From a bacterium (GTDB lineage Bacteria; UBP15; UBA6099; JAJRTR01): a stretch of DNA of 64,000 nucleotides. The stretch is taken from positions 36,846-100,845 of the forward strand of contig JAJRTR010000182.1 in NCBI GenBank assembly GCA_024278215.1, written 5' to 3'. Below the pieces are notes generated by a model, which had not been told where the DNA came from, made no database searches, and saw only the letters and a list, made by a program, of their open reading frames with translations. Made by a program: the position numbers and the translations under genes. Of this stretch, positions 1-64,000 are shown in pieces; positions within the stretch are counted from its first letter, which is position 1, and every line of letters starts with the position of its first letter.

Positions 1-2
1 CC

Positions 3-305
3 GGGAAAACCGAATTAACCGCACCTCCGAAAAAAGGGCCCGAGATTACCGTTCAGGTGCGCAAAACAAGTTCAAACGATTTCACCGTTAAAATTCTCGC
101 ACGCGACGAGACAGGTATCGACTTCATCGAGATACTTGAAAACGGCAGCTTCATTGATGTACAAATATGCGGGAATAAGAAGGAATGCACATTCGTCAAA
201 GAATTGAAAAAGAGGAAACCGGGCAGAAACAGATACCTGATAAAGAGTATGAACTCGGAAGGCGCGCTCAGTTTCCAGGAAGAGCTCATTTCATTCACCC
301 GGTAG
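3..305 (+). CDS. C-terminal end of a truncated protein, possibly Ig/FnIII-like
   Basis: The frame is open from the left edge and ends with TAG at 303-305, so this is the 3' end of a gene that begins outside the window. The visible 100 residues start with a Pro/Lys-rich stretch and continue as alternating short hydrophobic strands (TVQVR, FTVKILARD, IDFIEIL, RYLIKSM), which resembles a C-terminal Ig or fibronectin-type beta-sandwich of an extracellular protein. No catalytic motif is visible. The GTG at 57 is in frame but is probably internal. The function cannot be assigned. Confidence 0.6.
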   Translation, partial: GKTELTAPPKKGPEITVQVRKTSSNDFTVKILARDETGIDFIEILENGSFIDVQICGNKKECTFVKELKKRKPGRNRYLIKSMNSEGALSFQEELISFTR

Positions 306-340
306 TTCTTTCAAAGGTATTCAATAATGAAGATACGTAT

Positions 341-518
341 GAGCCAATTGCAAAATTATGATTCTGCTGCGGTCGGCTGCTATAGTCCATAGCTGCGTTG
401 TCGGCGCGAAATCGTCCTCGACGTACTCTGCAAGTACGCCTGCGAGGATTTTACACCTTCGCCTTGCTCTGGACAATTTCGCTCGCCCTCGCTACAAATA
501 TATTTTTGCAATTGGCTC
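341..518. repeat. 178-bp inverted-repeat element, copy A
   Basis: The stretch starts with GAGCCAATTGCAAAA and ends with its reverse complement, giving terminal inverted repeats of about 15 bp. The interior has no credible gene. A copy of exactly the same length at 32755-32932 is nearly identical in the opposite orientation, and another is at 25880-26057. This looks like a MITE or a non-autonomous palindromic repeat. No transposase is visible nearby. Confidence 0.85.
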
Positions 519-597
519 GAATTTTATTTTTTTGATTGATCTAACCGGACATAAATGATAAAATAGCGGTTGATCCCGGAAGCAGCAGAGGGCGGAT

Positions 598-819
598 ATG
601 GCGCTTAAAAGGAAAAAAGAACCACCGAAAGAAAAACTGTATACGTTCGATGAGATGCGCACAATTCTCCAGGTGGACAGGCGCAGACTCATGGAATGGG
701 TGCAGTACAGGAAGATCCCGCATGTCAGAATAAAGGGGCAGGTCAGGTTCAAGATGTCTGAAATAGCACAATGGATGATGGAAAAGAAAAAACCGCCGCA
801 AAAGTTCAGCTTCAAATAA
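598..819 (+). CDS. small MerR/excisionase-type HTH DNA-binding protein
   Basis: This 73-residue basic protein has the helix-turn-helix pattern of the excisionase/MerR-like DNA-binding family: YTFDEMRTILQVDRRRLMEW, then a wing with KIPHVRIKGQVRFKMSEIAQWM. The N-terminus is Lys/Arg-rich. A purine-rich stretch (AGAGGGCGG) precedes the ATG. It lies 25 bp upstream of the STAS gene on the same strand, so the two are probably cotranscribed. It could be a transcription regulator; there is no integrase next to it, so an excision role is unlikely. The family is clear, the target is unknown. Confidence 0.75.
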   Translation: MALKRKKEPPKEKLYTFDEMRTILQVDRRRLMEWVQYRKIPHVRIKGQVRFKMSEIAQWMMEKKKPPQKFSFK

Positions 820-844
820 TTTTACCTGTACGGCATGGAACCCC

Positions 845-1222
845 ATGGATATTCAACAGACCAATCCCGAGGCGAGAGACGCTGTGCTTCTGCGTCTTGA
901 AGGCAGCCTTGTCAGGCATGAAGACCAGGAACTCGAACTACTGATCCGTGAACTGATTGACAGACATTGCCGCCGCTTTGTGCTGGACTTCAATCTCGTC
1001 GACTTCATAGACAGCGCCGGTATCGGACTCATTATGAAATTTGCCGCACTCATCGAAAAGGCAGGCGGCGCCCTGCTGCTGTGCAACCCGCAGGACAATG
1101 TGCAAAATGTTTTCTCGATGCTCGGCATCGAGTCCCGCTTTAAGATTTTCGACGATCTCGCCAAGGCACTCATTGCCTGTGGTCGACAACTTAACCTCGA
1201 AATTATCTCCGTCAAATTCTAA
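845..1222 (+). CDS. STAS-domain anti-sigma factor antagonist
   Basis: This 125-residue protein is a single STAS domain. The sequence VDFIDSAGIGLIMKF carries the conserved D-S-x-G motif whose serine is phosphorylated by the partner anti-sigma kinase in SpoIIAA/RsbV-type proteins. The length fits stand-alone antagonists, with an N-terminal strand (VLLRLEGSL) and a final helix. The family works by partner switching: unphosphorylated antagonist binds the anti-sigma factor and frees a sigma factor. No kinase or phosphatase partner is next to it. It follows the small HTH gene at 598 and likely shares its transcript. Confidence 0.85.
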   Translation: MDIQQTNPEARDAVLLRLEGSLVRHEDQELELLIRELIDRHCRRFVLDFNLVDFIDSAGIGLIMKFAALIEKAGGALLLCNPQDNVQNVFSMLGIESRFKIFDDLAKALIACGRQLNLEIISVKF

Positions 1223-1542
1223 TCTGCATTGGTGCAATATGAGAGTTTATCCCAATACCGTTCTCTTAATAGTACAGATCGACCTCGTGTTATTTATCCT
1301 CGAAAACCCGGCGCCGGATAGATTCCCGGACTTTTGCCTTGCAGCCTGAAGGGAAACGTGGTACTGTCCAAATAATAGGTGTATACTTATACTTGTAGAC
1401 GTTGTTGATACGTCCGCATTCTTCAAGTTTGCTGCGTGCCTGTAAGGAGCTGGAGACCTCGTAATATAAGGAAGCCAACAGAGTCTACAATCCCGCATTT
1501 ATATTGCAGCGGCAAACAGTGAACGCCGAGAAACAGAATAAT
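1223..1542. other. intergenic region without a gene
   Basis: I see no credible gene here. The stretch contains the motif CCCAATACCGTTCTCTTAAT near 1251, which recurs in similar form near 41653 and 26555. The TTG at 1504 could extend the next gene by 13 codons, but the ATG at 1543 fits the family better. Confidence 0.5.
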
Positions 1543-3048
1543 ATGAACAAAAGCCGCCTGGCATTAGTCATTCCCCCTGCCGTATCCGCAGTACATAAGG
1601 ACGTGGCAATGAAGGAAAGCCTGCCTCACATCGGCATCGCCTACCTCGCGGGCAACCTCGACCGCAGCAGACACGATGTGCGTGTCTTCGACTGTCCGGC
1701 GACAGGGACTTCACTTAAAAAACTTATTTCAGAATTACGATCCTATGATCCAACAGTTGTCGGTTTCACTTCGTTCACACAACAAATTGTCGATACCCAC
1801 TATTCCGCAGAAGCTGCAAGGGCTGCCCTGCCCGGCGCGGTTATTCTGATCGGCGGCTATCACGCTGCCGCAGTGCCCGGGGAAACAGCCGAGCGGTTCC
1901 CTGCTTTCGATGTTGTTGTCCGGGGAGAAGGGGAGCACACGCTCAACGAGCTGATGAACACCGTGGCAGACGGCGGTTACCCGGATGCCCTTTCGGAAAT
2001 AGCGGGACTATGCTACATGCACGGCGACACTCCATACAAAACGCCCGAAAGACCTTTTATAGAGGAACTCGACTCGCTGAAATTCCCGGCTTACGACCTT
2101 ATGCCGATGGAACTTTACAGCGGTTTCTACAGTTTCTTCACGCTCAGACGCCGCACCGTGCCGCTCTCCACGGGTCGAGGCTGCCCCTACCACTGCATAT
2201 TTTGCTATAAAGCAACAGGCGACAGATACAGGGTCAGGAAGATCGCATCTGTCATGGAGGAAGTGCGCCGCGATATCCGCGACTTCAATGTTCAGGATAT
2301 CGTGATCACCGACGAATCGTTCCTGCAATACAAAGACCGCATCGTCGAATTCTGCGAAACTATTCTCACCGAGGGAATCCAGAAAAAAGTCAAATGGATA
2401 TGCCAGGCTCGTGTCAACCATGCAGACCCTGATGTGCTGAAACTCATGAAACGCGCCGGTTGCCGTGTCATCTGCTACGGCATCGAATCCGGTGACCGCG
2501 AAATATTGAAAAGAATAAAAAAGGGCATTACTTTCGAACAGGCCCACAATGCCATAAACTGGGCGAAACAGGCAGGGATCCTCACCGACACAAACTTTAT
2601 CATCGGTCACCCCGGAGACACACGGGAAACAATAAAACGCACGATAGATTTCTCGAAAATACTTAATGCCGATCTCGCCTCGTTTGCCATCCTCGTGCCG
2701 TTTCCCGGCACCCGTGTCGCTGAGATGGCGCGGCGCGGAGAAGGTGGCCTCAAACTCATCTCCGACGACTACTCACAGTTCGGCAAACAAGTCGGCGGGG
2801 CTATGACTCTCGACACTATCGAGCGTTCCGAACTCGAACGGCTTCACCGCAGCGCATACATGAAGTTCTACCTTCGTCCTTCCCGCATTCTTAAACTCTT
2901 CATCGTCGCCGACATTCGTATGCTTTTCATCATGGCGCTCCACACTTTGCTCACAAAACTCGGTCTCTCCGACCCCCGCCGCAAACCGCCTGAAATCGTA
3001 ATTGCAAACAACACCACAATATCAAAAGAGACAACGTCTTCGACTTGA
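1543..3048 (+). CDS. B12-binding-domain radical SAM protein
   Basis: This 501-residue protein has an N-terminal cobalamin-binding Rossmann-type domain (about residues 1-145: LALVIPP, HIGIAYLAG, VVGFTSFT, ILIGGYHAA, VVVRGEGE) and a central radical SAM domain with the cluster motif C-PYH-C-IF-C near residue 208, plus the IESGD and GHPGDT strands typical of this class. The C-terminal part is a mainly helical extension. Members methylate or rearrange unactivated carbons or make anaerobic ring closures; the substrate cannot be read from sequence. The ATG at 1543 is preferred over an in-frame TTG at 1504. The protein at 40215 has the same architecture and a similar C-terminal motif (KFYLRP), so the two are paralogues. 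Confidence 0.85.
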   Translation: MNKSRLALVIPPAVSAVHKDVAMKESLPHIGIAYLAGNLDRSRHDVRVFDCPATGTSLKKLISELRSYDPTVVGFTSFTQQIVDTHYSAEAARAALPGAVILIGGYHAAAVPGETAERFPAFDVVVRGEGEHTLNELMNTVADGGYPDALSEIAGLCYMHGDTPYKTPERPFIEELDSLKFPAYDLMPMELYSGFYSFFTLRRRTVPLSTGRGCPYHCIFCYKATGDRYRVRKIASVMEEVRRDIRDFNVQDIVITDESFLQYKDRIVEFCETILTEGIQKKVKWICQARVNHADPDVLKLMKRAGCRVICYGIESGDREILKRIKKGITFEQAHNAINWAKQAGILTDTNFIIGHPGDTRETIKRTIDFSKILNADLASFAILVPFPGTRVAEMARRGEGGLKLISDDYSQFGKQVGGAMTLDTIERSELERLHRSAYMKFYLRPSRILKLFIVADIRMLFIMALHTLLTKLGLSDPRRKPPEIVIANNTTISKETTSST

Positions 3049-3146
3049 TCGAAGAATCCTCCGGAGCAAGCACCGGGGAATTCTTTTCGATTGCGGGCGC
3101 AGGCGGCTCACTCGTGACGGAGAGAATGCGCGTCTCCGGAAAATGA
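3036..3146 (+). pseudogene. possible remnant of a tail-fibre-like coding sequence
   Basis: In the frame shifted relative to the preceding gene, 36 codons read as DLIEESSGASTGEFFSI and GAGGSLVTERMRVSGK before TGA. The ERMRVSG pattern is reminiscent of phage tail-fibre or collagen-repeat proteins. No start, no ribosome site and no continuation are visible, so it may be chance. Confidence 0.2.
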
Positions 3147-3340
3147 TGAACTAACCCGCATATAGCATTTATTATTTAGAACTGCATACGTATAGTTACG
3201 ATTATCATGTACAAAGGAAAGAACCCTTTATTGTCGCGTCAACAATGAAAAGACGTAAGAAAATAATTTAGCCCGTACAAAATCTGTTGTATAAAAAAAC
3301 CAATAAAAAGGTGTTTCTTTCTCTTTCGATTAGGGGCTTT

Positions 3341-5404
3341 TTATAACCGTGATATCCTTGTTGAAGTAATCGCGCCGGTTTTAATGTTTATCCGCACTTT
3401 CAATTTTCCCAGCGGCACAACGACTTCTTCGCCTTCGAGAACAGCTTCGGGAGGCATCTCTTTTGAAGACGAGGTCGCTGTGAAAAGAGCCTTGTCGCCA
3501 TTCTGACGCCATATCATCACGGGCAGCCTGGTGTCCGGATAAAAACCTGTGGCAGTACCCTCGTATATTGTCCCCCTGGTAAACGGTGTCAGCGTTGTCG
3601 CGACGTTCTTCTGTTCCTCACTTCGTCTAATCCAGAAAGTTGTCATCGAATTTTGAAAATCAATCTTCACCGAAAGTTTTATCTCAGGATTCGGCGATAT
3701 ATTCGGATAAACCGATCTCGGTTCATGCGACGGCCCGTCCGCGTGAAGTATCCAGTCGATAGTGTGCGCTTCGGCGGCCTCGACATAAGTTACATCTATC
3801 ATTCCATCTCCCGTCAGCACTATGGCACGCATTGCATTGACCTGCTCATCGATCCCTTTGCACTCGACGGAAACACCCGTGAAGTATTTGTTATCCTCGA
3901 ACGCGAGCGCGTCGCAGGGAACACGTATCTGCTGTTTGCCGTCGATCATGATCGTGTTGTGCGCCTCGGTCGTTCTATACCATGAACGATACAGCGGGTG
4001 GCCGTAGGAGATGGTGCCGGGATCGGGGAACAGTTCGTGTCCGCCCGAGTAGTAGATGAGACCCAGCCTGTCGTAATGGTCATGCGCGCCGCATGGCGGA
4101 TTGTACTTGATCAGCGCGTATTGCTCACCGAGCCTCAGGACTGTTATGCCTGTGTCGGGCATGTGCGACGATCTTCGCGGCATCGCCCACACCGGCGGCG
4201 CGCTTTCCGGCGCGACGTAATACATAAACACGGTATCATCAACATTGTCCCAGCCTTTGCTGTTGCCGAGGTGATTTATTATGCTGTCGAGCGACGTATC
4301 ATTAAAGGCCCATCTTGCGACCACAAGGCCCGGCATCGCGTCATGAATAGTGTTGCCCCTGCCACCGTCGTTCAGCGCGGGCAGACTCCCGTCCGGCATC
4401 ACGAGTGCTGTTATGGATGTGAAGAGTTTCTTCAGTCGCGGCGCCTCGCACAGGTCGAGGTTGCTGTTTCGGCAAACAGCCGCCAGCGCCTGGAACGGTT
4501 TCAACACGAACAGGTGGTAGCCGACCGATCTTTCATACCACATACCTTCATCCGTTATCCCCAGCTCTATCTGTTTGCGAAGGTCCTCCTCCGCGAATTC
4601 CACAAGTGAACCCCTGCCGGACACAAGACCCGTCATAAGAATAGATACCGATTGCCACACCTGTATATTATGAATGCCGAACGGGAACATGCGAATGTGT
4701 CTGGCTGCCGGAATCAGCAGTAATTTTATAATATTGCTGCGATCCATGGCAGACATTGCGGGCGAGTCCGCTATCAGATCGAATGTAGCACAGGCGTTTA
4801 TTAGCCATTTCGCTTCACCGAGCGATTGAGCCGTGATGCGGCCAAGACCCGCCGGGCCGCCGTGCGGCGGATAATGTTTATAGGCTTTCGCGTATCGCAC
4901 AAGGATCGTCCTCGCGAAACCCGCGTACCAGTCGTCGCCGGTAAGTTGATAGAGAAGCGCCGCTTTTTGTGCAATACGGATGTTGTTGTGATGTGTAATC
5001 GCTCTCCACGCGGCGTCGAGAAGCTCACCCTCGTGATACTTTCCTGTCGAAGGATCGCGGTGTCTGTGCGGTTCGTCCCGATTGTATTCGAGCCGCCGGC
5101 CAGTGTCCGGCGCAACGTAATTCTGCGTCCAGCCGCCGCCTCTCTCCGGTATGTCCGGTTCCCGGTCGCGCCATTTGTCCACATCCGCTTTCATCCGCTC
5201 GAAATGCGCGCTTGCCCATGCGACATTGTTTATGTTCCATACGATACGGTCGATGTCGCTCTGTGACAACAGCAGTTTCAGCCCGACTGCGTTTTCAGCT
5301 CCGGCACCTGCGGCACAGGCCCTTGCGGACGCGATGACTGTGAATGCGATCACAAAAATCACGATGATTTTTCCTGCTGGTAACCGGACAGCTTTTTGTA
5401 ACAT
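3341..5404 (-). CDS. secreted alginate lyase / heparinase II/III-family polysaccharide lyase
   Basis: This 687-residue protein has an N-terminal signal peptide (hydrophobic IIVIFVIAFTVIASARACA). An alpha/alpha-toroid lyase domain follows (about 60-380, with FGIHNIQVWQS and WYERSVGYHLFVL), then a C-terminal heparinase II/III-like beta-sandwich (about 420-600) with the metal-site and catalytic-type motifs HDHYDRLGL and TTEAHNTIMIDGKQQ. Such enzymes cleave uronic-acid polysaccharides by beta-elimination in the periplasm or outside the cell; the substrate here is unknown. The ATG at 5404 is chosen because GGGAGGAAAG lies 5 bases upstream; a longer reading to 5461 has no ribosome site. It is a single gene divergent from the acyltransferase at 5565. 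Confidence 0.8.
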   Translation of the reverse strand: MLQKAVRLPAGKIIVIFVIAFTVIASARACAAGAGAENAVGLKLLLSQSDIDRIVWNINNVAWASAHFERMKADVDKWRDREPDIPERGGGWTQNYVAPDTGRRLEYNRDEPHRHRDPSTGKYHEGELLDAAWRAITHHNNIRIAQKAALLYQLTGDDWYAGFARTILVRYAKAYKHYPPHGGPAGLGRITAQSLGEAKWLINACATFDLIADSPAMSAMDRSNIIKLLLIPAARHIRMFPFGIHNIQVWQSVSILMTGLVSGRGSLVEFAEEDLRKQIELGITDEGMWYERSVGYHLFVLKPFQALAAVCRNSNLDLCEAPRLKKLFTSITALVMPDGSLPALNDGGRGNTIHDAMPGLVVARWAFNDTSLDSIINHLGNSKGWDNVDDTVFMYYVAPESAPPVWAMPRRSSHMPDTGITVLRLGEQYALIKYNPPCGAHDHYDRLGLIYYSGGHELFPDPGTISYGHPLYRSWYRTTEAHNTIMIDGKQQIRVPCDALAFEDNKYFTGVSVECKGIDEQVNAMRAIVLTGDGMIDVTYVEAAEAHTIDWILHADGPSHEPRSVYPNISPNPEIKLSVKIDFQNSMTTFWIRRSEEQKNVATTLTPFTRGTIYEGTATGFYPDTRLPVMIWRQNGDKALFTATSSSKEMPPEAVLEGEEVVVPLGKLKVRINIKTGAITSTRISRL

Positions 5405-5564
5405 TAGCACTTTCCTCCCTGGTTGCGGATATTCACAAAAGGTATACATACATTTTAACATAAAATTTATTGTGTTTTTCCCCCGACGGCTTTTAAAGAG
5501 TATTTTCTATGCTAATATATACTATCGACATACAAGCGAACTTCTCAGAACGGTTGACATTATT

Positions 5565-6590
5565 ATGACTGGCAGCGACAACAGGCAGACATGGCCTGAC
5601 CCCAGAGATACGGAACCGGACAAAAGAATAATAGGCGAAGAGTTGCCGGATGATTATTTCCGGCCTATGCCGTTCAGGGCACGCTTAAAGTATTTTCTGA
5701 TACGTAGTGTAGTAGCGGCCATTGGAAAGATGGCTGCGGTAGCGCCGGAGAGCTGGACATACAGTGTGTGCGTGCGCCTCACACTGTTTCTGCATCGCAA
5801 AGTTCACAAGTTCCGAAAACTCGCCAGGAAGCATCTCGAGATAGCTTTCGGCAAGGAGAAAACACCGGAAGAAATAGACGAAATACTCCGGCAGACCTAC
5901 ATCAATTATGGAAAGAACCTTGCCGAATTTCTCATGGTGCCCCACAAGTCGAAAGAATGGATCGAAAGCCGTGTCGCGTTCAACGACCCGAACTGGATAA
6001 TCAGGACCGAACTTCAGAAAGGAAACGGCGTCATCGGCCTGAGCGGACATTTCGGCAGTTGGGAACTCGTGGCCGCAAGGCTTGGTATTTATCACTATCC
6101 GATGGTTGCTGTTGTAAAGGCGCAGCGCGATGCGATGATGTCTCGCTTTGTTATGGACACACGCACAAAATGGGGCAATGAATATATTTTCCGCACAAAA
6201 GGAGTTAAGGAAGAGTGCTACCGCCAGCTGAAACAGAATAAGATACTTGCGCTGATGGCCGACCAGAATGCCAGCCACGGCGGGATATTCGTCGACTTTT
6301 TCGGAAGGGAAGCATCAACATTCAAAGGCCCGGCGTTTTTCGGCATGATGACCAAAGCGCCGGTTGTCCCGAGCTTCCCCATGCGCAACGAGGACAACAC
6401 CGTCACTCTTCATGTGTTCAAGCCTATTGAAATGCGCGACACCGGCAACTTCGACGAAGACCTTCAATATAATGTGCAGCAGTGCGCTCTGGCCGTCGAG
6501 AAATTCGCGCGGAAATATCCCTCCGAGTATTTCTGGTGGCACCGGCGTTGGAAGACAAAACGTAAAGATTCCGAAGCTGCAAAGGAATGA
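5565..6590 (+). CDS. LpxL/HtrB-family lysophospholipid / Kdo2-lipid A acyltransferase
   Basis: This 341-residue protein belongs to the bacterial lipid A biosynthesis acyltransferase family. It has the catalytic H-x4-E motif (GLSGHFGSWE), the downstream ALMADQNASHGGIFVDFFGR block and the terminal PSEYFWWHRRWKTK signature. In LpxL proteins the enzyme adds a secondary acyl chain from acyl-ACP to Kdo2-lipid IVA at the inner membrane; the exact acceptor here is inferred. A membrane-associated N-terminal segment (FLIRSVVAAIGKMAAVAP) is present. The frame is open far upstream, but the ATG at 5565 begins the family-like sequence. It supports a Gram-negative host. Confidence 0.85.
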   Translation: MTGSDNRQTWPDPRDTEPDKRIIGEELPDDYFRPMPFRARLKYFLIRSVVAAIGKMAAVAPESWTYSVCVRLTLFLHRKVHKFRKLARKHLEIAFGKEKTPEEIDEILRQTYINYGKNLAEFLMVPHKSKEWIESRVAFNDPNWIIRTELQKGNGVIGLSGHFGSWELVAARLGIYHYPMVAVVKAQRDAMMSRFVMDTRTKWGNEYIFRTKGVKEECYRQLKQNKILALMADQNASHGGIFVDFFGREASTFKGPAFFGMMTKAPVVPSFPMRNEDNTVTLHVFKPIEMRDTGNFDEDLQYNVQQCALAVEKFARKYPSEYFWWHRRWKTKRKDSEAAKE

Positions 6591-7285
6591 ACCTGCCTGC
6601 AGCTTATCCCGCATTGCATTGGTGACCTGAAAAGATAAAAACCCTGCGTGTTTGTATTAAAGTAGTATTTAATACAATTTGCAAAACGCAGTTGTGCCCT
6701 AACCCGGCATAGCCGAAACCAAAAAGGTCGCATTTTCGTGCCCGGATCAATGCGGTTCGAGCACAGCACACAGAGTTTCAGCGTTCCCAAGGTCTACCTT
6801 GGAAACGCCTGTAACTGGAAGCTCCAGCTTCCACCGATCTCTTTTCAGCATTTCTTTACCATCCTGCGTATCATTTCAGTCGTAAAATACTTCTCTATTT
6901 ACCTGACGTCCTCAATATCTTTCACTTTCCATTCGCCCCATGAGTAGTATTCCTGCAATATTTTATATTTCTGTTTAGAATTAGAATAAAATGGGTATCT
7001 CCTAGAAATAATAACTTTGCATACGCGTTCATATATGATTTTCTGGTGCTGCACCTCCGGGAGATGTTGCTTAACACATAATTTTGAAATATATGTGTTA
7101 ATACATCACGAAGCGTATGGAGATATATATTTATAGAGCTGATAATCCTTTTTTAAGATAACCGGATTTTCCCTTGTGCCCCCAGTTTGTGACTCCGGTG
7201 ATTTCTCTGAATATTTTCTCCGCGAACAGGTGCAAAATATCTTTATCAGATAATCAAGCGTATTCACGGAGATAAGATTACTGCC
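6591..7285. other. intergenic region with small hairpins, no gene
   Basis: No credible gene is visible in about 700 bases. The clearest structures are a hairpin at 6781-6808 (stem GCGTTCCCAAGG against CCTTGGAAACGC, loop tcta) and a second one at 6818-6833 (GGAAGC against GCTTCC). The stretch 6737-6785 resembles 26498-26540 (both contain GAGCAC-GCACAC blocks), so this is dispersed repeat material. The right part is AT-rich and may hold the promoter of the response regulator gene. Confidence 0.5.
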
Positions 7286-7705
7286 ATGCCTCCATCAATG
7301 AGAAAAAGCGTTCTTATTATTGAGGATGACGATGATATGTCCCAACTCATCAGCGGTATTCTTACTGATGCCGGTTTCTCAACCCATATTTCACATAATG
7401 GCGAAAATGGTTTTGAGACAGCCGAAAATATTCTTCCCGATATTATCCTTCTTGATATAATGCTTCCGGGTATAGACGGCATAGAGGTATGCCGTCTATT
7501 GTCTACCAGCAAAAAAACAAAGCATATTCCTGTTATCATGGTTACAGTGAAGAAAGAACTCTCTTGTAAACTTGCATCCTATATTTCCGGCGCAAAGCGA
7601 TTTGTATCTAAACCCTTCGGTGTCGACGAATTGATTTATGAAGTGAACAATGCTCTGAATCAATATTCTAATAGCAAATCATCGCAATATGATATTAATG
7701 CCTGA
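7286..7705 (+). CDS. single-domain response regulator (CheY-like receiver)
   Basis: This 139-residue protein is a lone receiver domain. It shows the acidic pocket (IIEDDDDMS), the phospho-acceptor Asp in IILLDIMLPGIDGIE, a threonine switch (VIMVTV) and the conserved lysine in FVSKPFG. There is no output domain, only a short tail after residue 130. Such proteins are phosphorylated by a histidine kinase and act through protein contacts. No kinase is adjacent; the nearest is the hybrid kinase at 17821. The ATG at 7286 or the one at 7298 could be used. Confidence 0.85.
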   Translation: MPPSMRKSVLIIEDDDDMSQLISGILTDAGFSTHISHNGENGFETAENILPDIILLDIMLPGIDGIEVCRLLSTSKKTKHIPVIMVTVKKELSCKLASYISGAKRFVSKPFGVDELIYEVNNALNQYSNSKSSQYDINA

Positions 7706-8574
7706 TACTCCCACATTTAATCATTCGGAATCCGTTTTTCTTGTTCTTTTGATTCTCTGTCATCAATCTTAACTGTTTCTTTAAAATCAATACATAAATT
7801 CCCGATTCCGTCACCTGATCGCCTCTCTTCGACTCCCTCACATCAGCATATGCGAAAAGCGTCTATTGCACAGACAGCATATATATAAGATGTTGCTTTT
7901 GATTGCTTTATCAAGATAAAATGTCAGGCCCCTGTATCTTAACACCGATATTATACGCTTTATTTATAGGGCAATATGTTTTCAACATTTTTTTAACTTT
8001 TCCCCATAATATTTTATTCCATCATGTTGAAATTAAACACATCAATCGCTATTGCGTTCTAATTATATAAATATACTATATTTGGTTTTTTAATATTGCG
8101 GGTATATCATCATAACATTAAGGCATTATTTTGCAATAAAGTTACACATAATGTCTAATTTATATCTATAATGACCATATCCGATCAGTCATGTGATTTT
8201 CTTGTGGAAAACATCGCTTTCAACACGATTGACTCCACAATAAACGGATGATAAATGGAAGCAGTTGTTTGAACATTCACAATTGTATTTTTTATTAACC
8301 GCATGAATTTCAATGACAATCGTGCTGTCGTATTCATTTCATGTTGTACACAGTTAGATCGAAGCCGTCATATTATGTATTTTCTTGTATTTAAGGGAGA
8401 TTCTATGTTTTTGAAATACTATGAGGTCGAAATATGTTATTAATCGAAGATCGTTTCAGGGCTGCTGAAACGATGGAAGCAGTGCCTCGCGGCACTAATG
8501 CATATTGAAGCCCGGCAAGTGCAAACAGCTTGCACAAACATTAAATAATATCCAGATTAGCATAATATAGCATA
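7706..8574. other. long AT-rich intergenic region, no gene
   Basis: About 870 bases without a credible open frame on either strand. Near the right end are three hairpins, as read on the + strand: CGTTTCA...TGAAACG around 8452-8472, AGTGCC...GGCACT around 8480-8495, and GTGCAA...TTGCAC around 8520-8535. These lie downstream of the rfbB/rfbD operon on the minus strand and could be its 3' untranslated region, although no strong T-run marks a classic terminator. Confidence 0.4.
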
Positions 8575-9429
8575 TTAACCGAGATACTCATTCAGTGCAT
8601 CTTTCCAGTGAGGCATCTCAATATTAAGTATACGTCTGAGTTTATCGTTGCTTAGAATTGAATTATGAGGACGCCTTGCAGGACGAGGAAAGCTATCGGT
8701 TCCGACCGGTTTTACGCTTTTCACCATGCCCGGTCTGTATTTCAGAATTTCGAGCGCAAATTCATACCATGAGCAACAACCTGAGCCGGTAATGTTGAAT
8801 ACACCTGAAATATCGTTTCCGGCAAGAACTTTAAAAACGATCTTCTTGATACCGGCAGCGAGATGGGCGGTGTAGGTTGGTGATCCATATTGATCATCTA
8901 CAACAGAGAGCTCCTCCCGGTCTTTTGCAATGTTTATTATTGTGTCCACAAAGTTCTTTCCGCCGGTACCGTATAACCAGGAAGTTCTTAATATTATATG
9001 ATTTTCACATTTTTCCGCTATCAATTTTTCGCCTTCGAGTTTGCTTTCGCCATAAACATTGATAGGAGCGGGGTTATCTTATTCGTTGTATGGACCTTTT
9101 TTCGAACCATCGAAAATATAATCTGTACTGGTATGAATAATCATAGCATGATTTTTCTGTGCAGCAGCAGCGACATTGCCGGCCCCCTTCGCATTTACGG
9201 AAAACGCAGTGCCCCTGTTACTTTCACACGCATCCACATTCGTATATGCCGCACAATTGATAATAACATGGGGGCTGATGTCGGAAATGACTTCTATTAA
9301 AGCGTTTTTTTCTGTTATATCCACATTATTTATGTCGAGTTGCGTTATTTCCACATCAGTTTCCGTGAGCATTCTCACAATATCCTGCCCGAGCATACCA
9401 TCTGCACCAGTTATGGCTACCCTGTGCAT
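8575..9429 (-). pseudogene. rfbD: dTDP-4-dehydrorhamnose reductase broken by one in-frame stop
   Basis: Read from the ATG at 9429 the frame gives an RmlD-type reductase: the nucleotide-binding motif AITGADGMLGQD, then FDGSKKGPYNE. A TAA codon at 9079-9081 follows, and the same frame then continues without a gap as DNPAPINVYGESKLEGEKLI, which is the catalytic YxxxK region of the family, to the end at 8575. The full 284 codons match the normal family length, so only one codon is lost. RmlD reduces dTDP-4-keto-L-rhamnose in the last step of dTDP-rhamnose synthesis. It starts 15 bases after rfbB ends, with AGGTG in the gap, so the two form an operon. It could be a true nonsense mutation, a sequencing or assembly error, or readthrough. 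Confidence 0.85.
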
Positions 9430-9444
9430 ATCGCTTCACCTGTG

Positions 9445-10461
9445 TTATCTCTCTTTATAATATTCATCAATAAACTGCTTATAATCCGCCTGCTTTTCTT
9501 TGATTTTTCTCCACCAGGGCTCATTATCAACATACCACTGAACTGTCCGTTCCATAGCATGTTTGAAATCCAATGTCGGCTTCCAGTCGAGTTCACGCTG
9601 AATCTTTTCTGTGTTCACAGCATGTCTTTTAACATGTCCGAGTCTATCCTGAACGAATTTGATTAGAGCATCCGGCTTATTGAGATGCTGGAGGATGCAG
9701 TCAGTTATTTCAAGAATGGAGAATTCGTCACCGGTCCCGATATTAAACACCTCACCATTATATTTATCGCCTGCCTGTATAACTCTGTCGATAGCTTCGC
9801 AGTGATCATCGACAAAGATCCAGTCCCTGGTGTTTTTCCCTGACCCATAAACCGGAAGCTTGTTGTTGTCTATTGCGTTAGTGACAAAAAGAGGGATGAG
9901 TTTTTCCGGGTACCGGAATGGACCGAAGTTATTTGAACAACGAGTAATTATGACAGGGAGATCAAATGTTGTCCAATAAGAGAAAGCCAATCTGTCCGCT
10001 CCCGCCTTGCTTGCTGCGTAAGGGCTTCGAGGCATCAGGGCATCAGTTTCCCGTGACGGCAAATCGCCGGCATCACCGTAGACCTCATCGGTGGAAATCT
10101 GGACAAATTTGTCGATACCGTGTTCCCTGGCCGCTTCCAGCAGGCAGAATGTTCCATAGATGTCTGTTTGTATGAAATCACCGGCGAACAGGATTGACCT
10201 GTCCACATGAGTCTCTGCAGCAAAGTTGACAATAATATCCGCCCTGGGCACCAGCCTTTTAACTATGTCCATGTCGCATATGTCACCCTGAATAAACTCA
10301 TGTGCAGGATTGTCCTTGAGTCCATCAAGATTTTCGACATTTCCGGCGTATGTCAGCTTGTCGAGATTGATTATCTGAATGTCATCGTACTTATCGAGCA
10401 TGTAATATACGAAATTTGAACCAATAAATCCTGCTCCACCTGTAACAAGTATGGTTTTCAT
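9445..10461 (-). CDS. rfbB: dTDP-glucose 4,6-dehydratase
   Basis: This 338-residue extended short-chain dehydrogenase has the NAD-binding glycine motif (LVTGGAGFIGSNFVYYML), the HVDRS segment, the ISTDEVYGD block and the catalytic Tyr/Lys in SPYAASKAGADRL, as in RmlB/RfbB. It converts dTDP-glucose to dTDP-4-keto-6-deoxyglucose for rhamnose and other deoxysugars of surface polysaccharides. It lies directly upstream of the broken rfbD on the minus strand. The rfbA and rfbC genes of the pathway are not in the window. Length and motifs are normal. Confidence 0.93.
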   Translation of the reverse strand: MKTILVTGGAGFIGSNFVYYMLDKYDDIQIINLDKLTYAGNVENLDGLKDNPAHEFIQGDICDMDIVKRLVPRADIIVNFAAETHVDRSILFAGDFIQTDIYGTFCLLEAAREHGIDKFVQISTDEVYGDAGDLPSRETDALMPRSPYAASKAGADRLAFSYWTTFDLPVIITRCSNNFGPFRYPEKLIPLFVTNAIDNNKLPVYGSGKNTRDWIFVDDHCEAIDRVIQAGDKYNGEVFNIGTGDEFSILEITDCILQHLNKPDALIKFVQDRLGHVKRHAVNTEKIQRELDWKPTLDFKHAMERTVQWYVDNEPWWRKIKEKQADYKQFIDEYYKER

Positions 10462-10951
10462 TTATTTCCTCATCTTTCTCTTCGCTCAATACGGTTGTTC
10501 ACAGTATGCAGGTTTGTCCATAATCCATTCGCTGCAAATGTATATTTCGTGATTTTTACTGTGTCCGATATTTATATTTCGCTTCAATTCGCTTTCATGC
10601 AATTATTTCGGCTTTCCTCGTATCGGCCCTGACCTGTACCGCCGATCCCTGTTCGTTCTTTTTACCAAATATGCCTTTATTCATAGTCATTTCAGTGTTT
10701 TTGTTCAGGCATTATATATCCTGTTTTCCGTTTATGGTTGTCGTAACATGTATAACTGCCTTATAGATATATTGCATACAATAGCGGCATGATGCAACAG
10801 TAATCATTAAAAAGTACGTTCATATTGAGTGTCTCCGTACTGTTTGTGGTGTCCGGTGAATAAGTGGATAATGTCTTCACGCGACAGTAAGTGTTCGCCG
10901 ATTCTATTTTCTGTGAACAGTTGCGATTTTCAGAGGAGCAACACCTGCTTT
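10462..10951. other. intergenic region, no gene seen
   Basis: About 490 bases between two minus-strand genes. I see no open frame with a ribosome site, no RNA gene and no clear terminator. It should contain the promoter of the rfb operon near 10470-10560, but no strong -35/-10 pair stands out. Confidence 0.4.
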
Positions 10952-13447
10952 TCACGGTTTCCAGTCGACGGGAGAAACGATAAAGTGTGAAGCGATAAGA
11001 GGAAAAACAGGCCCGTCTATACCGCTTGATATCCAGACACTACCGATATAATCGAAGGCCATAGTGTTGTCGTCTTTGCCCCATGTCAACGAACTCAACG
11101 GCAGATTCCGTCCGTCAGGGCGCGTGAAATGTTTTTCATCGATAACACCGGATTCAATGTCCGCGACATAAAAAGTTGAAACTCCGGAAATCGAATCGTA
11201 GATGAGCAGTTTGGAGCCGGAAGGCGAAAACTCGATTGCAGGGCTCCTGAATTGCTGGAAGCTGACCGGATAGTCTTTCTTCCTGTCCCTGAATGGGAGC
11301 GAGTCGTAGGAAAAAGCGCCGCTTTCGGGGTCCAGCCGGACAATGCAAAGGCCGGAGAAAAGCATATTATCCGGGCAATCACGAGGTATGATCACAATTG
11401 AATCGCCGGAAGGGTCCCAGTCGTAACTGCTGAAATCAAGTTCACTCGTTGTAACCTGGACCTGGAGCGTTTCCATATTTATAACCCGCAGATTCCGAGT
11501 TATGCCTGAGGATATCTCGACGACACTAACATATTTCCCCGACGGCGAGAACTCAGGACTTTTGAGCGGATTTTTTGTCCTGAAGACTGTGCCGCGCAGC
11601 GCCGTGGCGAACTCGTAAACATAGAGCCCGACGTTCTCGAGGTCCCAGTTTATATAAACCATTCTCGTCGAATCTCTGCTGACACAGGGCTGCGACCCCT
11701 TGAAAAGTTTCTGATAGTACGAATTTTCGGGATTGAAGCGCCATATCCAGTGGTTCTGATCCTCGAAATAGAATCTGCCGCTGACTTTCTTTCTTAAAGC
11801 CGCAAGTTTGAGAAATGAAAAGTCTTTCACCGGCAACTCGTCGAGCCCGAAAAAGACAATTTCTTTTTCAAGAGAAGTCGAAGGAAGCGGGAGCGGAGAA
11901 AGCGCACCTTCCACGGGGACCGTATTATTTTTCACTGCGAGGCGGTCTGCGAAGGAACCTTCTGTTATCCAACTTTTCTTTTTTTCAGCATTCAAAGGCT
12001 CGGCATCCATGATTTTAGTTTCCACGGATTTTGTTTTTTCGACTTTTCTTTCTTTTGCCGCTGCTTGTACAAGTTCTTTAGTCGCCTGTTTTACCGGTTT
12101 CGCCGGAATCTCTTTTTCTTGTTTGGAATTGTTATTTTCCTTCTTCACAACAGTTTCCGGGACTTCCGCTTTTCCATTTTTCTTTTCAGACGACACCGGA
12201 TTTACAGTAATTTTTGTCCCGGGCGCCGATGATTCGTTGTTTCCGGCCATTCTGTCGCTTTTGGTGTCGGGAGGTCTTCCGCCGGTGTTCCTGCTGAAAT
12301 TATTTGAACTTGCCGACGCGGCGGACTGCCCCATATCCACAGCTCTGGAGATAGTGATTCGTGTTTCGGCATTTGAAGTTTCCGCACCTGCCGTCCCTGT
12401 GGCCGTGGGTGTGGGCGGCACATCTGTGAGCGGCACCGGCCGGGCGGATATTGTGGTACCGACATGCTGCGTCGCAGTTGCGATTACGATCCCGGGTGCG
12501 GCGGCATGTAAAGATGTGGATGCCGTTGCTGTTTCTGTTGTGGTAGCATCTGTAGTGATAGTCGACGTTGCGATTGCAGGTGTGGCCGCAGTCGCCGCGG
12601 CAGGTACGGGGTGTGCGGGGGTGTTTATCAGTGTTTCTTTCGCCGCCTGAAAGTCGGACAGTTTGCCTATATCATTTTCGAGGTATTCGAGATTCTGCGC
12701 GAGAACCTCGTTATCCGGATTCAGGTGGACCGCCTGCCGCATAGCGTCGAGCGCCTTTCGGTACTTGCCGAGCTTGTAGTATGCGAACGAAAGATTATTG
12801 TAAGCGATGTCGGATTGGGGGGCGAGAGAAACAGCCATGAGCAGCGAGTCCGCCGCTTCCCGATAGCGACCGAGACTCACAAGCGCGACACCTTCGTTGA
12901 GACGGCTCTCGGCACTCGTTTCATCAATAGAAACAGCATAATGGAAGTGTTCGAGCGCCTCGCTGTCCCTGCCGAGTTCCTGGAGTGCCCTGCCGAGCAG
13001 GTTGCGGATCATCACCGAATCCGGATTGCGCTCCAGCGCGCGCTGATAGTAATCGGCGGCCTCGTTCCATTTTTCGAGATCATACGAAATGTTGCCGAGT
13101 GAAATGAGTATCCCTTCGTTTTCCGGGTCCATATCGAGCGCTTTTCTGTAAATGTACGCGGCTTCTTTATAGCGTTCGAGACTCGCAAGCGCCTCTGCTT
13201 TCATCAGCTCCAGTTCGAGAGTGCCGATGCCTTCTTTCTCGATCTCTTCAATAATCGAAAGTGCGTCGTCGTATTCGGACATCAGCATCTTTTCGTTTGC
13301 GCTGTCTATTTTACTGCTCAGCAAAGGATCATCGGCAACAGTGGTGGCGCCCGATGCAGCAGCGGCAGAGGCGGGTGGTACTGAATACATACACACAGCC
13401 GCAAACGCGAGAGCTGTAGATACAAAAATAATTACAATAGTTTTCAT
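10952..13447 (-). CDS. secreted TPR protein with C-terminal TolB/WD40-like beta-propeller
   Basis: This 831-residue protein begins with a signal peptide (IIFVSTALAFAAVCM ... ASAAAAS). Residues about 35-265 are six or seven TPR repeats, for example AEALASLERYKEAAYIYRKA and LSFAYYKLGKYRKALDAMRQ. A low-complexity linker of about 250 residues follows, first Ala/Thr-rich and then Lys/Glu-rich. Residues about 545-831 form repeated beta-strand blocks with SPSGKYVSV, DWDPSGDSI and FSPSGSKLL, typical of the PD40/TolB propeller. It is probably a periplasmic or envelope scaffold protein. It may be expressed with the secreted protein at 13508, which ends 60 bases upstream on the same strand. No enzymatic motif is visible. 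Confidence 0.75.
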   Translation of the reverse strand: MKTIVIIFVSTALAFAAVCMYSVPPASAAAASGATTVADDPLLSSKIDSANEKMLMSEYDDALSIIEEIEKEGIGTLELELMKAEALASLERYKEAAYIYRKALDMDPENEGILISLGNISYDLEKWNEAADYYQRALERNPDSVMIRNLLGRALQELGRDSEALEHFHYAVSIDETSAESRLNEGVALVSLGRYREAADSLLMAVSLAPQSDIAYNNLSFAYYKLGKYRKALDAMRQAVHLNPDNEVLAQNLEYLENDIGKLSDFQAAKETLINTPAHPVPAAATAATPAIATSTITTDATTTETATASTSLHAAAPGIVIATATQHVGTTISARPVPLTDVPPTPTATGTAGAETSNAETRITISRAVDMGQSAASASSNNFSRNTGGRPPDTKSDRMAGNNESSAPGTKITVNPVSSEKKNGKAEVPETVVKKENNNSKQEKEIPAKPVKQATKELVQAAAKERKVEKTKSVETKIMDAEPLNAEKKKSWITEGSFADRLAVKNNTVPVEGALSPLPLPSTSLEKEIVFFGLDELPVKDFSFLKLAALRKKVSGRFYFEDQNHWIWRFNPENSYYQKLFKGSQPCVSRDSTRMVYINWDLENVGLYVYEFATALRGTVFRTKNPLKSPEFSPSGKYVSVVEISSGITRNLRVINMETLQVQVTTSELDFSSYDWDPSGDSIVIIPRDCPDNMLFSGLCIVRLDPESGAFSYDSLPFRDRKKDYPVSFQQFRSPAIEFSPSGSKLLIYDSISGVSTFYVADIESGVIDEKHFTRPDGRNLPLSSLTWGKDDNTMAFDYIGSVWISSGIDGPVFPLIASHFIVSPVDWKP

Positions 13448-13507
13448 CTTCTCTTTTCCATCCAGGTGTCCAAAAGAAAGACACCGGATTCCCGCGCGCG
13501 CCGGCGC

Positions 13508-14758
13508 TCAGAAGAATTTCGCCGTGTTCGCCATGGCCTGGTACTGACTGAACAGCCTTGGATACTCATCTTTCAATCCTGTAAAGGAAATTATGTATTG
13601 TATGCCGTTCGATTTAGTAATAATCATGTACTGTTGCGAAACAAGTTGCTTATCAGCACCGGACTTTGCGCTGTTTGTCCCGCCGTTTTGTATAAGGTCG
13701 TTGTACTTATGCTCCGATATGATTTTGTATGCCTGCAAACCGTTGAAGTCGAACTGTTGTTTCGAGTTTATTTTATAGCCGGCCTGTTCGAGCAGTTTTT
13801 CGCTTCCGGCTATAAGTTCGCCGAGAGCGGAGGAGGCGCCGGAAGGGCTGAGTGTGCGGCACACCACATTGAGCCCCGAACCCTTCAGCGCGGTTTCATC
13901 TTTCTTTCGCACGCTGACCTGTAGCGAATTGCGCCCTTTTCTTACGACGAATTTCCATGTGTCGTCAGGCCGCCTGATAGAAAAGCGCCACTTGTAATTT
14001 ATGTAAGTATCATCTTCGACAACAGCGTTTTCGATCACTTCTTCCGGCTCGTCCGCGGCACCGTTGCCGGATGTCGGGCGAGACTTTGCGCCGGGCCGCG
14101 TATCTTTGAAAATAAGCATTCTGTACAATTCGGAAAACTGCCTTTGTGAGACAACCGCTTCGGATTTCGCTTTGGGGCGGTTGTATTTCTCCAGCATTTT
14201 TCCGATGCCGCCGAAGCCCGTGTTCAACTCGTAAGCCTGCATGAAATTCTTTCGCGCCATCCAGTAATATTCCTCCGCGCTTACCCCCGGGATGTCGTTC
14301 AGATTTGCCTTCAGGCGGTCCAGGCCGACACCGACAAGAAAAAACGTGTCCGCGATTGATTGTTTCTCGAGCCGCTGCTGGGCGAGTGTGATCGCCCTGT
14401 TGAAAAATGAAACCGCCTCATCGGTGCAGTTTACAATTAAAGCGGAAGAGTCGCCGGTCTGCTGCAAGAAAGAATAAGGGCACATGCGGACATAATTATA
14501 TCCGATTGCAAGTGTGAAAAGCGTGCGTTTGTGGATGTCGTCAATGTTTTCAATGGTGACACCGAGGTTCCCGAGCACTCTGTGGGCCCGGGCGAAATTC
14601 TCCGGCTTTCCGAGAGTGATGCCGTCTTCGATAATGCCTTTCGCGAATTCAAGTTCCTTCGATACCTGACGGACCGAAGGGGCGGCAGCCGCTGAAACGC
14701 CGGTAAGAAACAAGAAAACTGTAAAAAACACTATTGTGTATTTGATATAATATGTCAC
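13508..14758 (-). CDS. secreted protein of unknown function with PsbP/DUF1795-like C-terminus
   Basis: This 416-residue protein has a signal peptide (IVFFTVFLFLTGVSAAAA). A helical TPR-like part follows (about 30-200, with FFNRAITLAQQRL and ARKNFMQAYELNTG). The C-terminal part (about 245-416) has alternating strands such as YKWRFSIRRPDDTWKF, LQAYKIISEHKYND and QYMIITKSNGIQYIISFTG, the pattern of the PsbP/DUF1795 fold seen in envelope proteins. It lies upstream of the TPR/propeller gene on the same strand, so both likely serve an envelope function. I do not recognise a specific family name and give no function. Confidence 0.65.
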   Translation of the reverse strand: MTYYIKYTIVFFTVFLFLTGVSAAAAPSVRQVSKELEFAKGIIEDGITLGKPENFARAHRVLGNLGVTIENIDDIHKRTLFTLAIGYNYVRMCPYSFLQQTGDSSALIVNCTDEAVSFFNRAITLAQQRLEKQSIADTFFLVGVGLDRLKANLNDIPGVSAEEYYWMARKNFMQAYELNTGFGGIGKMLEKYNRPKAKSEAVVSQRQFSELYRMLIFKDTRPGAKSRPTSGNGAADEPEEVIENAVVEDDTYINYKWRFSIRRPDDTWKFVVRKGRNSLQVSVRKKDETALKGSGLNVVCRTLSPSGASSALGELIAGSEKLLEQAGYKINSKQQFDFNGLQAYKIISEHKYNDLIQNGGTNSAKSGADKQLVSQQYMIITKSNGIQYIISFTGLKDEYPRLFSQYQAMANTAKFF

Positions 14759-15080
14759 GGTTCAATTCTAAAATATACCCATTCATTTAGCAACATCCGG
14801 AGCTTTTGAAAATTTTAAATATAGCTTTCGAGCAATCCCGGTGTGTCCCATAACCTGCCTGTGTTCAGCAAAGCAGCCGATTGCAGCAGACCGCAGCGGG
14901 CGCGGAATTCTGCAATCAACTCAAACATATTGACTTGTGTAAGCGTTGAATATAACATTATTATCAGTAGGCGTGTGGCGAATTGCAATTCGCATATAGA
15001 TCAGGGGAGAAGGTTTTCGTTTTTCAAATATGAACTGCGGGAATACCTGTAACCGGAAAACGCGCGACAGGAGGCACACG
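14759..15080. other. divergent intergenic region
   Basis: About 320 bases between divergent genes, so promoters for both sides should be here. No consensus promoter, repeat or RNA gene is clear. The in-frame ATG at 15030 is rejected as a start because a strong ribosome site precedes the GTG at 15081. Confidence 0.4.
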
Positions 15081-15566
15081 GTGGACATAAACGAGACTAT
15101 AGAAATTTTAAAAACCTGCCAGGTGTTTGATGGATTGGGGCGCTCTGAACTAAGGAAGATCGCCGAAGGCTGCGTCATACAGTCAGTCCCCATGGGGACA
15201 ACGATCATCGAAGAAAACGATCCGCCGAAGGGAACTCTGTATTTTATCAAATACGGAGATCTGGCAGTCAGCACAGGGCAGATCGATATCGAGAACGCCG
15301 AAGTGAAAGATGAATCTCTCATTACGACACTCGGCCCCGGAGACGCCTTCGGAGAAATCGCTCTCGTCGACGAAATGCCCCATTCGGCAACTGTGAGAAC
15401 TATTTCCGACGCGGCCATATTGCATCTTCCGGCACGCTTCCTTCACAACCTTTGCGAACAAGAACCGACAATCGGTCTTGTTGTCTACAGAAATCTCGCA
15501 AAGATAATATGCACCAGGTTGCGGATGTCAAATTTTTCTACCAAGCATTTCTGGTTCAGTGATTGA
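15081..15566 (+). CDS. cyclic nucleotide-binding (CRP/CAP-type) domain protein
   Basis: This 161-residue protein is a single cNMP-binding domain. It has the hallmark sequence LGPGDAFGEIALVDEMPHSATVRT, containing the phosphate-binding cassette with G-E and the conserved R. A helix near the C-terminus follows, but there is no HTH domain, so it is not a full CRP regulator. It may sense cAMP or c-di-GMP-like ligands and act on a partner. The GTG start is chosen because ACAGGAGGC lies 5 bases before it; the ATG at 15030 lacks one. The sugar isomerase gene begins 40 bases downstream. Confidence 0.8.
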   Translation: MDINETIEILKTCQVFDGLGRSELRKIAEGCVIQSVPMGTTIIEENDPPKGTLYFIKYGDLAVSTGQIDIENAEVKDESLITTLGPGDAFGEIALVDEMPHSATVRTISDAAILHLPARFLHNLCEQEPTIGLVVYRNLAKIICTRLRMSNFSTKHFWFSD

Positions 15567-15605
15567 ACCGATCGTTTTCATTTGGTGCCTGGAGAACAAT
15601 CCATC

Positions 15606-16412
15606 ATGAAAATAAGCATGGCAGTGTCCACTCCGGACGCCGAATTCAGCGCACTTGCTCTGAAAGGTGATTATCCGGATATTTTCGATCTGCTCCAGCG
15701 GTGCGGTTATGACGGCGCCGAGCTTGCAGTCCGCGACCCCGACGCAGTCGAGCCGGACGAACTCGAAACACTCCTGAAACAATATGAACTGACACTTCCG
15801 GCAATAGGCACGGGAAGAGCATTCGGCGAAGACGGACTGTCTTTCTCTTCACCCGATGAAAAAATCAGGCGGGCCGCTGTCGAACGAATATTGAAACATA
15901 TTGATTTCGCCCGCAGATTCGATTCGCTCATTATCATCGGTCTGATAGTCGGCAGGTCCGAGCGAACGGAAGTCAACGAAGCGCGGGCCGCGGCCTGCCT
16001 GGCGGAATGCGCGCGATATGCCGCGCAACAGAATGTCCGGCTCGCTGTCGAACCGATAAACAGGTACGAAACGAATTTCATTATTACTGTCGATGACTGC
16101 CTCTCCTTCCTCGACCGCGCAGGGGAAGAATCCTGCGGCTTGCTTTTCGACACATTCCATGCCAATATCGAGGAAGCTTCAATAACGGACAGCATCAGGG
16201 CCGCCGGAGACAGGATCGTGCATGTACATGTGGCCGACAGCAACAGGCACTATCCGGGCGCGGGCCACACGGATTTCCGGGCCATCATCGACACATTGCG
16301 CGACATCGGCTACGACGGTTACCTCTCCGCGGAAATTCTGCCCCTGCCCGATCCTGAAACCGCTGTCGAAAACAATGCCGCATTTCTTAAAGCGATCCTG
16401 GACACAGGCTGA
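15606..16412 (+). CDS. sugar phosphate isomerase/epimerase-like TIM barrel protein
   Basis: This 268-residue protein belongs to the xylose isomerase-like TIM barrel (AP_endonuc_2) superfamily. The expected metal ligands are visible: Glu in LAVEPINRYET, Asp in LLFDTFHANIEE, His in HVHVADSNRHYPGAGHTDF and Glu in LSAEILPLP. Relatives epimerise keto-sugars or isomerise hydroxypyruvate; the substrate cannot be told. The ATG at 15606 follows CTGGAGAAC. It is the second gene of a probable operon with the cNMP-binding protein, the zinc-ribbon membrane protein and a second TIM barrel. Confidence 0.85.
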   Translation: MKISMAVSTPDAEFSALALKGDYPDIFDLLQRCGYDGAELAVRDPDAVEPDELETLLKQYELTLPAIGTGRAFGEDGLSFSSPDEKIRRAAVERILKHIDFARRFDSLIIIGLIVGRSERTEVNEARAAACLAECARYAAQQNVRLAVEPINRYETNFIITVDDCLSFLDRAGEESCGLLFDTFHANIEEASITDSIRAAGDRIVHVHVADSNRHYPGAGHTDFRAIIDTLRDIGYDGYLSAEILPLPDPETAVENNAAFLKAILDTG

Positions 16413-16536
16413 ACAGGTCGCGAAAAGAAATATAAACGGTGCGGCGCCGGGAAAGCGGAATGCTTTCGCCCGGGATGCACACACCGGCCGCATCGCTGAA
16501 GATCGATAAAAGATCACCGAAAGTTGTATTCCGAAA

Positions 16537-16854
16537 ATGGTAAATCAACAGTTGCTGAACGGATCGCCGGAAGTTATGATGATCCTGTTTGTGCTGAGCA
16601 TCGCTGTATCTCTGATCGCTGTTCTTGTCGCTCTCGATTCGCAGGATCGCGGCAAGAGTAAAACACACAGCATCTTATGGTTTTTCGCGATACAACTTTT
16701 CGCGCCGGCCGCCCTGGTGTATCTCGCTGTCAGAAACAGGGGTAAGGCTCAGGCCCGAAACGCGAAAGCAATAGAAACCTTTAACTGTCCATATTGCAAT
16801 GCACCCTATCATGAGGGGGACAGAATGTGTTCCCAGTGCGGGAGAATCCTTTAA
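16537..16854 (+). CDS. small membrane protein with C-terminal zinc ribbon
   Basis: This 105-residue protein has two predicted membrane helices (about 13-33 MMILFVLSIAVSLIAVLVAL and 47-66 ILWFFAIQLFAPAALVYLAV). A cytoplasmic or exposed tail follows, ending in a C-PY-C ... C-SQ-C zinc ribbon (residues about 85-103). It is four bases upstream of the next TIM-barrel gene, so they are cotranslated. The family is not recognised; a regulatory or scaffolding role is possible. Confidence 0.7.
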   Translation: MVNQQLLNGSPEVMMILFVLSIAVSLIAVLVALDSQDRGKSKTHSILWFFAIQLFAPAALVYLAVRNRGKAQARNAKAIETFNCPYCNAPYHEGDRMCSQCGRIL

Positions 16855-16858
16855 GATA

Positions 16859-17773
16859 ATGAAACAGCTTGGAATGGTACTGGCTCACACGGCCGGAATA
16901 AAGAGGTTGCTCGAATATAATCTTGAAAGAGCCGAACTTATCATATTCAACGCCTCGGAGAAAAAAGAACTGATGCGTTTCATGGAAGACGCCCCGGTTA
17001 CCGTCAGCGGCCATTGCCCGATCTTCATACCTGAACATTACCACGAGAATCCGCTGCTCGCTTCACTTCTCGATTTCGACCGGGAGCGCAGGTTCGCCGG
17101 GCTCGAACTGATGAAGCAGGCTGCCCGCGACGCCGCGGAACTCGGCGCGGAATATGTCGTTGTACACACCCAGCGCCCCGAACACTTCGGCGGCGCCAAC
17201 CCCGATGAGGCAACACGCGACGAGGCGCTGGATATTCTCATGCGGAGTTGCGACATCCTGATGGACTATTACTACGAATTCGGTGTCCCTTTCTATCTCG
17301 AAAACCAGATGGACAATGCTGTTTTTAACAGAGCGCAGGATTATATTAAGTTACTGGAGAAATTTCCCGATTTCGGTTTTTGCCTCGACATAGGACACCT
17401 TGACATGGATTCGAGGAAATTCGGATTCTCGTTCTTGGAATTCATCGAGCAGATGCTGCCGTTCATCAAGGCGGTTCATCTGCAAAACTCGAATTCGGCC
17501 GAGTCGGATTTCAACGGGCGACACTGGAAAATCCCCGTGCATCCCGATCAGAAGACAGAAGACGGCTGGCAGGACATCGAGGGAATCCTGAAGAAAATCC
17601 TCGGGCACAACAGGGATTGCGTAATAAATTTCGAAGCCCGGCCCGACGAAATTCACGGCTTCGACTACATGCGCGAAGGCATAATGTGGATCAAAAATCT
17701 CATGCCGCACATACTCAGGGAAATTGACAACAGCAATGAAGCATTGTGTCGTGTCAACGGTAAAAAGAAGTAA
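16859..17773 (+). CDS. TIM-barrel sugar isomerase/epimerase-like protein
   Basis: This 304-residue protein is a second xylose-isomerase-like TIM barrel. The recognisable strands are YVVVHTQRPEHFGG, VPFYLENQMDN (Glu ligand), FGFCLDIGHLDMDSR (Asp and His ligands), AVHLQNSNS and VINFEARPDE (Glu ligand). Only about 20% of residues seem shared with the gene at 15606, so they are distant relatives. The ATG at 16859 starts 4 bases after the preceding stop, with GGGAGA nearby; longer in-frame readings overlap the zinc-ribbon gene. The substrate is unknown. Confidence 0.8.
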   Translation: MKQLGMVLAHTAGIKRLLEYNLERAELIIFNASEKKELMRFMEDAPVTVSGHCPIFIPEHYHENPLLASLLDFDRERRFAGLELMKQAARDAAELGAEYVVVHTQRPEHFGGANPDEATRDEALDILMRSCDILMDYYYEFGVPFYLENQMDNAVFNRAQDYIKLLEKFPDFGFCLDIGHLDMDSRKFGFSFLEFIEQMLPFIKAVHLQNSNSAESDFNGRHWKIPVHPDQKTEDGWQDIEGILKKILGHNRDCVINFEARPDEIHGFDYMREGIMWIKNLMPHILREIDNSNEALCRVNGKKK

Positions 17774-17798
17774 GTGTATGATTCTGCTACGGTCGGTT

Positions 17799-17822
17799 CC
17801 CCATATTTCACCATTGCGGGCT
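17799..17822. repeat. REP-like palindrome, degenerate copy
   Basis: The sequence CCCATATTTCACCATTGCGGG is an imperfect copy of the palindrome that is perfect at 33023-33047. A short fragment of the 178-bp element (ATGATTCTGCTACGGTCGG) lies directly before it. Confidence 0.5.
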
Positions 17823-20172
17823 ATTCACTGATTATCCGGATAAGGGTCTGTTTGAAAATGTCGAGAGTGAAAGGTTTGACGAGGTATCCCGCGGCACCGG
17901 TGTCATAACCGCGTTTTATCTGGTCAGAAAGTCCTGATGCGGTGAGCATGAGCACCGGTATGTTCTGTTTTGCTTCTACAGTTTTTATCATTTTAAGCAG
18001 CTCGTAACCGCTGATTTTCGGCATTGTCACGTCAAGTAAAATTACGTCTATGGGATCTTTGGAAAAGAGCAGAGAAAGAGCTTCAAAGCCGTCTGATGCA
18101 GGGAACACGGTATAGCCATCTTCCGCGAGTATGTCCGTCATCATATCGAGAAAATCCAGATCGTCATCGATAAGCAGTACGTTCTTCCCGCTCGCCGTCA
18201 TCGTCGGCCCGTGAGCGCCGGAATCATTGGCCGGCCTGACACCGCCGGCGCCGGTGTAGACTTGTTTGCGTGCTGCTTCGGCTACTTTGTTCGGGTCTGT
18301 GAAAGGAAGGGTGAAAAGGAACGCCGCACCGCCCGACTCGCTTTTTTCCAACCAGAGTTTTCCGCCGTGAACACTTACTATTTCGCGTGTAATGGCGAGT
18401 CCCAGCCCCGAGCCGCCGTGTTTGCGCGTGTCGGAACCGTCTATCTGGTAGAATTTCTCGAAGACCTTTTCGGAATATTCTTCCGGGATACCCGGGCCGG
18501 TGTCGGAAACTTCTGCAAGCGCCATGCCTTTGTGAGACGGGTGTCGGCAGACCCGCAGCCGCACACTTCCCTCTTCAGTAAACTTGATCGCGTTTTCGAC
18601 AAGATTGTTGAATACCCGTGATATTTTTTCTTTGTCGGCGAGGACCGGTGGCAACTGCTCATCCATTTCAATAAAAAAAGCGAGTTCGGAAGCCTTTGCC
18701 CTTGATTCATATCCGCATGCAAGGTCGTCTATAAGGTCCTTGAGGAATACCTCTTCCCGGTGGAGTTCGAGCTTGCCGGATTCTATTCTCGACAGGTCCA
18801 GGAGGTCGTCGATAAGTTCATTCAGGCTTTTGCAGCGCCTGTTCATAACCTCGACGGCTTTTTCCTGTTTTGGGGTGAGCGCGCCGAGTTTCTCTTCGGC
18901 AAGCATTGAAGAATACATTTTTATGAGAGTGAGTGGAGTCCTCAATTCGTGAGACACCATGGAAAGGAATTCGGATTTCACAACATTTGCGCGCTGGAGT
19001 TCTTCGTTGACCCTGAGCAGGTGGTCCTCGAGCAGAACTTTATCAGTGAGGTTTTCGAAAATGGCGATTGCGCCCATTACTTCCGAGGCCAGGTCCTTCA
19101 TCGGACAGATGCTTACATTGAACATAACTTCATTGGCCATCTGCGACGATTTGTAGATTACGCGTTCATTGGTATAGATGTTGCCTTCAGTGACGACTTT
19201 ATTGAAAATGGATTCAAGATTTTCGCTTTCCCAACCGGGGAAAACATCCCATATCTTTTTCTGATTTATGTCCCCGGGCCTGATGCCCATGTGAGTCTCC
19301 AGGCTGCTGTTCGCGCGTGTGATACTGCCTGTTCTGTCTATAACGATGATTCCAAGGTTGATATTCTCGACGACAGCATCGCTCAAGCGTCGTTGCTCGT
19401 CGGATTCTCTCTGCCTTCTAACCCTGGTTTCATACTGCGTGTGCCAGTAATCCATCATCTCATTTATCGAATTGGACAATTCTCCTATCTCATCGTGAGT
19501 ATCGTAAGATAGTTTCTCGATGCGTTCCTCGCGGACGAGGCGGTCTACCGTTTTCTTGAGATGCGACAGAGGTCGCAAAGCTAATCTGGAAACGGTAATG
19601 ACGAACACAAGATTCAGAACTGTGAGTACCAGTATGAGGAGTGCGCTTCTGGTCTGGAGGGTGGATATGTGGTTGTTGATTTCCTTCATGGAAACGACCA
19701 TCAGCACATAGCCCCAGTTGATGCCGCCCGCGCTTACGGGAGCGACGATAAGCAACTCTTCATCTTTTCCCTGCGGTCCGTTTCTCTTGAGGAAGCGCGG
19801 TTCTGGCGTCTCCTGTTTCAACAATTTCAGAATGTCTTCATCTGTGACACTTTCGCCGGTCGACTCTCCGGCGGAATCCACGATATATGTGAAGTCGTCG
19901 GAGATGACAGCACATTCCAGAACAGGGAACTTCACATCGTGGGTGACGATAATTTCCGGCAGGTCGTTTATAAGCTGGTAATCGTGTATGACCAGTGAAT
20001 TGCGGACCATACGGGCAGTCAGCTTTGCTCGGTCCATCCCGACACGCTCGAGAGATTCCTTCATTATATGCTCCGCGCCCCTTATGCTGTGGAGAGCAAA
20101 CACATACATGATGATCAAAGTGATCGCAGAAGTTGTGACACCGATTCTGAATGCTATATTGAGATTCTTCAA
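17821..20172 (-). CDS. membrane hybrid sensor histidine kinase with receiver domain
   Basis: This 783-residue protein has two membrane helices (about 10-30 and 178-198) enclosing a periplasmic sensor loop. HAMP follows (about 200-255), then a PAS-like domain (about 265-380), HisKA with the phospho-His in SMVSHELRTPLTLIKMYSSM, HATPase_c with N (NLVENAIKF), D-x-G-x-G (DTGPGIP) and GGSGLGLAI, and a C-terminal receiver with NVLLIDDDLDFLD, the phospho-Asp in VILLDVTMPKISG and the Lys in YLVKPF. It senses an unknown signal and runs an internal phosphorelay. No DNA-binding partner is adjacent; the lone receiver at 7286 could be a target. Confidence 0.92.
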   Translation of the reverse strand: MKNLNIAFRIGVTTSAITLIIMYVFALHSIRGAEHIMKESLERVGMDRAKLTARMVRNSLVIHDYQLINDLPEIIVTHDVKFPVLECAVISDDFTYIVDSAGESTGESVTDEDILKLLKQETPEPRFLKRNGPQGKDEELLIVAPVSAGGINWGYVLMVVSMKEINNHISTLQTRSALLILVLTVLNLVFVITVSRLALRPLSHLKKTVDRLVREERIEKLSYDTHDEIGELSNSINEMMDYWHTQYETRVRRQRESDEQRRLSDAVVENINLGIIVIDRTGSITRANSSLETHMGIRPGDINQKKIWDVFPGWESENLESIFNKVVTEGNIYTNERVIYKSSQMANEVMFNVSICPMKDLASEVMGAIAIFENLTDKVLLEDHLLRVNEELQRANVVKSEFLSMVSHELRTPLTLIKMYSSMLAEEKLGALTPKQEKAVEVMNRRCKSLNELIDDLLDLSRIESGKLELHREEVFLKDLIDDLACGYESRAKASELAFFIEMDEQLPPVLADKEKISRVFNNLVENAIKFTEEGSVRLRVCRHPSHKGMALAEVSDTGPGIPEEYSEKVFEKFYQIDGSDTRKHGGSGLGLAITREIVSVHGGKLWLEKSESGGAAFLFTLPFTDPNKVAEAARKQVYTGAGGVRPANDSGAHGPTMTASGKNVLLIDDDLDFLDMMTDILAEDGYTVFPASDGFEALSLLFSKDPIDVILLDVTMPKISGYELLKMIKTVEAKQNIPVLMLTASGLSDQIKRGYDTGAAGYLVKPFTLDIFKQTLIRIISE

Positions 20173-20662
20173 TTTATGTTGATCCGCAGCCGCCCATTGT
20201 TATGTTTGCGGTAACACTTTAGACATCTGAAGTAAAGCCGTGGAATTCCGGGGACATAACTGGAATTTGTCCTTTAATTGCAGTCATGTAGGGAACTCTT
20301 CACCTGGCTGAAGTGTTACTGTTTGTGAGCATATTATACAACACTATTCTGATAAATTGCACTTGGGTAGTGATTTTTTTTAGCTTATCTGCAACAGACG
20401 GCGCGGGGAGCAGAAGATGCGCTGTTCCCGCAAGCCGGTGCCCCCGCCTGCGGTGACATCCGATGCCCGGCGCGGCGGCAATACGTTGAGGAATATTTTC
20501 GTGCCGACAAAGCATCTGTAGACAATTGCAGCCGAATCAGGATTTTACAATTGGCTCATAAGAAATATTTCTACGGATTTACATGAGATCACGTTGACAA
20601 CAATAAAGTTGGATGATATTCTACTCGGTACAAAATTATTTTATTTCAGGGAGGTATCACAC
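20173..20662. other. intergenic region with a partial 178-bp element
   Basis: No gene is visible. The bases 20481-20557 are the right half of the 178-bp repeat (GTGCCGACAA-GCA, then GATTTTACAATTGGCTC), truncated on the left. AGGGAGG at 20649-20655 is the ribosome site of the next gene. Confidence 0.6.
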
Positions 20663-21457
20663 ATGAGGTCATCACTGCGGAATATTACGCTACTCATAGC
20701 GTTGGCAGTGCTGGTGGCATCCGTGCCGGCGACAGCGAAGCCGGGACCGGTAGTGCTCACCTATATGGAAAGGGTGGAATATCATTCCGACACGACCACG
20801 ATCAACGAAACCACGGGTCAATCGGAAATCGGAGAAGAAACGTATCTTTACACCCTCATTTCAGCTTACAGGAAACTGGACAAGGATGTTTTTGGGAACC
20901 TGTACTATATCCACAAGTACAGCCTGGACGACACCGACACGGCGTCCAACATCGGCGGCGTCAGCATTACTCACAAAATGACGGGCAAGTGGAAGATGAA
21001 TTATTCATACTCTTATACGTCGAACCCGGAGAGAGGCTCCGTCACCTACACGACGGAAAGATTCGACAACGACAGACTTTCGTTTTCGCTCACGCACAGT
21101 GTGAACCCCGGCAAACAGCACAACAGACATTACAGGCTGAAGACGACTTACAGCACAAACACGGACTTCACGGAAAACAGAACTCTTTCAGAGAAGGTCT
21201 CTGTCGACGGAAAGTTTTGGAACAGGTGGAAGTATGATCTTTCATACCAGTTCGTATGGGGGCTGACAGACGACCCGGCGAAGGGTATCTACAGGTCGCA
21301 GTTCGCCAACCAGTGGTCTGCCGATTTTTCGTACAAGATCAACAAGAAACAGAGGCTCGTCCTTGGTTACATGTACCTCGACAAGCAATATCACGGGGCC
21401 ACAGACGACGATAACCTTCTCAGGCTCAGCTATTTCAGATCGTTCACAGGGCTCTGA
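20663..21457 (+). CDS. secreted protein with beta-barrel-like repeated strands
   Basis: This 264-residue protein has a clear signal peptide (ITLLIALAVLVASVPATA). The mature part is a series of amphipathic strands rich in Tyr, Thr, Ser and Lys (KWKMNYSYSYTSNP, HYRLKTTYSTNTDF, WKYDLSYQFVWG, QRLVLGYMYLDKQY) with polar turns, which is what a small outer-membrane barrel would look like. The last residues LRLSYFRSF resemble a terminal beta-signal. The start fits because AGGGAGG lies 7 bases upstream. It heads a three-gene operon with the FecR protein and the Ig lipoprotein, suggesting a joint surface structure. No specific family is recognised. Confidence 0.65.
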   Translation: MRSSLRNITLLIALAVLVASVPATAKPGPVVLTYMERVEYHSDTTTINETTGQSEIGEETYLYTLISAYRKLDKDVFGNLYYIHKYSLDDTDTASNIGGVSITHKMTGKWKMNYSYSYTSNPERGSVTYTTERFDNDRLSFSLTHSVNPGKQHNRHYRLKTTYSTNTDFTENRTLSEKVSVDGKFWNRWKYDLSYQFVWGLTDDPAKGIYRSQFANQWSADFSYKINKKQRLVLGYMYLDKQYHGATDDDNLLRLSYFRSFTGL

Positions 21458-21541
21458 TCGTACAACACTCGCACCTTGCAGCAATACATAAACATTAAAT
21501 TAGGTGTATATAGTACATTAATAAAAAAAGGGAGGATGATT

Positions 21542-22324
21542 TTGAGGAAATCACTATCAGCATTAATACTAACATCGATTATGCTTTTCGCAGTCTCCAT
21601 AGCCGCCTGTGCTGCGAACAGTGCGGTACTGAAGGACCTTAAGGGTAAGGTCCAGGTGAAAGCGGCGATGGGACAGCCGTGGGAAGATGCGCGGAACGGC
21701 CAGAAAGTGGACGCCGGCGCATCGATAAAAACAGGATCCGGCGCGGAGGTTATTGTCGCATGGGGGGAAGGAAAAGCGATAAAGGTCAGTCCGCTTTCAA
21801 ACATTAAACTGGAATCACTTGCATCTGCAAAATCGAAGATAAACCTATCTGAAGGAAAGATATTCGCACGCACAAATAAGTTGAAAAGCGCGGGAGGAAC
21901 ATTCGAAGTGAGAACCCCGACGGCCATAGCCGGAGTGCGCGGCACGGGTTTCGAGGCGACACCCGGCAGCTTCGCCGTTGTGGAAGGCACAGTGGCTGTA
22001 ACAGCCGGTGGAGTGGAAGTCATAGTCGAGGCGGGCATGATGACGGAGATTCCCGAGGCAGGCGCGCCACCCGCACAACCGACGGCCATTCCAGCCGTGA
22101 AACTCGATGAGCTCAGGAAAGTCAACGCAGGCGTGCAGAAGGTCGCCGACGTAACTTCCGCCGCGGGTGTTGTCAAACAAGAACCGAAACCTGTCGAGCA
22201 GGTTGTCGAGGAAGTAAACGAAGATGTCGAACAGGTTACAGTCGACGACAAGCTTACCGAAGATGCGGCGAGTGCAGGTTTTGACGCTGGTACCGGCGGC
22301 ATCCAGGGAACGATAAACTACTGA
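21542..22324 (+). CDS. FecR-domain periplasmic protein
   Basis: This 260-residue protein has a signal peptide (ALILTSIMLFAVSIAACA). A FecR domain follows at about 30-150, with the typical order LKDLKGKVQVK, VDAGASIKTGSGAEVIVAWG, KINLSEGKIFAR and the signature FEVRTPTAIAGVRGTGFEA. The C-terminal tail is Val/Glu-rich. FecR domains of this kind occur in secreted proteins and may bind polysaccharide or sense envelope state. I choose TTG at 21542: GGAGG at 21531-21535 is 6 bases before it, while the in-frame ATG at 21536 touches that GGAGG. It lies between the barrel-like gene and the lipoprotein. Confidence 0.8.
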   Translation: MRKSLSALILTSIMLFAVSIAACAANSAVLKDLKGKVQVKAAMGQPWEDARNGQKVDAGASIKTGSGAEVIVAWGEGKAIKVSPLSNIKLESLASAKSKINLSEGKIFARTNKLKSAGGTFEVRTPTAIAGVRGTGFEATPGSFAVVEGTVAVTAGGVEVIVEAGMMTEIPEAGAPPAQPTAIPAVKLDELRKVNAGVQKVADVTSAAGVVKQEPKPVEQVVEEVNEDVEQVTVDDKLTEDAASAGFDAGTGGIQGTINY

Positions 22325-22342
22325 AAAGGGGATGGTACAAAC

Positions 22343-24181
22343 ATGAAGAAATTAAGTTATATTGCAGCAGCGACAATGATTGCCATCGCCGGATTTATCG
22401 CCGGATGCGGCGGGGGCGGCGGCACGACAGCTACAAACAGTCCGACTAACTACAGATATGGCAATATTAAAGCAAATGTCAATTTCGGCGTAACTTCGGC
22501 GGCGAAAACTGCCGCCAGGAATGCGAACAACGGAAGTGATTTTACTGTCGAGGAACTCGCAATACCCACATCCACAAAGATGTACCAGGGATGCGAGAAC
22601 TGGATACTCGAGAAGACGACTTACAACTTTGACGACAATTATTCACGTGTGGCCGGTTCAACAACATCTTCTTCCTCTGAGTATTACTCCATTAAACCTC
22701 CGGCAAGTCTGGCCGCATCAAGCACGGTTCCCGTGTACCTGTGGGTAGCAAAAAACCCCGGGTATCTTGCCGAACATTACGCGAAATCACTTGAAAACAC
22801 CGGCAACACGGATGTTAATCCCGTGGCGAGCGCCTGCGCCATGCTTTCATGCTCCGGATGGAGCACCGACCTGAACGCCCCGATAGGTTGTTCCGGCGAG
22901 TTCGATATCAAAAACGTCGCCGTCGGCGACAATCTTCTCCTCGAGGCCAGTGCCTATGCGTGGGACGACGACGGCTGTTACAATATGTCTACAAACTCAT
23001 ACGAAGCCTGCTTCATCCAGAAACATTTCGTCGCGGGACTGGTTGCTTCCGTTGTCGAAGGCCAGTATACGACCGGCGTGGAAATCACCCCCACATCGAC
23101 ACTCGTCGCTATATCTGCGATGGCTTATGCCACGGACACAGGGCAACTGCTGTCGAGTATTTCACAGACCGACGTCAACAAGATAATTACCGCTGTAAGC
23201 GGCACGAGCGGTTTGTTCCCGTCAGGCATCAAGTACGGAGAGACGACCTATAGCGGATCGACACTGCAAAACTACTATTCATTTACCAATACAATTGTGG
23301 AATCGGTATTGAACAGCGCCGGTCTGAGTGGTCCGCATTTGTCTTCATTCTCTCCGGAAAGCGGATCGAAAATCACTTATGATGCCCCGGTGTTCAAAGC
23401 GGTGTTCAACGAAGCGCTCGACACATCAGTCACTCCGACAGGCTTCACCGCGACAATAACCAACAGTTACACCGGTAACACATTCACCATCAACAACTCG
23501 AATGCAACAGACTACGGCACATTCTCCTATGAGAGCTCGGGAAGCGCCACAGACACGCTCGTGTATACCCTGAAATCAAGCAGTGTTCTGTCCGCCGCCG
23601 GCCTTCATACACTGTCGGCAAACTCTTCTTACTATATATCGGATTTCTCGATGCCGACAAATATCAAGAATGCGGACGGCGAACCGTGGATCGCATCGCT
23701 TGATTCCCTTATGCCGTATTATTTCTACATTTACACATACACCGGGCCGGTTCTCGTCTCGACATCTCCGGCAAACGGCGCGGCCGACGTCGCCTACGAC
23801 GGGACGACCTTCGACGCGGTCTTCAACATGGCTCTGGACACTTCCGTCACACCATCCGGCTTCTCTGTTTCTCTGGTCAACAGCAGCACCGGTGGCTATC
23901 TGACTATAGACGACACGAACATTTCGGACTACGGCACTTACTCTTACATTACAACTACCGTGACGAATGATACGCTCCGTTTTACGCTGAAATCCAGCTC
24001 CGAACTCTCGGCCGCGGGCCTGAGCACACTCTATTCCGGAACCACATACACGATCTCAAACTACACCCTGCCTGCCAACGTAAAGGATTCGGCGGGCAAC
24101 ATCGCTTATGACCCCAATAGTGTTGTTCCCTCCGAGAATGTTCAGTTCACGACTGAATACGGAAGCGATTACGAGTATTGA
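22343..24181 (+). CDS. lipoprotein with two SbsA/Big-type Ig-like domains
   Basis: This 612-residue protein has a lipoprotein signal peptide ending in the lipobox IAGC, followed by a glycine run that is typical of surface lipoproteins. The central region (about 50-325) is of unknown fold. The C-terminal half has two similar Ig-like domains of about 130 residues, starting LSSFSPESGSKITYDAPVFK and LVSTSPANGAADVAYDGTTF, each with the phrase ALDTSVTP, as in the SbsA/Big_5 family. It is the last gene of the barrel/FecR operon and is followed by a strong terminator at 24215. It is probably an outer-membrane anchored adhesion or structural protein. Confidence 0.8.
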   Translation: MKKLSYIAAATMIAIAGFIAGCGGGGGTTATNSPTNYRYGNIKANVNFGVTSAAKTAARNANNGSDFTVEELAIPTSTKMYQGCENWILEKTTYNFDDNYSRVAGSTTSSSSEYYSIKPPASLAASSTVPVYLWVAKNPGYLAEHYAKSLENTGNTDVNPVASACAMLSCSGWSTDLNAPIGCSGEFDIKNVAVGDNLLLEASAYAWDDDGCYNMSTNSYEACFIQKHFVAGLVASVVEGQYTTGVEITPTSTLVAISAMAYATDTGQLLSSISQTDVNKIITAVSGTSGLFPSGIKYGETTYSGSTLQNYYSFTNTIVESVLNSAGLSGPHLSSFSPESGSKITYDAPVFKAVFNEALDTSVTPTGFTATITNSYTGNTFTINNSNATDYGTFSYESSGSATDTLVYTLKSSSVLSAAGLHTLSANSSYYISDFSMPTNIKNADGEPWIASLDSLMPYYFYIYTYTGPVLVSTSPANGAADVAYDGTTFDAVFNMALDTSVTPSGFSVSLVNSSTGGYLTIDDTNISDYGTYSYITTTVTNDTLRFTLKSSSELSAAGLSTLYSGTTYTISNYTLPANVKDSAGNIAYDPNSVVPSENVQFTTEYGSDYEY

Positions 24182-24214
24182 ATCGAAAAGCAGGAATTTA
24201 TTGTACAGATACCG

Positions 24215-24242
24215 CCCCGGCGCAACCGCGCCGGGGTTTTTT
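24215..24242 (+). terminator. rho-independent terminator
   Basis: The stem CCCCGGCGC pairs with GCGCCGGGG around the loop AACC, followed by TTTTTT. It lies 33 bases after the lipoprotein stop and ends the operon 20663-24181. Confidence 0.9.
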
Positions 24243-24354
24243 CATGGTGCCTGCAACACTTGCGCTGTGCCTGCAAAAGGCCCCGGATTCCCGTCTGCCA
24301 CCACGGATCCCGGATTCCGCACAAAGAAATCCGGAAAACATCGGCAACTCTTTT

Positions 24355-25338
24355 TCATTTCTCATCAGTCGGCAGAGCAGGCGATTTTTTGTGGAATTCG
24401 TCGGATTCTTTGTCCCATCCGTTTTTCTTGATCAAATCAACTATCTCACGGGTACGTTCAAGATCCTTTTCATCGAAAAGCTCGAAATGGCCTTTGATAG
24501 CCATGAACATGAATCTGAACTTATTGAAAGCTTTGTCCTTGTAGGCGTTTACAGTTCTTTTCGTCAATTTTGCGACGACATCGGATGGCAGGTTATTGCT
24601 AAGAACGAAAATCCAGTTGTGTTCGCCCTGTGTGCAAGCGACAGGTTCGAGTTCGACAGGTTCGCCGGTGCTGTTTTTACCGCCGCTGATTCCACCGCCC
24701 ACAAACAACTGGTGCTCGTCGGCAGTAAAACAGTCGATTTCCCCGGCAGACAGTGCGTCCACAAGATTGGAGGGGGGAGAATCATACACGAATACAGTGT
24801 CGCCGAAAAATTCGGACATTGTTTTGTCTATACCGTTCTCATGGAGCAGCAGGCGGGTGTAGATTGTATTTGTGCCGCCCCAGGTTTTTCCTTCCAGTTC
24901 GCTTATCTTTTCAATCCCCTGTCCACGCTCGACATATATACATTGTTTCGAGTACTTCGCTTTATTAAAAGTCACAGTGAATGCGGGGGTCGCCAGCGCT
25001 TTTACCTTGTTTTCTATCTGTACATAGCCTGCTGCGCTTGAAAAGATCGTTATATCCGCCCGCCCCTCCTTGAGCGCAGTATAAGCCATGTCCGCTTCAT
25101 CCTGAGCATATCTGTAAGGGACGATTTCCACGTTTACATCGAATCCGGTTTCCTTACCCAGCGTAATGCAGAATTCACGCAGAAGTTTTGTCAGGCTGCT
25201 GCCCACCATAGATTCATTCACAGGAAGGTACACAGCCAGTGTGTTGTCTTCATCGGCAGCGCGCGCGGTTGCGGCGTGAAGCGCAACGGCGGCAAGTATG
25301 ACAAAAATAAATCCGGCTGATAATCGCAGTTTCGACAT
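24355..25338 (-). CDS. PhnD-like periplasmic binding protein (phosphate/phosphonate type)
   Basis: This 327-residue protein has a signal peptide (FIFVILAAVALHAATARA). The mature part fits the PhnD/SsuA-type periplasmic binding family: LAVYLPVNESMVGSSLTKLL, EIVPYRYAQDEADMAYTALK, GRADITIFSSAAGYVQ, ELEGKTWGGTNTIY, DALSAGEIDCFTADEHQLF. Such proteins bind phosphonates or other anions for an ABC importer or act as ligand sensors for kinases. No permease or ATPase gene is adjacent, so a stand-alone sensing role is possible. The ATG at 25338 is preferred because GAGAGGTGAG lies upstream. Confidence 0.8.
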   Translation of the reverse strand: MSKLRLSAGFIFVILAAVALHAATARAADEDNTLAVYLPVNESMVGSSLTKLLREFCITLGKETGFDVNVEIVPYRYAQDEADMAYTALKEGRADITIFSSAAGYVQIENKVKALATPAFTVTFNKAKYSKQCIYVERGQGIEKISELEGKTWGGTNTIYTRLLLHENGIDKTMSEFFGDTVFVYDSPPSNLVDALSAGEIDCFTADEHQLFVGGGISGGKNSTGEPVELEPVACTQGEHNWIFVLSNNLPSDVVAKLTKRTVNAYKDKAFNKFRFMFMAIKGHFELFDEKDLERTREIVDLIKKNGWDKESDEFHKKSPALPTDEK

Positions 25339-25510
25339 GGGGCTCACCTCTCTGCAACAATTGTATTACGAAAAACCACAGCACTGCAAGCGAAATATCG
25401 CAGTATCGTGAATTCACGCTTGGAGACAAAAAAACATCCCGCCCGGAGATGCCTGTATTTTATGAATAAATGATAATATTTCTGTTTATCTTACATCGCC
25501 GATTACAAAA

Positions 25511-25738
25511 TCATCTTGCCATCAGGCTGAGTTGTCTGTTGAGTGCCGAGTTGAGGGTGCGCACTCTGGATTCGAGTTCACGTGCCATTGCGAGTTCCGG
25601 CAGCGCATTCGTTCTTGACGGTTTCGGGATAGACGGACATTGTGTTGCCGAACGTGTGTGCACGGCATCGACCGGGGTATATATGATGTGTGCTCTTGCG
25701 GGTTTGTAGGTTATTTTATCGTAAAGAAATGTTGACAT
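25511..25738 (-). CDS. small hypothetical protein
   Basis: This 75-residue protein is supported mainly by an excellent ribosome site: GGGAGGAAAAA directly before the ATG. The sequence has no recognised domain. The N-terminal half contains ITYKPARAHIIYTPVDAV, and the C-terminal half is a helix (ELAMARELESRVRTLNSALN) that could form a coiled coil. No neighbours share the transcript. Confidence 0.6.
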   Translation of the reverse strand: MSTFLYDKITYKPARAHIIYTPVDAVHTRSATQCPSIPKPSRTNALPELAMARELESRVRTLNSALNRQLSLMAR

Positions 25739-25879
25739 TTTTTCCTCCCTGATCTTCAGCCGCGAAAACGTCCATGTTTCCTATATTTATATTTATCGGA
25801 CGAATCGGGTGGAACTTTAACATTTTTTGTGATATTGATAATTCGATTGAAGATTATGCGGAAAAAAAGAAAATTATTG

Positions 25880-26057
25880 GGCAAATTACAAAATTATGTT
25901 CGAAGCGAGGTCGAACGAAATTTTTCATAAGCAAGGCGGAGGTGCAAAATCCCCGCAGGCGTACTCGCCGAGTACGTTGAGGATGATTTTGTGCCGACAA
26001 CGCAGCTATGGGCAATTGCAGTCGACCGCAGCCAAATCATAATTTTGCAATTGGCTC
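25880..26057. repeat. 178-bp inverted-repeat element, copy B
   Basis: This is the same length and layout as the copies at 341 and 32755, in the orientation of 32755. The right end is intact (TTTTGCAATTGGCTC); the left end is degenerate (ATTACAAAATTATG). The interior blocks GGTCGAACGAAA, CGCAGGCGTACT and GTGCCGACAACGCAGCTATG are conserved. Confidence 0.8.
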
Positions 26058-26156
26058 TATTGTAAAAACAGCATTTATTTATATATCAGGGTTCATTTAT
26101 CACAGTTTTTTGACGAAAACTAATATAAGAAAGCGTCAGAGAAAACGGTATTGGAC

Positions 26157-26348
26157 ATGTGGATTGAAGAAGAAACAGAAAAGTGTGAATCGCGCAAGCA
26201 GCGGGATTATGTGCGCGACATGAACGATCTGATCAATGCCGAACGTGAGCGTGTCCTGAGGATTATGAAAAGAATCGACAAGTCGATGGAAGCCGTCCGG
26301 AAGACTCAGCGAATCACCGGAAAGAACACTCCGGAGAGCGATAGATAA
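26157..26348 (+). CDS. small charged hypothetical protein
   Basis: This 63-residue protein is very rich in Glu, Arg and Lys and is probably one long helix or coiled coil (EEETEKCESRKQRDYVRDMN, LIKMAE-like pattern of INAERERVLRIMKRIDKSME). A weak purine stretch precedes the ATG. There is no recognised family. It may be chance, although the codon pattern and composition look coding. Confidence 0.4.
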   Translation: MWIEEETEKCESRKQRDYVRDMNDLINAERERVLRIMKRIDKSMEAVRKTQRITGKNTPESDR

Positions 26349-26802
26349 TTCATTGATTCTCCGCAATACTACTATTTCAATGCTCCGGACTGAAGTCCGA
26401 GGTATCTATTGGTGTCGTTCCTGCGAAGGAGGAATCCAGTTTCTTTTTGCGGGACCCGGGAGCCCGATCTACAGTTTTGTCAGTACTGATGGGCGTGCCC
26501 AAACAAAAACGGTTTGAGCACGGCACACATGGTTTGATTCGTGTGTAATCAGTCCCAATACTGTTCAGTTAGGACTCAATAATGCACAAAAAACCAGTAT
26601 TTATCAAGATATTCGTTGTATCTGTGCCCTTAACTTAACGGTATTGTAATTAGCCCGCATATTTCACAAATGCGGGTTCAAAAACAGGAAGAATGCCTGT
26701 AATACAAGGCGCGGCAAGTGAGTGGTGAGGGAATTCTTGCAGAATATCTGAATTTGCACAAGTTCAGATACAGGAAACACGCACTCAAAACGGAGCCGCC
26801 TG
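26349..26802. other. intergenic repeat-rich region
   Basis: No gene is seen in about 450 bases. There is a hairpin CTCCGGAC-tga-AGTCCGAG at about 26382-26400, a block near 26498-26540 that resembles 6737-6785, the CCCAATACTGTT motif at about 26555, and a REP-like palindrome at 26653-26677 (GCCCGCAT...ATGCGGGT). Confidence 0.5.
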
Positions 26803-27597
26803 TTATTTCTGTTGTATATACGGCTTTTCGCCCAGGTTCTCGAACCAGTTGGGCGGGAATTCTTCGGTAAATACCGAAGGGGCAAGCGGTATATTGAACC
26901 TGTAGTTTGTATAGGTGGACAAGTTGATAAATGTGTATGGGAGTTTGCTGACTTTTGTTTTCCACTTCGAACTGACAGGAAACCAGTAGTCGTTCATTTT
27001 TTCATAGTCGATTACGCCGTTTATCGAGACTTTCATATCTGACGAATTAACCAGCCCAAGGAACTTAAGAACAATGTACCGCTCTTTGTCTATATACCAG
27101 GTCATTGGAAAAATGATCTTGTTTTCCACACTTTTAGGTATCAGGGTGACGCGGAAACAGTCGATGCCTTTGAAGACCTTGTCCGGGCCTCTTTCGACAT
27201 TATAGGAATTGAAGACTTTGTCGGTCCAGCCGTGATCCATGGCGATTGCGCCCGGCTCGTTGGGGCTGCCTGCCCAGTAATTGTCCTCGGTCTTCGACAA
27301 CAGTTTGTAGCCGTGCTTGCCGGGTGCCTGATAGAAGTAGCGCATTTTCAGTGTCGTGCCGTTTCCCATGCTGAGCGGCATAGTACCGGGCGAATCCGTG
27401 CCGCGCGTCATTTCGTATGTGTGCACCCTCAGTTCGTCGTAGCTCATCGTTTTTATGTCCTGCGCGATGAACCGTCTCTGGATTTCATTTATTATGTCTG
27501 CTCCGGTGAGTTCCTGTTTTTCGACCGCCGCGGCTGCTGCGGCAAGGCGACCGAACAGCATCGCCGCGATCATAATAAGCAGAATTCTCGTTTTCAT
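26803..27597 (-). CDS. secreted LolA/DUF1571-like protein
   Basis: This 264-residue protein has a signal peptide (ILLIMIAAMLFGRLAAAAAA). The mature chain has alternating strands of the LolA/LolB-like or DUF1571 fold: LKMRYFYQAPGKHGYKLL, FRVTLIPKSVENKIIFPMTW, YIDKERYIVLKFLGLVNSSD, FPVSSKWKTKV. Proteins of this fold carry lipids or lipoproteins in the periplasm, but most members have no tested function. The ATG at 27597 is chosen because GGGGAGG lies 6 bases upstream; the reading from 27633 has none. The gene stands alone. Confidence 0.65.
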   Translation of the reverse strand: MKTRILLIMIAAMLFGRLAAAAAAVEKQELTGADIINEIQRRFIAQDIKTMSYDELRVHTYEMTRGTDSPGTMPLSMGNGTTLKMRYFYQAPGKHGYKLLSKTEDNYWAGSPNEPGAIAMDHGWTDKVFNSYNVERGPDKVFKGIDCFRVTLIPKSVENKIIFPMTWYIDKERYIVLKFLGLVNSSDMKVSINGVIDYEKMNDYWFPVSSKWKTKVSKLPYTFINLSTYTNYRFNIPLAPSVFTEEFPPNWFENLGEKPYIQQK

Positions 27598-27720
27598 GTT
27601 TTGCCTCCCCTGAAACATATATGTCATTTTCATTGTGTTTCCCTACACCCGCAACAATATATTCTACCACTCATTTCATGAAACTGTTTACTGCCGGAAC
27701 ATAATAGTGTGTTTAACATA

Positions 27721-29223
27721 TCATTTATTCTTATTCTTTTCGCGGCGCAGGCGGACCACAAGCATGAATGCTTCCTCGATAATGTTCATAGACATTTTCG
27801 ATTCGCCGTATCTCCTGTCGAGAAAACGGATCGGCACTTCAGCAATCCGCAACCCGGCCTGGTACGCCCTGAACGTCATCACTATCAGGTATCCGTATCC
27901 TTTCGCGGATATGGAATCAAGACCAAGCTTGTCGACCTCGCTGAGACGGATGCACCTGTAGCCTGTCGTCAGGTCGGAAACCGGCACGCCGAGCACAGTT
28001 TTCGCGAACGTGTTGCCGCCGAAACTCAGCAGCCGGCGGTGAACGCCCCAGTTGATTGTCCCGCCGCCCGGCACATAGCGCGCGCCCACGACATAGTCGG
28101 CCTCCTGTGCCGCCCTTATCATCTGCGGCAGCGTCACGGGATCGTGCGATAAGTCGGCGTCCATATTTATCACGAAATCGAAGCCCTGCCCCTTCGCCCA
28201 TTTGATGCCTTCCGTTATGGCGGTGCCCAGTCCGAGCTTGCTGCCGCGGCTCAGCAGGTGCAGGTTCGGGAGTTCACCTTGCAGCGCGCGTACGGCATCG
28301 CCTGTGCCGTCGGGTGACGAGTCGTCCACAACCAGCACGGTGATGTCAGGCAGTAGCCTGAATATGCGTTTGACAAGCGGTGCGATATTATCTTTTTCGT
28401 TGTATGTGCATGTTATTACAGCGACACGCGAGGCGTCCGGCGGCCTGCCGGTATATGCGCCGAGAAGTTTAACTTCCGCACGCGCTTGCCGCTGGATACC
28501 CCTGAGCGGAAGGTAACTTTTTATCGTCTGTCCTATGCCGAGCTTGCTGCGACCGATCTTCTTGTCGTACCTGAGCGTGAAAGGTATCTCCTCGACGCGC
28601 TCGCCCGATTCGAGCAGGCGCAGCAGCAGTTCCGCCTGCACGCCACCGCCCTTCGACTGCACAATATGCGCACCGTAAATATCCGACGCACGCAACAGCG
28701 CCGCCCTCGAATATGCGCGATAGCCGCAGCTTATGTCTTTCACACCCGGCACGGGCGCGAGCAGGTCCATGAAACTCTTCGCGCCCCGGCTCAGTAGTTT
28801 TCGCGGCGCGCTCACTCCCTTTTCTTCGCCGCCCTCGACGAAACGCGAACATATCGCCAGCCCCGCGCCGCCCCTTATTCTTTCGACAAGCGCCGCGATG
28901 TATTCCGGATTATGCGTGTCGTCGGCGTCCATTGTCACCATCACGTCGGCGGCGGAGTCCGCACGATCGAGGAAGGCGTTTATCCCGGTTTCAATCGCCG
29001 CGGCGAGTCCCCTGTTCTCACTGTGCGACACGACTTCCAGAGCGCCCGCTTCCGCGAGCGCGTGCTCCCGCGACACACGCACCGTCCCGTCGCTGCATCC
29101 GTCGTCGACGACAATAACCTTCACCGCATGCTCGTATCCACGCGCAAACGCGGCTATCGCATCCAGAAGCGAGGGGAGCGCCCGCTCTTCATTATATGCC
29201 GGAAGAACAACGTAGATTGTCAT
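27721..29223 (-). CDS. tandem GT2 glycosyltransferase (two DPM-like domains)
   Basis: This 500-residue protein contains two complete family 2 glycosyltransferase domains. Domain 1 (about 1-240) has VVLPAYNEERALPSLLDAI, VIVVDDGCSDGT and VMVTMDADDTHNPEYI. Domain 2 (about 260-495) has VITCTYNEKDNIAPLVKRIF, VLVVDDSSPDGTGDA and VINMDADLSHDPVTLPQM, and is close to dolichol/polyprenol-phosphate mannose synthase. Each has the DxD-type metal motif. There are no membrane helices. Together they may transfer two sugars to polyprenyl phosphate or a surface glycan. The ATG at 29223 is preferred over TTG at 29229. It lies 34 bases downstream of rdgB on the same strand. Confidence 0.85.
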   Translation of the reverse strand: MTIYVVLPAYNEERALPSLLDAIAAFARGYEHAVKVIVVDDGCSDGTVRVSREHALAEAGALEVVSHSENRGLAAAIETGINAFLDRADSAADVMVTMDADDTHNPEYIAALVERIRGGAGLAICSRFVEGGEEKGVSAPRKLLSRGAKSFMDLLAPVPGVKDISCGYRAYSRAALLRASDIYGAHIVQSKGGGVQAELLLRLLESGERVEEIPFTLRYDKKIGRSKLGIGQTIKSYLPLRGIQRQARAEVKLLGAYTGRPPDASRVAVITCTYNEKDNIAPLVKRIFRLLPDITVLVVDDSSPDGTGDAVRALQGELPNLHLLSRGSKLGLGTAITEGIKWAKGQGFDFVINMDADLSHDPVTLPQMIRAAQEADYVVGARYVPGGGTINWGVHRRLLSFGGNTFAKTVLGVPVSDLTTGYRCIRLSEVDKLGLDSISAKGYGYLIVMTFRAYQAGLRIAEVPIRFLDRRYGESKMSMNIIEEAFMLVVRLRREKNKNK

Positions 29224-29256
29224 ATTCAAGTTCTTTTTTCCCAGGTAGTTACAATT

Positions 29257-29853
29257 CTATATAGTTTCCTTTTCGAGCAGCATTTTTTTCAGAGCCCGGA
29301 AAGCATTCGCCCTGTGGCTTATGCTGTTCTTTTCTTCCGCCGTGATTTCAGCCATAGTCAGACCGCGCTCCGGGAGATAGAAAACCGGGTCGTACCCGAA
29401 CCCGCCGCCGCCGCGTGGCTCGCGTGTTATGACACCGCGACATTCGCCCTCGACGGATTCTTCCGAGCCGTCGGGATACCTGACGGCGACAACGCACACA
29501 AAGCGCGCTCCCCGCTCCGCTTCGGGCACATCCTCGAGCTCTCCGAGCAGTTTTGTGTACAGATCGCTCGCCGCCGCGCCTTCACCCGCGTAACGTGCCG
29601 AGTGCACTCCCGGCCCGCCACCCAGCGCGTCCACTTCGAGTCCCGAGTCGTCCGCCACTATTATACCTTCAACCTCGCCCGCCGCCGCACGCACCTTTTT
29701 GAACGCGTTCTCCCTGTATGTTTCGCCGTCCTCGACTGCGTCGAAATCTATGATCACTCCGAATTCTTTCAGACTTTTTACCTCTATCGGTGCCATGATT
29801 GCCGCGATCTCACGCGCTTTATTGTCATTGAACGTCGCCAGTATGATCTCCAT
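29257..29853 (-). CDS. rdgB: XTP/dITP diphosphatase (RdgB/HAM1 family)
   Basis: This 198-residue protein has all family landmarks: the N-terminal [14 protein letters not shown], the metal-binding [24 protein letters not shown], the [12 protein letters not shown] block, and [15 protein letters not shown] near the end. The enzyme hydrolyses deaminated purine nucleoside triphosphates to monophosphate and pyrophosphate and keeps the nucleotide pool clean. Length is typical. It precedes the tandem glycosyltransferase gene on the minus strand. Confidence 0.95.
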   Translation of the reverse strand: [198 protein letters not shown]

Positions 29854-30138
29854 ATTTTTCTCTCCTGTTGCCGGTGTGCTTCAGTACATAACAGCGATTA
29901 TTGGTGAAAATAGAGCACTGATATTTTTCTGTAAAATAAAAAACAGGGACAGTATATTATGAATATCAAGCGGCGTAACGAAAACCCTTTGAAGCACCTG
30001 TTCCCGTGGCCCGCGCCTGGGAACAATGGTGATTTTTTAAACCACATTGGTGAAATATGCAGTTATCCATCCACAGGAGCCGCTGATAAATATGTTGGAC
30101 CTGTGAGCCAATTAATTACTTCGAGTGCGGGCCGGGCG

Positions 30139-31119
30139 TTACTCCATCATCTCGTCATAAAAGTCAACGAAGTTCGGGTTTTCGACAGTTTCCATCAGTT
30201 TCATGGCCGCCCTGGGATGATCGTTGAGAAGACCGGTGATCATGTACGGTATGTCAAACCCCCATTTCAGTTCGGCTCTCATGGGCTCGACCCATTTCTC
30301 AATCGCTTTTATGAGGGGGCGGAGTTTGAACTTGGGATTTCGCAGGAAGCCGATAAGAAGTTCTGTCTGGCAGTTGCCCGCGCCCCTGCCGAGGCCCGCA
30401 AAGCTGCCGTCAGCCATGCTCGCGCCGAAAATCAGCGATTCTGTTGTGTTCGCAAACGCAAGCGACTGATTATTGTGCGCGTGAATACCAACATTTTTAC
30501 GCCACTGCTTCGCGATATCGAGATACTGCGTCGTCAATCTTCGTATCTGCTCCGGGTAGAGGGAGCCGAAACTGTCGACTATGTATATTGTATTAACCGG
30601 GCTTTCCATCAGGGCGTTGAGCGCGTTTCTTATTTCGTTTCCCGAAACTTTCGATACGGCCATAATATTGATTGAAGTCTCATAACCTTTTACATTAGCG
30701 TCATTGATCATGTCGATGGCAAGCGGAATCTGGTGTATATATGCCGCGACACGAATCAGATCGATAACACTTTCTTCACGCGGAATAATGTCCTCTTTGT
30801 AATCGCTCTTTTCGGCATCGGCCATTACTGAAATTTTCAGGTCGGTATCGTTGTCGCCCACGACTTTTCGGATATCTTCCTCGTCGCAGTGCTTCCAGGG
30901 GCCGAATTCCGACTTCGGAAACTGCGTTTTTGAGTTTTTATAGCCCATTTCCATATAGTCGATACCCGCTTCGACACATGCGTCATACACAACTTTCACA
31001 AAATCATAATCGAATTTGTGGTTGTTCATGAGACCGCCGTCCCGTATCGTGCAGTCCAGCACTTTTATGTCGGACCTGAATGTCGTAAGATTTCCGATTG
31101 CCTGCTCCATGTTATCCAT
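30139..31119 (-). CDS. HMGL-like aldolase (4-hydroxy-2-oxovalerate aldolase-like)
   Basis: This 326-residue TIM barrel belongs to the pyruvate carboxyltransferase/HMG-CoA lyase superfamily. It shows the opening LDCTIRDGGLMNNH with the metal-linked Asp, VDSFGSLYPEQI, and the metal-binding H-A-H in VGIHAHNNQSLAF, followed by AGLGRGAGNCQTELLI. It resembles the aldolase-type members rather than isopropylmalate synthases; the substrate is uncertain, and no acetaldehyde dehydrogenase lies nearby. The ATG at 31119 follows GGGAGAAAAGGA; a longer reading to 31185 has no ribosome site. It is divergent from the TetR gene, which might regulate it. Confidence 0.75.
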   Translation of the reverse strand: MDNMEQAIGNLTTFRSDIKVLDCTIRDGGLMNNHKFDYDFVKVVYDACVEAGIDYMEMGYKNSKTQFPKSEFGPWKHCDEEDIRKVVGDNDTDLKISVMADAEKSDYKEDIIPREESVIDLIRVAAYIHQIPLAIDMINDANVKGYETSINIMAVSKVSGNEIRNALNALMESPVNTIYIVDSFGSLYPEQIRRLTTQYLDIAKQWRKNVGIHAHNNQSLAFANTTESLIFGASMADGSFAGLGRGAGNCQTELLIGFLRNPKFKLRPLIKAIEKWVEPMRAELKWGFDIPYMITGLLNDHPRAAMKLMETVENPNFVDFYDEMME

Positions 31120-31248
31120 TTCCTTTTCTCCCAGTCTCGGTTGCCGGTCTGTGCGGATACTGTGCCGACCACACGGCAACATCATTGCATATTAAGCGTC
31201 TGACATTATAGCACAAACAACGGAAGAAAAGAAAAAATATATTATGAC

Positions 31249-31276
31249 TTGACATCATAATTGAACGGACTATAAT
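31249..31276 (+). promoter_or_regulatory. sigma70-like promoter of the TetR gene
   Basis: TTGACA at 31249-31254 and TATAAT at 31271-31276 are perfect consensus hexamers with a 16-base spacer. They lie 30 bases before the TetR start codon. Confidence 0.8.
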
Positions 31277-31280
31277 TATG
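31256..31280. promoter_or_regulatory. probable operator palindrome
   Basis: CATAATT at 31256-31262 is the exact inverse of AATTATG at 31274-31280, with 11 bases between. It overlaps the spacer and -10 box, the usual site for autorepression by a TetR protein. It could also control the divergent aldolase gene. Confidence 0.6.
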
Positions 31281-31306
31281 AACATATTCATATTTAGAGT
31301 GGATTC

Positions 31307-31957
31307 ATGGCCGGCTTAAGACAAAAGAAAAAGGAACAGCGGGAACAGCGGATTCTCGAAGCGGCCCGTTGTCTTTTCATACGGAAGGGATTCGCAGAAA
31401 CAAGCATCGAGGGTATAGCGGAACATGCGGAGGTAGGTGTCGGCACTGTCTACAACTATTTTCGTTCGAAAGATGAACTTCTCATCGCAATAATTGTCCG
31501 TGCAACGGACGATGTCATTGACGCCGGAAAGGTGGTTATTGCGGACCCGCCCGCTGATCCGGTCACAGGATTTACAGCGCTTTTCGATATTTACACGGAA
31601 TGTTTCACTGAATTCGAGAAGGGCCTTATGCGTGATATGTTCTCCGCATTTTTTCGTCATGGACAGTTGGTGGACAATGAGCTTGTCGAGCAGGATTTTC
31701 GTATTGTGGTGCAGATTTCGCAGCTTATCGAATATTACAGTGCAGAGGGAAAGATCGAAAGCGATTTTGCCACCCAGCAGGCCGCGCTCGCGCTTTACGG
31801 ACAGTTTTTTATGAATTTCCTGATATACGCCGCGACTGATACTATGTCCCTGGATGAGGTGAAAATGGCGATGGCAGCGCAGTTGGATATATTTTTTTAT
31901 GGTTTGCTGTCGCTGGAGATCAAGTGTGGTAAACAGGGGCCGTTTAAAATATTCTGA
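31307..31957 (+). CDS. TetR/AcrR-family transcription regulator
   Basis: This 216-residue protein has the N-terminal TetR DNA-binding domain (RILEAARCLFIRKGFAETSI ... IAEHAEVGVGTVYNYFRSKD ELL, residues about 10-65) and a helical ligand-binding domain ending near residue 205. TetR proteins usually repress nearby genes until a small ligand binds. A perfect-looking promoter with a 7-bp palindrome lies just upstream, suggesting autorepression. The closest targets are the divergent aldolase and its own gene. Confidence 0.9.
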   Translation: MAGLRQKKKEQREQRILEAARCLFIRKGFAETSIEGIAEHAEVGVGTVYNYFRSKDELLIAIIVRATDDVIDAGKVVIADPPADPVTGFTALFDIYTECFTEFEKGLMRDMFSAFFRHGQLVDNELVEQDFRIVVQISQLIEYYSAEGKIESDFATQQAALALYGQFFMNFLIYAATDTMSLDEVKMAMAAQLDIFFYGLLSLEIKCGKQGPFKIF

Positions 31958-32022
31958 TTCTGACGCGGTCGTCTGCAACCGGCTCATGAACTGAGACACC
32001 GACGGCCTCCCTGCAAAGATAA

Positions 32023-32754
32023 AAGACGAGGACGCGGAAAAAATCATTAAATGAAAAATTGACATTCGTCTACGCGCCCGGCGCAACCGCAGCCCTGCCC
32101 GGAATGCCCGACAGAGCGCCCGGCTCTCTGCGTGCCGACTGGAACGGCTCCGCTCTGCTCGCGCGCTACTACGGCAGCCGGCACGGCTGGGACTACTCGA
32201 TACAGGGCGGTAAAATCTATGGCGGCTACCACTACGGCGGCGGCCTTGTCGGCGAGGTCGGCCCTTACCAGCTTCGCGTCGAAGCGTCACTTTTCCTTGC
32301 GGACGACAGCCCCGCCCTGCCCTACCCTCTCACGGGCAATCTGTTCGACGACTCGACAACTGCTGTCTTCGGCATCGGCAGATACTATAAATCTTCGCTC
32401 GACCTCGAAGTCGAATATCTCTACAACGGAGCAGGCGACCCGGACGATTACTACACCGCATATCTGCGCCGGGCTTATGGCGGCTCGCTCAGCCTCGGGC
32501 GGCAAATTATAGGCGTGACGGCAACTTACGAATTTTCGCCGCTGATCAACGGTCGTCTCGCTGCTCTGCACTCGCTTTCCGACCAGTCGGCACAACTTCA
32601 GCCGGTTATCATCCGCTCGCTTACCGACAACTCGGATGCCGTCTTCGGTGCCACGCTGGATTTCGGACACCGCCCGGCGGCGGACCCGATTACCGGCATA
32701 CGCCTGCGCAGCGAATTCGGCACTTATCCGAACTATTTCTTTTCACAATATAAA
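32023..32754 (+). pseudogene. C-terminal fragment of an outer-membrane beta-barrel protein
   Basis: From about 32059 the frame encodes about 230 residues of alternating aromatic strands with Gly/Tyr turns: SALLARYYGSRHGWDYSIQG, KIYGGYHYGGGLVGEVGPYQ, LDLEVEYLYNGAGDPDDYYT. There is no signal peptide; a TAA stop sits at 32020-32022, just upstream. The 3' end runs straight into the 178-bp element at 32755, which supplies the last codons EPIAKLCS and the stop. The gene therefore looks truncated at both ends. The family cannot be named; a porin-like barrel is inferred. Confidence 0.6.
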
Positions 32755-32932
32755 GAGCCAATTGCAAAATTATGTTCGTAGCGAGGTCGAGCGAAATTGT
32801 TCAGAGCAAGGCGGAGGTGTAAAATCCTCGCAGGCGTACTTGTAGAGTACGTCGAGGACGATTTTGCGCCGACAACGCAGCTATGGACAATAGCAGCCGA
32901 CCGCAGCAGAATCATAATTTTGCAATTGGCTC
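32755..32932. repeat. 178-bp inverted-repeat element, copy C
   Basis: This intact copy has ends GAGCCAATTGCAAAA and TTTTGCAATTGGCTC. Its reverse complement matches copy A at 341-518 over the full length with only a handful of differences. It interrupts the end of the beta-barrel remnant. Confidence 0.88.
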
Positions 32933-33022
32933 TAAAGTCTATTTCTGAGATTTTTTTTCTGAAACCGCACCGCTTCTTATGTGCGCGTACCGGCGCGCTA
33001 CCCCGGATTTCTCGCGATTCCG

Positions 33023-33047
33023 GCCCGCATTGGTGAAATATGCGGGC
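33023..33047. repeat. REP-like palindrome, best copy
   Basis: GCCCGCAT pairs exactly with ATGCGGGC around a 9-base loop (TGGTGAAAT). Similar copies are at 26653-26677, 17799-17822, 56977-57000 and near 30042. They are extragenic and occur in both orientations. Confidence 0.7.
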
Positions 33048-33166
33048 TACACGCAGGCGAATGCCCGGCAGTTCCATCGCTCGCTGTTGCAGTGGTGTGG
33101 GGATGTTGGTTTTGTAAAATGCTTCGGCAACGGGAAGTTTCGGTTGCACGATATTGAGTGTTGCTG

Positions 33167-34546
33167 TCAGACTCTGATCTTTATATCCCTCGTTTTCTCG
33201 TCCAGTGGATATTTCAGAAAGATAAAGAACCCGATGAGACCAAGAACGCCTGCGATAGGACCGAGCAGACTGACCCCGAGATAGCAGTCCGGACCGCCGC
33301 ATGTTGCCGAGGGCAGATTCTTTCCGAAATATTCGAACAGAACACCCTGCATACCCATGGACAAACCGGTCGCGATCTTTTGCAGAAGCCCCTGCATGCC
33401 GAAATACATGCCTTCGCGGCGGTGGCCGGAGATTTTTTCGTCATAGTCCGCTATGTCTGCAAGGATAGCCATGGGCATGACCTGGTTGATGGCTATGGGA
33501 ATACTGAGCAGTGCCATGATAATGATGCCCGCTACTGTGGGGCTGACCGGCAGGGGGAAACGCCCCACGAAAAACATCAGTGGCATAATCACTGCCAGCA
33601 GCAACAATCCGACCTTGTACAAAAATGCTTTTTCAAACTTTTTTGTGAGCAGATTGATTACAAGAAACGAAACAGCGATGCCCGGAAAGAGTATGAGATA
33701 GACCGTGGTAACAAAACCCTCGGTCTGTCCCATGAGGCGGGTCACGATAAACGGGATCGAGGCAGTGATGCACGCGAAACCCAGGTACTGAAAGATCGAC
33801 GAAGTGATATAGACGCGAAACGCGGGGTTTTTCAGAGTCCAGGAAAACGACTGGAACATGCTGTATGACTCTTCCTTCACGGTCGGCGAATGATCGTGCG
33901 TTTCCCGCACAGTGAAAGCCGTGATATAGATAAAAACAAACGCCATGCCGCCGGAAAAAAGCGCCGCATTGAAGTAGCCAAGGTACATTGATGATTTTAC
34001 GTCGATGAATTTCGGAAGGATCATGCCCTGGAACGCCGTGGCGAGAAGCATGAACACGGCAAGATAAGTTGAAACCTGCACACGTTCGGCGTTGTCGGGA
34101 ATCAGTTCCGGGTAAAGCGAAAGATACGGTCCCATAACCAGCGTGAAAAATATATAAAACAGCCCCATGAGTACAATCGTATAAATGGTGATGGCCAGAC
34201 TGCCTGCGGGAAATATCGGGTGGAACAGGAGGATGAATGTGAGAATAAGCGGGGGGGTGGCGAACAGCAGAAAAGGACGGCGACGCCCCCATCGGGAGTG
34301 GGTATTGTCGCTCCAGTAGGCCACCAGCGGGTCCGCGATCCCATCCACAAACCGACCGAGCATGAATGCGATACCGAATACAGCGGACGATATGTAGACC
34401 TCATGCCCCGGGCCTCTGGTGGTATAGAAATACACCAGCCAACCGGTGCATACCATGTTCACGATATTGCCGCCGAACTGACCGCTGCAATAAAGCATAC
34501 TGCGACCGAAACCATAACGCTGATTCTGTGTCTTTGTATTGTTCAT
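33167..34546 (-). CDS. MFS sugar:cation symporter of the GPH family
   Basis: This 459-residue protein has about 12 hydrophobic membrane helices. The loop after helix 2 carries GRFVDGIADPLVAYWSDNTH-SRWGRRRPF, the conserved Asp-containing signature of glycoside-pentoside-hexuronide:cation symporters such as MelB. Another family-like loop is SIPIAINQVMPMAILADIADYDE. Such carriers import oligosaccharides or hexuronides with Na+ or H+. With the heparinase-type lyase at 3341 it may be part of uronate or sugar use, though they are not adjacent. The gene stands alone on the minus strand. Confidence 0.85.
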   Translation of the reverse strand: MNNTKTQNQRYGFGRSMLYCSGQFGGNIVNMVCTGWLVYFYTTRGPGHEVYISSAVFGIAFMLGRFVDGIADPLVAYWSDNTHSRWGRRRPFLLFATPPLILTFILLFHPIFPAGSLAITIYTIVLMGLFYIFFTLVMGPYLSLYPELIPDNAERVQVSTYLAVFMLLATAFQGMILPKFIDVKSSMYLGYFNAALFSGGMAFVFIYITAFTVRETHDHSPTVKEESYSMFQSFSWTLKNPAFRVYITSSIFQYLGFACITASIPFIVTRLMGQTEGFVTTVYLILFPGIAVSFLVINLLTKKFEKAFLYKVGLLLLAVIMPLMFFVGRFPLPVSPTVAGIIIMALLSIPIAINQVMPMAILADIADYDEKISGHRREGMYFGMQGLLQKIATGLSMGMQGVLFEYFGKNLPSATCGGPDCYLGVSLLGPIAGVLGLIGFFIFLKYPLDEKTRDIKIRV

Positions 34547-34687
34547 GAGATTCTGGTGTTCCTACATTCACCTGTTCAGCATAGCCTCTTGAGGGCGATT
34601 TTGCAACGACATGTTATCTATAAAGAAGTAATTGTGAACGCTGGAGCATTCAGTCGATGAGTTCACAAGATGAACCACAGGAATACT

Positions 34688-34720
34688 TAGCCCGGATTTC
34701 TTTGTGAGAAATCCGGGCTA
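34688..34720. repeat. short hairpin repeat
   Basis: GCCCGGATTTC pairs exactly with GAAATCCGGGC around the loop TTTGTGA. A slightly diverged copy (AACCCGCATTTC...GAAATCCGGGTT) is at 41893-41924, next to attL of the first element. No T-run follows, so it is not a typical terminator. Confidence 0.65.
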
Positions 34721-34754
34721 ACCCATCTTGCGTCTTTTCTTTGTTGACAGGATA

Positions 34755-35747
34755 CTACAAATCATAGATGCCGCCGGCTTCGATCACTTCGACATCGGCG
34801 TCGAGTTCTTTGTCGAATCTCGCAAGTGCGCTGTCGCATGTGTCATGCGCCGACAGAAGCACACGTTTGGGCGCGGCTGCATTTATTGCCTCGATTGCGG
34901 CTCCCTGATCGTTCTCTGTTATACGTTCCCACGGCGGTTTCCCTGTTCCGAACAGCATCTGGAGCTGGATGCCGCCCTTGTTGCCTCTGCCGGTCGTAAC
35001 CGGGAAATGCAATCCGCCACCTATAGCATATATCGGATCGTCTGTAAGTTTTTTCACCATGTCGAGAATCACCTGTATCGTAGGGTGTACGCAACCTGTG
35101 AAAAGGACAATGCCTTTATCCTTTATCTTTGCGATTATCGACTGTTCTTCGCATAGTCCCAGCAAGAAAAGACTTCTGCACAGCGGTCCGGTCGAATATA
35201 TGCCGCCTGCAAGATGTGTCGGTTTCGCAACTATCCGCTCGTCAAATCCCGGCGCTTTTGCGTCTTCCGGCAGGTAGCAAGGTTTCCCGTTTCCCTTGCT
35301 CAGGCTCGCTGGAATGCTCATTGTTTTTGACCGGCTCGCCTTCATGCCGCCGAAATGATCGAGGTGAAGGTGCGAGATCGCCACTGCATCCACATCGTCG
35401 AGGCTGAAACCGAGTTTCTTCGCATTTTTTGCCAGTGTTTCCTGTTCTTCGCCGAAGCCGATATCAAAGAGCAGTGAACCACGGTCGGTGTTGAAAACAT
35501 AAGATACACCCGCGCTCCTCTCGAATCCCGGGCGTGTCTTCCACTCGACGAGCGACTTCAATTCAAATCTATCGAGTTCAGGCAGTTCGAGCTTCCGCGC
35601 TTCGGCTATCCTCTTTTTGTTAGTGCGTTCTACTTCGTTGCGTGTCTTCTCGAATTTAATGTTTCTCAGTCCGAGCACCGGCACAAGTACGGGTGATGCC
35701 GCTGCGATCAGCGGCCAGAACTTCACTGGTATTCTTGTATTTTCCAT
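34755..35747 (-). CDS. membrane-anchored MBL-fold metallo-hydrolase
   Basis: This 330-residue protein begins with one hydrophobic helix (KFWPLIAAASPVLVPVLGL), likely an anchor or uncleaved signal. The rest is a metallo-beta-lactamase fold with the metal motif ISHLHLDHFGGM, GIVLFTGCVHP and the late His in LLSAHDTCDSA. It resembles the dihydropterin-ribofuranosyl-aminobenzene phosphate synthase-like subgroup of this fold, where substrates are mostly unknown. The ATG at 35747 follows GGAGAGGGGCG by 7 bases. It stands alone on the minus strand. Confidence 0.8.
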   Translation of the reverse strand: MENTRIPVKFWPLIAAASPVLVPVLGLRNIKFEKTRNEVERTNKKRIAEARKLELPELDRFELKSLVEWKTRPGFERSAGVSYVFNTDRGSLLFDIGFGEEQETLAKNAKKLGFSLDDVDAVAISHLHLDHFGGMKASRSKTMSIPASLSKGNGKPCYLPEDAKAPGFDERIVAKPTHLAGGIYSTGPLCRSLFLLGLCEEQSIIAKIKDKGIVLFTGCVHPTIQVILDMVKKLTDDPIYAIGGGLHFPVTTGRGNKGGIQLQMLFGTGKPPWERITENDQGAAIEAINAAAPKRVLLSAHDTCDSALARFDKELDADVEVIEAGGIYDL

Positions 35748-35826
35748 TTTAAAACGCCCCTCTCCAATTTGTAAGGCCCTGGATTCCTCCAACACCATAT
35801 CCACAACTAATCACCCTGTCCTTAAC

Positions 35827-35892
35827 GCCAATTGCAAAATCCTGGTTCGAGTGCGGTCGGCTGCAATTGTCAACAGCTGCGTTGTCGGCACA
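35827..35892. repeat. 178-bp element, truncated copy E
   Basis: GCCAATTGCAAAAT, GTGCGGTCGGCTGCAATTGT and AGCTGCGTTGTCGGC match the left third of the 178-bp element. The rest of the gap up to 36121 holds no gene. Confidence 0.65.
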
Positions 35893-36121
35893 TCAACATA
35901 CATATCCATTATGGCAAATATTGCAATCATTTTCAAAATACATGGAATTTCAAGGATTTTGTATGCCGTTACCGCTTTTCTTCGCGGCATAGCTGACAAA
36001 TAATTATTTTCATTATCGTTTTACATTAAATCGAAGTTTTGATATTGTTACATTCTAACTAATACAGGCAGATTCAGATCGCAGAAACGACATCCGCGCG
36101 AATGGTAGAGAGACAAGCGAA

Positions 36122-38803
36122 ATGATTGAAATTCGGCTTCATCCTTCAGGCCGGCTTTTTCCTGAATCCTCGAACAGCAGCGCCGGCGATAATCTCGATT
36201 TCAGCAAGTTGAAGGATGTATTTCACTCCGACTGGCGCGAGGGTTTATTCTCGCTTGCCGCGGATACGGATATTGACACGGCGCACCTGTCGCCGACTGT
36301 GCGTTTCTGGCGCGATATTGCGGCCAATTACCTGACGAAATTGTGTCAGATACCCGGATCGGAGTCAGAAGTCGAGGTCGAGCCGCCTTCGGATTCCGAT
36401 TTCGCGACATGGGTGCTTACCGCTCCTCCTATGGCAGGCGGCGAGTACCTTTCGGCGGCCATGATCGAGGGTGTCTGGAGTGCGCTGACACAGTGGGGCA
36501 CAGAGCGTATTGCGGCAGCGGGCGGTGTGGAATCATTTCTGAAGAAACGCGCGACCGGCTGGAATCGGGTCGGACGTGTAACTTTCCATCTTGCCGAGAA
36601 TAAGAAGGACGAAGCGCGTCCATTCGCGTTTATGGCGAGTTTTACCACCGGCATCGGCACTGGTGGAAAATTGAAACACCTGCCTTTGCGCAAAGCACTT
36701 GAAATGTATGCTGGAACCGGCAACAAACAGGCATTGATAAAACTGTTGTCGCCGGTACAGAAAGCGGCGGAACGCTGCGAGTGGGTTCAGGAACTTGTGG
36801 AAAGCGGCGAGATATATTCGCCGATGGCCTGGACGCCGGAGCGCGCATACCAGATGCTGCGCACAGCAACGGCGCTGGAGGAAAGCGGACTGTCTGTGCG
36901 ACTGCCGGACTGGTGGAAGAAACGGCCCCGACCGCATGTGTCGGTGACTATCGGCGAAAAGAAACGTTCCTCGCTCGGCGCGTTGGAGACGCTTGATTTC
37001 GACATTGCCGTGGCTATGGGCGGCGAGCCTCTGTCGCAGGCCGAACTGAATGAATTGTTGTCGGGCGGAGACGGATTGGTACTGTTCAAGGGGAAATGGA
37101 TCGAAGTGGACAGTGACAGGCTGCAACAGGCGTTAGATCACTGGAAGGACATCGAGGCGAAGGCCGAAAACGGTGAATTATCGTTCATCGAGGGGATGCG
37201 GCTGCTTGCGGGCGCCCCGGTCGACCTCAAGCAGACCGGCGAGGTCGACGAAGAGCGGTCCTGGGCACATGTTTCCGCCGGCAAAGCTATGCGGGAAATG
37301 CTGAGCGGACTGCGCGAACCGTCGCGACTCGAACCGCTCGATACAGGCAATGTACTGAACGCCACATTGCGTCCCTATCAGCGCGACGGCGTGTCATGGC
37401 TCCATTTTCTCACGGAACTGGGCCTGGGCGCGTGCCTGGCAGACGACATGGGACTCGGGAAAACTTTGCAGACACTCGCTCTGCTGGCCTGTCGCAGCCG
37501 TGGGCGGAAAGACGCACCGTCACTTTTAATCATCCCCGCTTCGCTGCTCGGCAACTGGCGAAGCGAATCCGAACTTTTCACACCCACATTGAAATTGCTC
37601 ATACTGCATCCTTCGGAAACCGACAAAGCTACTATGGCGAGAATCGAACAGTCGCCTGAAAAACAACTTGCAGGTTATGACCTTGTGATCACAACCTATT
37701 CCATGACACATAGAATCGAGTGGCTTGCGGACATACAGTGGCATCTCGTCATACTGGACGAAGCGCAGGCTATCAAAAACCATACTACACGCCAGAGCAG
37801 GGCGGTCAGGAAGTTTAAGGCAAACTCGCGCATCGCCCTGACCGGCACACCGATTGAAAACCGGATCGGCGACCTGTGGTCGCTCTTCGATTTTCTCAAC
37901 CCCGGTCTGCTCGGTTCGGCGACGGTGTTCAAGAGATTTGTCAAGAGCCTCGAAGACCGACCTCGCGACACTTTCGGCCCGCTACGCAAACTGGTCGGCC
38001 CCTACATACTGCGCCGCCTGAAAACCGACCGCAACGTCATCTCCGACCTGCCCGACAAAACCGAAACCATACGCTACTGCTCGCTTACAAAGGAACAGGT
38101 CAAGTGCTACAAACAAACTGTGGATGCGCTGGCAGACGCACTGAAAACAAAAACCGGCATGGAACGTCGCGGCCTGGTTCTCCAGACACTTATGCGCCTG
38201 AAACAAATATGCAACCATCCCAGCCAGTTCAATGGCGACGCCGAATACGCACCCGGCAAAAGTGGAAAATTCACGCGCATCGGGAAAATATGCGAAGAAC
38301 TCGCCGAACGGCAGGAAAAAGCGCTGGTGTTCACGCAGTTCCGTGAGATCATTCCCGCGCTCGACGAGCATCTCGCACGCGTTTTCGGCAGGCCGGGACT
38401 GGTTCTGCACGGCGGCACAAATGTGAAAAAACGTAAAAACCTCGTCGACCGGTTCCAGCAGGAAGACGGACCGCCTTTCTTTATCCTTTCATTAAAAGCA
38501 GGTGGCACCGGACTGAACCTGACTGCCGCTTCGCATGTCATTCACTTCGATCGCTGGTGGAACCCCGCCGTCGAAAATCAGGCCACGGACCGCACATTCC
38601 GCATAGGCCAGAAAAAGAATGTGCTCGTGCATAAATTCGTCACCACCGGCACCATCGAAGAACGCATCGACGAAATGATTAACGAAAAACGCGAGCTTGC
38701 CGAACAATTGCTTTCCGGCAGCGGCGAGATCAAACTGACCGAACTGGCCGACGACGAATTGATGCAGCTTGTCCGTCTGGATGTGTCACGTGCTACACGA
38801 TAG
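36122..38803 (+). CDS. SNF2-family ATPase / DNA translocase
   Basis: This 893-residue protein has an N-terminal SNF2-associated helical region (about 1-390) and a complete two-lobe SNF2 motor. Motif I is DDMGLGKTLQTLALLA, motif II is VILDEAQAIKNH, motif III is ALTGTPIENRIGDLWSLFDFL, and motifs V/VI are SLKAGGTGLNLTAASHVIHF and QATDRTFRIGQ. Such proteins translocate on duplex DNA and remodel protein-DNA complexes. The SWIM/Lys-rich/XRE protein begins 73 bases downstream, matching the common bacterial SNF2-SWIM gene pair. Whether the pair works in repair, transcription or defence is unknown. Confidence 0.92.
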   Translation: MIEIRLHPSGRLFPESSNSSAGDNLDFSKLKDVFHSDWREGLFSLAADTDIDTAHLSPTVRFWRDIAANYLTKLCQIPGSESEVEVEPPSDSDFATWVLTAPPMAGGEYLSAAMIEGVWSALTQWGTERIAAAGGVESFLKKRATGWNRVGRVTFHLAENKKDEARPFAFMASFTTGIGTGGKLKHLPLRKALEMYAGTGNKQALIKLLSPVQKAAERCEWVQELVESGEIYSPMAWTPERAYQMLRTATALEESGLSVRLPDWWKKRPRPHVSVTIGEKKRSSLGALETLDFDIAVAMGGEPLSQAELNELLSGGDGLVLFKGKWIEVDSDRLQQALDHWKDIEAKAENGELSFIEGMRLLAGAPVDLKQTGEVDEERSWAHVSAGKAMREMLSGLREPSRLEPLDTGNVLNATLRPYQRDGVSWLHFLTELGLGACLADDMGLGKTLQTLALLACRSRGRKDAPSLLIIPASLLGNWRSESELFTPTLKLLILHPSETDKATMARIEQSPEKQLAGYDLVITTYSMTHRIEWLADIQWHLVILDEAQAIKNHTTRQSRAVRKFKANSRIALTGTPIENRIGDLWSLFDFLNPGLLGSATVFKRFVKSLEDRPRDTFGPLRKLVGPYILRRLKTDRNVISDLPDKTETIRYCSLTKEQVKCYKQTVDALADALKTKTGMERRGLVLQTLMRLKQICNHPSQFNGDAEYAPGKSGKFTRIGKICEELAERQEKALVFTQFREIIPALDEHLARVFGRPGLVLHGGTNVKKRKNLVDRFQQEDGPPFFILSLKAGGTGLNLTAASHVIHFDRWWNPAVENQATDRTFRIGQKKNVLVHKFVTTGTIEERIDEMINEKRELAEQLLSGSGEIKLTELADDELMQLVRLDVSRATR

Positions 38804-38876
38804 AGACAATTGCCGCCGGTCACGGCGGATCAGTGTTTTACAATCGACTCGATAATAATAAGAAAGGAACAAAATC

Positions 38877-40052
38877 ATGTCTTGGGGATACAGACCTTAT
38901 GTTTCAGTCGCGCAACGACGTGCTGATGCGAGGCGGGAAATGCAGAAGCTTCGCAAGCAGGGCAGGAATATCCAGCCAGTGGAGATCGAAGGCCGCACCA
39001 TAGCAAGAAGTTTCTGGGGCAAGGGGTGGTGCGATCACCTCGAGTCCTTCTCCGACTATTCCAACCGGCTTCCGCGAGGCCGCACTTATGTAAGGAACGG
39101 CTCGGTCTGCCACCTCGAGATAGCGCCGGGCCGGATCGACGCTATAGTCAGCGGCTCGGAATTGTACAATGTCACTATCGACATTAATAAACTCAGCAAG
39201 TCCAAATGGAAAGCGGTAAAGAAAAAGTGTTCAGGCCGGATCGGTTCCATTCTCGAACTTCTCCAGGGCAGGCTTTCCGATCAGGTGATGGGCATTGTGT
39301 CCGACCGGCGAAAGGGGCTTTTTCCATCGCCGAATGAAATCAAACTGTCGTGTGATTGTCCCGACTGGGCGGTTATGTGCAAGCACGTCGCCGCTGTACT
39401 GTACGGTGTCGGAGCGCGGCTCGACACATCGCCCGAACTACTGTTCCTGTTGCGGGATGTAGACGCTCAAGAACTGATTACCGCAGATATTACCATCCCC
39501 GCCGCAGGCGCAAACGATGCGGGCGACACGATAAGCGACGATGAACTGGGCGGCATTTTCGGTGTCGAGATGGACGATGGCGCGGCAACTCCTGTAAACG
39601 TCGGCAAGTCTCCAAAAAGAGTGAAAAAGAAAACTGCATCGCAGCTTAAGAAAAAGTCGAAAAAGAAAACTGCTGCAAAGTCAAAACCGAAAAAAACGGC
39701 ACCCCGCAAGAAGTCTGCAACGTCGAAAACAGCGAAAAAACAAAACACGGCGAAGCAAGGGGAAACGACATCTGTCGCAAAGGCAGGTTCCGCAAAGAAG
39801 TCGACACGCCGCAAAGCTGAAGAGGCCAACCTCTATGATCACCAGTCCCCATTTCTTCCGACCGGCGAAACCGTTGCCGAACTGCGAAAACTTTCCGGTC
39901 TTTCGGGGGCGGCATTCGCGAAACAGCTCGGCGTATCTCCGGCAACTGTATACCGCTGGGAAAAAACGAAAGGGTTCATTCACCTGCACGACCGCACGAT
40001 ATCGGCGCTGCGCAAAATGGACGATAACCTGAAAAAGCAACTGATATCGTAA
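38877..40052 (+). CDS. SWIM zinc-finger protein fused to a Lys-rich tail and an XRE HTH
   Basis: This 391-residue protein has three parts. Residues about 1-185 are the SWIM-protein core, with the zinc motif C-D-C-PDWAVM-C-K-H near 160. Residues about 245-320 are a histone H1-like stretch of Lys/Ala/Thr/Ser repeats (KKTASQLKKKSKKKTAAKSK and similar). Residues about 335-391 are an XRE-type helix-turn-helix (VAELRKLSGLSGAAFAKQLG, then VSPATVYRWEKTKG). SWIM proteins bind DNA or protein and often accompany SNF2 helicases, as here. Start: AAGAAAGGAAC precedes the ATG. The tail and HTH give it two further DNA-contact modules. Confidence 0.85.
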   Translation: MSWGYRPYVSVAQRRADARREMQKLRKQGRNIQPVEIEGRTIARSFWGKGWCDHLESFSDYSNRLPRGRTYVRNGSVCHLEIAPGRIDAIVSGSELYNVTIDINKLSKSKWKAVKKKCSGRIGSILELLQGRLSDQVMGIVSDRRKGLFPSPNEIKLSCDCPDWAVMCKHVAAVLYGVGARLDTSPELLFLLRDVDAQELITADITIPAAGANDAGDTISDDELGGIFGVEMDDGAATPVNVGKSPKRVKKKTASQLKKKSKKKTAAKSKPKKTAPRKKSATSKTAKKQNTAKQGETTSVAKAGSAKKSTRRKAEEANLYDHQSPFLPTGETVAELRKLSGLSGAAFAKQLGVSPATVYRWEKTKGFIHLHDRTISALRKMDDNLKKQLIS

Positions 40053-40214
40053 GTTTTTGTAAATGGCAATTGTATTTCCGAGAACACGATACGGAATCGG
40101 TGGGCTCTTTACGAATGGAACTACCCACGTACTGAAATCGGATGAATTCATATAAATCAAACCGGACGAAAACGCTTAATTGACTTCAACGAATGTAAAG
40201 ATAAGAATAGATAT

Positions 40215-41630
40215 ATGAAAGTACTTCTTGTGAATCCCGGCTCGAACTCTTCCGTAACAGCGGGAAGATACAGGCGTTTCCTCGCGCCGATGCCGCCGAT
40301 CAGCATCGCTTATGTCGCCGCTGCTCTCGAAACAGCGGAGATCGACGTCGAGTTCTACGACGATTACACATCCGGCGACGGACGCACCGGCCTTATGGAC
40401 CACATACGCGATTCGGATGCCGGCATCATCGGCCTGTCCTGTGTCACTGTCACTGCGGGCAGAACTTATGACATCGCCAGAGACATCAGAAAACATTTCC
40501 CCGACAAAAAGATCATCATGGGTAACATTCACCCGAGTATTTTTCACAGAGAGATACTCCAGGATAATCTCGCCGACGCTATCGTACTCGGCGAAGGGGA
40601 AAAGACCATCGTAGACCTCGTCAGGGCCTTCGACGGCGACAACGCGTTCAGCGAAGTCAAGGGAATTGCATACAGGGACAACGGTTCCGTGCAGGTGACG
40701 GAACCGCAGGAATTCGTAACAGACCTCGACACGCTTCCGTTCCCCGCATGGCATCTTTTCCCGCTTGAACGGTACCGAATATTCAATTTCGCGAGAGTAC
40801 GCGAGCCCGGCGCGCTGGTGCTCGGCTCACGCGGTTGTCCATATAATTGCACCTTTTGCAGCCTCAAGATAATGGGCCGCCGACGCCGCAGGCGGTCTCC
40901 CGGCAGCATCGCCGACGAATTCGAGTTTCTTCACGATAAGTTCGGCTATGTCCAGATGTCGTTCATCGACCCGATGTTCCCTTTCTCGAAACGCGAAGCT
41001 CTCGCATTCAGCGATGAGATTATCAAGCGCGGACTCCAGAAGAAAATGTGCTGGATAACAGAAACAAGAGTCGATCACGTCGATGCGGAGATGCTCGAAG
41101 CAATGCATAAATCAGGTCTGCGAAGAATCATGTACGGCTTCGAATCCGGCACGCAGGAAGGCATCGACACCATGGAGAAGAACTTTACTATGGACCAGGC
41201 GCGCAGGGCTGTCGAGGCCACGAAGAAAGCCGGTATACAGATTATCGGTTTCTTCATACTTGGCGCGCCCGGTGAAACTGTCGAGAGCATGAACCAGACC
41301 ATAAACTACGCCGCTTCCCTGAATATTGATTTCGCGAAATTTACTGTCTTTTCACCATTCCCGGGCACAAAAGTCTACGAAGATATGATGCGCGACAACA
41401 TCATCGAAAAAACCGACAGGTGGGAGAAGTTCACAAACTACCCATCGAAAAACATACCCGCTATTTTCGTTCCGGAAACAGTGAAAAACGAAGACCTTGT
41501 CCGCCTGCAGAAAAAAGCGTTCTTTAAATTTTATCTAAGGCCGAAGATGATCCTGAAACATCTGTTCAAAATCCGCACACTGAGTCTGCGGGATATTATT
41601 GACGGTTTTTTCACACTGCTGAGACAGTGA
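40215..41630 (+). CDS. B12-binding-domain radical SAM protein (second copy)
   Basis: This 471-residue protein has an N-terminal cobalamin-binding domain (VLLVNPGSNSSVTAGRYRRF, then ISIAYVAAALETAEIDVEFY and GIIGLSCVTVTAG) and a radical SAM core with C-PYN-C-TF-C near residue 210, IMYGFESGTQEG and GFFILGAPGETVESM. The C-terminal helices end with KFYLRPKMILKHLFKI, close to the tail of the protein at 1543. The reaction is unknown. It is the last chromosomal gene before the repeat cluster and the integrated element. Confidence 0.85.
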   Translation: MKVLLVNPGSNSSVTAGRYRRFLAPMPPISIAYVAAALETAEIDVEFYDDYTSGDGRTGLMDHIRDSDAGIIGLSCVTVTAGRTYDIARDIRKHFPDKKIIMGNIHPSIFHREILQDNLADAIVLGEGEKTIVDLVRAFDGDNAFSEVKGIAYRDNGSVQVTEPQEFVTDLDTLPFPAWHLFPLERYRIFNFARVREPGALVLGSRGCPYNCTFCSLKIMGRRRRRRSPGSIADEFEFLHDKFGYVQMSFIDPMFPFSKREALAFSDEIIKRGLQKKMCWITETRVDHVDAEMLEAMHKSGLRRIMYGFESGTQEGIDTMEKNFTMDQARRAVEATKKAGIQIIGFFILGAPGETVESMNQTINYAASLNIDFAKFTVFSPFPGTKVYEDMMRDNIIEKTDRWEKFTNYPSKNIPAIFVPETVKNEDLVRLQKKAFFKFYLRPKMILKHLFKIRTLSLRDIIDGFFTLLRQ

Positions 41631-41672
41631 TCGACACATTTCCGCTACAACCCCAATACCGTTTACTTAATA

Positions 41673-41912
41673 GAGCCAATTGCAAAATGGGGGGTATGTA
41701 CTTGACTCAACTTATCACAACCCATTGTATGTCGGCTATTGTCCGAACCGCAACATCTTGAGTCCGGTTGAGTGATGTGCATACCCACCTGCAAAATTAT
41801 GTTCGTAGCGAGGTCGAACGAAATTGTTCAGAGCAAGGCGGAGGTGCAAAATCCTCGCAGGCGTACTTGTAGAGTAGTACCGACAACGCAGCTAACCCGC
41901 ATTTCTTTGTGA
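41673..41912. repeat. 178-bp element, copy D, interrupted and 3'-deleted
   Basis: It begins GAGCCAATTGCAAAAT at 41673, is interrupted by the 101-bp insert 41689-41789, resumes as GCAAAATTATGTTCGTAGCG, and loses an internal block after GTACTTGTAGAGTA before CCGACAACGCAGCT. The right terminal repeat is missing. Confidence 0.8.
41689..41789. mobile_element. 101-bp nested inverted-repeat insert with 8-bp target duplication
   Basis: The insert starts GGGGGGTATGTACTTGACTC and ends GAGTGATGTGCATACCCACC, so its ends are inverted repeats with a few mismatches. TGCAAAAT stands directly before it (41681-41688) and directly after it (41790-41797), as a target-site duplication would. It has no coding capacity. 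Confidence 0.7.
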
Positions 41913-41925
41913 GAAATCCGGGTTA

Positions 41926-42060
41926 GTGCTCCCAATCAATTCGGTTCATGTTCACGCCGGACGGCACGAAAAACAAAAAAGCCCGCAAAAGCGGGCCGTT
42001 CACGATGCCGGAGACCGGGCTCGAACCGGTACGAGGGATAGCCCTCACGGGATTTTAAGT
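41926..42060. repeat. attL of integrated element 1 (tRNA-Leu 3' part)
   Basis: This 135-base stretch matches 56631-56764 with only a few differences. It contains the 3' part of tRNA-Leu on the minus strand, from the anticodon loop to the discriminator base, and the tRNA terminator (GCCCGC against GCGGGC with a T-run). The match ends exactly at TTTTAAGT, inside the anticodon loop, as expected for integration into a tRNA 3' end. Confidence 0.88.
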
Positions 42061-42124
42061 TCGACAGTCCATTACAACGCAATCCACAAAAAAGCCCTTG
42101 TTTACTATAAAAATCACACATAAC

Positions 42125-42152
42125 GCCCGGAAAACCTCCGGGCTCTTTTTTG
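42125..42152 (+). terminator. rho-independent terminator near the element left end
   Basis: GCCCGG pairs with CCGGGC around AAAACCT, followed by TCTTTTTTG. It lies just inside the element and may insulate it from the flank. Confidence 0.7.
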
Positions 42153-42364
42153 TGTTTTTTCGGATAAAATCGGACCGTTCGGGCTCATTTTAGTGCCCCC
42201 TGGTGCCCCTGCGCCGGGCGGGGCATGAAATTTCGGACCCGGGTACGGGGGTCAAGCGTTCCGGTCGGCGCAAATTTACGGTCAGGCGCAAAAAGCGGAT
42301 TTTTGTCTCAACTTTACGATATAATAAACGCAATCGGCAAAGACGCATTTTACCGGGAGGGCAA

Positions 42365-42784
42365 ATGGCTTTAACGAAATTCATATCATGTCTATCAATC
42401 GTTTCAGCGTTTGTTGGGACAATTTTCTTTGTAAAAGGGTTTTTGAAAATCACGCCGGACGTTATCGCGGCTCAAAGTGGAACGTATTGGGGGTATAATC
42501 TTTACATTATGGAGAGTATTTGCTCTCAAAAATCAAACATTGTATGCGAGTTCGTTTTAGTTCTTATAGCTACGGCTATCCAACTCGCCGGTCTTTTTGT
42601 AGACGAAAAAATTGGATTTAATGACTCTAAATTCATATCGCTTGCAATCATAGGAGGAGCGGCGATACTCCTCTATGTGACCTTTACGTTTATTGATAAA
42701 CAATATACCGAGTACACTCTCGCGGAGACGAAAAAATCTATATGCGCACAGATTTCAAAAGATACGTCAAAGACAACAAGATAA
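42365..42784 (+). CDS. small membrane protein of unknown function
   Basis: This 139-residue protein has three hydrophobic segments (ISCLSIVSAFVGTIFFV, FVLVLIATAIQLAGLFV, FISLAIIGGAAILLYVTFTF). GGGAGGGCAA precedes the ATG at 42365; an open frame upstream to 42203 has no ribosome site. TATAAT at 42320-42325 may be its -10 box. No family is recognised. It is the first gene of the element and overlaps the next short gene. Confidence 0.65.
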   Translation: MALTKFISCLSIVSAFVGTIFFVKGFLKITPDVIAAQSGTYWGYNLYIMESICSQKSNIVCEFVLVLIATAIQLAGLFVDEKIGFNDSKFISLAIIGGAAILLYVTFTFIDKQYTEYTLAETKKSICAQISKDTSKTTR

Positions 42785-42957
42785 ATGACTCCGAATTTGC
42801 GGGAATCGAAAATGCCGCGAAAAACATGCTTGGATTGACGAGAGACAAGAACGAGGCCGCGGTCGATTATCTAAAACGTGTTTACAAAGCGGTTGGGGTT
42901 GAGTTCCCCAAGTCCATTCAACTCAATTTATCGGTCGATAAAAAAACCGACAATTAA
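42742..42957 (+). CDS. small hypothetical protein
   Basis: This 71-residue acidic/basic protein (for example YVKDNKINDSEFAGIENAAK, NEAAVDYLKRVYKAVGVEFP) overlaps the end of the membrane protein gene by 43 bases in another frame. The ribosome site is weak (GGAGAC about 13 bases upstream). It looks like a helical globular protein; no family is recognised. Confidence 0.5.
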   Translation: MRTDFKRYVKDNKINDSEFAGIENAAKNMLGLTRDKNEAAVDYLKRVYKAVGVEFPKSIQLNLSVDKKTDN

Positions 42958-42978
42958 ACTTTAACGGAGAGAACAGGT

Positions 42979-43383
42979 ATGGGAGAGTATTACGCGATAG
43001 TTCACAGGAAACGCATCATGGACGATTTCGGGTTTGTCGCTATCGGCTCGTTCGTCGTGGACCTCGCGCGTCGGGGCGTTATCTTTGGATACAACGACAA
43101 GTACCCGGAGCAACGCGACCACATGGTCGACGTTTTCTCCCGGTTGCGGGAGGAGCAATGGACTTACGACTGCTGCCTCGATTACTGGAGATTTCAGGGC
43201 GGCTACACCGAGTCATATACCGAGCCGCAAATTATCGAGGCGTCCTGCCTTGAGGAGGCCGCGCGGATTATTACCGAACGGGTGGACGGCGAGTGGCGGT
43301 CCTATTGGAACGAAGTGAAAGAAAAAATGAAACGGGACGGCGTTCTCGTTTATGACGAGGGACAATTTAATGGCGAAAAGTAA
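42979..43383 (+). CDS. hypothetical protein upstream of hsdM
   Basis: This 134-residue protein (MGEYYAIVHRKRIMDDFG, DLARRGVIFGYNDKYPEQRD, VDGEWRSYWNEVKEKM) has a good ribosome site, CGGAGAGAACAGGT. No known domain is visible. Its end overlaps the hsdM start by 14 bases, so it is translated with the RM operon and may be an accessory or an anti-restriction factor; this is inference. Confidence 0.6.
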   Translation: MGEYYAIVHRKRIMDDFGFVAIGSFVVDLARRGVIFGYNDKYPEQRDHMVDVFSRLREEQWTYDCCLDYWRFQGGYTESYTEPQIIEASCLEEAARIITERVDGEWRSYWNEVKEKMKRDGVLVYDEGQFNGEK

Positions 43384-44944
43384 AAACAAAACACTCGACG
43401 TGTCGGCGTTGGAGACTTGGTTGTGGGATGCGGCTTGCGTTCTCCGGGGAGCGACGGACGCGCCCAAGTACAAGGACTATATTCTCCCGCTTATTTTCTT
43501 AAAACGGCTCTCGGACGTTTTCGACGACGAGGTCGCGGGGCTCTCCGAGGAGTTCGGGAGCGAGGCGAACGCGCTCAAGCTCGTGGAGCAGGACCACAAG
43601 CTCGTCCGGTTCTATCTCCCGGAGGACTCGCGTTGGCCGGAAATCGCGAAACGCTCCGCCGCCGGGCTGGGCGAGTTCCTCACGGACGCCGTCCGGGGCG
43701 CGTCACGCGAAAACCCGAAACTCGCCGGGGTCGTGGACGTTACGGATTTTAACGCTACGACCGCCGGGCAAAGGATTATCGACGACGACCGGCTCCATGC
43801 CCTCGTACAAAAACTTAACGAGTACCGCCTCGGCATCAACGACGTGGAGCCGGATATCCTTGGGAGAGCATACGAGTACCTGCTTCGGAAATTCGCGGAG
43901 GGCTCCGGGAAAAGCGCGGGAGAGTTCTACACGCCCCGGGAGGTCGGGGTACTCATGGCGCGTATCCTCGACCCTGAACCCGGACAGACGGTTTATGACC
44001 CGTGTTGCGGCTCCGGTGGACTCCTTATCAAGGCCCACCTCCGGCTTGTCGAAAAAAAGGGCAAACAAAAGAACGGGAGCCGACGCCTCCCCGCGTCCGT
44101 GGCCCCGCTCAAGCTCTACGGACAGGAATACTACGGCGGCACGTTCGCCATGGCCCGCATGAACGCCTTTATTCACGATATGGAGGCCGAAATCGCGCTC
44201 GGCGACACGATGAACGGCCCGGCATTTACCGAGGCCGACGGTGGGCTCCGAGCATTCGATATTGTCACGGCCAACCCCATGTGGAACCAGAAATTCACCG
44301 CGTCCGTGTACGAGAACGACGCCTACGACCGTTTCACCCGGGGCATACCGCCCACGTCCTCGGCGGACTGGGGCTGGATACAGCACATGTTCAAGTCACT
44401 CGGGGACGCCGGGAAAATGGCGGTGGTCCTCGACACCGGGGCCGTGGCCCGTGGCAGCGGCAATCAGGGCGCGAACAAGGAACGGGATATACGGAAAAAG
44501 TTCGTGGACGACGACCTCGTCGAGGCGGTCTATCTCCTCCCGGAAAACATGTTCTACAACACCACCGCGCCGGGTATCGTCCTCGTGGTAAACAAAAACA
44601 AAAAGCACCCCGGAGAGATACTCCTCGTGAACGCCACGGCACAATTCTCCAAAGGCCGCCCGAAAAACTTCATGGAGGACTCCCACGTCGAGGCGGCGGC
44701 GGACGTCTATCTCAAATGGGAGGCCGTCGAGGGGCTGTCGGCGATTATCACGAAAGACGAAGCGGCCCGGAACGACTACAACCTCTCCCCGAGCCGATAT
44801 ATCTCGACCGGCGCGGAGACGGAGGTCCTCCCTCTCGATGAGGCCGTCCTTCTTCTCCGGCAGGCCGAGGAGGAACGGGCGGAGGCGGACGAGAAATTGA
44901 AAGGTATTTTGACCACACTGGGATTTAATAACGCTAATGGCTAA
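43370..44944 (+). CDS. hsdM: type I restriction-modification DNA methyltransferase subunit
   Basis: This 524-residue protein has the N-terminal helical HsdM domain (about 1-150, ETWLWDAACVLRGATDAPKY) and the N6-adenine methylase domain. Its SAM motif I is VYDPCCGSGGLLIKA and its catalytic motif IV is TANPMW, a variant of the usual NPPF/Y. GAGEFYTPREV-like sequence (SAGEFYTPREVGVL) marks the family. It methylates adenines in the target site with HsdS and is needed for restriction with HsdR. The ATG at 43370 (MAKSKNKTL) is preferred over an upstream in-frame start. It overlaps hsdS by 8 bases. Confidence 0.93.
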   Translation: MAKSKNKTLDVSALETWLWDAACVLRGATDAPKYKDYILPLIFLKRLSDVFDDEVAGLSEEFGSEANALKLVEQDHKLVRFYLPEDSRWPEIAKRSAAGLGEFLTDAVRGASRENPKLAGVVDVTDFNATTAGQRIIDDDRLHALVQKLNEYRLGINDVEPDILGRAYEYLLRKFAEGSGKSAGEFYTPREVGVLMARILDPEPGQTVYDPCCGSGGLLIKAHLRLVEKKGKQKNGSRRLPASVAPLKLYGQEYYGGTFAMARMNAFIHDMEAEIALGDTMNGPAFTEADGGLRAFDIVTANPMWNQKFTASVYENDAYDRFTRGIPPTSSADWGWIQHMFKSLGDAGKMAVVLDTGAVARGSGNQGANKERDIRKKFVDDDLVEAVYLLPENMFYNTTAPGIVLVVNKNKKHPGEILLVNATAQFSKGRPKNFMEDSHVEAAADVYLKWEAVEGLSAIITKDEAARNDYNLSPSRYISTGAETEVLPLDEAVLLLRQAEEERAEADEKLKGILTTLGFNNANG

Positions 44945-46268
44945 AAAAATGAGAAAACTAAATGCTGATACAGAGGGGTTTTGGACTTTCGACAAAGACA
45001 CCCTCCCGGAAACATGGGCCGTAAATTGTATTGGCTCGTTAGCCGAGACCATGTACGGAGGGGGAACGCCTTCTACAAAAAATGCGGAGTATTGGGGAGG
45101 AGATATTCCTTGGACAACCACCGCAATAATTCACCCGGACGATATTTTCCTTGACCGCTATCAAAGGAAAATCACCAAGTTAGGGCTCGAAAAATCTTCG
45201 TCTAAAATTGCTCCTCATGGTAGCGTATTAATCGGGACACGAGTTGGCGTCGGAAAAGCTGTAGTAACGACTTTCGATATTGCTATTAATCAAGACCTTA
45301 CCGTCTTGTGTCCTAACGATAGAGCCGTCCCGGAGTATATAGTCTTATCGTTAAAATCTCCAAATCTGCTGAAATGGTTTGAAGAAAACAAACGAGGAAC
45401 AACCATAAAAGGGGTTACGAGGGACGACGTAGCTAAATTGGTTATTCCCCTCCCCCCTCTCCCGGAGCAAAAAGCGATAGCGGGGGTATTGAGGGCGGTA
45501 CAGGAGGCGAAAGAGGCGACGGAGGGGGTAATCGCGGCGGCGCGGCAGCTCCAGGCGAGCCTCATGCGACACCTCTTTACCTACGGCCCCGTCCCGTTCG
45601 ACCAGGCCGACCGGGTCAACCTCAAGGAAACCGAAATCGGCCCGGTCCCGCAGGAGTGGGATATTAAGCCTATTGGAGATTGCTCTTTGCTGTCACAGTA
45701 CGGAATTTCAATGCGCGGTAATCTTAAAGGGCAATACCCCATACTTCGCATGAATAACCTACAGGAGGGTAAAGTTACAACCGAAAATTTACAATATGTC
45801 GATTTAGACGACGATACTTTTAAGAAATTCCGAGTGGAAACGGGTGATATACTTTTTAACCGTACAAATAGTTTTGAGTTAGTAGGCAAAACCTCGGTTT
45901 TCGAGAATGAGGGGGATTATATTTTTGCCTCATATCTTGTGAGGGTTCAATTAGACGAAAGCCGTCTTTTACCTCGTTTGCTTAACTACTATATGAACAT
46001 GGGGAGCACACAAACCCGCCTTAAATCCCTTGCCTCAAGAGCAGTGAGTCAATCGAACATTAACGCCACAAAGCTAAAGGGGTTCCTCGTTCCGGTTCCA
46101 CCAATAGAGATACAAAAGCGAATAGTAGAACAAATAAAAGCCGTTGACGATAAGATTACGGTCGAAAAGAATAGGCTGTCTATATTGATATCACTTTTCG
46201 ACTCCCTTCTCCACAACCTTATGACGGGACAAGTTCGCGTCCCGGTCGGAGAGGAGGCGGGCGCGTGA
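44937..46268 (+). CDS. hsdS: type I restriction-modification specificity subunit
   Basis: This 443-residue protein has two target recognition domains, each followed by a conserved helical spacer. The first half ends with PLPPLPEQKAIAGVLRAVQE and the second with PVPPIEIQKRIVEQIKAVDD, both typical HsdS boundaries. TRD1 opens with YGGGTPSTKNAEYWGGDIPW. HsdS reads the bipartite DNA target of the complex. The gene overlaps the end of hsdM (ATGGCTAA). Its TGA stop sits inside a GTGA that copies the start of hsdR (see the repeat at 46265). Confidence 0.92.
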   Translation: MAKKMRKLNADTEGFWTFDKDTLPETWAVNCIGSLAETMYGGGTPSTKNAEYWGGDIPWTTTAIIHPDDIFLDRYQRKITKLGLEKSSSKIAPHGSVLIGTRVGVGKAVVTTFDIAINQDLTVLCPNDRAVPEYIVLSLKSPNLLKWFEENKRGTTIKGVTRDDVAKLVIPLPPLPEQKAIAGVLRAVQEAKEATEGVIAAARQLQASLMRHLFTYGPVPFDQADRVNLKETEIGPVPQEWDIKPIGDCSLLSQYGISMRGNLKGQYPILRMNNLQEGKVTTENLQYVDLDDDTFKKFRVETGDILFNRTNSFELVGKTSVFENEGDYIFASYLVRVQLDESRLLPRLLNYYMNMGSTQTRLKSLASRAVSQSNINATKLKGFLVPVPPIEIQKRIVEQIKAVDDKITVEKNRLSILISLFDSLLHNLMTGQVRVPVGEEAGA

Positions 46269-46300
46269 CGGCGGGCGGCGAAAGGGGCGCGGGAGAACCG
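46265..46300. repeat. direct repeat of the hsdR start, left copy
   Basis: GTGACGGCGGGCGGCGA is identical to the first 17 bases of hsdR at 46967-46983, and the match continues imperfectly through GGCGCGG and AGAACC. The two copies flank the MNT/HEPN cassette, so the original hsdS-TGA/GTG-hsdR junction appears to have been duplicated or left behind at insertion. Confidence 0.8.
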
Positions 46301-46345
46301 GCGGTTTTTGTGGTAAACTGAAAACAAATATGCGGAGGCGGAAAA

Positions 46346-46639
46346 ATGGGCCGCGAGGAGATATTGAAAATCCTGAAACAGAACTATGACGGCATCGCCG
46401 GTCGGTTCGGGGTTACGTCGCTGGCGGTGTTCGGTTCCGCCGCCCGGGACGAGGCCGGGGCGGACAGCGATATCGACGTGCTGGTGGATTTCCCGGAGCC
46501 GCCCACGTTCGACCGGTACATGGACCTCAAGTTTCACCTTGAGGACCTGCTCGGCAGGCGCGTGGACCTTGTGACGCGGCGCGGGCTGCGCGAGCGCGTG
46601 CGCCCGTTCGTCGAAAAGGAGGCCGTGTATGTCGCGTGA
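46346..46639 (+). CDS. mntA: MNT-type nucleotidyltransferase antitoxin
   Basis: This 97-residue protein is a minimal nucleotidyltransferase. It has the signature VFGSAARDEAGADSDIDVLV, with G-S, the spacing of nine residues and the catalytic D-x-D. In HEPN/MNT pairs this protein modifies the HEPN toxin, typically by adding AMP to its tyrosine, which blocks the toxin. GCGGAGGCGG precedes the ATG. It overlaps the HEPN gene by 11 bases. It is located inside the type I RM operon between hsdS and hsdR. Confidence 0.88.
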   Translation: MGREEILKILKQNYDGIAGRFGVTSLAVFGSAARDEAGADSDIDVLVDFPEPPTFDRYMDLKFHLEDLLGRRVDLVTRRGLRERVRPFVEKEAVYVA

Positions 46640-46970
46640 CTGGACCATGTACCTCGATGATATGATTGCCTGTTGCCGCAGGGTGATAGAGTATACGTGC
46701 GGCGCGGACCGGGAGTCTTTTTTCTCCGGCGGCATGGCATACGACGCGACGCTCAGGAACCTCGAAGTGCTCGGGGAGGCGGCAAAGAAGGTGCCGGAGG
46801 ATGTGCGTCGGGCGCACCCGGATGTGCAGTGGCGCAAAATCGCGGGTCTGCGCGATGTGCTCGCGCACGATTATTTCGGGCTCGAAGAGGAAACCCTGTG
46901 GGACGTGGTGGCAAACAAAGTCCCCGCGCTCCTGCCCGCGCTTGAGAAAATCCGGGAGGAAACCCCGTGA
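46629..46970 (+). CDS. hepT: HEPN-domain (DUF86/HepT) toxin ribonuclease
   Basis: This 113-residue protein is a helical HEPN/DUF86 domain. It carries the ribonuclease motif R-DVLA-H-D-Y in GLRDVLAHDYFGLEE, including the tyrosine known as the modification site in HepT. GGMAYDATLRNLEVLGEAAK is the conserved second helix. The toxin probably cleaves tRNA or mRNA when not modified by its MNT partner. Its stop overlaps the GTG of hsdR (GTGA). PrrC-type anticodon nucleases also sit between hsdS and hsdR and have HEPN-like domains, so it may guard the RM complex; this is inference. Confidence 0.88.
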   Translation: MSRDWTMYLDDMIACCRRVIEYTCGADRESFFSGGMAYDATLRNLEVLGEAAKKVPEDVRRAHPDVQWRKIAGLRDVLAHDYFGLEEETLWDVVANKVPALLPALEKIREETP

Positions 46971-49867
46971 CGGCGGGCGGCGAGAAAGGCGCGGTGCAGA
47001 ACCCGTTCGTCCGGTACGCGACCGAGGCGGGCTGGACGTATCTATCCCCTGCGGAGGCTCTTGAATTACGCAAGGGTGGCATTACAAGCCCCCTTTTGGA
47101 CGTGGTAGTCGTGGACCAGTTACAGCGGCTTAACCCGGGGATAGTGGACGCGGGCAAGGCCGAGGAGACGGCTCGAAAAATCGCCCGGGTGCGGCCCAAT
47201 ATCGAGGGGAACCTCGACGCATGGGAGTACATGAAAGGGCTCAAGACCGTTTTCGTACCGGAGGAAAAGAGGGAGCGCAATATCCGGCTCCTCGACCCGG
47301 TCGACGCGGGCGCGAACAAGTTCCACGTTACGGACGAGTTCACTTTCTCTAACGGCAGCCCTCCGGATATCCGGGCGGATATCGTTTTTTTTGTGAATGG
47401 GGTCCCGGTTATTATTGTGGAAACAAAAGGCGCGAAAAAATTAGAGGGTATTGCCGACGCGCTGGACGATATACGTTACTATCACCGCAAGGGTCCAGAG
47501 TTCCTCGCTCTAAATCAAATACATACTCTTACGCACCTCGTACAGTTTTATTACGGGGCGACCTGGGTCCTTTCCCGGAAGTGGCTTTTTAACTGGCGGG
47601 AGGAGTCCGTTAAGGACGGCGATTTCGAGACGCTATGTAAAACTTTTGTGGCTCCCCGGCGCGTTCTCCGGGTCATTACTGACTTTATCCTATTCACACG
47701 AAAGGACGACGAGTTATCAAAGGTCGTGCTCCGGCCCCACCAGATGAGAGCGGCAGACCGATGTTTAGGCCGGGCGCGGGACGGGGAAAAGACACGAGCC
47801 CTTATTTGGCATACACAGGGGTCCGGCAAGACGTACACAATGATAACCACGGCGAAACGGATACTTGAGGACAAGGACCTCGAAAACCCGACCGTTATCA
47901 TGCTCGTGGACCGTAACGAGTTGGAGGAGCAGTTATTCAAAAACCTCGAACAGGTCGGGTTCGGAAGCGTAGCTATTGCCGAGAGTAAAGAAAACCTCAA
48001 ACAACTCCTCAAGAGCGACCGGCGCGGGCTTATCGTTTCCATGATACACAAGTTCGACAGGATACCGGCGGAGATAAACGATAGGGAGAACATATACGTA
48101 CTCGTGGACGAGGCGCACCGGACGACCGGGGGCGACCTCGGCAATTACCTCATGGGGGCGTTGCCGAATGCTACTTATATGGGCTTTACCGGGACGCCTA
48201 TCGACCGGACGGAACACGGCAAGGGTACGTTTAAGACTTTCGGCTTACAGGATGAACGGGGCTATCTTGATAAATACTCAATCAAAGAGTCCATAGCCGA
48301 CGGGACAACAGTCCCGATACACTACGCGCTGGCCCCGAACGAGCTGCGGGTCGAGCGGGAGACGCTTGAACGAGAGTTTTTATCTCTTGCCGACGCCGAG
48401 GGCATAAGCGATTTTGAGGAACTAAATAAAGTCCTCGAAAAGGCCGTCACGTTAAGGAACATGCTCAAGAACGAGGACCGTATCGACAAAGTCGCCCGGT
48501 TCGTTGCGGAGCATTTCCGGACTACGGTCGAACCCATGGGCTATAAGGCGTTCCTCGTAACCGTAGACCGGGAGGCGTGCTGCCTTTTCAAAGAGGCTCT
48601 CGATAAATACCTCTCTCCGGAATACTCTGAGGTCGTGATAAGCGGAGGCGGAAAAAAGGACGGGGAACTCCTCCAGAAATACAAACTATCAGAGGACAAG
48701 GAAAAGGATATAAGAAAACAGTTCCGGAAACCGAACGAGTTACCGAAAATGCTCATAGTCACGGAAAAGCTCCTTACCGGGTTCGACGCGCCGGTCCTTT
48801 ACTGTATGTACCTCGACAAGCCCATGAGGGACCACGTTCTCTTACAGGCGATAGCGCGGGTAAACAGGCCATACGAGGACGACGAGGGGCGAAACAAGCC
48901 CGCCGGATTCGTTCTCGATTTCGTGGGGATATTTGAAAAACTCGAAAAGGCTCTCGCGTTCGACTCGGAGGACGTGAGCGGAGTCGTTGAGGGCGTGGAC
49001 CTCCTCAAGGAACTTTTCGAGAGCATGATAAAAGACGCCCGGGCCGAGTACCTCCCGGTTATCAAGGGTAAAAAAGGTGACACACAGGTCGAGGCCGTGC
49101 TCGAACATTTCCGGGACAGGGACACGCGGCATGATTACTACAAGTTCTTTAAGGAACTCCAAGACGTATATGAGATACTCTCGCCGGACGCCTACCTCCG
49201 TCCGTTCCTCCCGGACTACGGACTCTTGACGGATATATACTACACGCTCCGGGCGAACTACGACCGGGGTATCCCTATAGACCGGGAGTTCCAGAGAAAA
49301 ACAGCCCGGCTCGTACAGGAACATACGAGCTCCGGAGCGATACAGGCCCCGGACGAGGGCCATATTATAGACGAGAACGCGCTCCGGAAAATCGCCGGAG
49401 AGGACACGCCCGGGACGGTTAAGGTTTTCAATCTCTTAAAAGCAATACACGGGCTCGTAGAACATAACTCGAATAAAGAGCCATACCTCATAAACATAGG
49501 CGAACGTGCAGAGGAGATAGCGCAAGCGTTCGAGGCGCGGCAAAAGACGACCCAACAGGCGCTGGAAGAACTCGCCCGGCTTGTGGCGGAACTGGAGGAG
49601 GCCAAAGGCGAGCGGGCGGCGACGGGACTCTCACCGGAAGCGTTCGCGGTCTACTGGTTCCTCAAAAAAGAGGGAGCGGGCGACCCCATGAAAGTAGCCG
49701 AGGACGCGGAGAAAACTTTCAAAGAGTACCCGCATTGGAACGTAAGCGAACGGCAGGAACAGGACGTAAGGCGGAGTTTGTATAAGTCGTTGATAGACTC
49801 CGGGGTCGAGGCCGTGGTCGAGGTAGGTAGCAAACTCCTTAAAATGTTAAAGAGGGCCTCGCAATGA
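46967..49867 (+). CDS. hsdR: type I restriction endonuclease subunit R
   Basis: This 966-residue protein has the N-terminal nuclease domain (PD-(D/E)xK type: ADIVFFVNGVPVIIVETKGA), then the SF2 translocase with Walker A in WHTQGSGKTYTM, the DEAH box in VLVDEAHRTTGG, FTGTPIDR and the distal QAIARVNRPY motif. It translocates DNA past the recognition complex and cuts far from the site. The GTG start overlaps the stop of the HEPN gene, with GGGAGGAAAC upstream. Its last bases overlap the YgjP-like gene start (ATGA). Length is normal for the family. Confidence 0.93.
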   Translation: MTAGGEKGAVQNPFVRYATEAGWTYLSPAEALELRKGGITSPLLDVVVVDQLQRLNPGIVDAGKAEETARKIARVRPNIEGNLDAWEYMKGLKTVFVPEEKRERNIRLLDPVDAGANKFHVTDEFTFSNGSPPDIRADIVFFVNGVPVIIVETKGAKKLEGIADALDDIRYYHRKGPEFLALNQIHTLTHLVQFYYGATWVLSRKWLFNWREESVKDGDFETLCKTFVAPRRVLRVITDFILFTRKDDELSKVVLRPHQMRAADRCLGRARDGEKTRALIWHTQGSGKTYTMITTAKRILEDKDLENPTVIMLVDRNELEEQLFKNLEQVGFGSVAIAESKENLKQLLKSDRRGLIVSMIHKFDRIPAEINDRENIYVLVDEAHRTTGGDLGNYLMGALPNATYMGFTGTPIDRTEHGKGTFKTFGLQDERGYLDKYSIKESIADGTTVPIHYALAPNELRVERETLEREFLSLADAEGISDFEELNKVLEKAVTLRNMLKNEDRIDKVARFVAEHFRTTVEPMGYKAFLVTVDREACCLFKEALDKYLSPEYSEVVISGGGKKDGELLQKYKLSEDKEKDIRKQFRKPNELPKMLIVTEKLLTGFDAPVLYCMYLDKPMRDHVLLQAIARVNRPYEDDEGRNKPAGFVLDFVGIFEKLEKALAFDSEDVSGVVEGVDLLKELFESMIKDARAEYLPVIKGKKGDTQVEAVLEHFRDRDTRHDYYKFFKELQDVYEILSPDAYLRPFLPDYGLLTDIYYTLRANYDRGIPIDREFQRKTARLVQEHTSSGAIQAPDEGHIIDENALRKIAGEDTPGTVKVFNLLKAIHGLVEHNSNKEPYLINIGERAEEIAQAFEARQKTTQQALEELARLVAELEEAKGERAATGLSPEAFAVYWFLKKEGAGDPMKVAEDAEKTFKEYPHWNVSERQEQDVRRSLYKSLIDSGVEAVVEVGSKLLKMLKRASQ

Positions 49868-50178
49868 AAGCGACACCGCCGCCGGAGTGGGAACCATTGG
49901 AGGAGTCCGTCCCCCGGGACATATTCAAAGCCGAGGTCCGGGCGTGGGCAAAACGGATAGGCGTCGAGCCGAAAGAGATACACGTCCGGGAAATGACGAA
50001 AAAATGGGGAAGCGCGTCCACGACGGGGCGCGTCACGTTCGCCGCCGACCTCCTCCGGCAACATAGCGAGTTCCGCAAACGTGTAATCGTCGAGGAGCTG
50101 TTGCACCTCAAGGTCCCGAATCACGGGAAATTATTCAAGTCGCTCCTCCGGGCGTATTTGAAACGGAAAAACCCTTAA
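49864..50178 (+). CDS. YgjP/M48-like metallopeptidase-type protein linked to hsdR
   Basis: This 104-residue protein matches the C-terminal part of YgjP/DUF45-type proteins: MTKKWGSASTTGRVTFAADL, then VIVEELLHLKVPNHGKLFK. In most members the helix carries H-E-L-x-H; here it reads E-E-L-L-H, so the first histidine is a glutamate, while the later His of PNH is kept. Such short proteins often follow hsdR in type I loci, with unknown role. It overlaps hsdR by 4 bases. Confidence 0.8.
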   Translation: MKATPPPEWEPLEESVPRDIFKAEVRAWAKRIGVEPKEIHVREMTKKWGSASTTGRVTFAADLLRQHSEFRKRVIVEELLHLKVPNHGKLFKSLLRAYLKRKNP

Positions 50179-50199
50179 TATTACGATTTATCGGGTTAT

Positions 50200-50229
50200 T
50201 TGACTATAGTCTAATGACATTAGTAAAAT
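50200..50229 (+). promoter_or_regulatory. possible promoter of the phosphatase/DraG operon
   Basis: TTGACT at 50200-50205 and TAAAAT at 50224-50229 are separated by 18 bases. It lies between the RM operon and the phosphatase gene, a gap of about 190 bases. A similar GACTATAGT block occurs near 53213. Confidence 0.4.
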
Positions 50230-50370
50230 ATCGAGCGATAACGGCATTTTAGTATTGTATGCGACGTATTCCTCGATTTATCAGCAAAAGCCGCTCTCCG
50301 GGCGCGTGAGAGGCCTTGAGAGCGATAGTAGAGGCCGGTCGCAACCTCGTTTTCGGATAGGAGGCGGGAA

Positions 50371-50838
50371 ATGACATACGATTGGATAATCGACGGCGAG
50401 ATTGGCGTCGGGTCGGCTCCGGTTAATCGGGAGGACGCGGAAGCTCTCCGGGCGGCGGGTTTTCGAGCCATTCTCGATATGACGGAATCCCACGAGCCCG
50501 GATACCGGGGAGGAGTCGACGGGGTAGAATACGAAAACATACCGACGCCGGATTTAGCGGAGGACGGCGCGGGGTATATTCTCCCGGACGAGGTTATTAT
50601 CGAGGCGGTTAGATACATACGGGAGAGCGTGGCGGCGGGCCGTCCGGTCTATGTTCATTGTCGGTACGGCGCGAACCGGAGTTCGATAATCGTAACGGCA
50701 TACATGTGCGCCGTTCGGAAAATCCGGCTCTACGAAACAATACACACAATAAAAGAGCGGCACCCGGAAGCGAACCCGAACTACAAACAGGTCGCCGCAT
50801 TGTGCCGATTTCTCGAAAAGAGAGGAGCCGAGGTATGA
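50371..50838 (+). CDS. dual-specificity protein phosphatase-like protein
   Basis: This 155-residue protein is a compact DSP/PTP-fold enzyme. It has the P-loop VYVHCRYGANRSSIIVTAYM with the C-x5-R signature and a probable general-acid Asp in PTPDLAEDG. It may dephosphorylate phospho-Tyr/Ser, or another phosphate ester. GGATAGGAGGCGGGAA gives a strong ribosome site. It overlaps the DraG-like gene by 4 bases (ATGA), so the pair is translationally coupled. No kinase is adjacent. Confidence 0.85.
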   Translation: MTYDWIIDGEIGVGSAPVNREDAEALRAAGFRAILDMTESHEPGYRGGVDGVEYENIPTPDLAEDGAGYILPDEVIIEAVRYIRESVAAGRPVYVHCRYGANRSSIIVTAYMCAVRKIRLYETIHTIKERHPEANPNYKQVAALCRFLEKRGAEV

Positions 50839-51803
50839 GCGGGTTATGTCGGGGAGACAGAATAGCCGGGGCGATATTCGGAACGGCGGTCGGGGACGCC
50901 CTCGGTTATCCGGTCGAGTTCTCCCATGGGGTCACGGTAACGGACCTCCTACCTCCACACCACTACTCGGACGATACGCAAATGAGTATTGCTACGGTCG
51001 AGGGGGGCCTTCAAACCGACCCCTCCCCTAAAAAAGGCCTCCCGAGGTTGGAGGAGAATATCGCGGCGGAACTCGCAAAGTGGAACGAGTCACAGGATAG
51101 ACCCGAAAACAGGAGGGCTCCCGGTAATACATGCCTCTCCTCGACGGCCCGCCTCCGGAAAGGAGTAACGTGGAGGGAGTCGGGAGTCTACTCCGCCGGT
51201 TGCGGCACAACTATGAGAATGGGAATACTCGGACTCCTCCTTACCGAGGACGAAATTATCGAGAGAGGCCCAGGTATCGCGGCTATGACGCACACTGACC
51301 CGAGAGCCATAGCCGGAGGCGTCGGCTCGGCTCTCACGGTAAAGTACATTTCGGAGGACGTGGAAAACCTCGAAATTATTAAAAAGCTCACGGCGGTATT
51401 TTCGGACGGCACTCACTCCGGCCTCCAATGTCCGGAAATGGTGAGGCTCCTCTCCCGGGTCGAGGATAGTACGGGGCGGGACATAGGGCGTGAGGCCGGG
51501 ACGGAATGGTATCTCTCGCCTCCGGCGTGGATAGTGGATATGCTCGGAGAGGGGTGGGTAGCGGACGAGTGTCTCGCCCTCGCGCTGTTCCTCGCATTTC
51601 AAGCCGGGGACGACTTCAAAGCCGGAGTGCTCTCGGCGGCGAATCTCGACCGCTCGGATAAAGACTCGGTAGGCGCGGTCGTGGGTTGTATGTTAGGAAC
51701 TCGCCTTGGGGCCGAGGCAATCCCGGAGGCGTGGAGGAACAATATAGAAAACGGAAAGCTACTCGACCGGGTCGCAACGGACGCGACCGCGTGGCGCATG
51801 TAA
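50835..51803 (+). CDS. ADP-ribosylglycohydrolase (DraG family)
   Basis: This 322-residue protein is an ADP-ribosylglycohydrolase. It opens with RIAGAIFGTAVGDALGYPVE, has the metal site YSDDTQMS, the TTMRMG segment and the C-terminal metal-binding SDKDSVGAVVGCMLG (usually DxDT). Such enzymes remove ADP-ribose from proteins, nucleic acids or small molecules. It follows the phosphatase directly. No ADP-ribosyltransferase toxin is present in the window, so its target is either host, phage or foreign. A role in counteracting ADP-ribosylating toxins, or in signalling, is inference. Confidence 0.87.
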   Translation: MSGLCRGDRIAGAIFGTAVGDALGYPVEFSHGVTVTDLLPPHHYSDDTQMSIATVEGGLQTDPSPKKGLPRLEENIAAELAKWNESQDRPENRRAPGNTCLSSTARLRKGVTWRESGVYSAGCGTTMRMGILGLLLTEDEIIERGPGIAAMTHTDPRAIAGGVGSALTVKYISEDVENLEIIKKLTAVFSDGTHSGLQCPEMVRLLSRVEDSTGRDIGREAGTEWYLSPPAWIVDMLGEGWVADECLALALFLAFQAGDDFKAGVLSAANLDRSDKDSVGAVVGCMLGTRLGAEAIPEAWRNNIENGKLLDRVATDATAWRM

Positions 51804-52081
51804 CATAGTCCCCCTCAAACTCGACCTGAAAACTCCCACCTGAAACCCGACGGTATAATAACCATAGGGGAATATTATGATTGTCATTTTGCGCGGTGAA
51901 ACAGATATGAAAAATAAAGGCGACGGGCTGGTGTCCGCGCGACTTTCCCCTAACCCGGCCTCGTCGCCTTTTTTCTTTTTGAGTCGTCGTCGCTCGCTCT
52001 ACACTCTCCGGTTTTACCGTAGTCAAATCTCCCATAAAGGAAGGCGGACAGTTTGCCAGCAAACACCGCGTGCGTTTAATT
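51804..52081. other. gap with hairpins, no gene
   Basis: No credible gene. GGCGACG near 51920 and CGTCGCC near 51962, followed by a T-rich run, make a long-loop terminator candidate for the DraG gene. TATAAT near 51853 could be a -10 box. Confidence 0.4.
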
Positions 52082-52702
52082 ATGTATAGTAATAGAGTTA
52101 ATAGAGGGGCAAATATAAGAGGACGAGCGAGGCCGCACGGCACCCCGGTCAAGATACCCGAGTTTGATTGTCCCGAGTCGCTCATATATATTCCCACGAG
52201 TCCTTTACCTGTTTGTCCTCCCGAAGCTCGGCAAGACTCTTTTTCGAGGGGCCTACGACGACGTATTCAAACTAAACACGAACTCATATCACGGGTGGAG
52301 CGTTCCGAGTACAACCTCGCTCTTACAACTACTCTACCCTTAGATTATTTCTACTCCGACGAGGCCGCCCTTAAATACCTCCAAGATAAATTCAACCAAA
52401 TTGTAGCTCGGCTCCGATACCGAGATATTCCTTTTAAGTTTTTAGGCTTCCCTCAACTCAACGAGGACCGTACTAATATCCACGCCCACTACGCCGTCAT
52501 TACCTCTTTCGATTTTGGCGTAAAAAAGTTCACTAAAACGAGAAAGCGGTTAAGGCGTATGTGGAAAAAATATACAGACGAAATAGGGCAGGAACTCGAT
52601 ATACGTATCCGGTATTACAAGAGAGGTTGGGCGTCGTATATTTTTCGAGAGTACGAAATGGGTTGGGGACATGTAATGGTTAGCAGGGACTTCCCGGTGT
52701 AA
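52082..52702 (+). CDS. HUH-type Rep-like protein (probable replication initiator)
   Basis: This 206-residue protein has the three Rep-type motifs in order: an opening strand LALTTTLPLDYF, the His-hydrophobic-His motif in TNIHAHYAVITSF, and a late Tyr helix RGWASYIFREYEMG, with RRMWKKYTDEI between. This is the layout of plasmid and phage rolling-circle replication initiators and Tn-type HUH nucleases. No helicase domain is attached. The start is uncertain: ATG at 52082 or GTG at 52070, and no clear ribosome site. It would allow the element to replicate after excision. The assignment comes from motif order only. Confidence 0.6.
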   Translation: MYSNRVNRGANIRGRARPHGTPVKIPEFDCPESLIYIPTSPLPVCPPEARQDSFSRGLRRRIQTKHELISRVERSEYNLALTTTLPLDYFYSDEAALKYLQDKFNQIVARLRYRDIPFKFLGFPQLNEDRTNIHAHYAVITSFDFGVKKFTKTRKRLRRMWKKYTDEIGQELDIRIRYYKRGWASYIFREYEMGWGHVMVSRDFPV

Positions 52703-52924
52703 TCTCTCGTACGTATCGGACACTCTCCCGGCTTCCCCACAGTCAAAGAGGCGGTTTCAAGGTAACGGTACAATAGGTATAGGAGGGAAAAACGTAAGTG
52801 GTTAATTTGACAACGGTCAAAAAAAACCGAACGACAAAAATCATTACCGGCTTTTCGAGGAAAAGTTTTCCCCGACGTTTTCTCACGGTATGAGGACAAA
52901 ACAAAAAAAGGCGGGCTACGGTAA

Positions 52925-53221
52925 ATGGACGAACGAACTAAACGAAAAAGACTAAGCCGGTTTATGAAAATAGCGGCAATCGCCGGGCCGGATGCGACAG
53001 CGCAAATATGCAACGAGCTATCGGGCGACCGCGTATATATCCCGAAAGCGGACGTATTTACAAGGGAGATACGTAACGAGAAAATCGCGGAGGAGTGGGA
53101 GCGCGGCGTCCCGGCGTTTGACCTCTCCCGGAAATACAACCTTACCCCACGGCGCATATATCAAATCGTGAACGGGAACGGCAACACCGGGAGGATGAGT
53201 TCAGCGAGTCTGGGACTATAG
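52925..53221 (+). CDS. Mor-like transcription activator family protein
   Basis: This 98-residue protein fits the Mor/C activator family of Mu-like phages: GDRVYIPKADVFTREIRNEK, then IAEEWERGVPAFDLSRKYNL and TPRRIYQIV as the helix-turn-helix. Family members activate middle or late transcription in phages and are also found in mobile elements. Here it may activate the genes that follow. The ATG at 52925 lacks a strong ribosome site. Confidence 0.75.
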   Translation: MDERTKRKRLSRFMKIAAIAGPDATAQICNELSGDRVYIPKADVFTREIRNEKIAEEWERGVPAFDLSRKYNLTPRRIYQIVNGNGNTGRMSSASLGL

Positions 53222-53612
53222 TAAAATAACCCACTAACACAGATAGGGAAGATTCGATACCGGGCTCCGGCATTTACAGAGGCCGACGGGCGACCCTCCC
53301 CCGCCCTTTGCGGACGAACAACCGTGCTGGTTACACTGGAAAACAGTCGCGGGACCATTGCCTTTATCCGTCGAACATTCTAAAATGGAACTTATCCGAC
53401 TCTGGATTCTAATTGTCGTTTCTGCCTGAATCGGTCTGGTCAATCGAATAGGAAGCGACATTTAGTTCCGAGTCGTTACAAACAACCTCGCGGAGGAACC
53501 GCCTGATATTCGGGCCGGGTTGACCTCCGGCACGTTTTCGGGAGGGGGCCACTGCTTTTTCCGCGAGGTTGGGTAGTGCGCCCCTTTTCGGTTTGGGGCA
53601 TAGGAGGTCAAA
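53222..53612. other. intergenic region, no gene seen
   Basis: About 390 bases without a gene I can support. AGGAGGTC directly before 53613 is the ribosome site of the next gene. ACTATAGTAAAATAACCCAC near 53213 resembles the possible promoter at 50200. Confidence 0.4.
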
Positions 53613-54458
53613 ATGGCATATTGTGAGAACTGCGGAAATCCGCTTGGAGACAACGCTCAATTCTGTGTTAAGTGTGGAACAAAAAGACACACCGGGGAGC
53701 CGGTCCCTCAACCGGGGCCAATTCAAAACATCGAGACATTGCCTGTATCGCCGCAAGCGCAACAACCGCCACCGGGCGGGACACAATATCCACAATACGA
53801 AAAAGGCCCGACGACGGCGCAGAGAGGCGGCTCAAAACTATCCCTGTCCTCGGTATGGGCATGGTTCCGGAAGCAGTCGAAGCCGGTACAGGCGGCGATT
53901 GTCGCGGGTATCGTAATACTCATTATTATCGGCGCGACAACGGAATCTCCCGATACTCCTACGGGTAGTAATCCCTCCGGGACTACTACAACGGAGCTAT
54001 CCCCGGAACAACGGCTCTCAAACGCCGAGGCGAAACTACAGGAGTACAAAGATTACAAAGCTACCGTACTCGCGGCGTTCGGAGACTCGGACGCTTACGC
54101 AAAACGGCTCTACGACCAACTACAGGCGGGCGACATGTATAAGGCGTACGAGACCGCCGATAAGGGATATTGGGTAAACTTCGAGTTGGCGACGGAGAAA
54201 TTACCAAAAATCAAACCTCCAAAGGAAATGAAATTGGCTCACGATAAATACGGGGAGGCCGCGCTATTCAGGCAAAACGCTATGAGGGCGTTTGTAAAAG
54301 CCGTAGACGCGAACGGCAAAACTAAACTCATGAAACAATACAAAGATAATGTCGAGTTCGCGTTTTCAGCATTGACCTCGGCGACAGCGGAAATGACTAC
54401 CGTAATCGTCGAACAAGAGAAAAAAGTCGAGGAGCTTAAAATCTCGACAACCGAGTAA
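53613..54458 (+). CDS. zinc-ribbon membrane protein
   Basis: This 281-residue protein begins with a double-CxxC zinc ribbon (C-EN-C-GNPLGDNAQF-C-VK-C). A Pro/Gln-rich linker follows, then one membrane helix (AAIVAGIVILIIIGATT) near residue 95, and a long soluble C-terminal domain of helices (NAEAKLQEYKDYKATVLAAF, ATAEMTTVIVEQEKKVEELK). AGGAGGTC precedes the ATG. The N-terminus is close to that of the next gene, so the two share an ancestor for the ribbon. Function unknown. Confidence 0.7.
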   Translation: MAYCENCGNPLGDNAQFCVKCGTKRHTGEPVPQPGPIQNIETLPVSPQAQQPPPGGTQYPQYEKGPTTAQRGGSKLSLSSVWAWFRKQSKPVQAAIVAGIVILIIIGATTESPDTPTGSNPSGTTTTELSPEQRLSNAEAKLQEYKDYKATVLAAFGDSDAYAKRLYDQLQAGDMYKAYETADKGYWVNFELATEKLPKIKPPKEMKLAHDKYGEAALFRQNAMRAFVKAVDANGKTKLMKQYKDNVEFAFSALTSATAEMTTVIVEQEKKVEELKISTTE

Positions 54459-54476
54459 AGGCGAGAGGAGGTTAAA

Positions 54477-54893
54477 ATGGCATATTGCGAGAGTTGCGGA
54501 AACGAGCTACGAGAGGGTATCAAATTTTGCGGTAAATGTGGAACAAAGGTCGGGGACGGGACACCTGCGACCGCACCCCCGGCGACCGCGCCTCCTCTCC
54601 GGGAAAGTCCTCCGAGACTACAACCGACCAGAGGACCGTCAATAGGAGACGGCGGTAAGGTTTACAAAGAAATACGATATACGTGTCAGTCTTGCGGGAA
54701 CCAGTGGCACAGCTTACCGAGAGAGGAGAGCCTCGGAACAAAATGCGCGACGGCGGCGGTATGTCCCTGTTGCATAGGAGGCCCGCTTACTCACTTTTTC
54801 AAGGGTAAGGGCGGTGTCCCGCTTGAGCACTCCATGTGTAAGAAATGTCGTTCTCGGAATATCACGCGAGAAGAAATCGAGCACGTAAGGTAG
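54477..54893 (+). CDS. zinc-ribbon protein with additional Cys clusters
   Basis: This 138-residue protein starts with the same zinc ribbon as its neighbour (MAYCESCGNELREGIKFCGK CGTK). A Pro/Thr linker follows, then further CxxC pairs: Y-T-C-QS-C-GNQWHSL, C-ATAAV-C-PCC and C-KK-C-RSRNITREE. It probably binds two or three zinc ions. AGGAGGTT precedes the ATG. It lies between the zinc-ribbon membrane protein and yidD, likely in one transcript. No function is known. Confidence 0.7.
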   Translation: MAYCESCGNELREGIKFCGKCGTKVGDGTPATAPPATAPPLRESPPRLQPTRGPSIGDGGKVYKEIRYTCQSCGNQWHSLPREESLGTKCATAAVCPCCIGGPLTHFFKGKGGVPLEHSMCKKCRSRNITREEIEHVR

Positions 54894-54903
54894 GAGGCGG
54901 GCA

Positions 54904-55116
54904 ATGGCGGCAAAGGCACTCATACGGCTTATACAATGGTATCAACGGCAGGTATCACCCCGGCTCAATACCCGTTGTCGATTTCAGCCCTCGTGTTCTC
55001 AATACGCGATTTTAGCGATAGAGAAATATGGAGGCATAGTCGACATCGGGAAAACGGCGTGGCGGCTCTGTCGATGCAATCCGTTTAATCAAGGGTCGTG
55101 TATAAACTTTCCTTAA
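54904..55116 (+). CDS. yidD: membrane protein insertion efficiency factor YidD
   Basis: This 70-residue protein is a YidD homologue: LIQWYQRQVSPRLNTRCRFQ, PSCSQYAILAIEKYGGIVDI, then WRLCRCNPFNQGS. YidD is a small cytoplasmic, membrane-associated protein that helps YidC-dependent insertion and is normally encoded between rnpA and yidC. Here it sits in a mobile element next to zinc-ribbon genes. GTAGGAGGCGGGCA precedes the ATG. The element copy may assist insertion of element membrane proteins, or be a carried host gene. Confidence 0.88.
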   Translation: MAAKALIRLIQWYQRQVSPRLNTRCRFQPSCSQYAILAIEKYGGIVDIGKTAWRLCRCNPFNQGSCINFP

Positions 55117-55339
55117 ACGTAATCACAAAACTACGACAATACGCCTCCGGGAAAGTATGGAGGACTCTCACAAAAGCAAGATATTTTTATTTGCATCGAA
55201 AAAAATCGAGGTCGACGGCGTAGAATTATATGAGAGGGAAAAATCGGGAGGAAAGGAAAGCAAGCATAATAAAACCTCTACGATACGGTCGATGGTACTA
55301 CCCTTTCGGACAAAGGACTTTTGAACGGGAGGAGCCGAA

Positions 55340-55522
55340 ATGCTAAAGGAAAAGTTATTGACGGTAAAAGAAGCGGCCCGGTATTTAGACGTAAGCAAGG
55401 ATTTCATTTACCGACGAGTTCAATATGAAACCGACGTGGTGAAAGTCGGTAGAGGAATCCGGTTTACGCTAAGGGCTTTGGAAAAGTGGGTTGCGAACAA
55501 CACGGTAGCGGGGAGCGTTTAA
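55340..55522 (+). CDS. excisionase-type HTH protein
   Basis: This 60-residue protein is an AlpA/MerR-like DNA-binding domain: LTVKEAARYLDVSKDFIYRR, then VVKVGRGIRFTLRALEKWV. GGGAGGAGCCGAA precedes the ATG. It lies 37 bases upstream of the integrase and, by position, is probably the excisionase or a directionality factor of the element. The second element has a similar HTH before its integrase. Confidence 0.85.
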   Translation: MLKEKLLTVKEAARYLDVSKDFIYRRVQYETDVVKVGRGIRFTLRALEKWVANNTVAGSV

Positions 55523-55559
55523 TCGCGCTTCCCAACCCGTGAGGAAAGGGGGTGATAAC

Positions 55560-56762
55560 TTGTTTATACCGAAAGGGAAAAGGTATTGGTACTTCAATGT
55601 CTATGACGACATGGGGAAACAGCGGAAATTTTCCACGCGGGTTGAACCGTCCAAACCGGGGGTTAAGTGGAGCGAGGAGAAAAAGGGCATAGTGAAAAAG
55701 GCGGAGGCGGCGAGAAGCCGGATACTTGCGGAAAAGGGTTACGGGACTCCCCGGTTTTCACAGGAACGGAAAGCCGTATCTTTCGAGGTCTTGTTCAACG
55801 AGTATTACGAACGCCACTCCAGGGTACACAAAAAGAGCCACCGGCACGACCTGTACAAAGGACGACATTTATTGGAGGCGTTCGCGGGCGTCCGGGTCGA
55901 TAAGATAACGCCCCTCGCGATTGAGCGATACAAGGCGAAACGACGGAAGGTAAGCGGCCCGGCGACGATAAACCGGGAACTCGCGCTCATCAAGCACATC
56001 TATACAAAGGGTATCGAGTGGGGGTACTGCCGGGAGAACCCGGCCAAGGGGGTAAAGCTATGCAAGGAGCCTCCATCCCGAAATATTACTCTCACAGACG
56101 ACGAGCGTATGAGGCTCATAGAGAGTTGCGACCACCGAATCAGGCCCATTGTCCTTGTCGCTCTCCATACGGGCATGAGGCAAGGCGAGATTATGGGTAT
56201 GCGTTGGGAGAACGTGCGGTTCAAAGGAGTTCCGTGTCCGCACATTTTACTCCCCGTTACAAAATCGGGTAAGCCCCGTGAAATTCCCATGAACCATATC
56301 GTTTATCAGGTCCTGTACGAGCAGCCGCGCAACGGCGAGAGGGTATTTAATCGGAGTTTCCCGCGCTACTCTTGGGAAAAGGCCGTACAGGAGTCGAGAC
56401 TCAATGGGCTCCGGTTCCATGACCTCCGGCACGAGTTCGGGACGAGACTTGTGAACAATGTTCCACTACCTCGTATCAAAGAGCTCCTCGGTCACTCGAC
56501 AATCCAGATGACCATGAGCTACCTTCATACGACCTCTTTGGAGTTAAAAGAGGCGGTTGATTACTCGTGTGAGAACTCGCCGGAGTGGCGGAATTGGCAG
56601 ACGCAGAGGGACGACATTGGTGCCCCTTTAGTGCCCCCAATCAATTCGGTTCATGTCTTCGCAGGCGGCACGAAAAACAAAAAAGCCCGCAAAAGCGGGC
56701 CGTTCACGATGCCGGAGACCGGGCTCGAACCGGTACGAGGGATAGCCCTCACGGGATTTTAA
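55560..56762 (+). CDS. int: tyrosine-type site-specific integrase of element 1
   Basis: This approximately 400-residue protein has an N-terminal arm-binding/core-binding region (about 1-170) and the catalytic domain with R (HTGMRQGEIMGMRW), H-x2-R (FHDLRHEFGTRL), H (LLGHSTIQMTMS) and the nucleophilic Y (SYLHTT). It catalyses integration at tRNA-Leu. TTG at 55560 is chosen because AAAGGGGGTGAT lies 6 bases upstream; GTG at 55539 is the alternative. After the Tyr the frame runs on across a tRNA-Leu 5'-like piece (SPEWRNWQTQ) and the antisense of the real tRNA 3' half (PETGLEPVRG), so the last 60 codons come from attachment-site sequence. Confidence 0.9.
   Translation: MFIPKGKRYWYFNVYDDMGKQRKFSTRVEPSKPGVKWSEEKKGIVKKAEAARSRILAEKGYGTPRFSQERKAVSFEVLFNEYYERHSRVHKKSHRHDLYKGRHLLEAFAGVRVDKITPLAIERYKAKRRKVSGPATINRELALIKHIYTKGIEWGYCRENPAKGVKLCKEPPSRNITLTDDERMRLIESCDHRIRPIVLVALHTGMRQGEIMGMRWENVRFKGVPCPHILLPVTKSGKPREIPMNHIVYQVLYEQPRNGERVFNRSFPRYSWEKAVQESRLNGLRFHDLRHEFGTRLVNNVPLPRIKELLGHSTIQMTMSYLHTTSLELKEAVDYSCENSPEWRNWQTQRDDIGAPLVPPINSVHVFAGGTKNKKARKSGPFTMPETGLEPVRGIALTGF
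56579..56604 (+). repeat. tRNA-Leu 5'-end mimic inside the integrase gene
   Basis: These 26 bases differ by one base from the first 26 bases of tRNA-Leu (56770-56795, minus strand) and are in the opposite orientation to it. It is a tRNA fragment without the rest of the gene, and with the true tRNA start it makes an inverted repeat flanking attR. Confidence 0.8.
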
Positions 56763-56764
56763 GT
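56631..56764. repeat. attR of integrated element 1
   Basis: This stretch matches attL (41926-42060). It contains the tRNA terminator and the tRNA-Leu 3' half and joins seamlessly to the 5' half at 56765-56795, rebuilding a full tRNA gene. Confidence 0.88.
56679..56702 (-). terminator. terminator downstream of tRNA-Leu
   Basis: On the minus strand GCCCGC and GCGGGC form a stem with loop TTTT, followed by TTTTTTG. It lies just after the tRNA 3' end. The same structure is present in attL at 41976-41999. Confidence 0.8.
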
Positions 56765-56795
56765 CCCGGGCGTCTACCAATTCCGCCACTCCGGC
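56710..56795 (-). tRNA. tRNA-Leu (UAA)
   Basis: On the minus strand the gene begins GCCGGAGTGGCGGAATTGG and ends in CTCCGGC plus discriminator A. Acceptor arms pair over seven bases. The anticodon loop is CTTAAAA with anticodon TAA. A long variable arm is present and the T arm reads GGTTCGAGCC. No CCA is encoded. It is the attachment site of element 1, whose 3' half was supplied by the element. Confidence 0.95.
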
Positions 56796-57129
56796 TTTTT
56801 AAAAATATCCTTTTGTTTAAGCCAATATTTGCTAACTTTACAATTGGTTTGCAGTAATCTATTTTGTGTTTCGCACAAATTCACCCTATTTATCTTAGCT
56901 TATGTGCGCTGAATTGAGAACAGATCGGTGAGATTTTCCAAATATTTGTTTGATGTGTTTTCTCCACGTCTTTATCGCGCATATTTCACCAATGCAGGCT
57001 AACCCGGCATAGCAGTAACCGAACAGGGTTTCAGTTGCGCCGGGTTAGGGAGGATCCGCTTAAAGACGGAAAGATGTATACAGAATTCTTGACAACAGCA
57101 ACCCTTCCCCCTATTATTCAATAGCACGA
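56796..57129. other. gap between two tRNA genes
   Basis: No gene. A REP-like palindrome copy is at 56977-57000 (CGCATATTTCACCAATGCAG). A further hairpin follows, AACCCGGC at 57001 against GCCGGGTT near 57041. Confidence 0.5.
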
Positions 57130-57202
57130 GGGGACTTAGCTCAGCTGGGAGAGCGCCGCCCTTGCACGGCGGAGGTCGAGGGTTCGAGCCCCTTAGTCTC
57201 CA
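57130..57202 (+). tRNA. tRNA-Ala (UGC)
   Basis: The gene begins GGGGACTTAGCTCAGCTGGG and ends with AGTCTCC plus discriminator A; the acceptor has one G-T pair. The anticodon arm is CCGCC-CTTGCAC-GGCGG with anticodon TGC. The T arm reads GAGGGTTCGAGCCCC. No CCA is encoded. An integrase gene begins about 100 bases downstream, so this is the likely attachment site of element 2. Confidence 0.95.
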
Positions 57203-57309
57203 TAACCAAGAAACACTGATAACTACAGGCTTTTTTGCCCCGTGGAGGGGCTTCCTTTTTGCCCTGTACCGGGCAGAAGTTAGCCAAGGTTAGACAAATC
57301 TTCACGTTT

Positions 57310-58308
57310 TCACTCCAGGAACGCCGCAATCTTCTTGTCACGTTTGTCACTCACGTGTGCGTAGATCATCGTGGTCATCGGGCTACTGTGACACAGGTAG
57401 TACTGCACGTCGTACAGGGTCGCATCTTTCTCAATCATCTCAGTTGCGCAGCGATGACGCAACGCGTGGAACCGCCTGTCGGGGAGTCCGAGTTCTTCAT
57501 CGACTTTATCCCGGACGCGCCGCCATGCAGCACGCGGGAAGTACGGGAACGGCTTGTCCTTGTTCTCGGACCTCAACTGGAACAGCAACTGGAAAACTGA
57601 CTGCGGAGGCTTGCGGTAGTGTTCTTCAAGTCCGCCTTTCTTCTTACTAATCCAATACTTGATGGTTTGTTTCCCGAAGTCAACATCCTTCCACTCGACT
57701 CTCAGAATCTCTTTCAGGCGTCGCCCCGTCTTCAGAGCGAAGAATACAATCGAGTACAGGTATGAGCTTTCTTTCCTGGCCTCTTTAAGGATAGCATCTG
57801 TATGCTCAGCGGTGAGAAACTGCTTTACCGGGCGAGACGGATACGCCTTTGTCTTTGCCACTGGGTTCTTGGTGCAATACTCCCACTCGATGGCCCTGTT
57901 GAAGATTGCGCTTAGAACGTTGCGATACCTGTTCCAGGTGGTACCCTGGCGTGTCTTTACAACTTTGTTGTGGAACCTGCGGATGTCCAGGGGAGATATG
58001 TCATCCATCATCTTCCCGGAGAACTCCCTCTCGATCAGGTTCATTCGAGACTTGTCGATGGTGTAGTTCTCTTTGTACAGAGCAAAGACTTCATCAAACG
58101 ACCGCGCCGGCAGTCGCTGTATGTCCAGGTCTTCGTCCGAGACCCGTTTCAGAATGACTCTTTCGGCTTCTACTTTTATCGACTTCATCTCATTGTTCCA
58201 CTTAATGCCTTTCTTCGAGGCTCTGACGCCGCTGGACAGCGTACGTCGAGAACCTTCTGACAGCTTGATCTTGCAGGCCCATAGGCCTTTTACTTGCCAC
58301 CAATACAC
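57310..58308 (-). CDS. int: tyrosine-type site-specific integrase of element 2
   Basis: This 332-residue protein has a core-binding region (about 60-160, EREFSGKMMDDISPLDIRRF) and the catalytic domain with R (KTGRRLKEILRVEW), H-x2-R (FHALRHRCATEM), H (LCHSSPMTT) and the Tyr nucleophile (MIYAHVSD). GTG at 58308 is chosen: AAAGGAAGTGAT lies 3 to 14 bases before it, as with the first integrase. Longer readings overlap the HTH gene. It likely integrates at tRNA-Ala. Confidence 0.88.
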   Translation of the reverse strand: MYWWQVKGLWACKIKLSEGSRRTLSSGVRASKKGIKWNNEMKSIKVEAERVILKRVSDEDLDIQRLPARSFDEVFALYKENYTIDKSRMNLIEREFSGKMMDDISPLDIRRFHNKVVKTRQGTTWNRYRNVLSAIFNRAIEWEYCTKNPVAKTKAYPSRPVKQFLTAEHTDAILKEARKESSYLYSIVFFALKTGRRLKEILRVEWKDVDFGKQTIKYWISKKKGGLEEHYRKPPQSVFQLLFQLRSENKDKPFPYFPRAAWRRVRDKVDEELGLPDRRFHALRHRCATEMIEKDATLYDVQYYLCHSSPMTTMIYAHVSDKRDKKIAAFLE

Positions 58309-58387
58309 TAAATCACTTCCTTTCGTCACCTCCCTTATACCGGAATGTACATTTATTATCTCCGGCAAAGGGTTGCTCTGGCAAGGG

Positions 58388-58717
58388 TTAGTCAAATAAC
58401 CGTCCCGTACGTTTTGCCTTTTCGATAAGGGAATCCAGTTCTTCCTTGGGCACCAGAATCCTGCGTCCGTGCTTAATCGTCCGGACGTGCGCCCGCATAC
58501 GCGCATAGCCTTCAGTTGTACCAATGCCAAGATACGCGCAGGCCTCCTCCATGGACAGCATTCGCTTCTGCGCAGCCATGGAATGGAGAATCTCCGTGAG
58601 TAGTTCTTCGATTCTGAACAGGGATTCTAAAGCGGTCGCAGCATGGGGCTGCTGCTGGTTCTCAGTGGTCGATACAGCCGTAGATTCTTGTTGATCCGAA
58701 TGGGATGGTTGCTCCAT
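58388..58717 (-). CDS. excisionase-type HTH protein of element 2
   Basis: This 109-residue protein has a Gln/Ser-rich N-terminus, a short helix (ALESLFRIEELLTEILHSMA) and a C-terminal excisionase-like HTH: LSMEEACAYLGIGTTEGYAR, then TIKHGRRILVPKEELDSLIE. AGAGGAGC lies about 10 bases before the ATG. It precedes the integrase by 80 bases on the same strand. It probably controls excision or integrase expression. Confidence 0.82.
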   Translation of the reverse strand: MEQPSHSDQQESTAVSTTENQQQPHAATALESLFRIEELLTEILHSMAAQKRMLSMEEACAYLGIGTTEGYARMRAHVRTIKHGRRILVPKEELDSLIEKAKRTGRLFD

Positions 58718-58849
58718 AGGACAACGCTCCTCTTGCGTTGGCGTCGTCCCAGGTGGCGTTCAATGTCGAACGCGCGTGGACGTCTACCTGTTTCTCGGCA
58801 CTGCGCTTTCAGGATTTGCCGTGCCGGTTAATATTGAACCGCCGTGGAC

Positions 58850-60088
58850 TTAACGGCGGAATTTCTGCTCACTTATCATGGTACCGTGGCGTTGCTGGAA
58901 TTGCTGGTGACGTGTGTGCCACATGTCCAGCAGGCTCGGTAGTTTTACATGGCCGCACTTGACGGTGTTCCGGTCCCGCTTGCATAGTCCACGCATGACC
59001 TTCTTCCTGACCAGTACATCGAGGTCTTCGATCTGGTACGACACGTTGACGGCTCCAAAGTGACCGAGCCAGCCAGCGAAGATTTCACGTAGATCATCGC
59101 AGACCTCTTTCAGTTCACCGTGGGTATATTCGACCATCTTCTTAGTCACTTTTAAGTCCAGCTTTCCCACAGCCTTCTCCGATGCACGGACTCTGATCCA
59201 ATCATCTTTCAGCATGATGTCGTATCCAAGAAACACAAAGCTATCGGCAGCATGACGGAGGTGGGTCTTCGACTCCTTCTGCTCCAGCCCCACGTTTGCC
59301 AGAGATTGCGCTGAGAACTCACGCGCCAGGATTGCTTCTTGCTCTGTCATGCAAAAGACTATTATGTCGTCGGCATAGCGAATGAGTTTGAACCTGGCGG
59401 CGGTCATCTCACGGTCGTACCCGGTGAGATATATATTGCACATCAGAGGCGATAATGGTCCGCCTTGGTGCAACCCCGAAAGGTTTGGTTCCTCTGGAGT
59501 GGTATCAAGCGGGGATCGCATTATCCGGTGAATAAGTTCGATGACCCTGGGATCGTTCACAATGTCGATGGACATATCAAGAACGGGTTGGTGTGGAATA
59601 TTCGGAAAGCAGGCTGCAATGTCAGTTTCGAACACACACAAGTCGCCTTCCTTCAAGATGATGACGATCCTTTTCAGGGCCGTGAGTGGACCACGGTCTG
59701 GTCGAAACCCATGGCTGCAATCTTCGAAAGTTGGCTTGAACATCGGTTCGATCACCTGCCGGATTGCCGTTCCAACCACGCGGTCGTAAACAGTCGGTAT
59801 TCCCAGGATGCGACAACCATCTCGTTTCATGGCCTCGTGGATGGAAATCCTCACTGGCAGGCCAGTCACCTTGTCGAGAGGGACTTGTCTCACCGGGTCA
59901 GACCAGTACGACATCGCGAGTAGCTCTCGTTGGATTTGTGCGGCATAATGATCGTACCGCTGTACAAACTTGGCTGCTGTCACACCATCGACACCTGCAC
60001 CCTGGTTCTCATCACGTGCCCGCTTACGGACATGACAGAATGCACGACGGATGTTTTCCTTGCTGGCTATCTGTTCGAGTAAGCTCAT
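58850..60088 (-). CDS. group II intron-type reverse transcriptase without intron context
   Basis: This 412-residue protein has the RT fingers/palm motifs in order: GAGVDGVTAAKF (about 30), RILGIPTVYDRVVGTAIRQV (about 93-112), SHGFRPDRGPLTAL, the first catalytic Asp in FETDIAACFPNI (156), LHQGGPLSPLMCNIYL (207-222) and the catalytic IRYADDIIVF (236-245), then FLGYDI and a maturase-X-like C-terminus (EIFAGWLGHFGAVN). There is no HNH nuclease. QGGPLSP is of group II/G2L type, not the DGR type (SQ). No domain V-like hairpin is found within the 132 bases after the stop. The ATG at 60088 lacks a ribosome site; the frame is open up to 60130. The stop lies in a hairpin CCGCCGTTAA...ACGGCGG. Confidence 0.85.
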   Translation of the reverse strand: MSLLEQIASKENIRRAFCHVRKRARDENQGAGVDGVTAAKFVQRYDHYAAQIQRELLAMSYWSDPVRQVPLDKVTGLPVRISIHEAMKRDGCRILGIPTVYDRVVGTAIRQVIEPMFKPTFEDCSHGFRPDRGPLTALKRIVIILKEGDLCVFETDIAACFPNIPHQPVLDMSIDIVNDPRVIELIHRIMRSPLDTTPEEPNLSGLHQGGPLSPLMCNIYLTGYDREMTAARFKLIRYADDIIVFCMTEQEAILAREFSAQSLANVGLEQKESKTHLRHAADSFVFLGYDIMLKDDWIRVRASEKAVGKLDLKVTKKMVEYTHGELKEVCDDLREIFAGWLGHFGAVNVSYQIEDLDVLVRKKVMRGLCKRDRNTVKCGHVKLPSLLDMWHTRHQQFQQRHGTMISEQKFRR

Positions 60089-61531
60089 AAGAAAGAAGGT
60101 GGCGACAGCCACCACCTGAATTGGGCGCAAGCTGCGGTCGGAGCCGGGAGCGTGGCCGGGCGCGTTTCTGTGCCCTGCTCAGGTGTTCTCTATACCCGCA
60201 TGGCCTCGCTCTATGCGTGGACCGTGGCGGCGGCCTCCTACTGCTGTCTCCTACCGTATCCTCATCCAGGTGTATCAAAGCCCTATAGGCTCTGTACACT
60301 ACTGCCCTTGCGGCTGGCTTACCACCATGATCGCAGTCTGCGATCACTGAACCTTGCGGCTCGTGGTGGGGGCATTCGGTAGTCTTGCGTAATGTTTTCC
60401 CGTACTCCTCTCGTTTTTAGTTTGTCTCTGCGCTGTTTTCTGTCATGGGCGGCGCGTGTTCCGGTGCTTACCTTCATTATAGCAAACGGGTTTCGAAGCT
60501 ATTGGCCATTGAAAAGGCCTGTAACGATAGGCATATTTGTTTGCCCTGTATACTGATACAGGTTGGTTGTCACAATGACGGCATAGTGCCCGTTGCATTG
60601 CCTTTGTCCAGCGACATGACGGAAACCGGAGACTTCTGTGGCTAATTCCTTGTCAAGGGGGTTAGGCAAATAAAGTTTCGGCAGCGTGTTCCGGCTATCT
60701 TCTTATTGCATGGCTATGCGTTGTACCGGGAAGCTCTGTCCTTCGCCGTGTTCACCGTAATCAGATAGTCGGACGGGTAGTCTTCATCTCGGCATCTGCC
60801 GTGCCTCTGGGTGCCGACGTTGAGGTCTGATAACACTTCCCGTCACCCGCATAGTTCACAAGGACTACTATCCAGTGCCAGTCTGATGTACCCCATTTGG
60901 GGTGCTACCCCCACCTGCCAAATGCCATACACCCTTTACGGCTGCTGTCACGGAACTGAATTCCGCTGTTCCCACAGGATTCCAGGCAGGGGAATTATTC
61001 CCGCTGGCCAGAGCCAACTAACCGGAATGACCAGTGTTCTTTTACGGTCTATGCAACGTTATACGGGTTTGACACGTGTTTCCTTCCGAATCCGCTTGTT
61101 ACTGGTTGCTTTCCGCTTCGATCCTATTGCAAAACAGGGGGTATCTGTCATATGTCACTATGCCCTGTACGGGGTCCTTTTCTGAGCGTTCCAACATGGT
61201 GTCAAAACTGTATATTGATGCATGGAAGGCACTGTTCCTGTATCTGACTACAGGTTTGACATGTGTCTGGCGGGCTGTAGCGTGGCACTGGACCTGTGCA
61301 GGGGTGCCTATGTTACACCATCAACGGGGCCAGTGCTATGCAACGTCTCTTTTAATGTCCATAAAGAGCAGCATGGTGGCCGGACATAAGCACTGCCCGA
61401 CCCCATGCAGAAAACTCAGGCATGGGAGCCGCGTGCATTTCCACATGCCCAATCATTCAACAGTCCGAATGTATAAAACGGACCGGATTATGCTCTTTTT
61501 ATGCTGTGGTTTCAGATAGGGAAAGTTGCCG
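60089..61531 (-). ncRNA. 1.4-kb gene-less region upstream of the RT, candidate structured RNA
   Basis: No open frame with a ribosome site or recognisable product exists on either strand, although composition is about 52% GC with frequent palindromes. Examples are CCTGTAT-actg-ATACAGG at about 60545-60562, ACCCC-attt-GGGGT at about 60891, CCTGTA-tctgac-TACAGG at about 61238, and GATCGCA-gtc-TGCGATC near 60330. Blocks GGTTTGACAYGTGT repeat at about 61065 and 61253. On the minus strand this lies directly before the RT start, where RT-associated RNAs (intron domains I-III, retron or DRT RNAs) usually lie. It could also be decayed coding sequence. Confidence 0.4.
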
Positions 61532-61849
61532 TCAACGCAGTAGCAAGTTGACTTTCTGCTGTAGTTCGTACTGCATGTCGGAGTCTCTCAGACGTCTGTA
61601 GAACCCTTCAATGAAAAGGTCCTTGTCCGGCACGCCACCGAATTCCTCAATGAATTCGGCAGTCTGATACTCGGGCCATATATCGTCGAAGTAATCCGAA
61701 GATATCTCATGCCCGTGCGCAGCTTTGGTGAGTTCACCGAAGTCAGTGCAGTTATCAGGCCATTCGTCTGCGAACTCTTCACCAAGCCCAAGATTACGCT
61801 CAACGTAATCTCCTGCGGACCGCGACAATGCGTCGTCTCTGTTTCTCAT
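61532..61849 (-). CDS. small acidic protein, paralogue of the next gene
   Basis: This 105-residue acidic protein contains LGLGEEFADEWPDNCTDFGE, LTKAAHGHEIS and FIEEFGGVPDKDLFIEGFYR. The gene at 61893 has the same blocks in the same order (LTKAAAGHPIS, FVEDFGGVPDKGAFLEGFN), so these are tandem duplicates. GGAAAGGAGATTGCC precedes the ATG. No domain is recognised. The acidity is compatible with DNA mimicry or antirestriction, but that is speculation. Confidence 0.7.
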   Translation of the reverse strand: MRNRDDALSRSAGDYVERNLGLGEEFADEWPDNCTDFGELTKAAHGHEISSDYFDDIWPEYQTAEFIEEFGGVPDKDLFIEGFYRRLRDSDMQYELQQKVNLLLR

Positions 61850-61892
61850 AATGGCAATCTCCTTTCCGTGCAGTCCATGTGCACGATTCGTG

Positions 61893-62204
61893 TTACGACT
61901 GTTGCAGATCGAGAAGTATTCCGCATGCTCGGTCTCGCAGGTCATCCAGTTTGTTGTTGAAGCCTTCAAGGAATGCTCCCTTGTCGGGCACCCCGCCGAA
62001 GTCTTCCACAAATTCCTTCCGGCTCAGTTCATCCCAGATATACTCCGGGATATCCGATATAGGATGTCCTGCGGCGGCTTTCGTCAGTTCGCCGTAGTCG
62101 TTGCAATCCTCAAGCCATGGCCCGGCGTATTCTGGTCCGAGGTTACGACTCTGCTCCATGAACTCGTCCATGGATTCGATCAGGGTCTGTGTCCTGTTGG
62201 TCAT
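61893..62204 (-). CDS. small acidic protein, paralogue of the gene at 61532
   Basis: This 103-residue acidic protein (IESMDEFMEQSRNLGPEYAG, PWLEDCNDYGELTKAA) has a very strong ribosome site (AAAGGAGGTG 5 bases before ATG). It is separated from its duplicate by 43 bases. Its family and function are unknown. Confidence 0.72.
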   Translation of the reverse strand: MTNRTQTLIESMDEFMEQSRNLGPEYAGPWLEDCNDYGELTKAAAGHPISDIPEYIWDELSRKEFVEDFGGVPDKGAFLEGFNNKLDDLRDRACGILLDLQQS

Positions 62205-62291
62205 GTCAACACCTCCTTTCCCGTTAGGTTCATGATGATCTATTCCCTCCTCAAACACCCATCCAGCGCATGAGATTTCTGGCTGACACTC

Positions 62292-62612
62292 TCACTGATC
62301 AGACTCGCGCAGGTCTTCCAGAGTCTCCTTTATCTCAGGGTACAAGTCGTCGAGGCCCAGCTCGATACCGATACAAACATGATCGAAGTCAGGTCGTCGT
62401 CCATGCTTGGCAATGAAGTCTTCCAGTAGTCCATAAAGCTCAAGATCATCCATTGTGTTTTCATGAACAATAGCTCCTGCACCTTTCAATGCGGCCTGAT
62501 GCCAATCTTCGTCGTCCTGATGTTCTTCGAACATAGTCCGTGCGTAATTGAAACCTATCTCCTCACAGTCCATCATGAATGCAAACTGCTTATCTGTTTT
62601 CTGCTGTTCCAT
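62292..62612 (-). CDS. small acidic hypothetical protein
   Basis: This 106-residue acidic protein (FAFMMDCEEIGFNYARTMFE, LELYGLLEDFIAKHGRRPDF, IELGLDDLYPEIKETLEDLR) is upstream of the acidic duplicates and on the same strand. The ribosome site is weak. It looks helical, with no recognised family. It may be cotranscribed with them. Confidence 0.55.
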   Translation of the reverse strand: MEQQKTDKQFAFMMDCEEIGFNYARTMFEEHQDDEDWHQAALKGAGAIVHENTMDDLELYGLLEDFIAKHGRRPDFDHVCIGIELGLDDLYPEIKETLEDLRESDQ

Positions 62613-62990
62613 TGTGTTCTGCGTGCTGTGTTTTTCCTTTCCAAAAGTTAAAAACGACTCTCTCCTCTTTTTCGTCTATCAGGCGCACAGCCCCGATGCC
62701 GCTGCAGCCCCTGACCGTGTACTGCCTGCCGCTGGCCGCTGTTCCATGTTCTGGGTTTACCTCCTTTCTTCACCTTGAACTTTTCCCTTATCTCAACTGA
62801 CCTTCTATCGAACCGTAGGCAAGAGCTTCTGAACTGAACAGCTACAGTGCTCTTCTATTACCGATGTACTATTAATGACTATATCCTCTTCAAAACGTTC
62901 GTCAGAGCTACAGCTATAGACTGTTGTACTGCATGTTGTATACTGTAAAGATAGGTTGTACGAAAACGTTGAGTAACTTCTGGAGCGTTC
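62613..62990. other. divergent gap, no gene
   Basis: About 380 bases without a supported gene. The imperfect inverted repeat AACGTTCGT near 62899 and ACGAAAACGTT near 62960 brackets TTGTATACTGTAAAG, so it may be a regulated promoter of the winged-helix gene. Confidence 0.4.
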
Positions 62991-63755
62991 ATGCCTGGAA
63001 AGACACAAAAAGCTATACTCAATGCCCTGGTTAGACGGCCCAATGGAGTGAGACTTCAGGCATTATCTGAGGAACTTGGGATTGATGCCAGAATCCTGAA
63101 CCCGCCGATTGCTCGGCTGGAGAAAGCAGGATATGTTGAGCGATTCAAGGGAACATACAGAAAGAAGCAAAAACAGTACGTCAAGATAACAAAACCAAAA
63201 GGGCGAGACTTTCTTAGATACGGAAAGGATAATTCAACGTTTTTATCGGATCCGTCTGGTTACCGAGGGGTGTCGGTTTACAGGGAATCATTGGAATTAT
63301 GGGAGGCTCTAAAGTTTAAGAAGGTTACCGTTGGACACGGGGAACGAGAGATATGGGACAAAGAGGAGAAGGTTAAGAAGACAATCCCCTTCATTAACCG
63401 GAAGCGTCCTATCAACATAGCCTTGAGAGACTTTGTGGATAAGTACAAGAACGTAGACATGTTTTTCACGCCAGCGGAGACATGGGTGGGAAAAGGGAGC
63501 GTATTGAATTTTATTCGTTCACACTGTTTATGGTTTTCATCTGATCTCCCACTGAATAATAATGACCAACCGCTAACGGCAGTTAAAAGACATAGCATCA
63601 TCGTTTCAAAGACACAGAGACTCATCAAGGATGAGCTTCATCCTTTCGCAATTATTGAATCAGGATATGACTTTCATGTTTTGCTTATGGTGCAGAACTA
63701 TATGAAGAATGATAAACGGTTAAATTTCAGGACTCCTGACCTGGGAGAAGGGTAG
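62991..63755 (+). CDS. winged-helix protein with possible primase-like domain
   Basis: This 254-residue protein begins with a winged helix (ILNALVRRPNGVRLQALSEE, LGIDARILNPPIARLEKAGYVERF; about 8-55). The second part (about 140-245) has TPAETWVGKGSVLNFIRSHC, LWFSSDLPLNNNDQPLTAVK and FAIIESGYDFHVLLMVQNYM. The LW-D-pattern and later SGxxxH resemble archaeo-eukaryotic primase/RepB-type domains, but the expected D-x-D is not intact (SSDLP). It could be a replication protein of element 2 or a degenerate one. Base composition is AT-rich compared with neighbours. Confidence 0.5.
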   Translation: MPGKTQKAILNALVRRPNGVRLQALSEELGIDARILNPPIARLEKAGYVERFKGTYRKKQKQYVKITKPKGRDFLRYGKDNSTFLSDPSGYRGVSVYRESLELWEALKFKKVTVGHGEREIWDKEEKVKKTIPFINRKRPINIALRDFVDKYKNVDMFFTPAETWVGKGSVLNFIRSHCLWFSSDLPLNNNDQPLTAVKRHSIIVSKTQRLIKDELHPFAIIESGYDFHVLLMVQNYMKNDKRLNFRTPDLGEG

Positions 63756-63912
63756 AAAAGAGGGCATGGCGAGAGAGGCACACAAAAAAGCGTATGAATA
63801 AAGGAAAAATGTCGAGTGGAGAGAAAGATAACAAAATATGACGGGACGCTACAAAGGGAAAAAAGATATGATACAATATAGGGAACACATACAGCAGTGA
63901 GTGGGGGAAGAT

Positions 63913-64000
63913 ATGCCACAGATGATATTGCCGTTGTTTCCGGCGGAGGCCACCGCGATTAATGAACATCTGGCGTTCTGTAAAAAAGACGGCCAGGTAT
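63913..64000 (+). CDS. start of a gene cut by the right edge
   Basis: GGGGGAAG precedes an ATG and 29 codons reading MPQMILPLFPAEATAINEHL, continuing AFCKKDGQV to the window end. The opening LPLFP...T-IN is reminiscent of a family of transposase-like or wHTH-containing proteins seen in many genomes, but the fragment is too short to assign. Confidence 0.5.
   Translation, partial: MPQMILPLFPAEATAINEHLAFCKKDGQV

Follow-up and report, generated by a model that had tools for sequence, protein, structure and literature searches.

A MntA/HepT toxin-antitoxin pair between hsdS and hsdR, probably captured by a type I restriction operon, is flanked by two copies of the hsdR start

INTRODUCTION

In prr loci, the gene for the anticodon nuclease PrrC lies between hsdS and hsdR. 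Genes embedded at this junction are not a novelty; published cases are PrrC, the rlo genes, and DarTG2. The linkage of HEPN proteins to restriction was described in 2013, in work that places PrrC, a HEPN nuclease, in the hsdMSR neighborhood and proposes for HEPN genes in restriction loci generally that they act as guards (PMC3710099). This agrees with a sequence-only reading of the present locus, which had called PrrC HEPN-like and placed its gene among hsd genes. For DarTG2, the authors term the hsdS-hsdR site a potential recombination hotspot (PMC12255303).

In the type VII HepT/MntA systems, the RNase toxin HepT is blocked through adenylylation, by MntA, of the tyrosine in its RX4HXY motif (PMC7641770). 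The open-access full text available to us reports no antiphage activity of MntA/HepT. Here, we describe a MntA/HepT pair between hsdS and hsdR in a bacterial contig, of which a stretch of 64,000 nucleotides (the window) was analyzed, and we compare it with related restriction loci and with stand-alone pairs.

RESULTS

A complete type I restriction operon is present in the window. Pfam searches identified hsdM, hsdS, and hsdR, which together make up a type I restriction-modification system, with mntA and hepT between hsdS and hsdR and a YgjP-type peptidase gene at the end (Table 1). An upstream-extended open reading frame of hsdM begins at 43352, and the YgjP-like gene comes after hsdR in nearly all relatives. 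The hepT start overlaps mntA, and the hepT stop overlaps the GTG start of hsdR as GTGA. A promoter search found no promoter for the pair that stands out from chance. Directly downstream of the operon (50371-51803) are a dual-specificity phosphatase-like gene and an ADP-ribosylglycohydrolase gene, and a Mor-type transcription activator (PF08765, 6.6e-14) is encoded at 52925-53221, a hint that a mobile element, Mu-like or of another kind, may be close by. A ∼180-bp MITE-like family, whose terminal inverted repeats (AGAGCCAATTGCAAAATTATG) are imperfect, also has members in the window at 341-518, 25881-26059, 32754-32933, 35827-35892, and 41790-41876. Across the genome, this family has at least 40 copies at 95 to 99% identity (40 scored of 470 candidates, so that there may be many more).

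Table 1. Coordinates in the window of the restriction operon, the embedded pair, and the two copies of the hsdR start
Feature	Position	Strand	Evidence
hsdM, type I N6-adenine methyltransferase	43376..44944	+	Pfam N6_Mtase 8.7e-88, HsdM_N 1.7e-24
hsdS, specificity subunit	44937..46268	+	Pfam Methylase_S 7.8e-42
AGGAGG, likely Shine-Dalgarno of former hsdR start, within hsdS 3' end	46252..46257	+	7 nt before GTG 46265
Putative vestige of hsdR start (left copy)	46264..46292	+	18 bases identical, 90% over 29
mntA, MNT nucleotidyltransferase antitoxin, 97 aa	46346..46639	+	Pfam NTP_transf_2 1.3e-17; PADLOC PDC-S09 6e-31; motif GSX10DXD
hepT, HEPN RNase toxin, 113 aa	46629..46970	+	Pfam HepT-like 6.2e-25; motif RX4HXY
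GGAGG, likely Shine-Dalgarno of hsdR, within hepT 3' end	46955..46959	+	Sequence
Right copy, functional hsdR start	46966..46994	+	Sequence, BLAST
hsdR, type I restriction/translocase subunit, 966 aa	46967..49867	+	Pfam SWI2_SNF2 1.1e-61, HSDR_N 2.2e-25; TIGR00348 above cut-off
YgjP/M48-type metallopeptidase-like gene	49864..50178	+	Pfam YgjP-like 3.2e-18

The neighboring mntA and hepT products match NTP_transf_2 (PF01909) and HepT-like (PF01934), respectively, both above the Pfam gathering scores, as in class I HepT/MntA. The GSX10DXD motif is intact in MntA (GSAARDEAGADSDID), as is RX4HXY in HepT (RDVLAHDY). Both proteins missed the NCBIfam equivalog cut-offs for MntA_antitoxin and HepT_toxin (46.8 and 34.8 bits versus 60). 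Judged by domains and motifs, the pair is a divergent member of class I HepT/MntA that falls outside the narrow NCBIfam equivalog subfamily. Six PADLOC models of PDC-S09 also match MntA (best PDLC04906, 6.1e-31). HepT carries the HepT-like domain only, with no ABC ATPase domain found by Pfam. Because the published catalytic motifs are kept in both proteins, autonomous control of HepT by MntA appears most likely.

An exact second copy of the 17 bases that open hsdR (GTGACGGCGGGCGGCGA) lies at 46265-46281, the repeat at the end of hsdS that the sequence-only reading had noticed. Counting the preceding C, the exact match covers 18 bases (46264-46281 and 46966-46983), and the TGA stop of hsdS falls within the left copy. 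BLAST aligns the two copies at 90% identity over 29 bases, and weaker similarity goes on to ∼46314, in keeping with the imperfect extension that had been described. The gene coordinates place the toxin-antitoxin genes between the copies, as had also been claimed. A chance match was excluded by shuffling and by a whole-genome search, which settled whether the flanks match beyond chance, one of the points on which the earlier reading had staked its claim. A local alignment of both flanks scores 29, a value reached by none of 2,000 dinucleotide shuffles, and the flank-match score was reached in 1 of 300 trials of a broader test and 0 of 400 of a third. The left copy is the only second match to the hsdR-start stretch in the 4.5-Mb genome (BLAST, E value of 7.6e-4).

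Both junctions, at the hsdS stop and at the hepT stop, have the same GTGA overlap that was reported from the sequence. Each GTG is preceded 7 nucleotides upstream by a Shine-Dalgarno sequence, one within hsdS and the other within hepT, so that the left copy resembles an hsdR start that was once functional. It translates as M-T-A-G-G-E-R-G-A and then decays; this fits the HsdR start in related loci, M[TS]xGGER..VQNP. The frame that it opens encodes an 18-residue peptide and ends with a TGA at 46319-46321, 24 bases before mntA. These sequence features mark the left copy as an hsdR start that has decayed.

We fetched 80 loci from many phyla with HsdR proteins 51 to 69% identical to that of the window and recorded what lies between hsdS and hsdR in the resulting 81. 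The comparison with loci lacking the pair, which had been suggested as a check, found hsdS directly against hsdR in 27 of the 81, including L004, L005, L010, L012, and L017. A survey for HEPN/MNT genes at this position, proposed at the same time, was also positive, with the pair just before hsdR in 14 of the 81 loci (only the MNT gene was recognized in L047). Other genes or sequence occupied the junction in 31, and the remaining 9 ran off the contig. Besides the pair, genes for Mrr-type nucleases, GmrSD, Schlafen/AlbA proteins, HicBA toxin-antitoxin pairs, a 23S IVP protein, and a KilA-N protein occur there. On the basis of these varied occupants, the hsdS-hsdR junction of these loci is, by gene content, a slot for defense-type genes. 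L052 and L062 have the MNT gene at the hsdM-hsdS junction instead, as do, with weak matches, L016 and L022. In another locus (L139, from a genome of the same phylum as L020), a MNT/HEPN pair precedes a distant hsdR whose product is only 25% identical, and the pairing is therefore not limited to the HsdR clade of the window.

In an HsdR tree, the window groups with L004, whose junction is empty, and with L008, L002, and L003; none of these carries the pair. The MntA/HepT tree joins the window pair, at 100% support, to a sister pair found in two genomes of the same order (MntA, 76 to 77% identity; HepT, 73% identity). That pair is stand-alone in both genomes (G004 and G005), with no hsd genes nearby; a D-lyxose isomerase gene lies near it in both and a Fic gene in L096. 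One of the two stand-alone hepT copies is frameshifted (L097, G005:C107). Pairs linked to hsdR are interspersed in the tree with pairs not next to hsd genes, on deep nodes that are weakly supported; most other contexts were checked over ∼1.5 kb with the Hsd proteins of the window as queries. These interspersed pairs and the stand-alone sister led us to reject the idea that the pair is an old, permanent component of this restriction family. Among the seven genomes from this order, no other close hsdR and no empty site in a close strain turned up.

At the DNA level, the similarity with the stand-alone hepT extends to the last codons of the gene, where the native stop is absent and the hsdR GTGA supplies it. 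Between the two pairs, nonsynonymous differences amount to 0.16 to 0.18 per site and synonymous differences to 0.71 to 0.77, which is saturated; this points to purifying selection on mntA and hepT. Since the scar is far less diverged than the two pairs, the insertion would be much younger than their split. These comparisons give good support to insertion of the pair at an hsdS/hsdR junction that already existed: the pair is missing from the nearest HsdR relatives, hsdS abuts hsdR in 27 of 81 loci, and the sister pair is stand-alone. Together with two similar scars elsewhere, this upholds the view that the original junction was hsdS/hsdR. Insertion by a transposon was judged unlikely: the insert contains no transposase, the scars differ in length (∼30 to 50, 90, and 77 bases), and the pair is not bordered by the MITE-like repeats.

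Of 35 occupied junctions examined, those of the window, L056, L050, and L076 have flanking repeats that exceed chance. The 37-bp repeat of L076 appears to be a simple repeat, rich in CTCTGTG and without relation to hsdS or hsdR, and was left out of the scar count. In the L056 locus (Acetothermia; L056:1-1768), ∼90 bases of the hsdR start lie upstream of a HicBA pair and of a MNT remnant with an internal deletion; a Mrr N-terminal gene is also present, and an intact hsdR follows. The vestige is identical at 79 of 89 positions to hsdR of L019 and at 77 of 89 to the hsdR of L056 itself, and it keeps a common Arg where the latter has Cys. These sequence differences fit an old allele left behind without proving it. 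The order hsdS-HicBA-hsdR occurs in the relatives L011/L152 and L157, so a toxin-antitoxin-hsdR unit exists as a possible donor. L050 is the mirror image (1900-2700): a 77-base copy of the hsdS end lies to the right of a HicBA pair and is followed by hsdR. Copies matching this hsdS end are also present in L080 and L049, with further genes (MNT/HEPN, Mrr) behind them. When longer hsdR-start vestiges were sought with a profile, that of L056 alone was recovered; the copy in the window is too short for the profile.

DISCUSSION

We consider it probable (about 0.72) that a class I MntA/HepT pair was captured by a type I restriction operon, in which it would serve as a backup abortive defense and as an addiction lock on the operon. 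In the ancestor, as the vestige and the relatives suggest, hsdS and hsdR would have been joined through the GTGA overlap. A mntA-hepT cassette from the bacterium's own wider lineage would then have landed at this junction, leaving the old hsdR start after hsdS as a scar of ∼30 to 50 bases, with the intact start now after hepT, whose stop codon the hsdR GTGA would supply. The duplication could have arisen through repair at insertion, or the cassette and hsdR could have arrived together by recombination anchored one-sidedly in hsdR. Homology-facilitated illegitimate recombination would yield such products (PMC3240628), and for the scar in the window this route and a repair duplication are equally possible. 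By the biochemistry of the family, MntA would silence the RNase by adenylylating the RX4HXY tyrosine of HepT. Presumed cotranscription in one common operon would couple the pair to restriction, so that, if the operon were lost or shut down or a phage took over, HepT would stay unmodified and growth would halt. Such a halt is what would make the pair both a backup defense and an addiction lock.

The pair may instead be a simple passenger at a tolerated landing place, tied to restriction only by its transcript and persisting through its own addiction. We regard this as possible though clearly less probable than capture for defense. Many unrelated genes occur at the junction, the hsdR-linked pairs are scattered in the tree among pairs away from hsd genes, and the hepT-hsdR junction has generic overlap signals only, all of which a passenger would explain. 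Many of the recognized occupants are, however, toxin-antitoxin or nuclease genes, which suggests selection for defense, and DarTG2 in the same slot belongs to an island shown to be antiphage (PMC12255303). A different doubt concerns the left copy, which could be a selected leader, a second ribosome-binding and start element after hsdS that couples translation into mntA. Its preserved Shine-Dalgarno sequence and GTG and its 18-codon frame ending shortly before mntA are consistent with such a role, but most other occupied loci have no such element, the ∼90-base copy in L056 is frameshifted, and the piece copied in L050 is the hsdS end. We therefore consider a leader improbable.

The sequence-only reading also raised a PrrC-like guard, in which HsdMSR would bind HepT or sense its state and keep it inactive, so that phage antirestriction proteins disabling HsdR would free the RNase as a second line of defense. 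The precedent of PrrC, a HEPN nuclease in the hsdMSR neighborhood (PMC3710099), and the recurrence of the pair before hsdR in related loci speak for it. HsdR and toxin distances are also correlated across the hsdR-linked loci (Mantel r = 0.56, 0 of 10,000), although this may reflect only common descent within groups. Yet HepT comes with a dedicated enzymatic antitoxin, whose adenylyltransferase motif is intact, and lacks an ABC ATPase domain. The sister of the pair is found apart from restriction genes, and relatives have unrelated genes (HicBA, Mrr, GmrSD, Schlafen-like, and others) at this junction. These observations go against HsdMSR holding the toxin inactive and make the guard unlikely. 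Slightly less likely still is a two-key version, in which MntA silences HepT while HsdMSR also controls MntA or HepT and phage antirestriction proteins acting on HsdR unleash the RNase.

Under the favored reading, capture of the pair by the operon, the locus clearly illustrates the embedding of a toxin-antitoxin pair in a restriction operon, with a scar that can still be read and a sister pair that stands alone in the same order. The scar probably shows how one junction gene got in. Whatever the insertion mechanism, both flanking genes must remain whole, and a broken copy of one can therefore stay behind. The mirror-image scars, of the hsdR start in the window and L056 and of the hsdS end in L050, point to a single general route for the gain and swapping of defense genes at the hsdS-hsdR junction, and such scars could serve to date and orient embedding events. 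We found no scar evidence at hsdS-hsdR junctions in the open-access full text available to us, and this kind of evidence for how genes become embedded may be new. The pair itself is of a known kind, given the genes already published between hsdS and hsdR and the match to PDC-S09.

Among described systems, HepT/MntA of Shewanella oneidensis (SO_3166/SO_3165; PMC7641770, PMC4621449) shares with the window pair PF01934 and PF01909, the motifs RX4HXY and GSX10DXD, and the two-gene unit, whereas the window pair lies inside a type I restriction operon and scores below the NCBIfam equivalog cut-offs. PDC-S09, a PADLOC putative defense candidate from the guilt-by-embedding series, is likewise embedded in a defense system; it is listed as a single gene, while the window MntA is clearly paired with HepT. 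The Campylobacter rlo genes (2005 work, cited in PMC5183652) resemble the window in being extra open reading frames between hsdR and hsdS or hsdS and hsdM, but their gene content differs, and the passage on them reports no scar. PrrC, like the window hepT, is a HEPN RNase gene in the hsdMSR neighborhood (PMC3710099). The window hepT has the position expected of PrrC/RloC, between hsdS and hsdR, without their fusion of an ABC ATPase to a C-terminal HEPN domain, and whereas the restriction complex itself keeps PrrC silent, HepT is paired with a distinct antitoxin enzyme. DarTG2 in EPEC differs in its toxin chemistry, DNA ADP-ribosylation, and in having its own repressor, RptR, but it is a toxin-antitoxin pair at the same type I operon junction as the pair in the window (PMC12255303).
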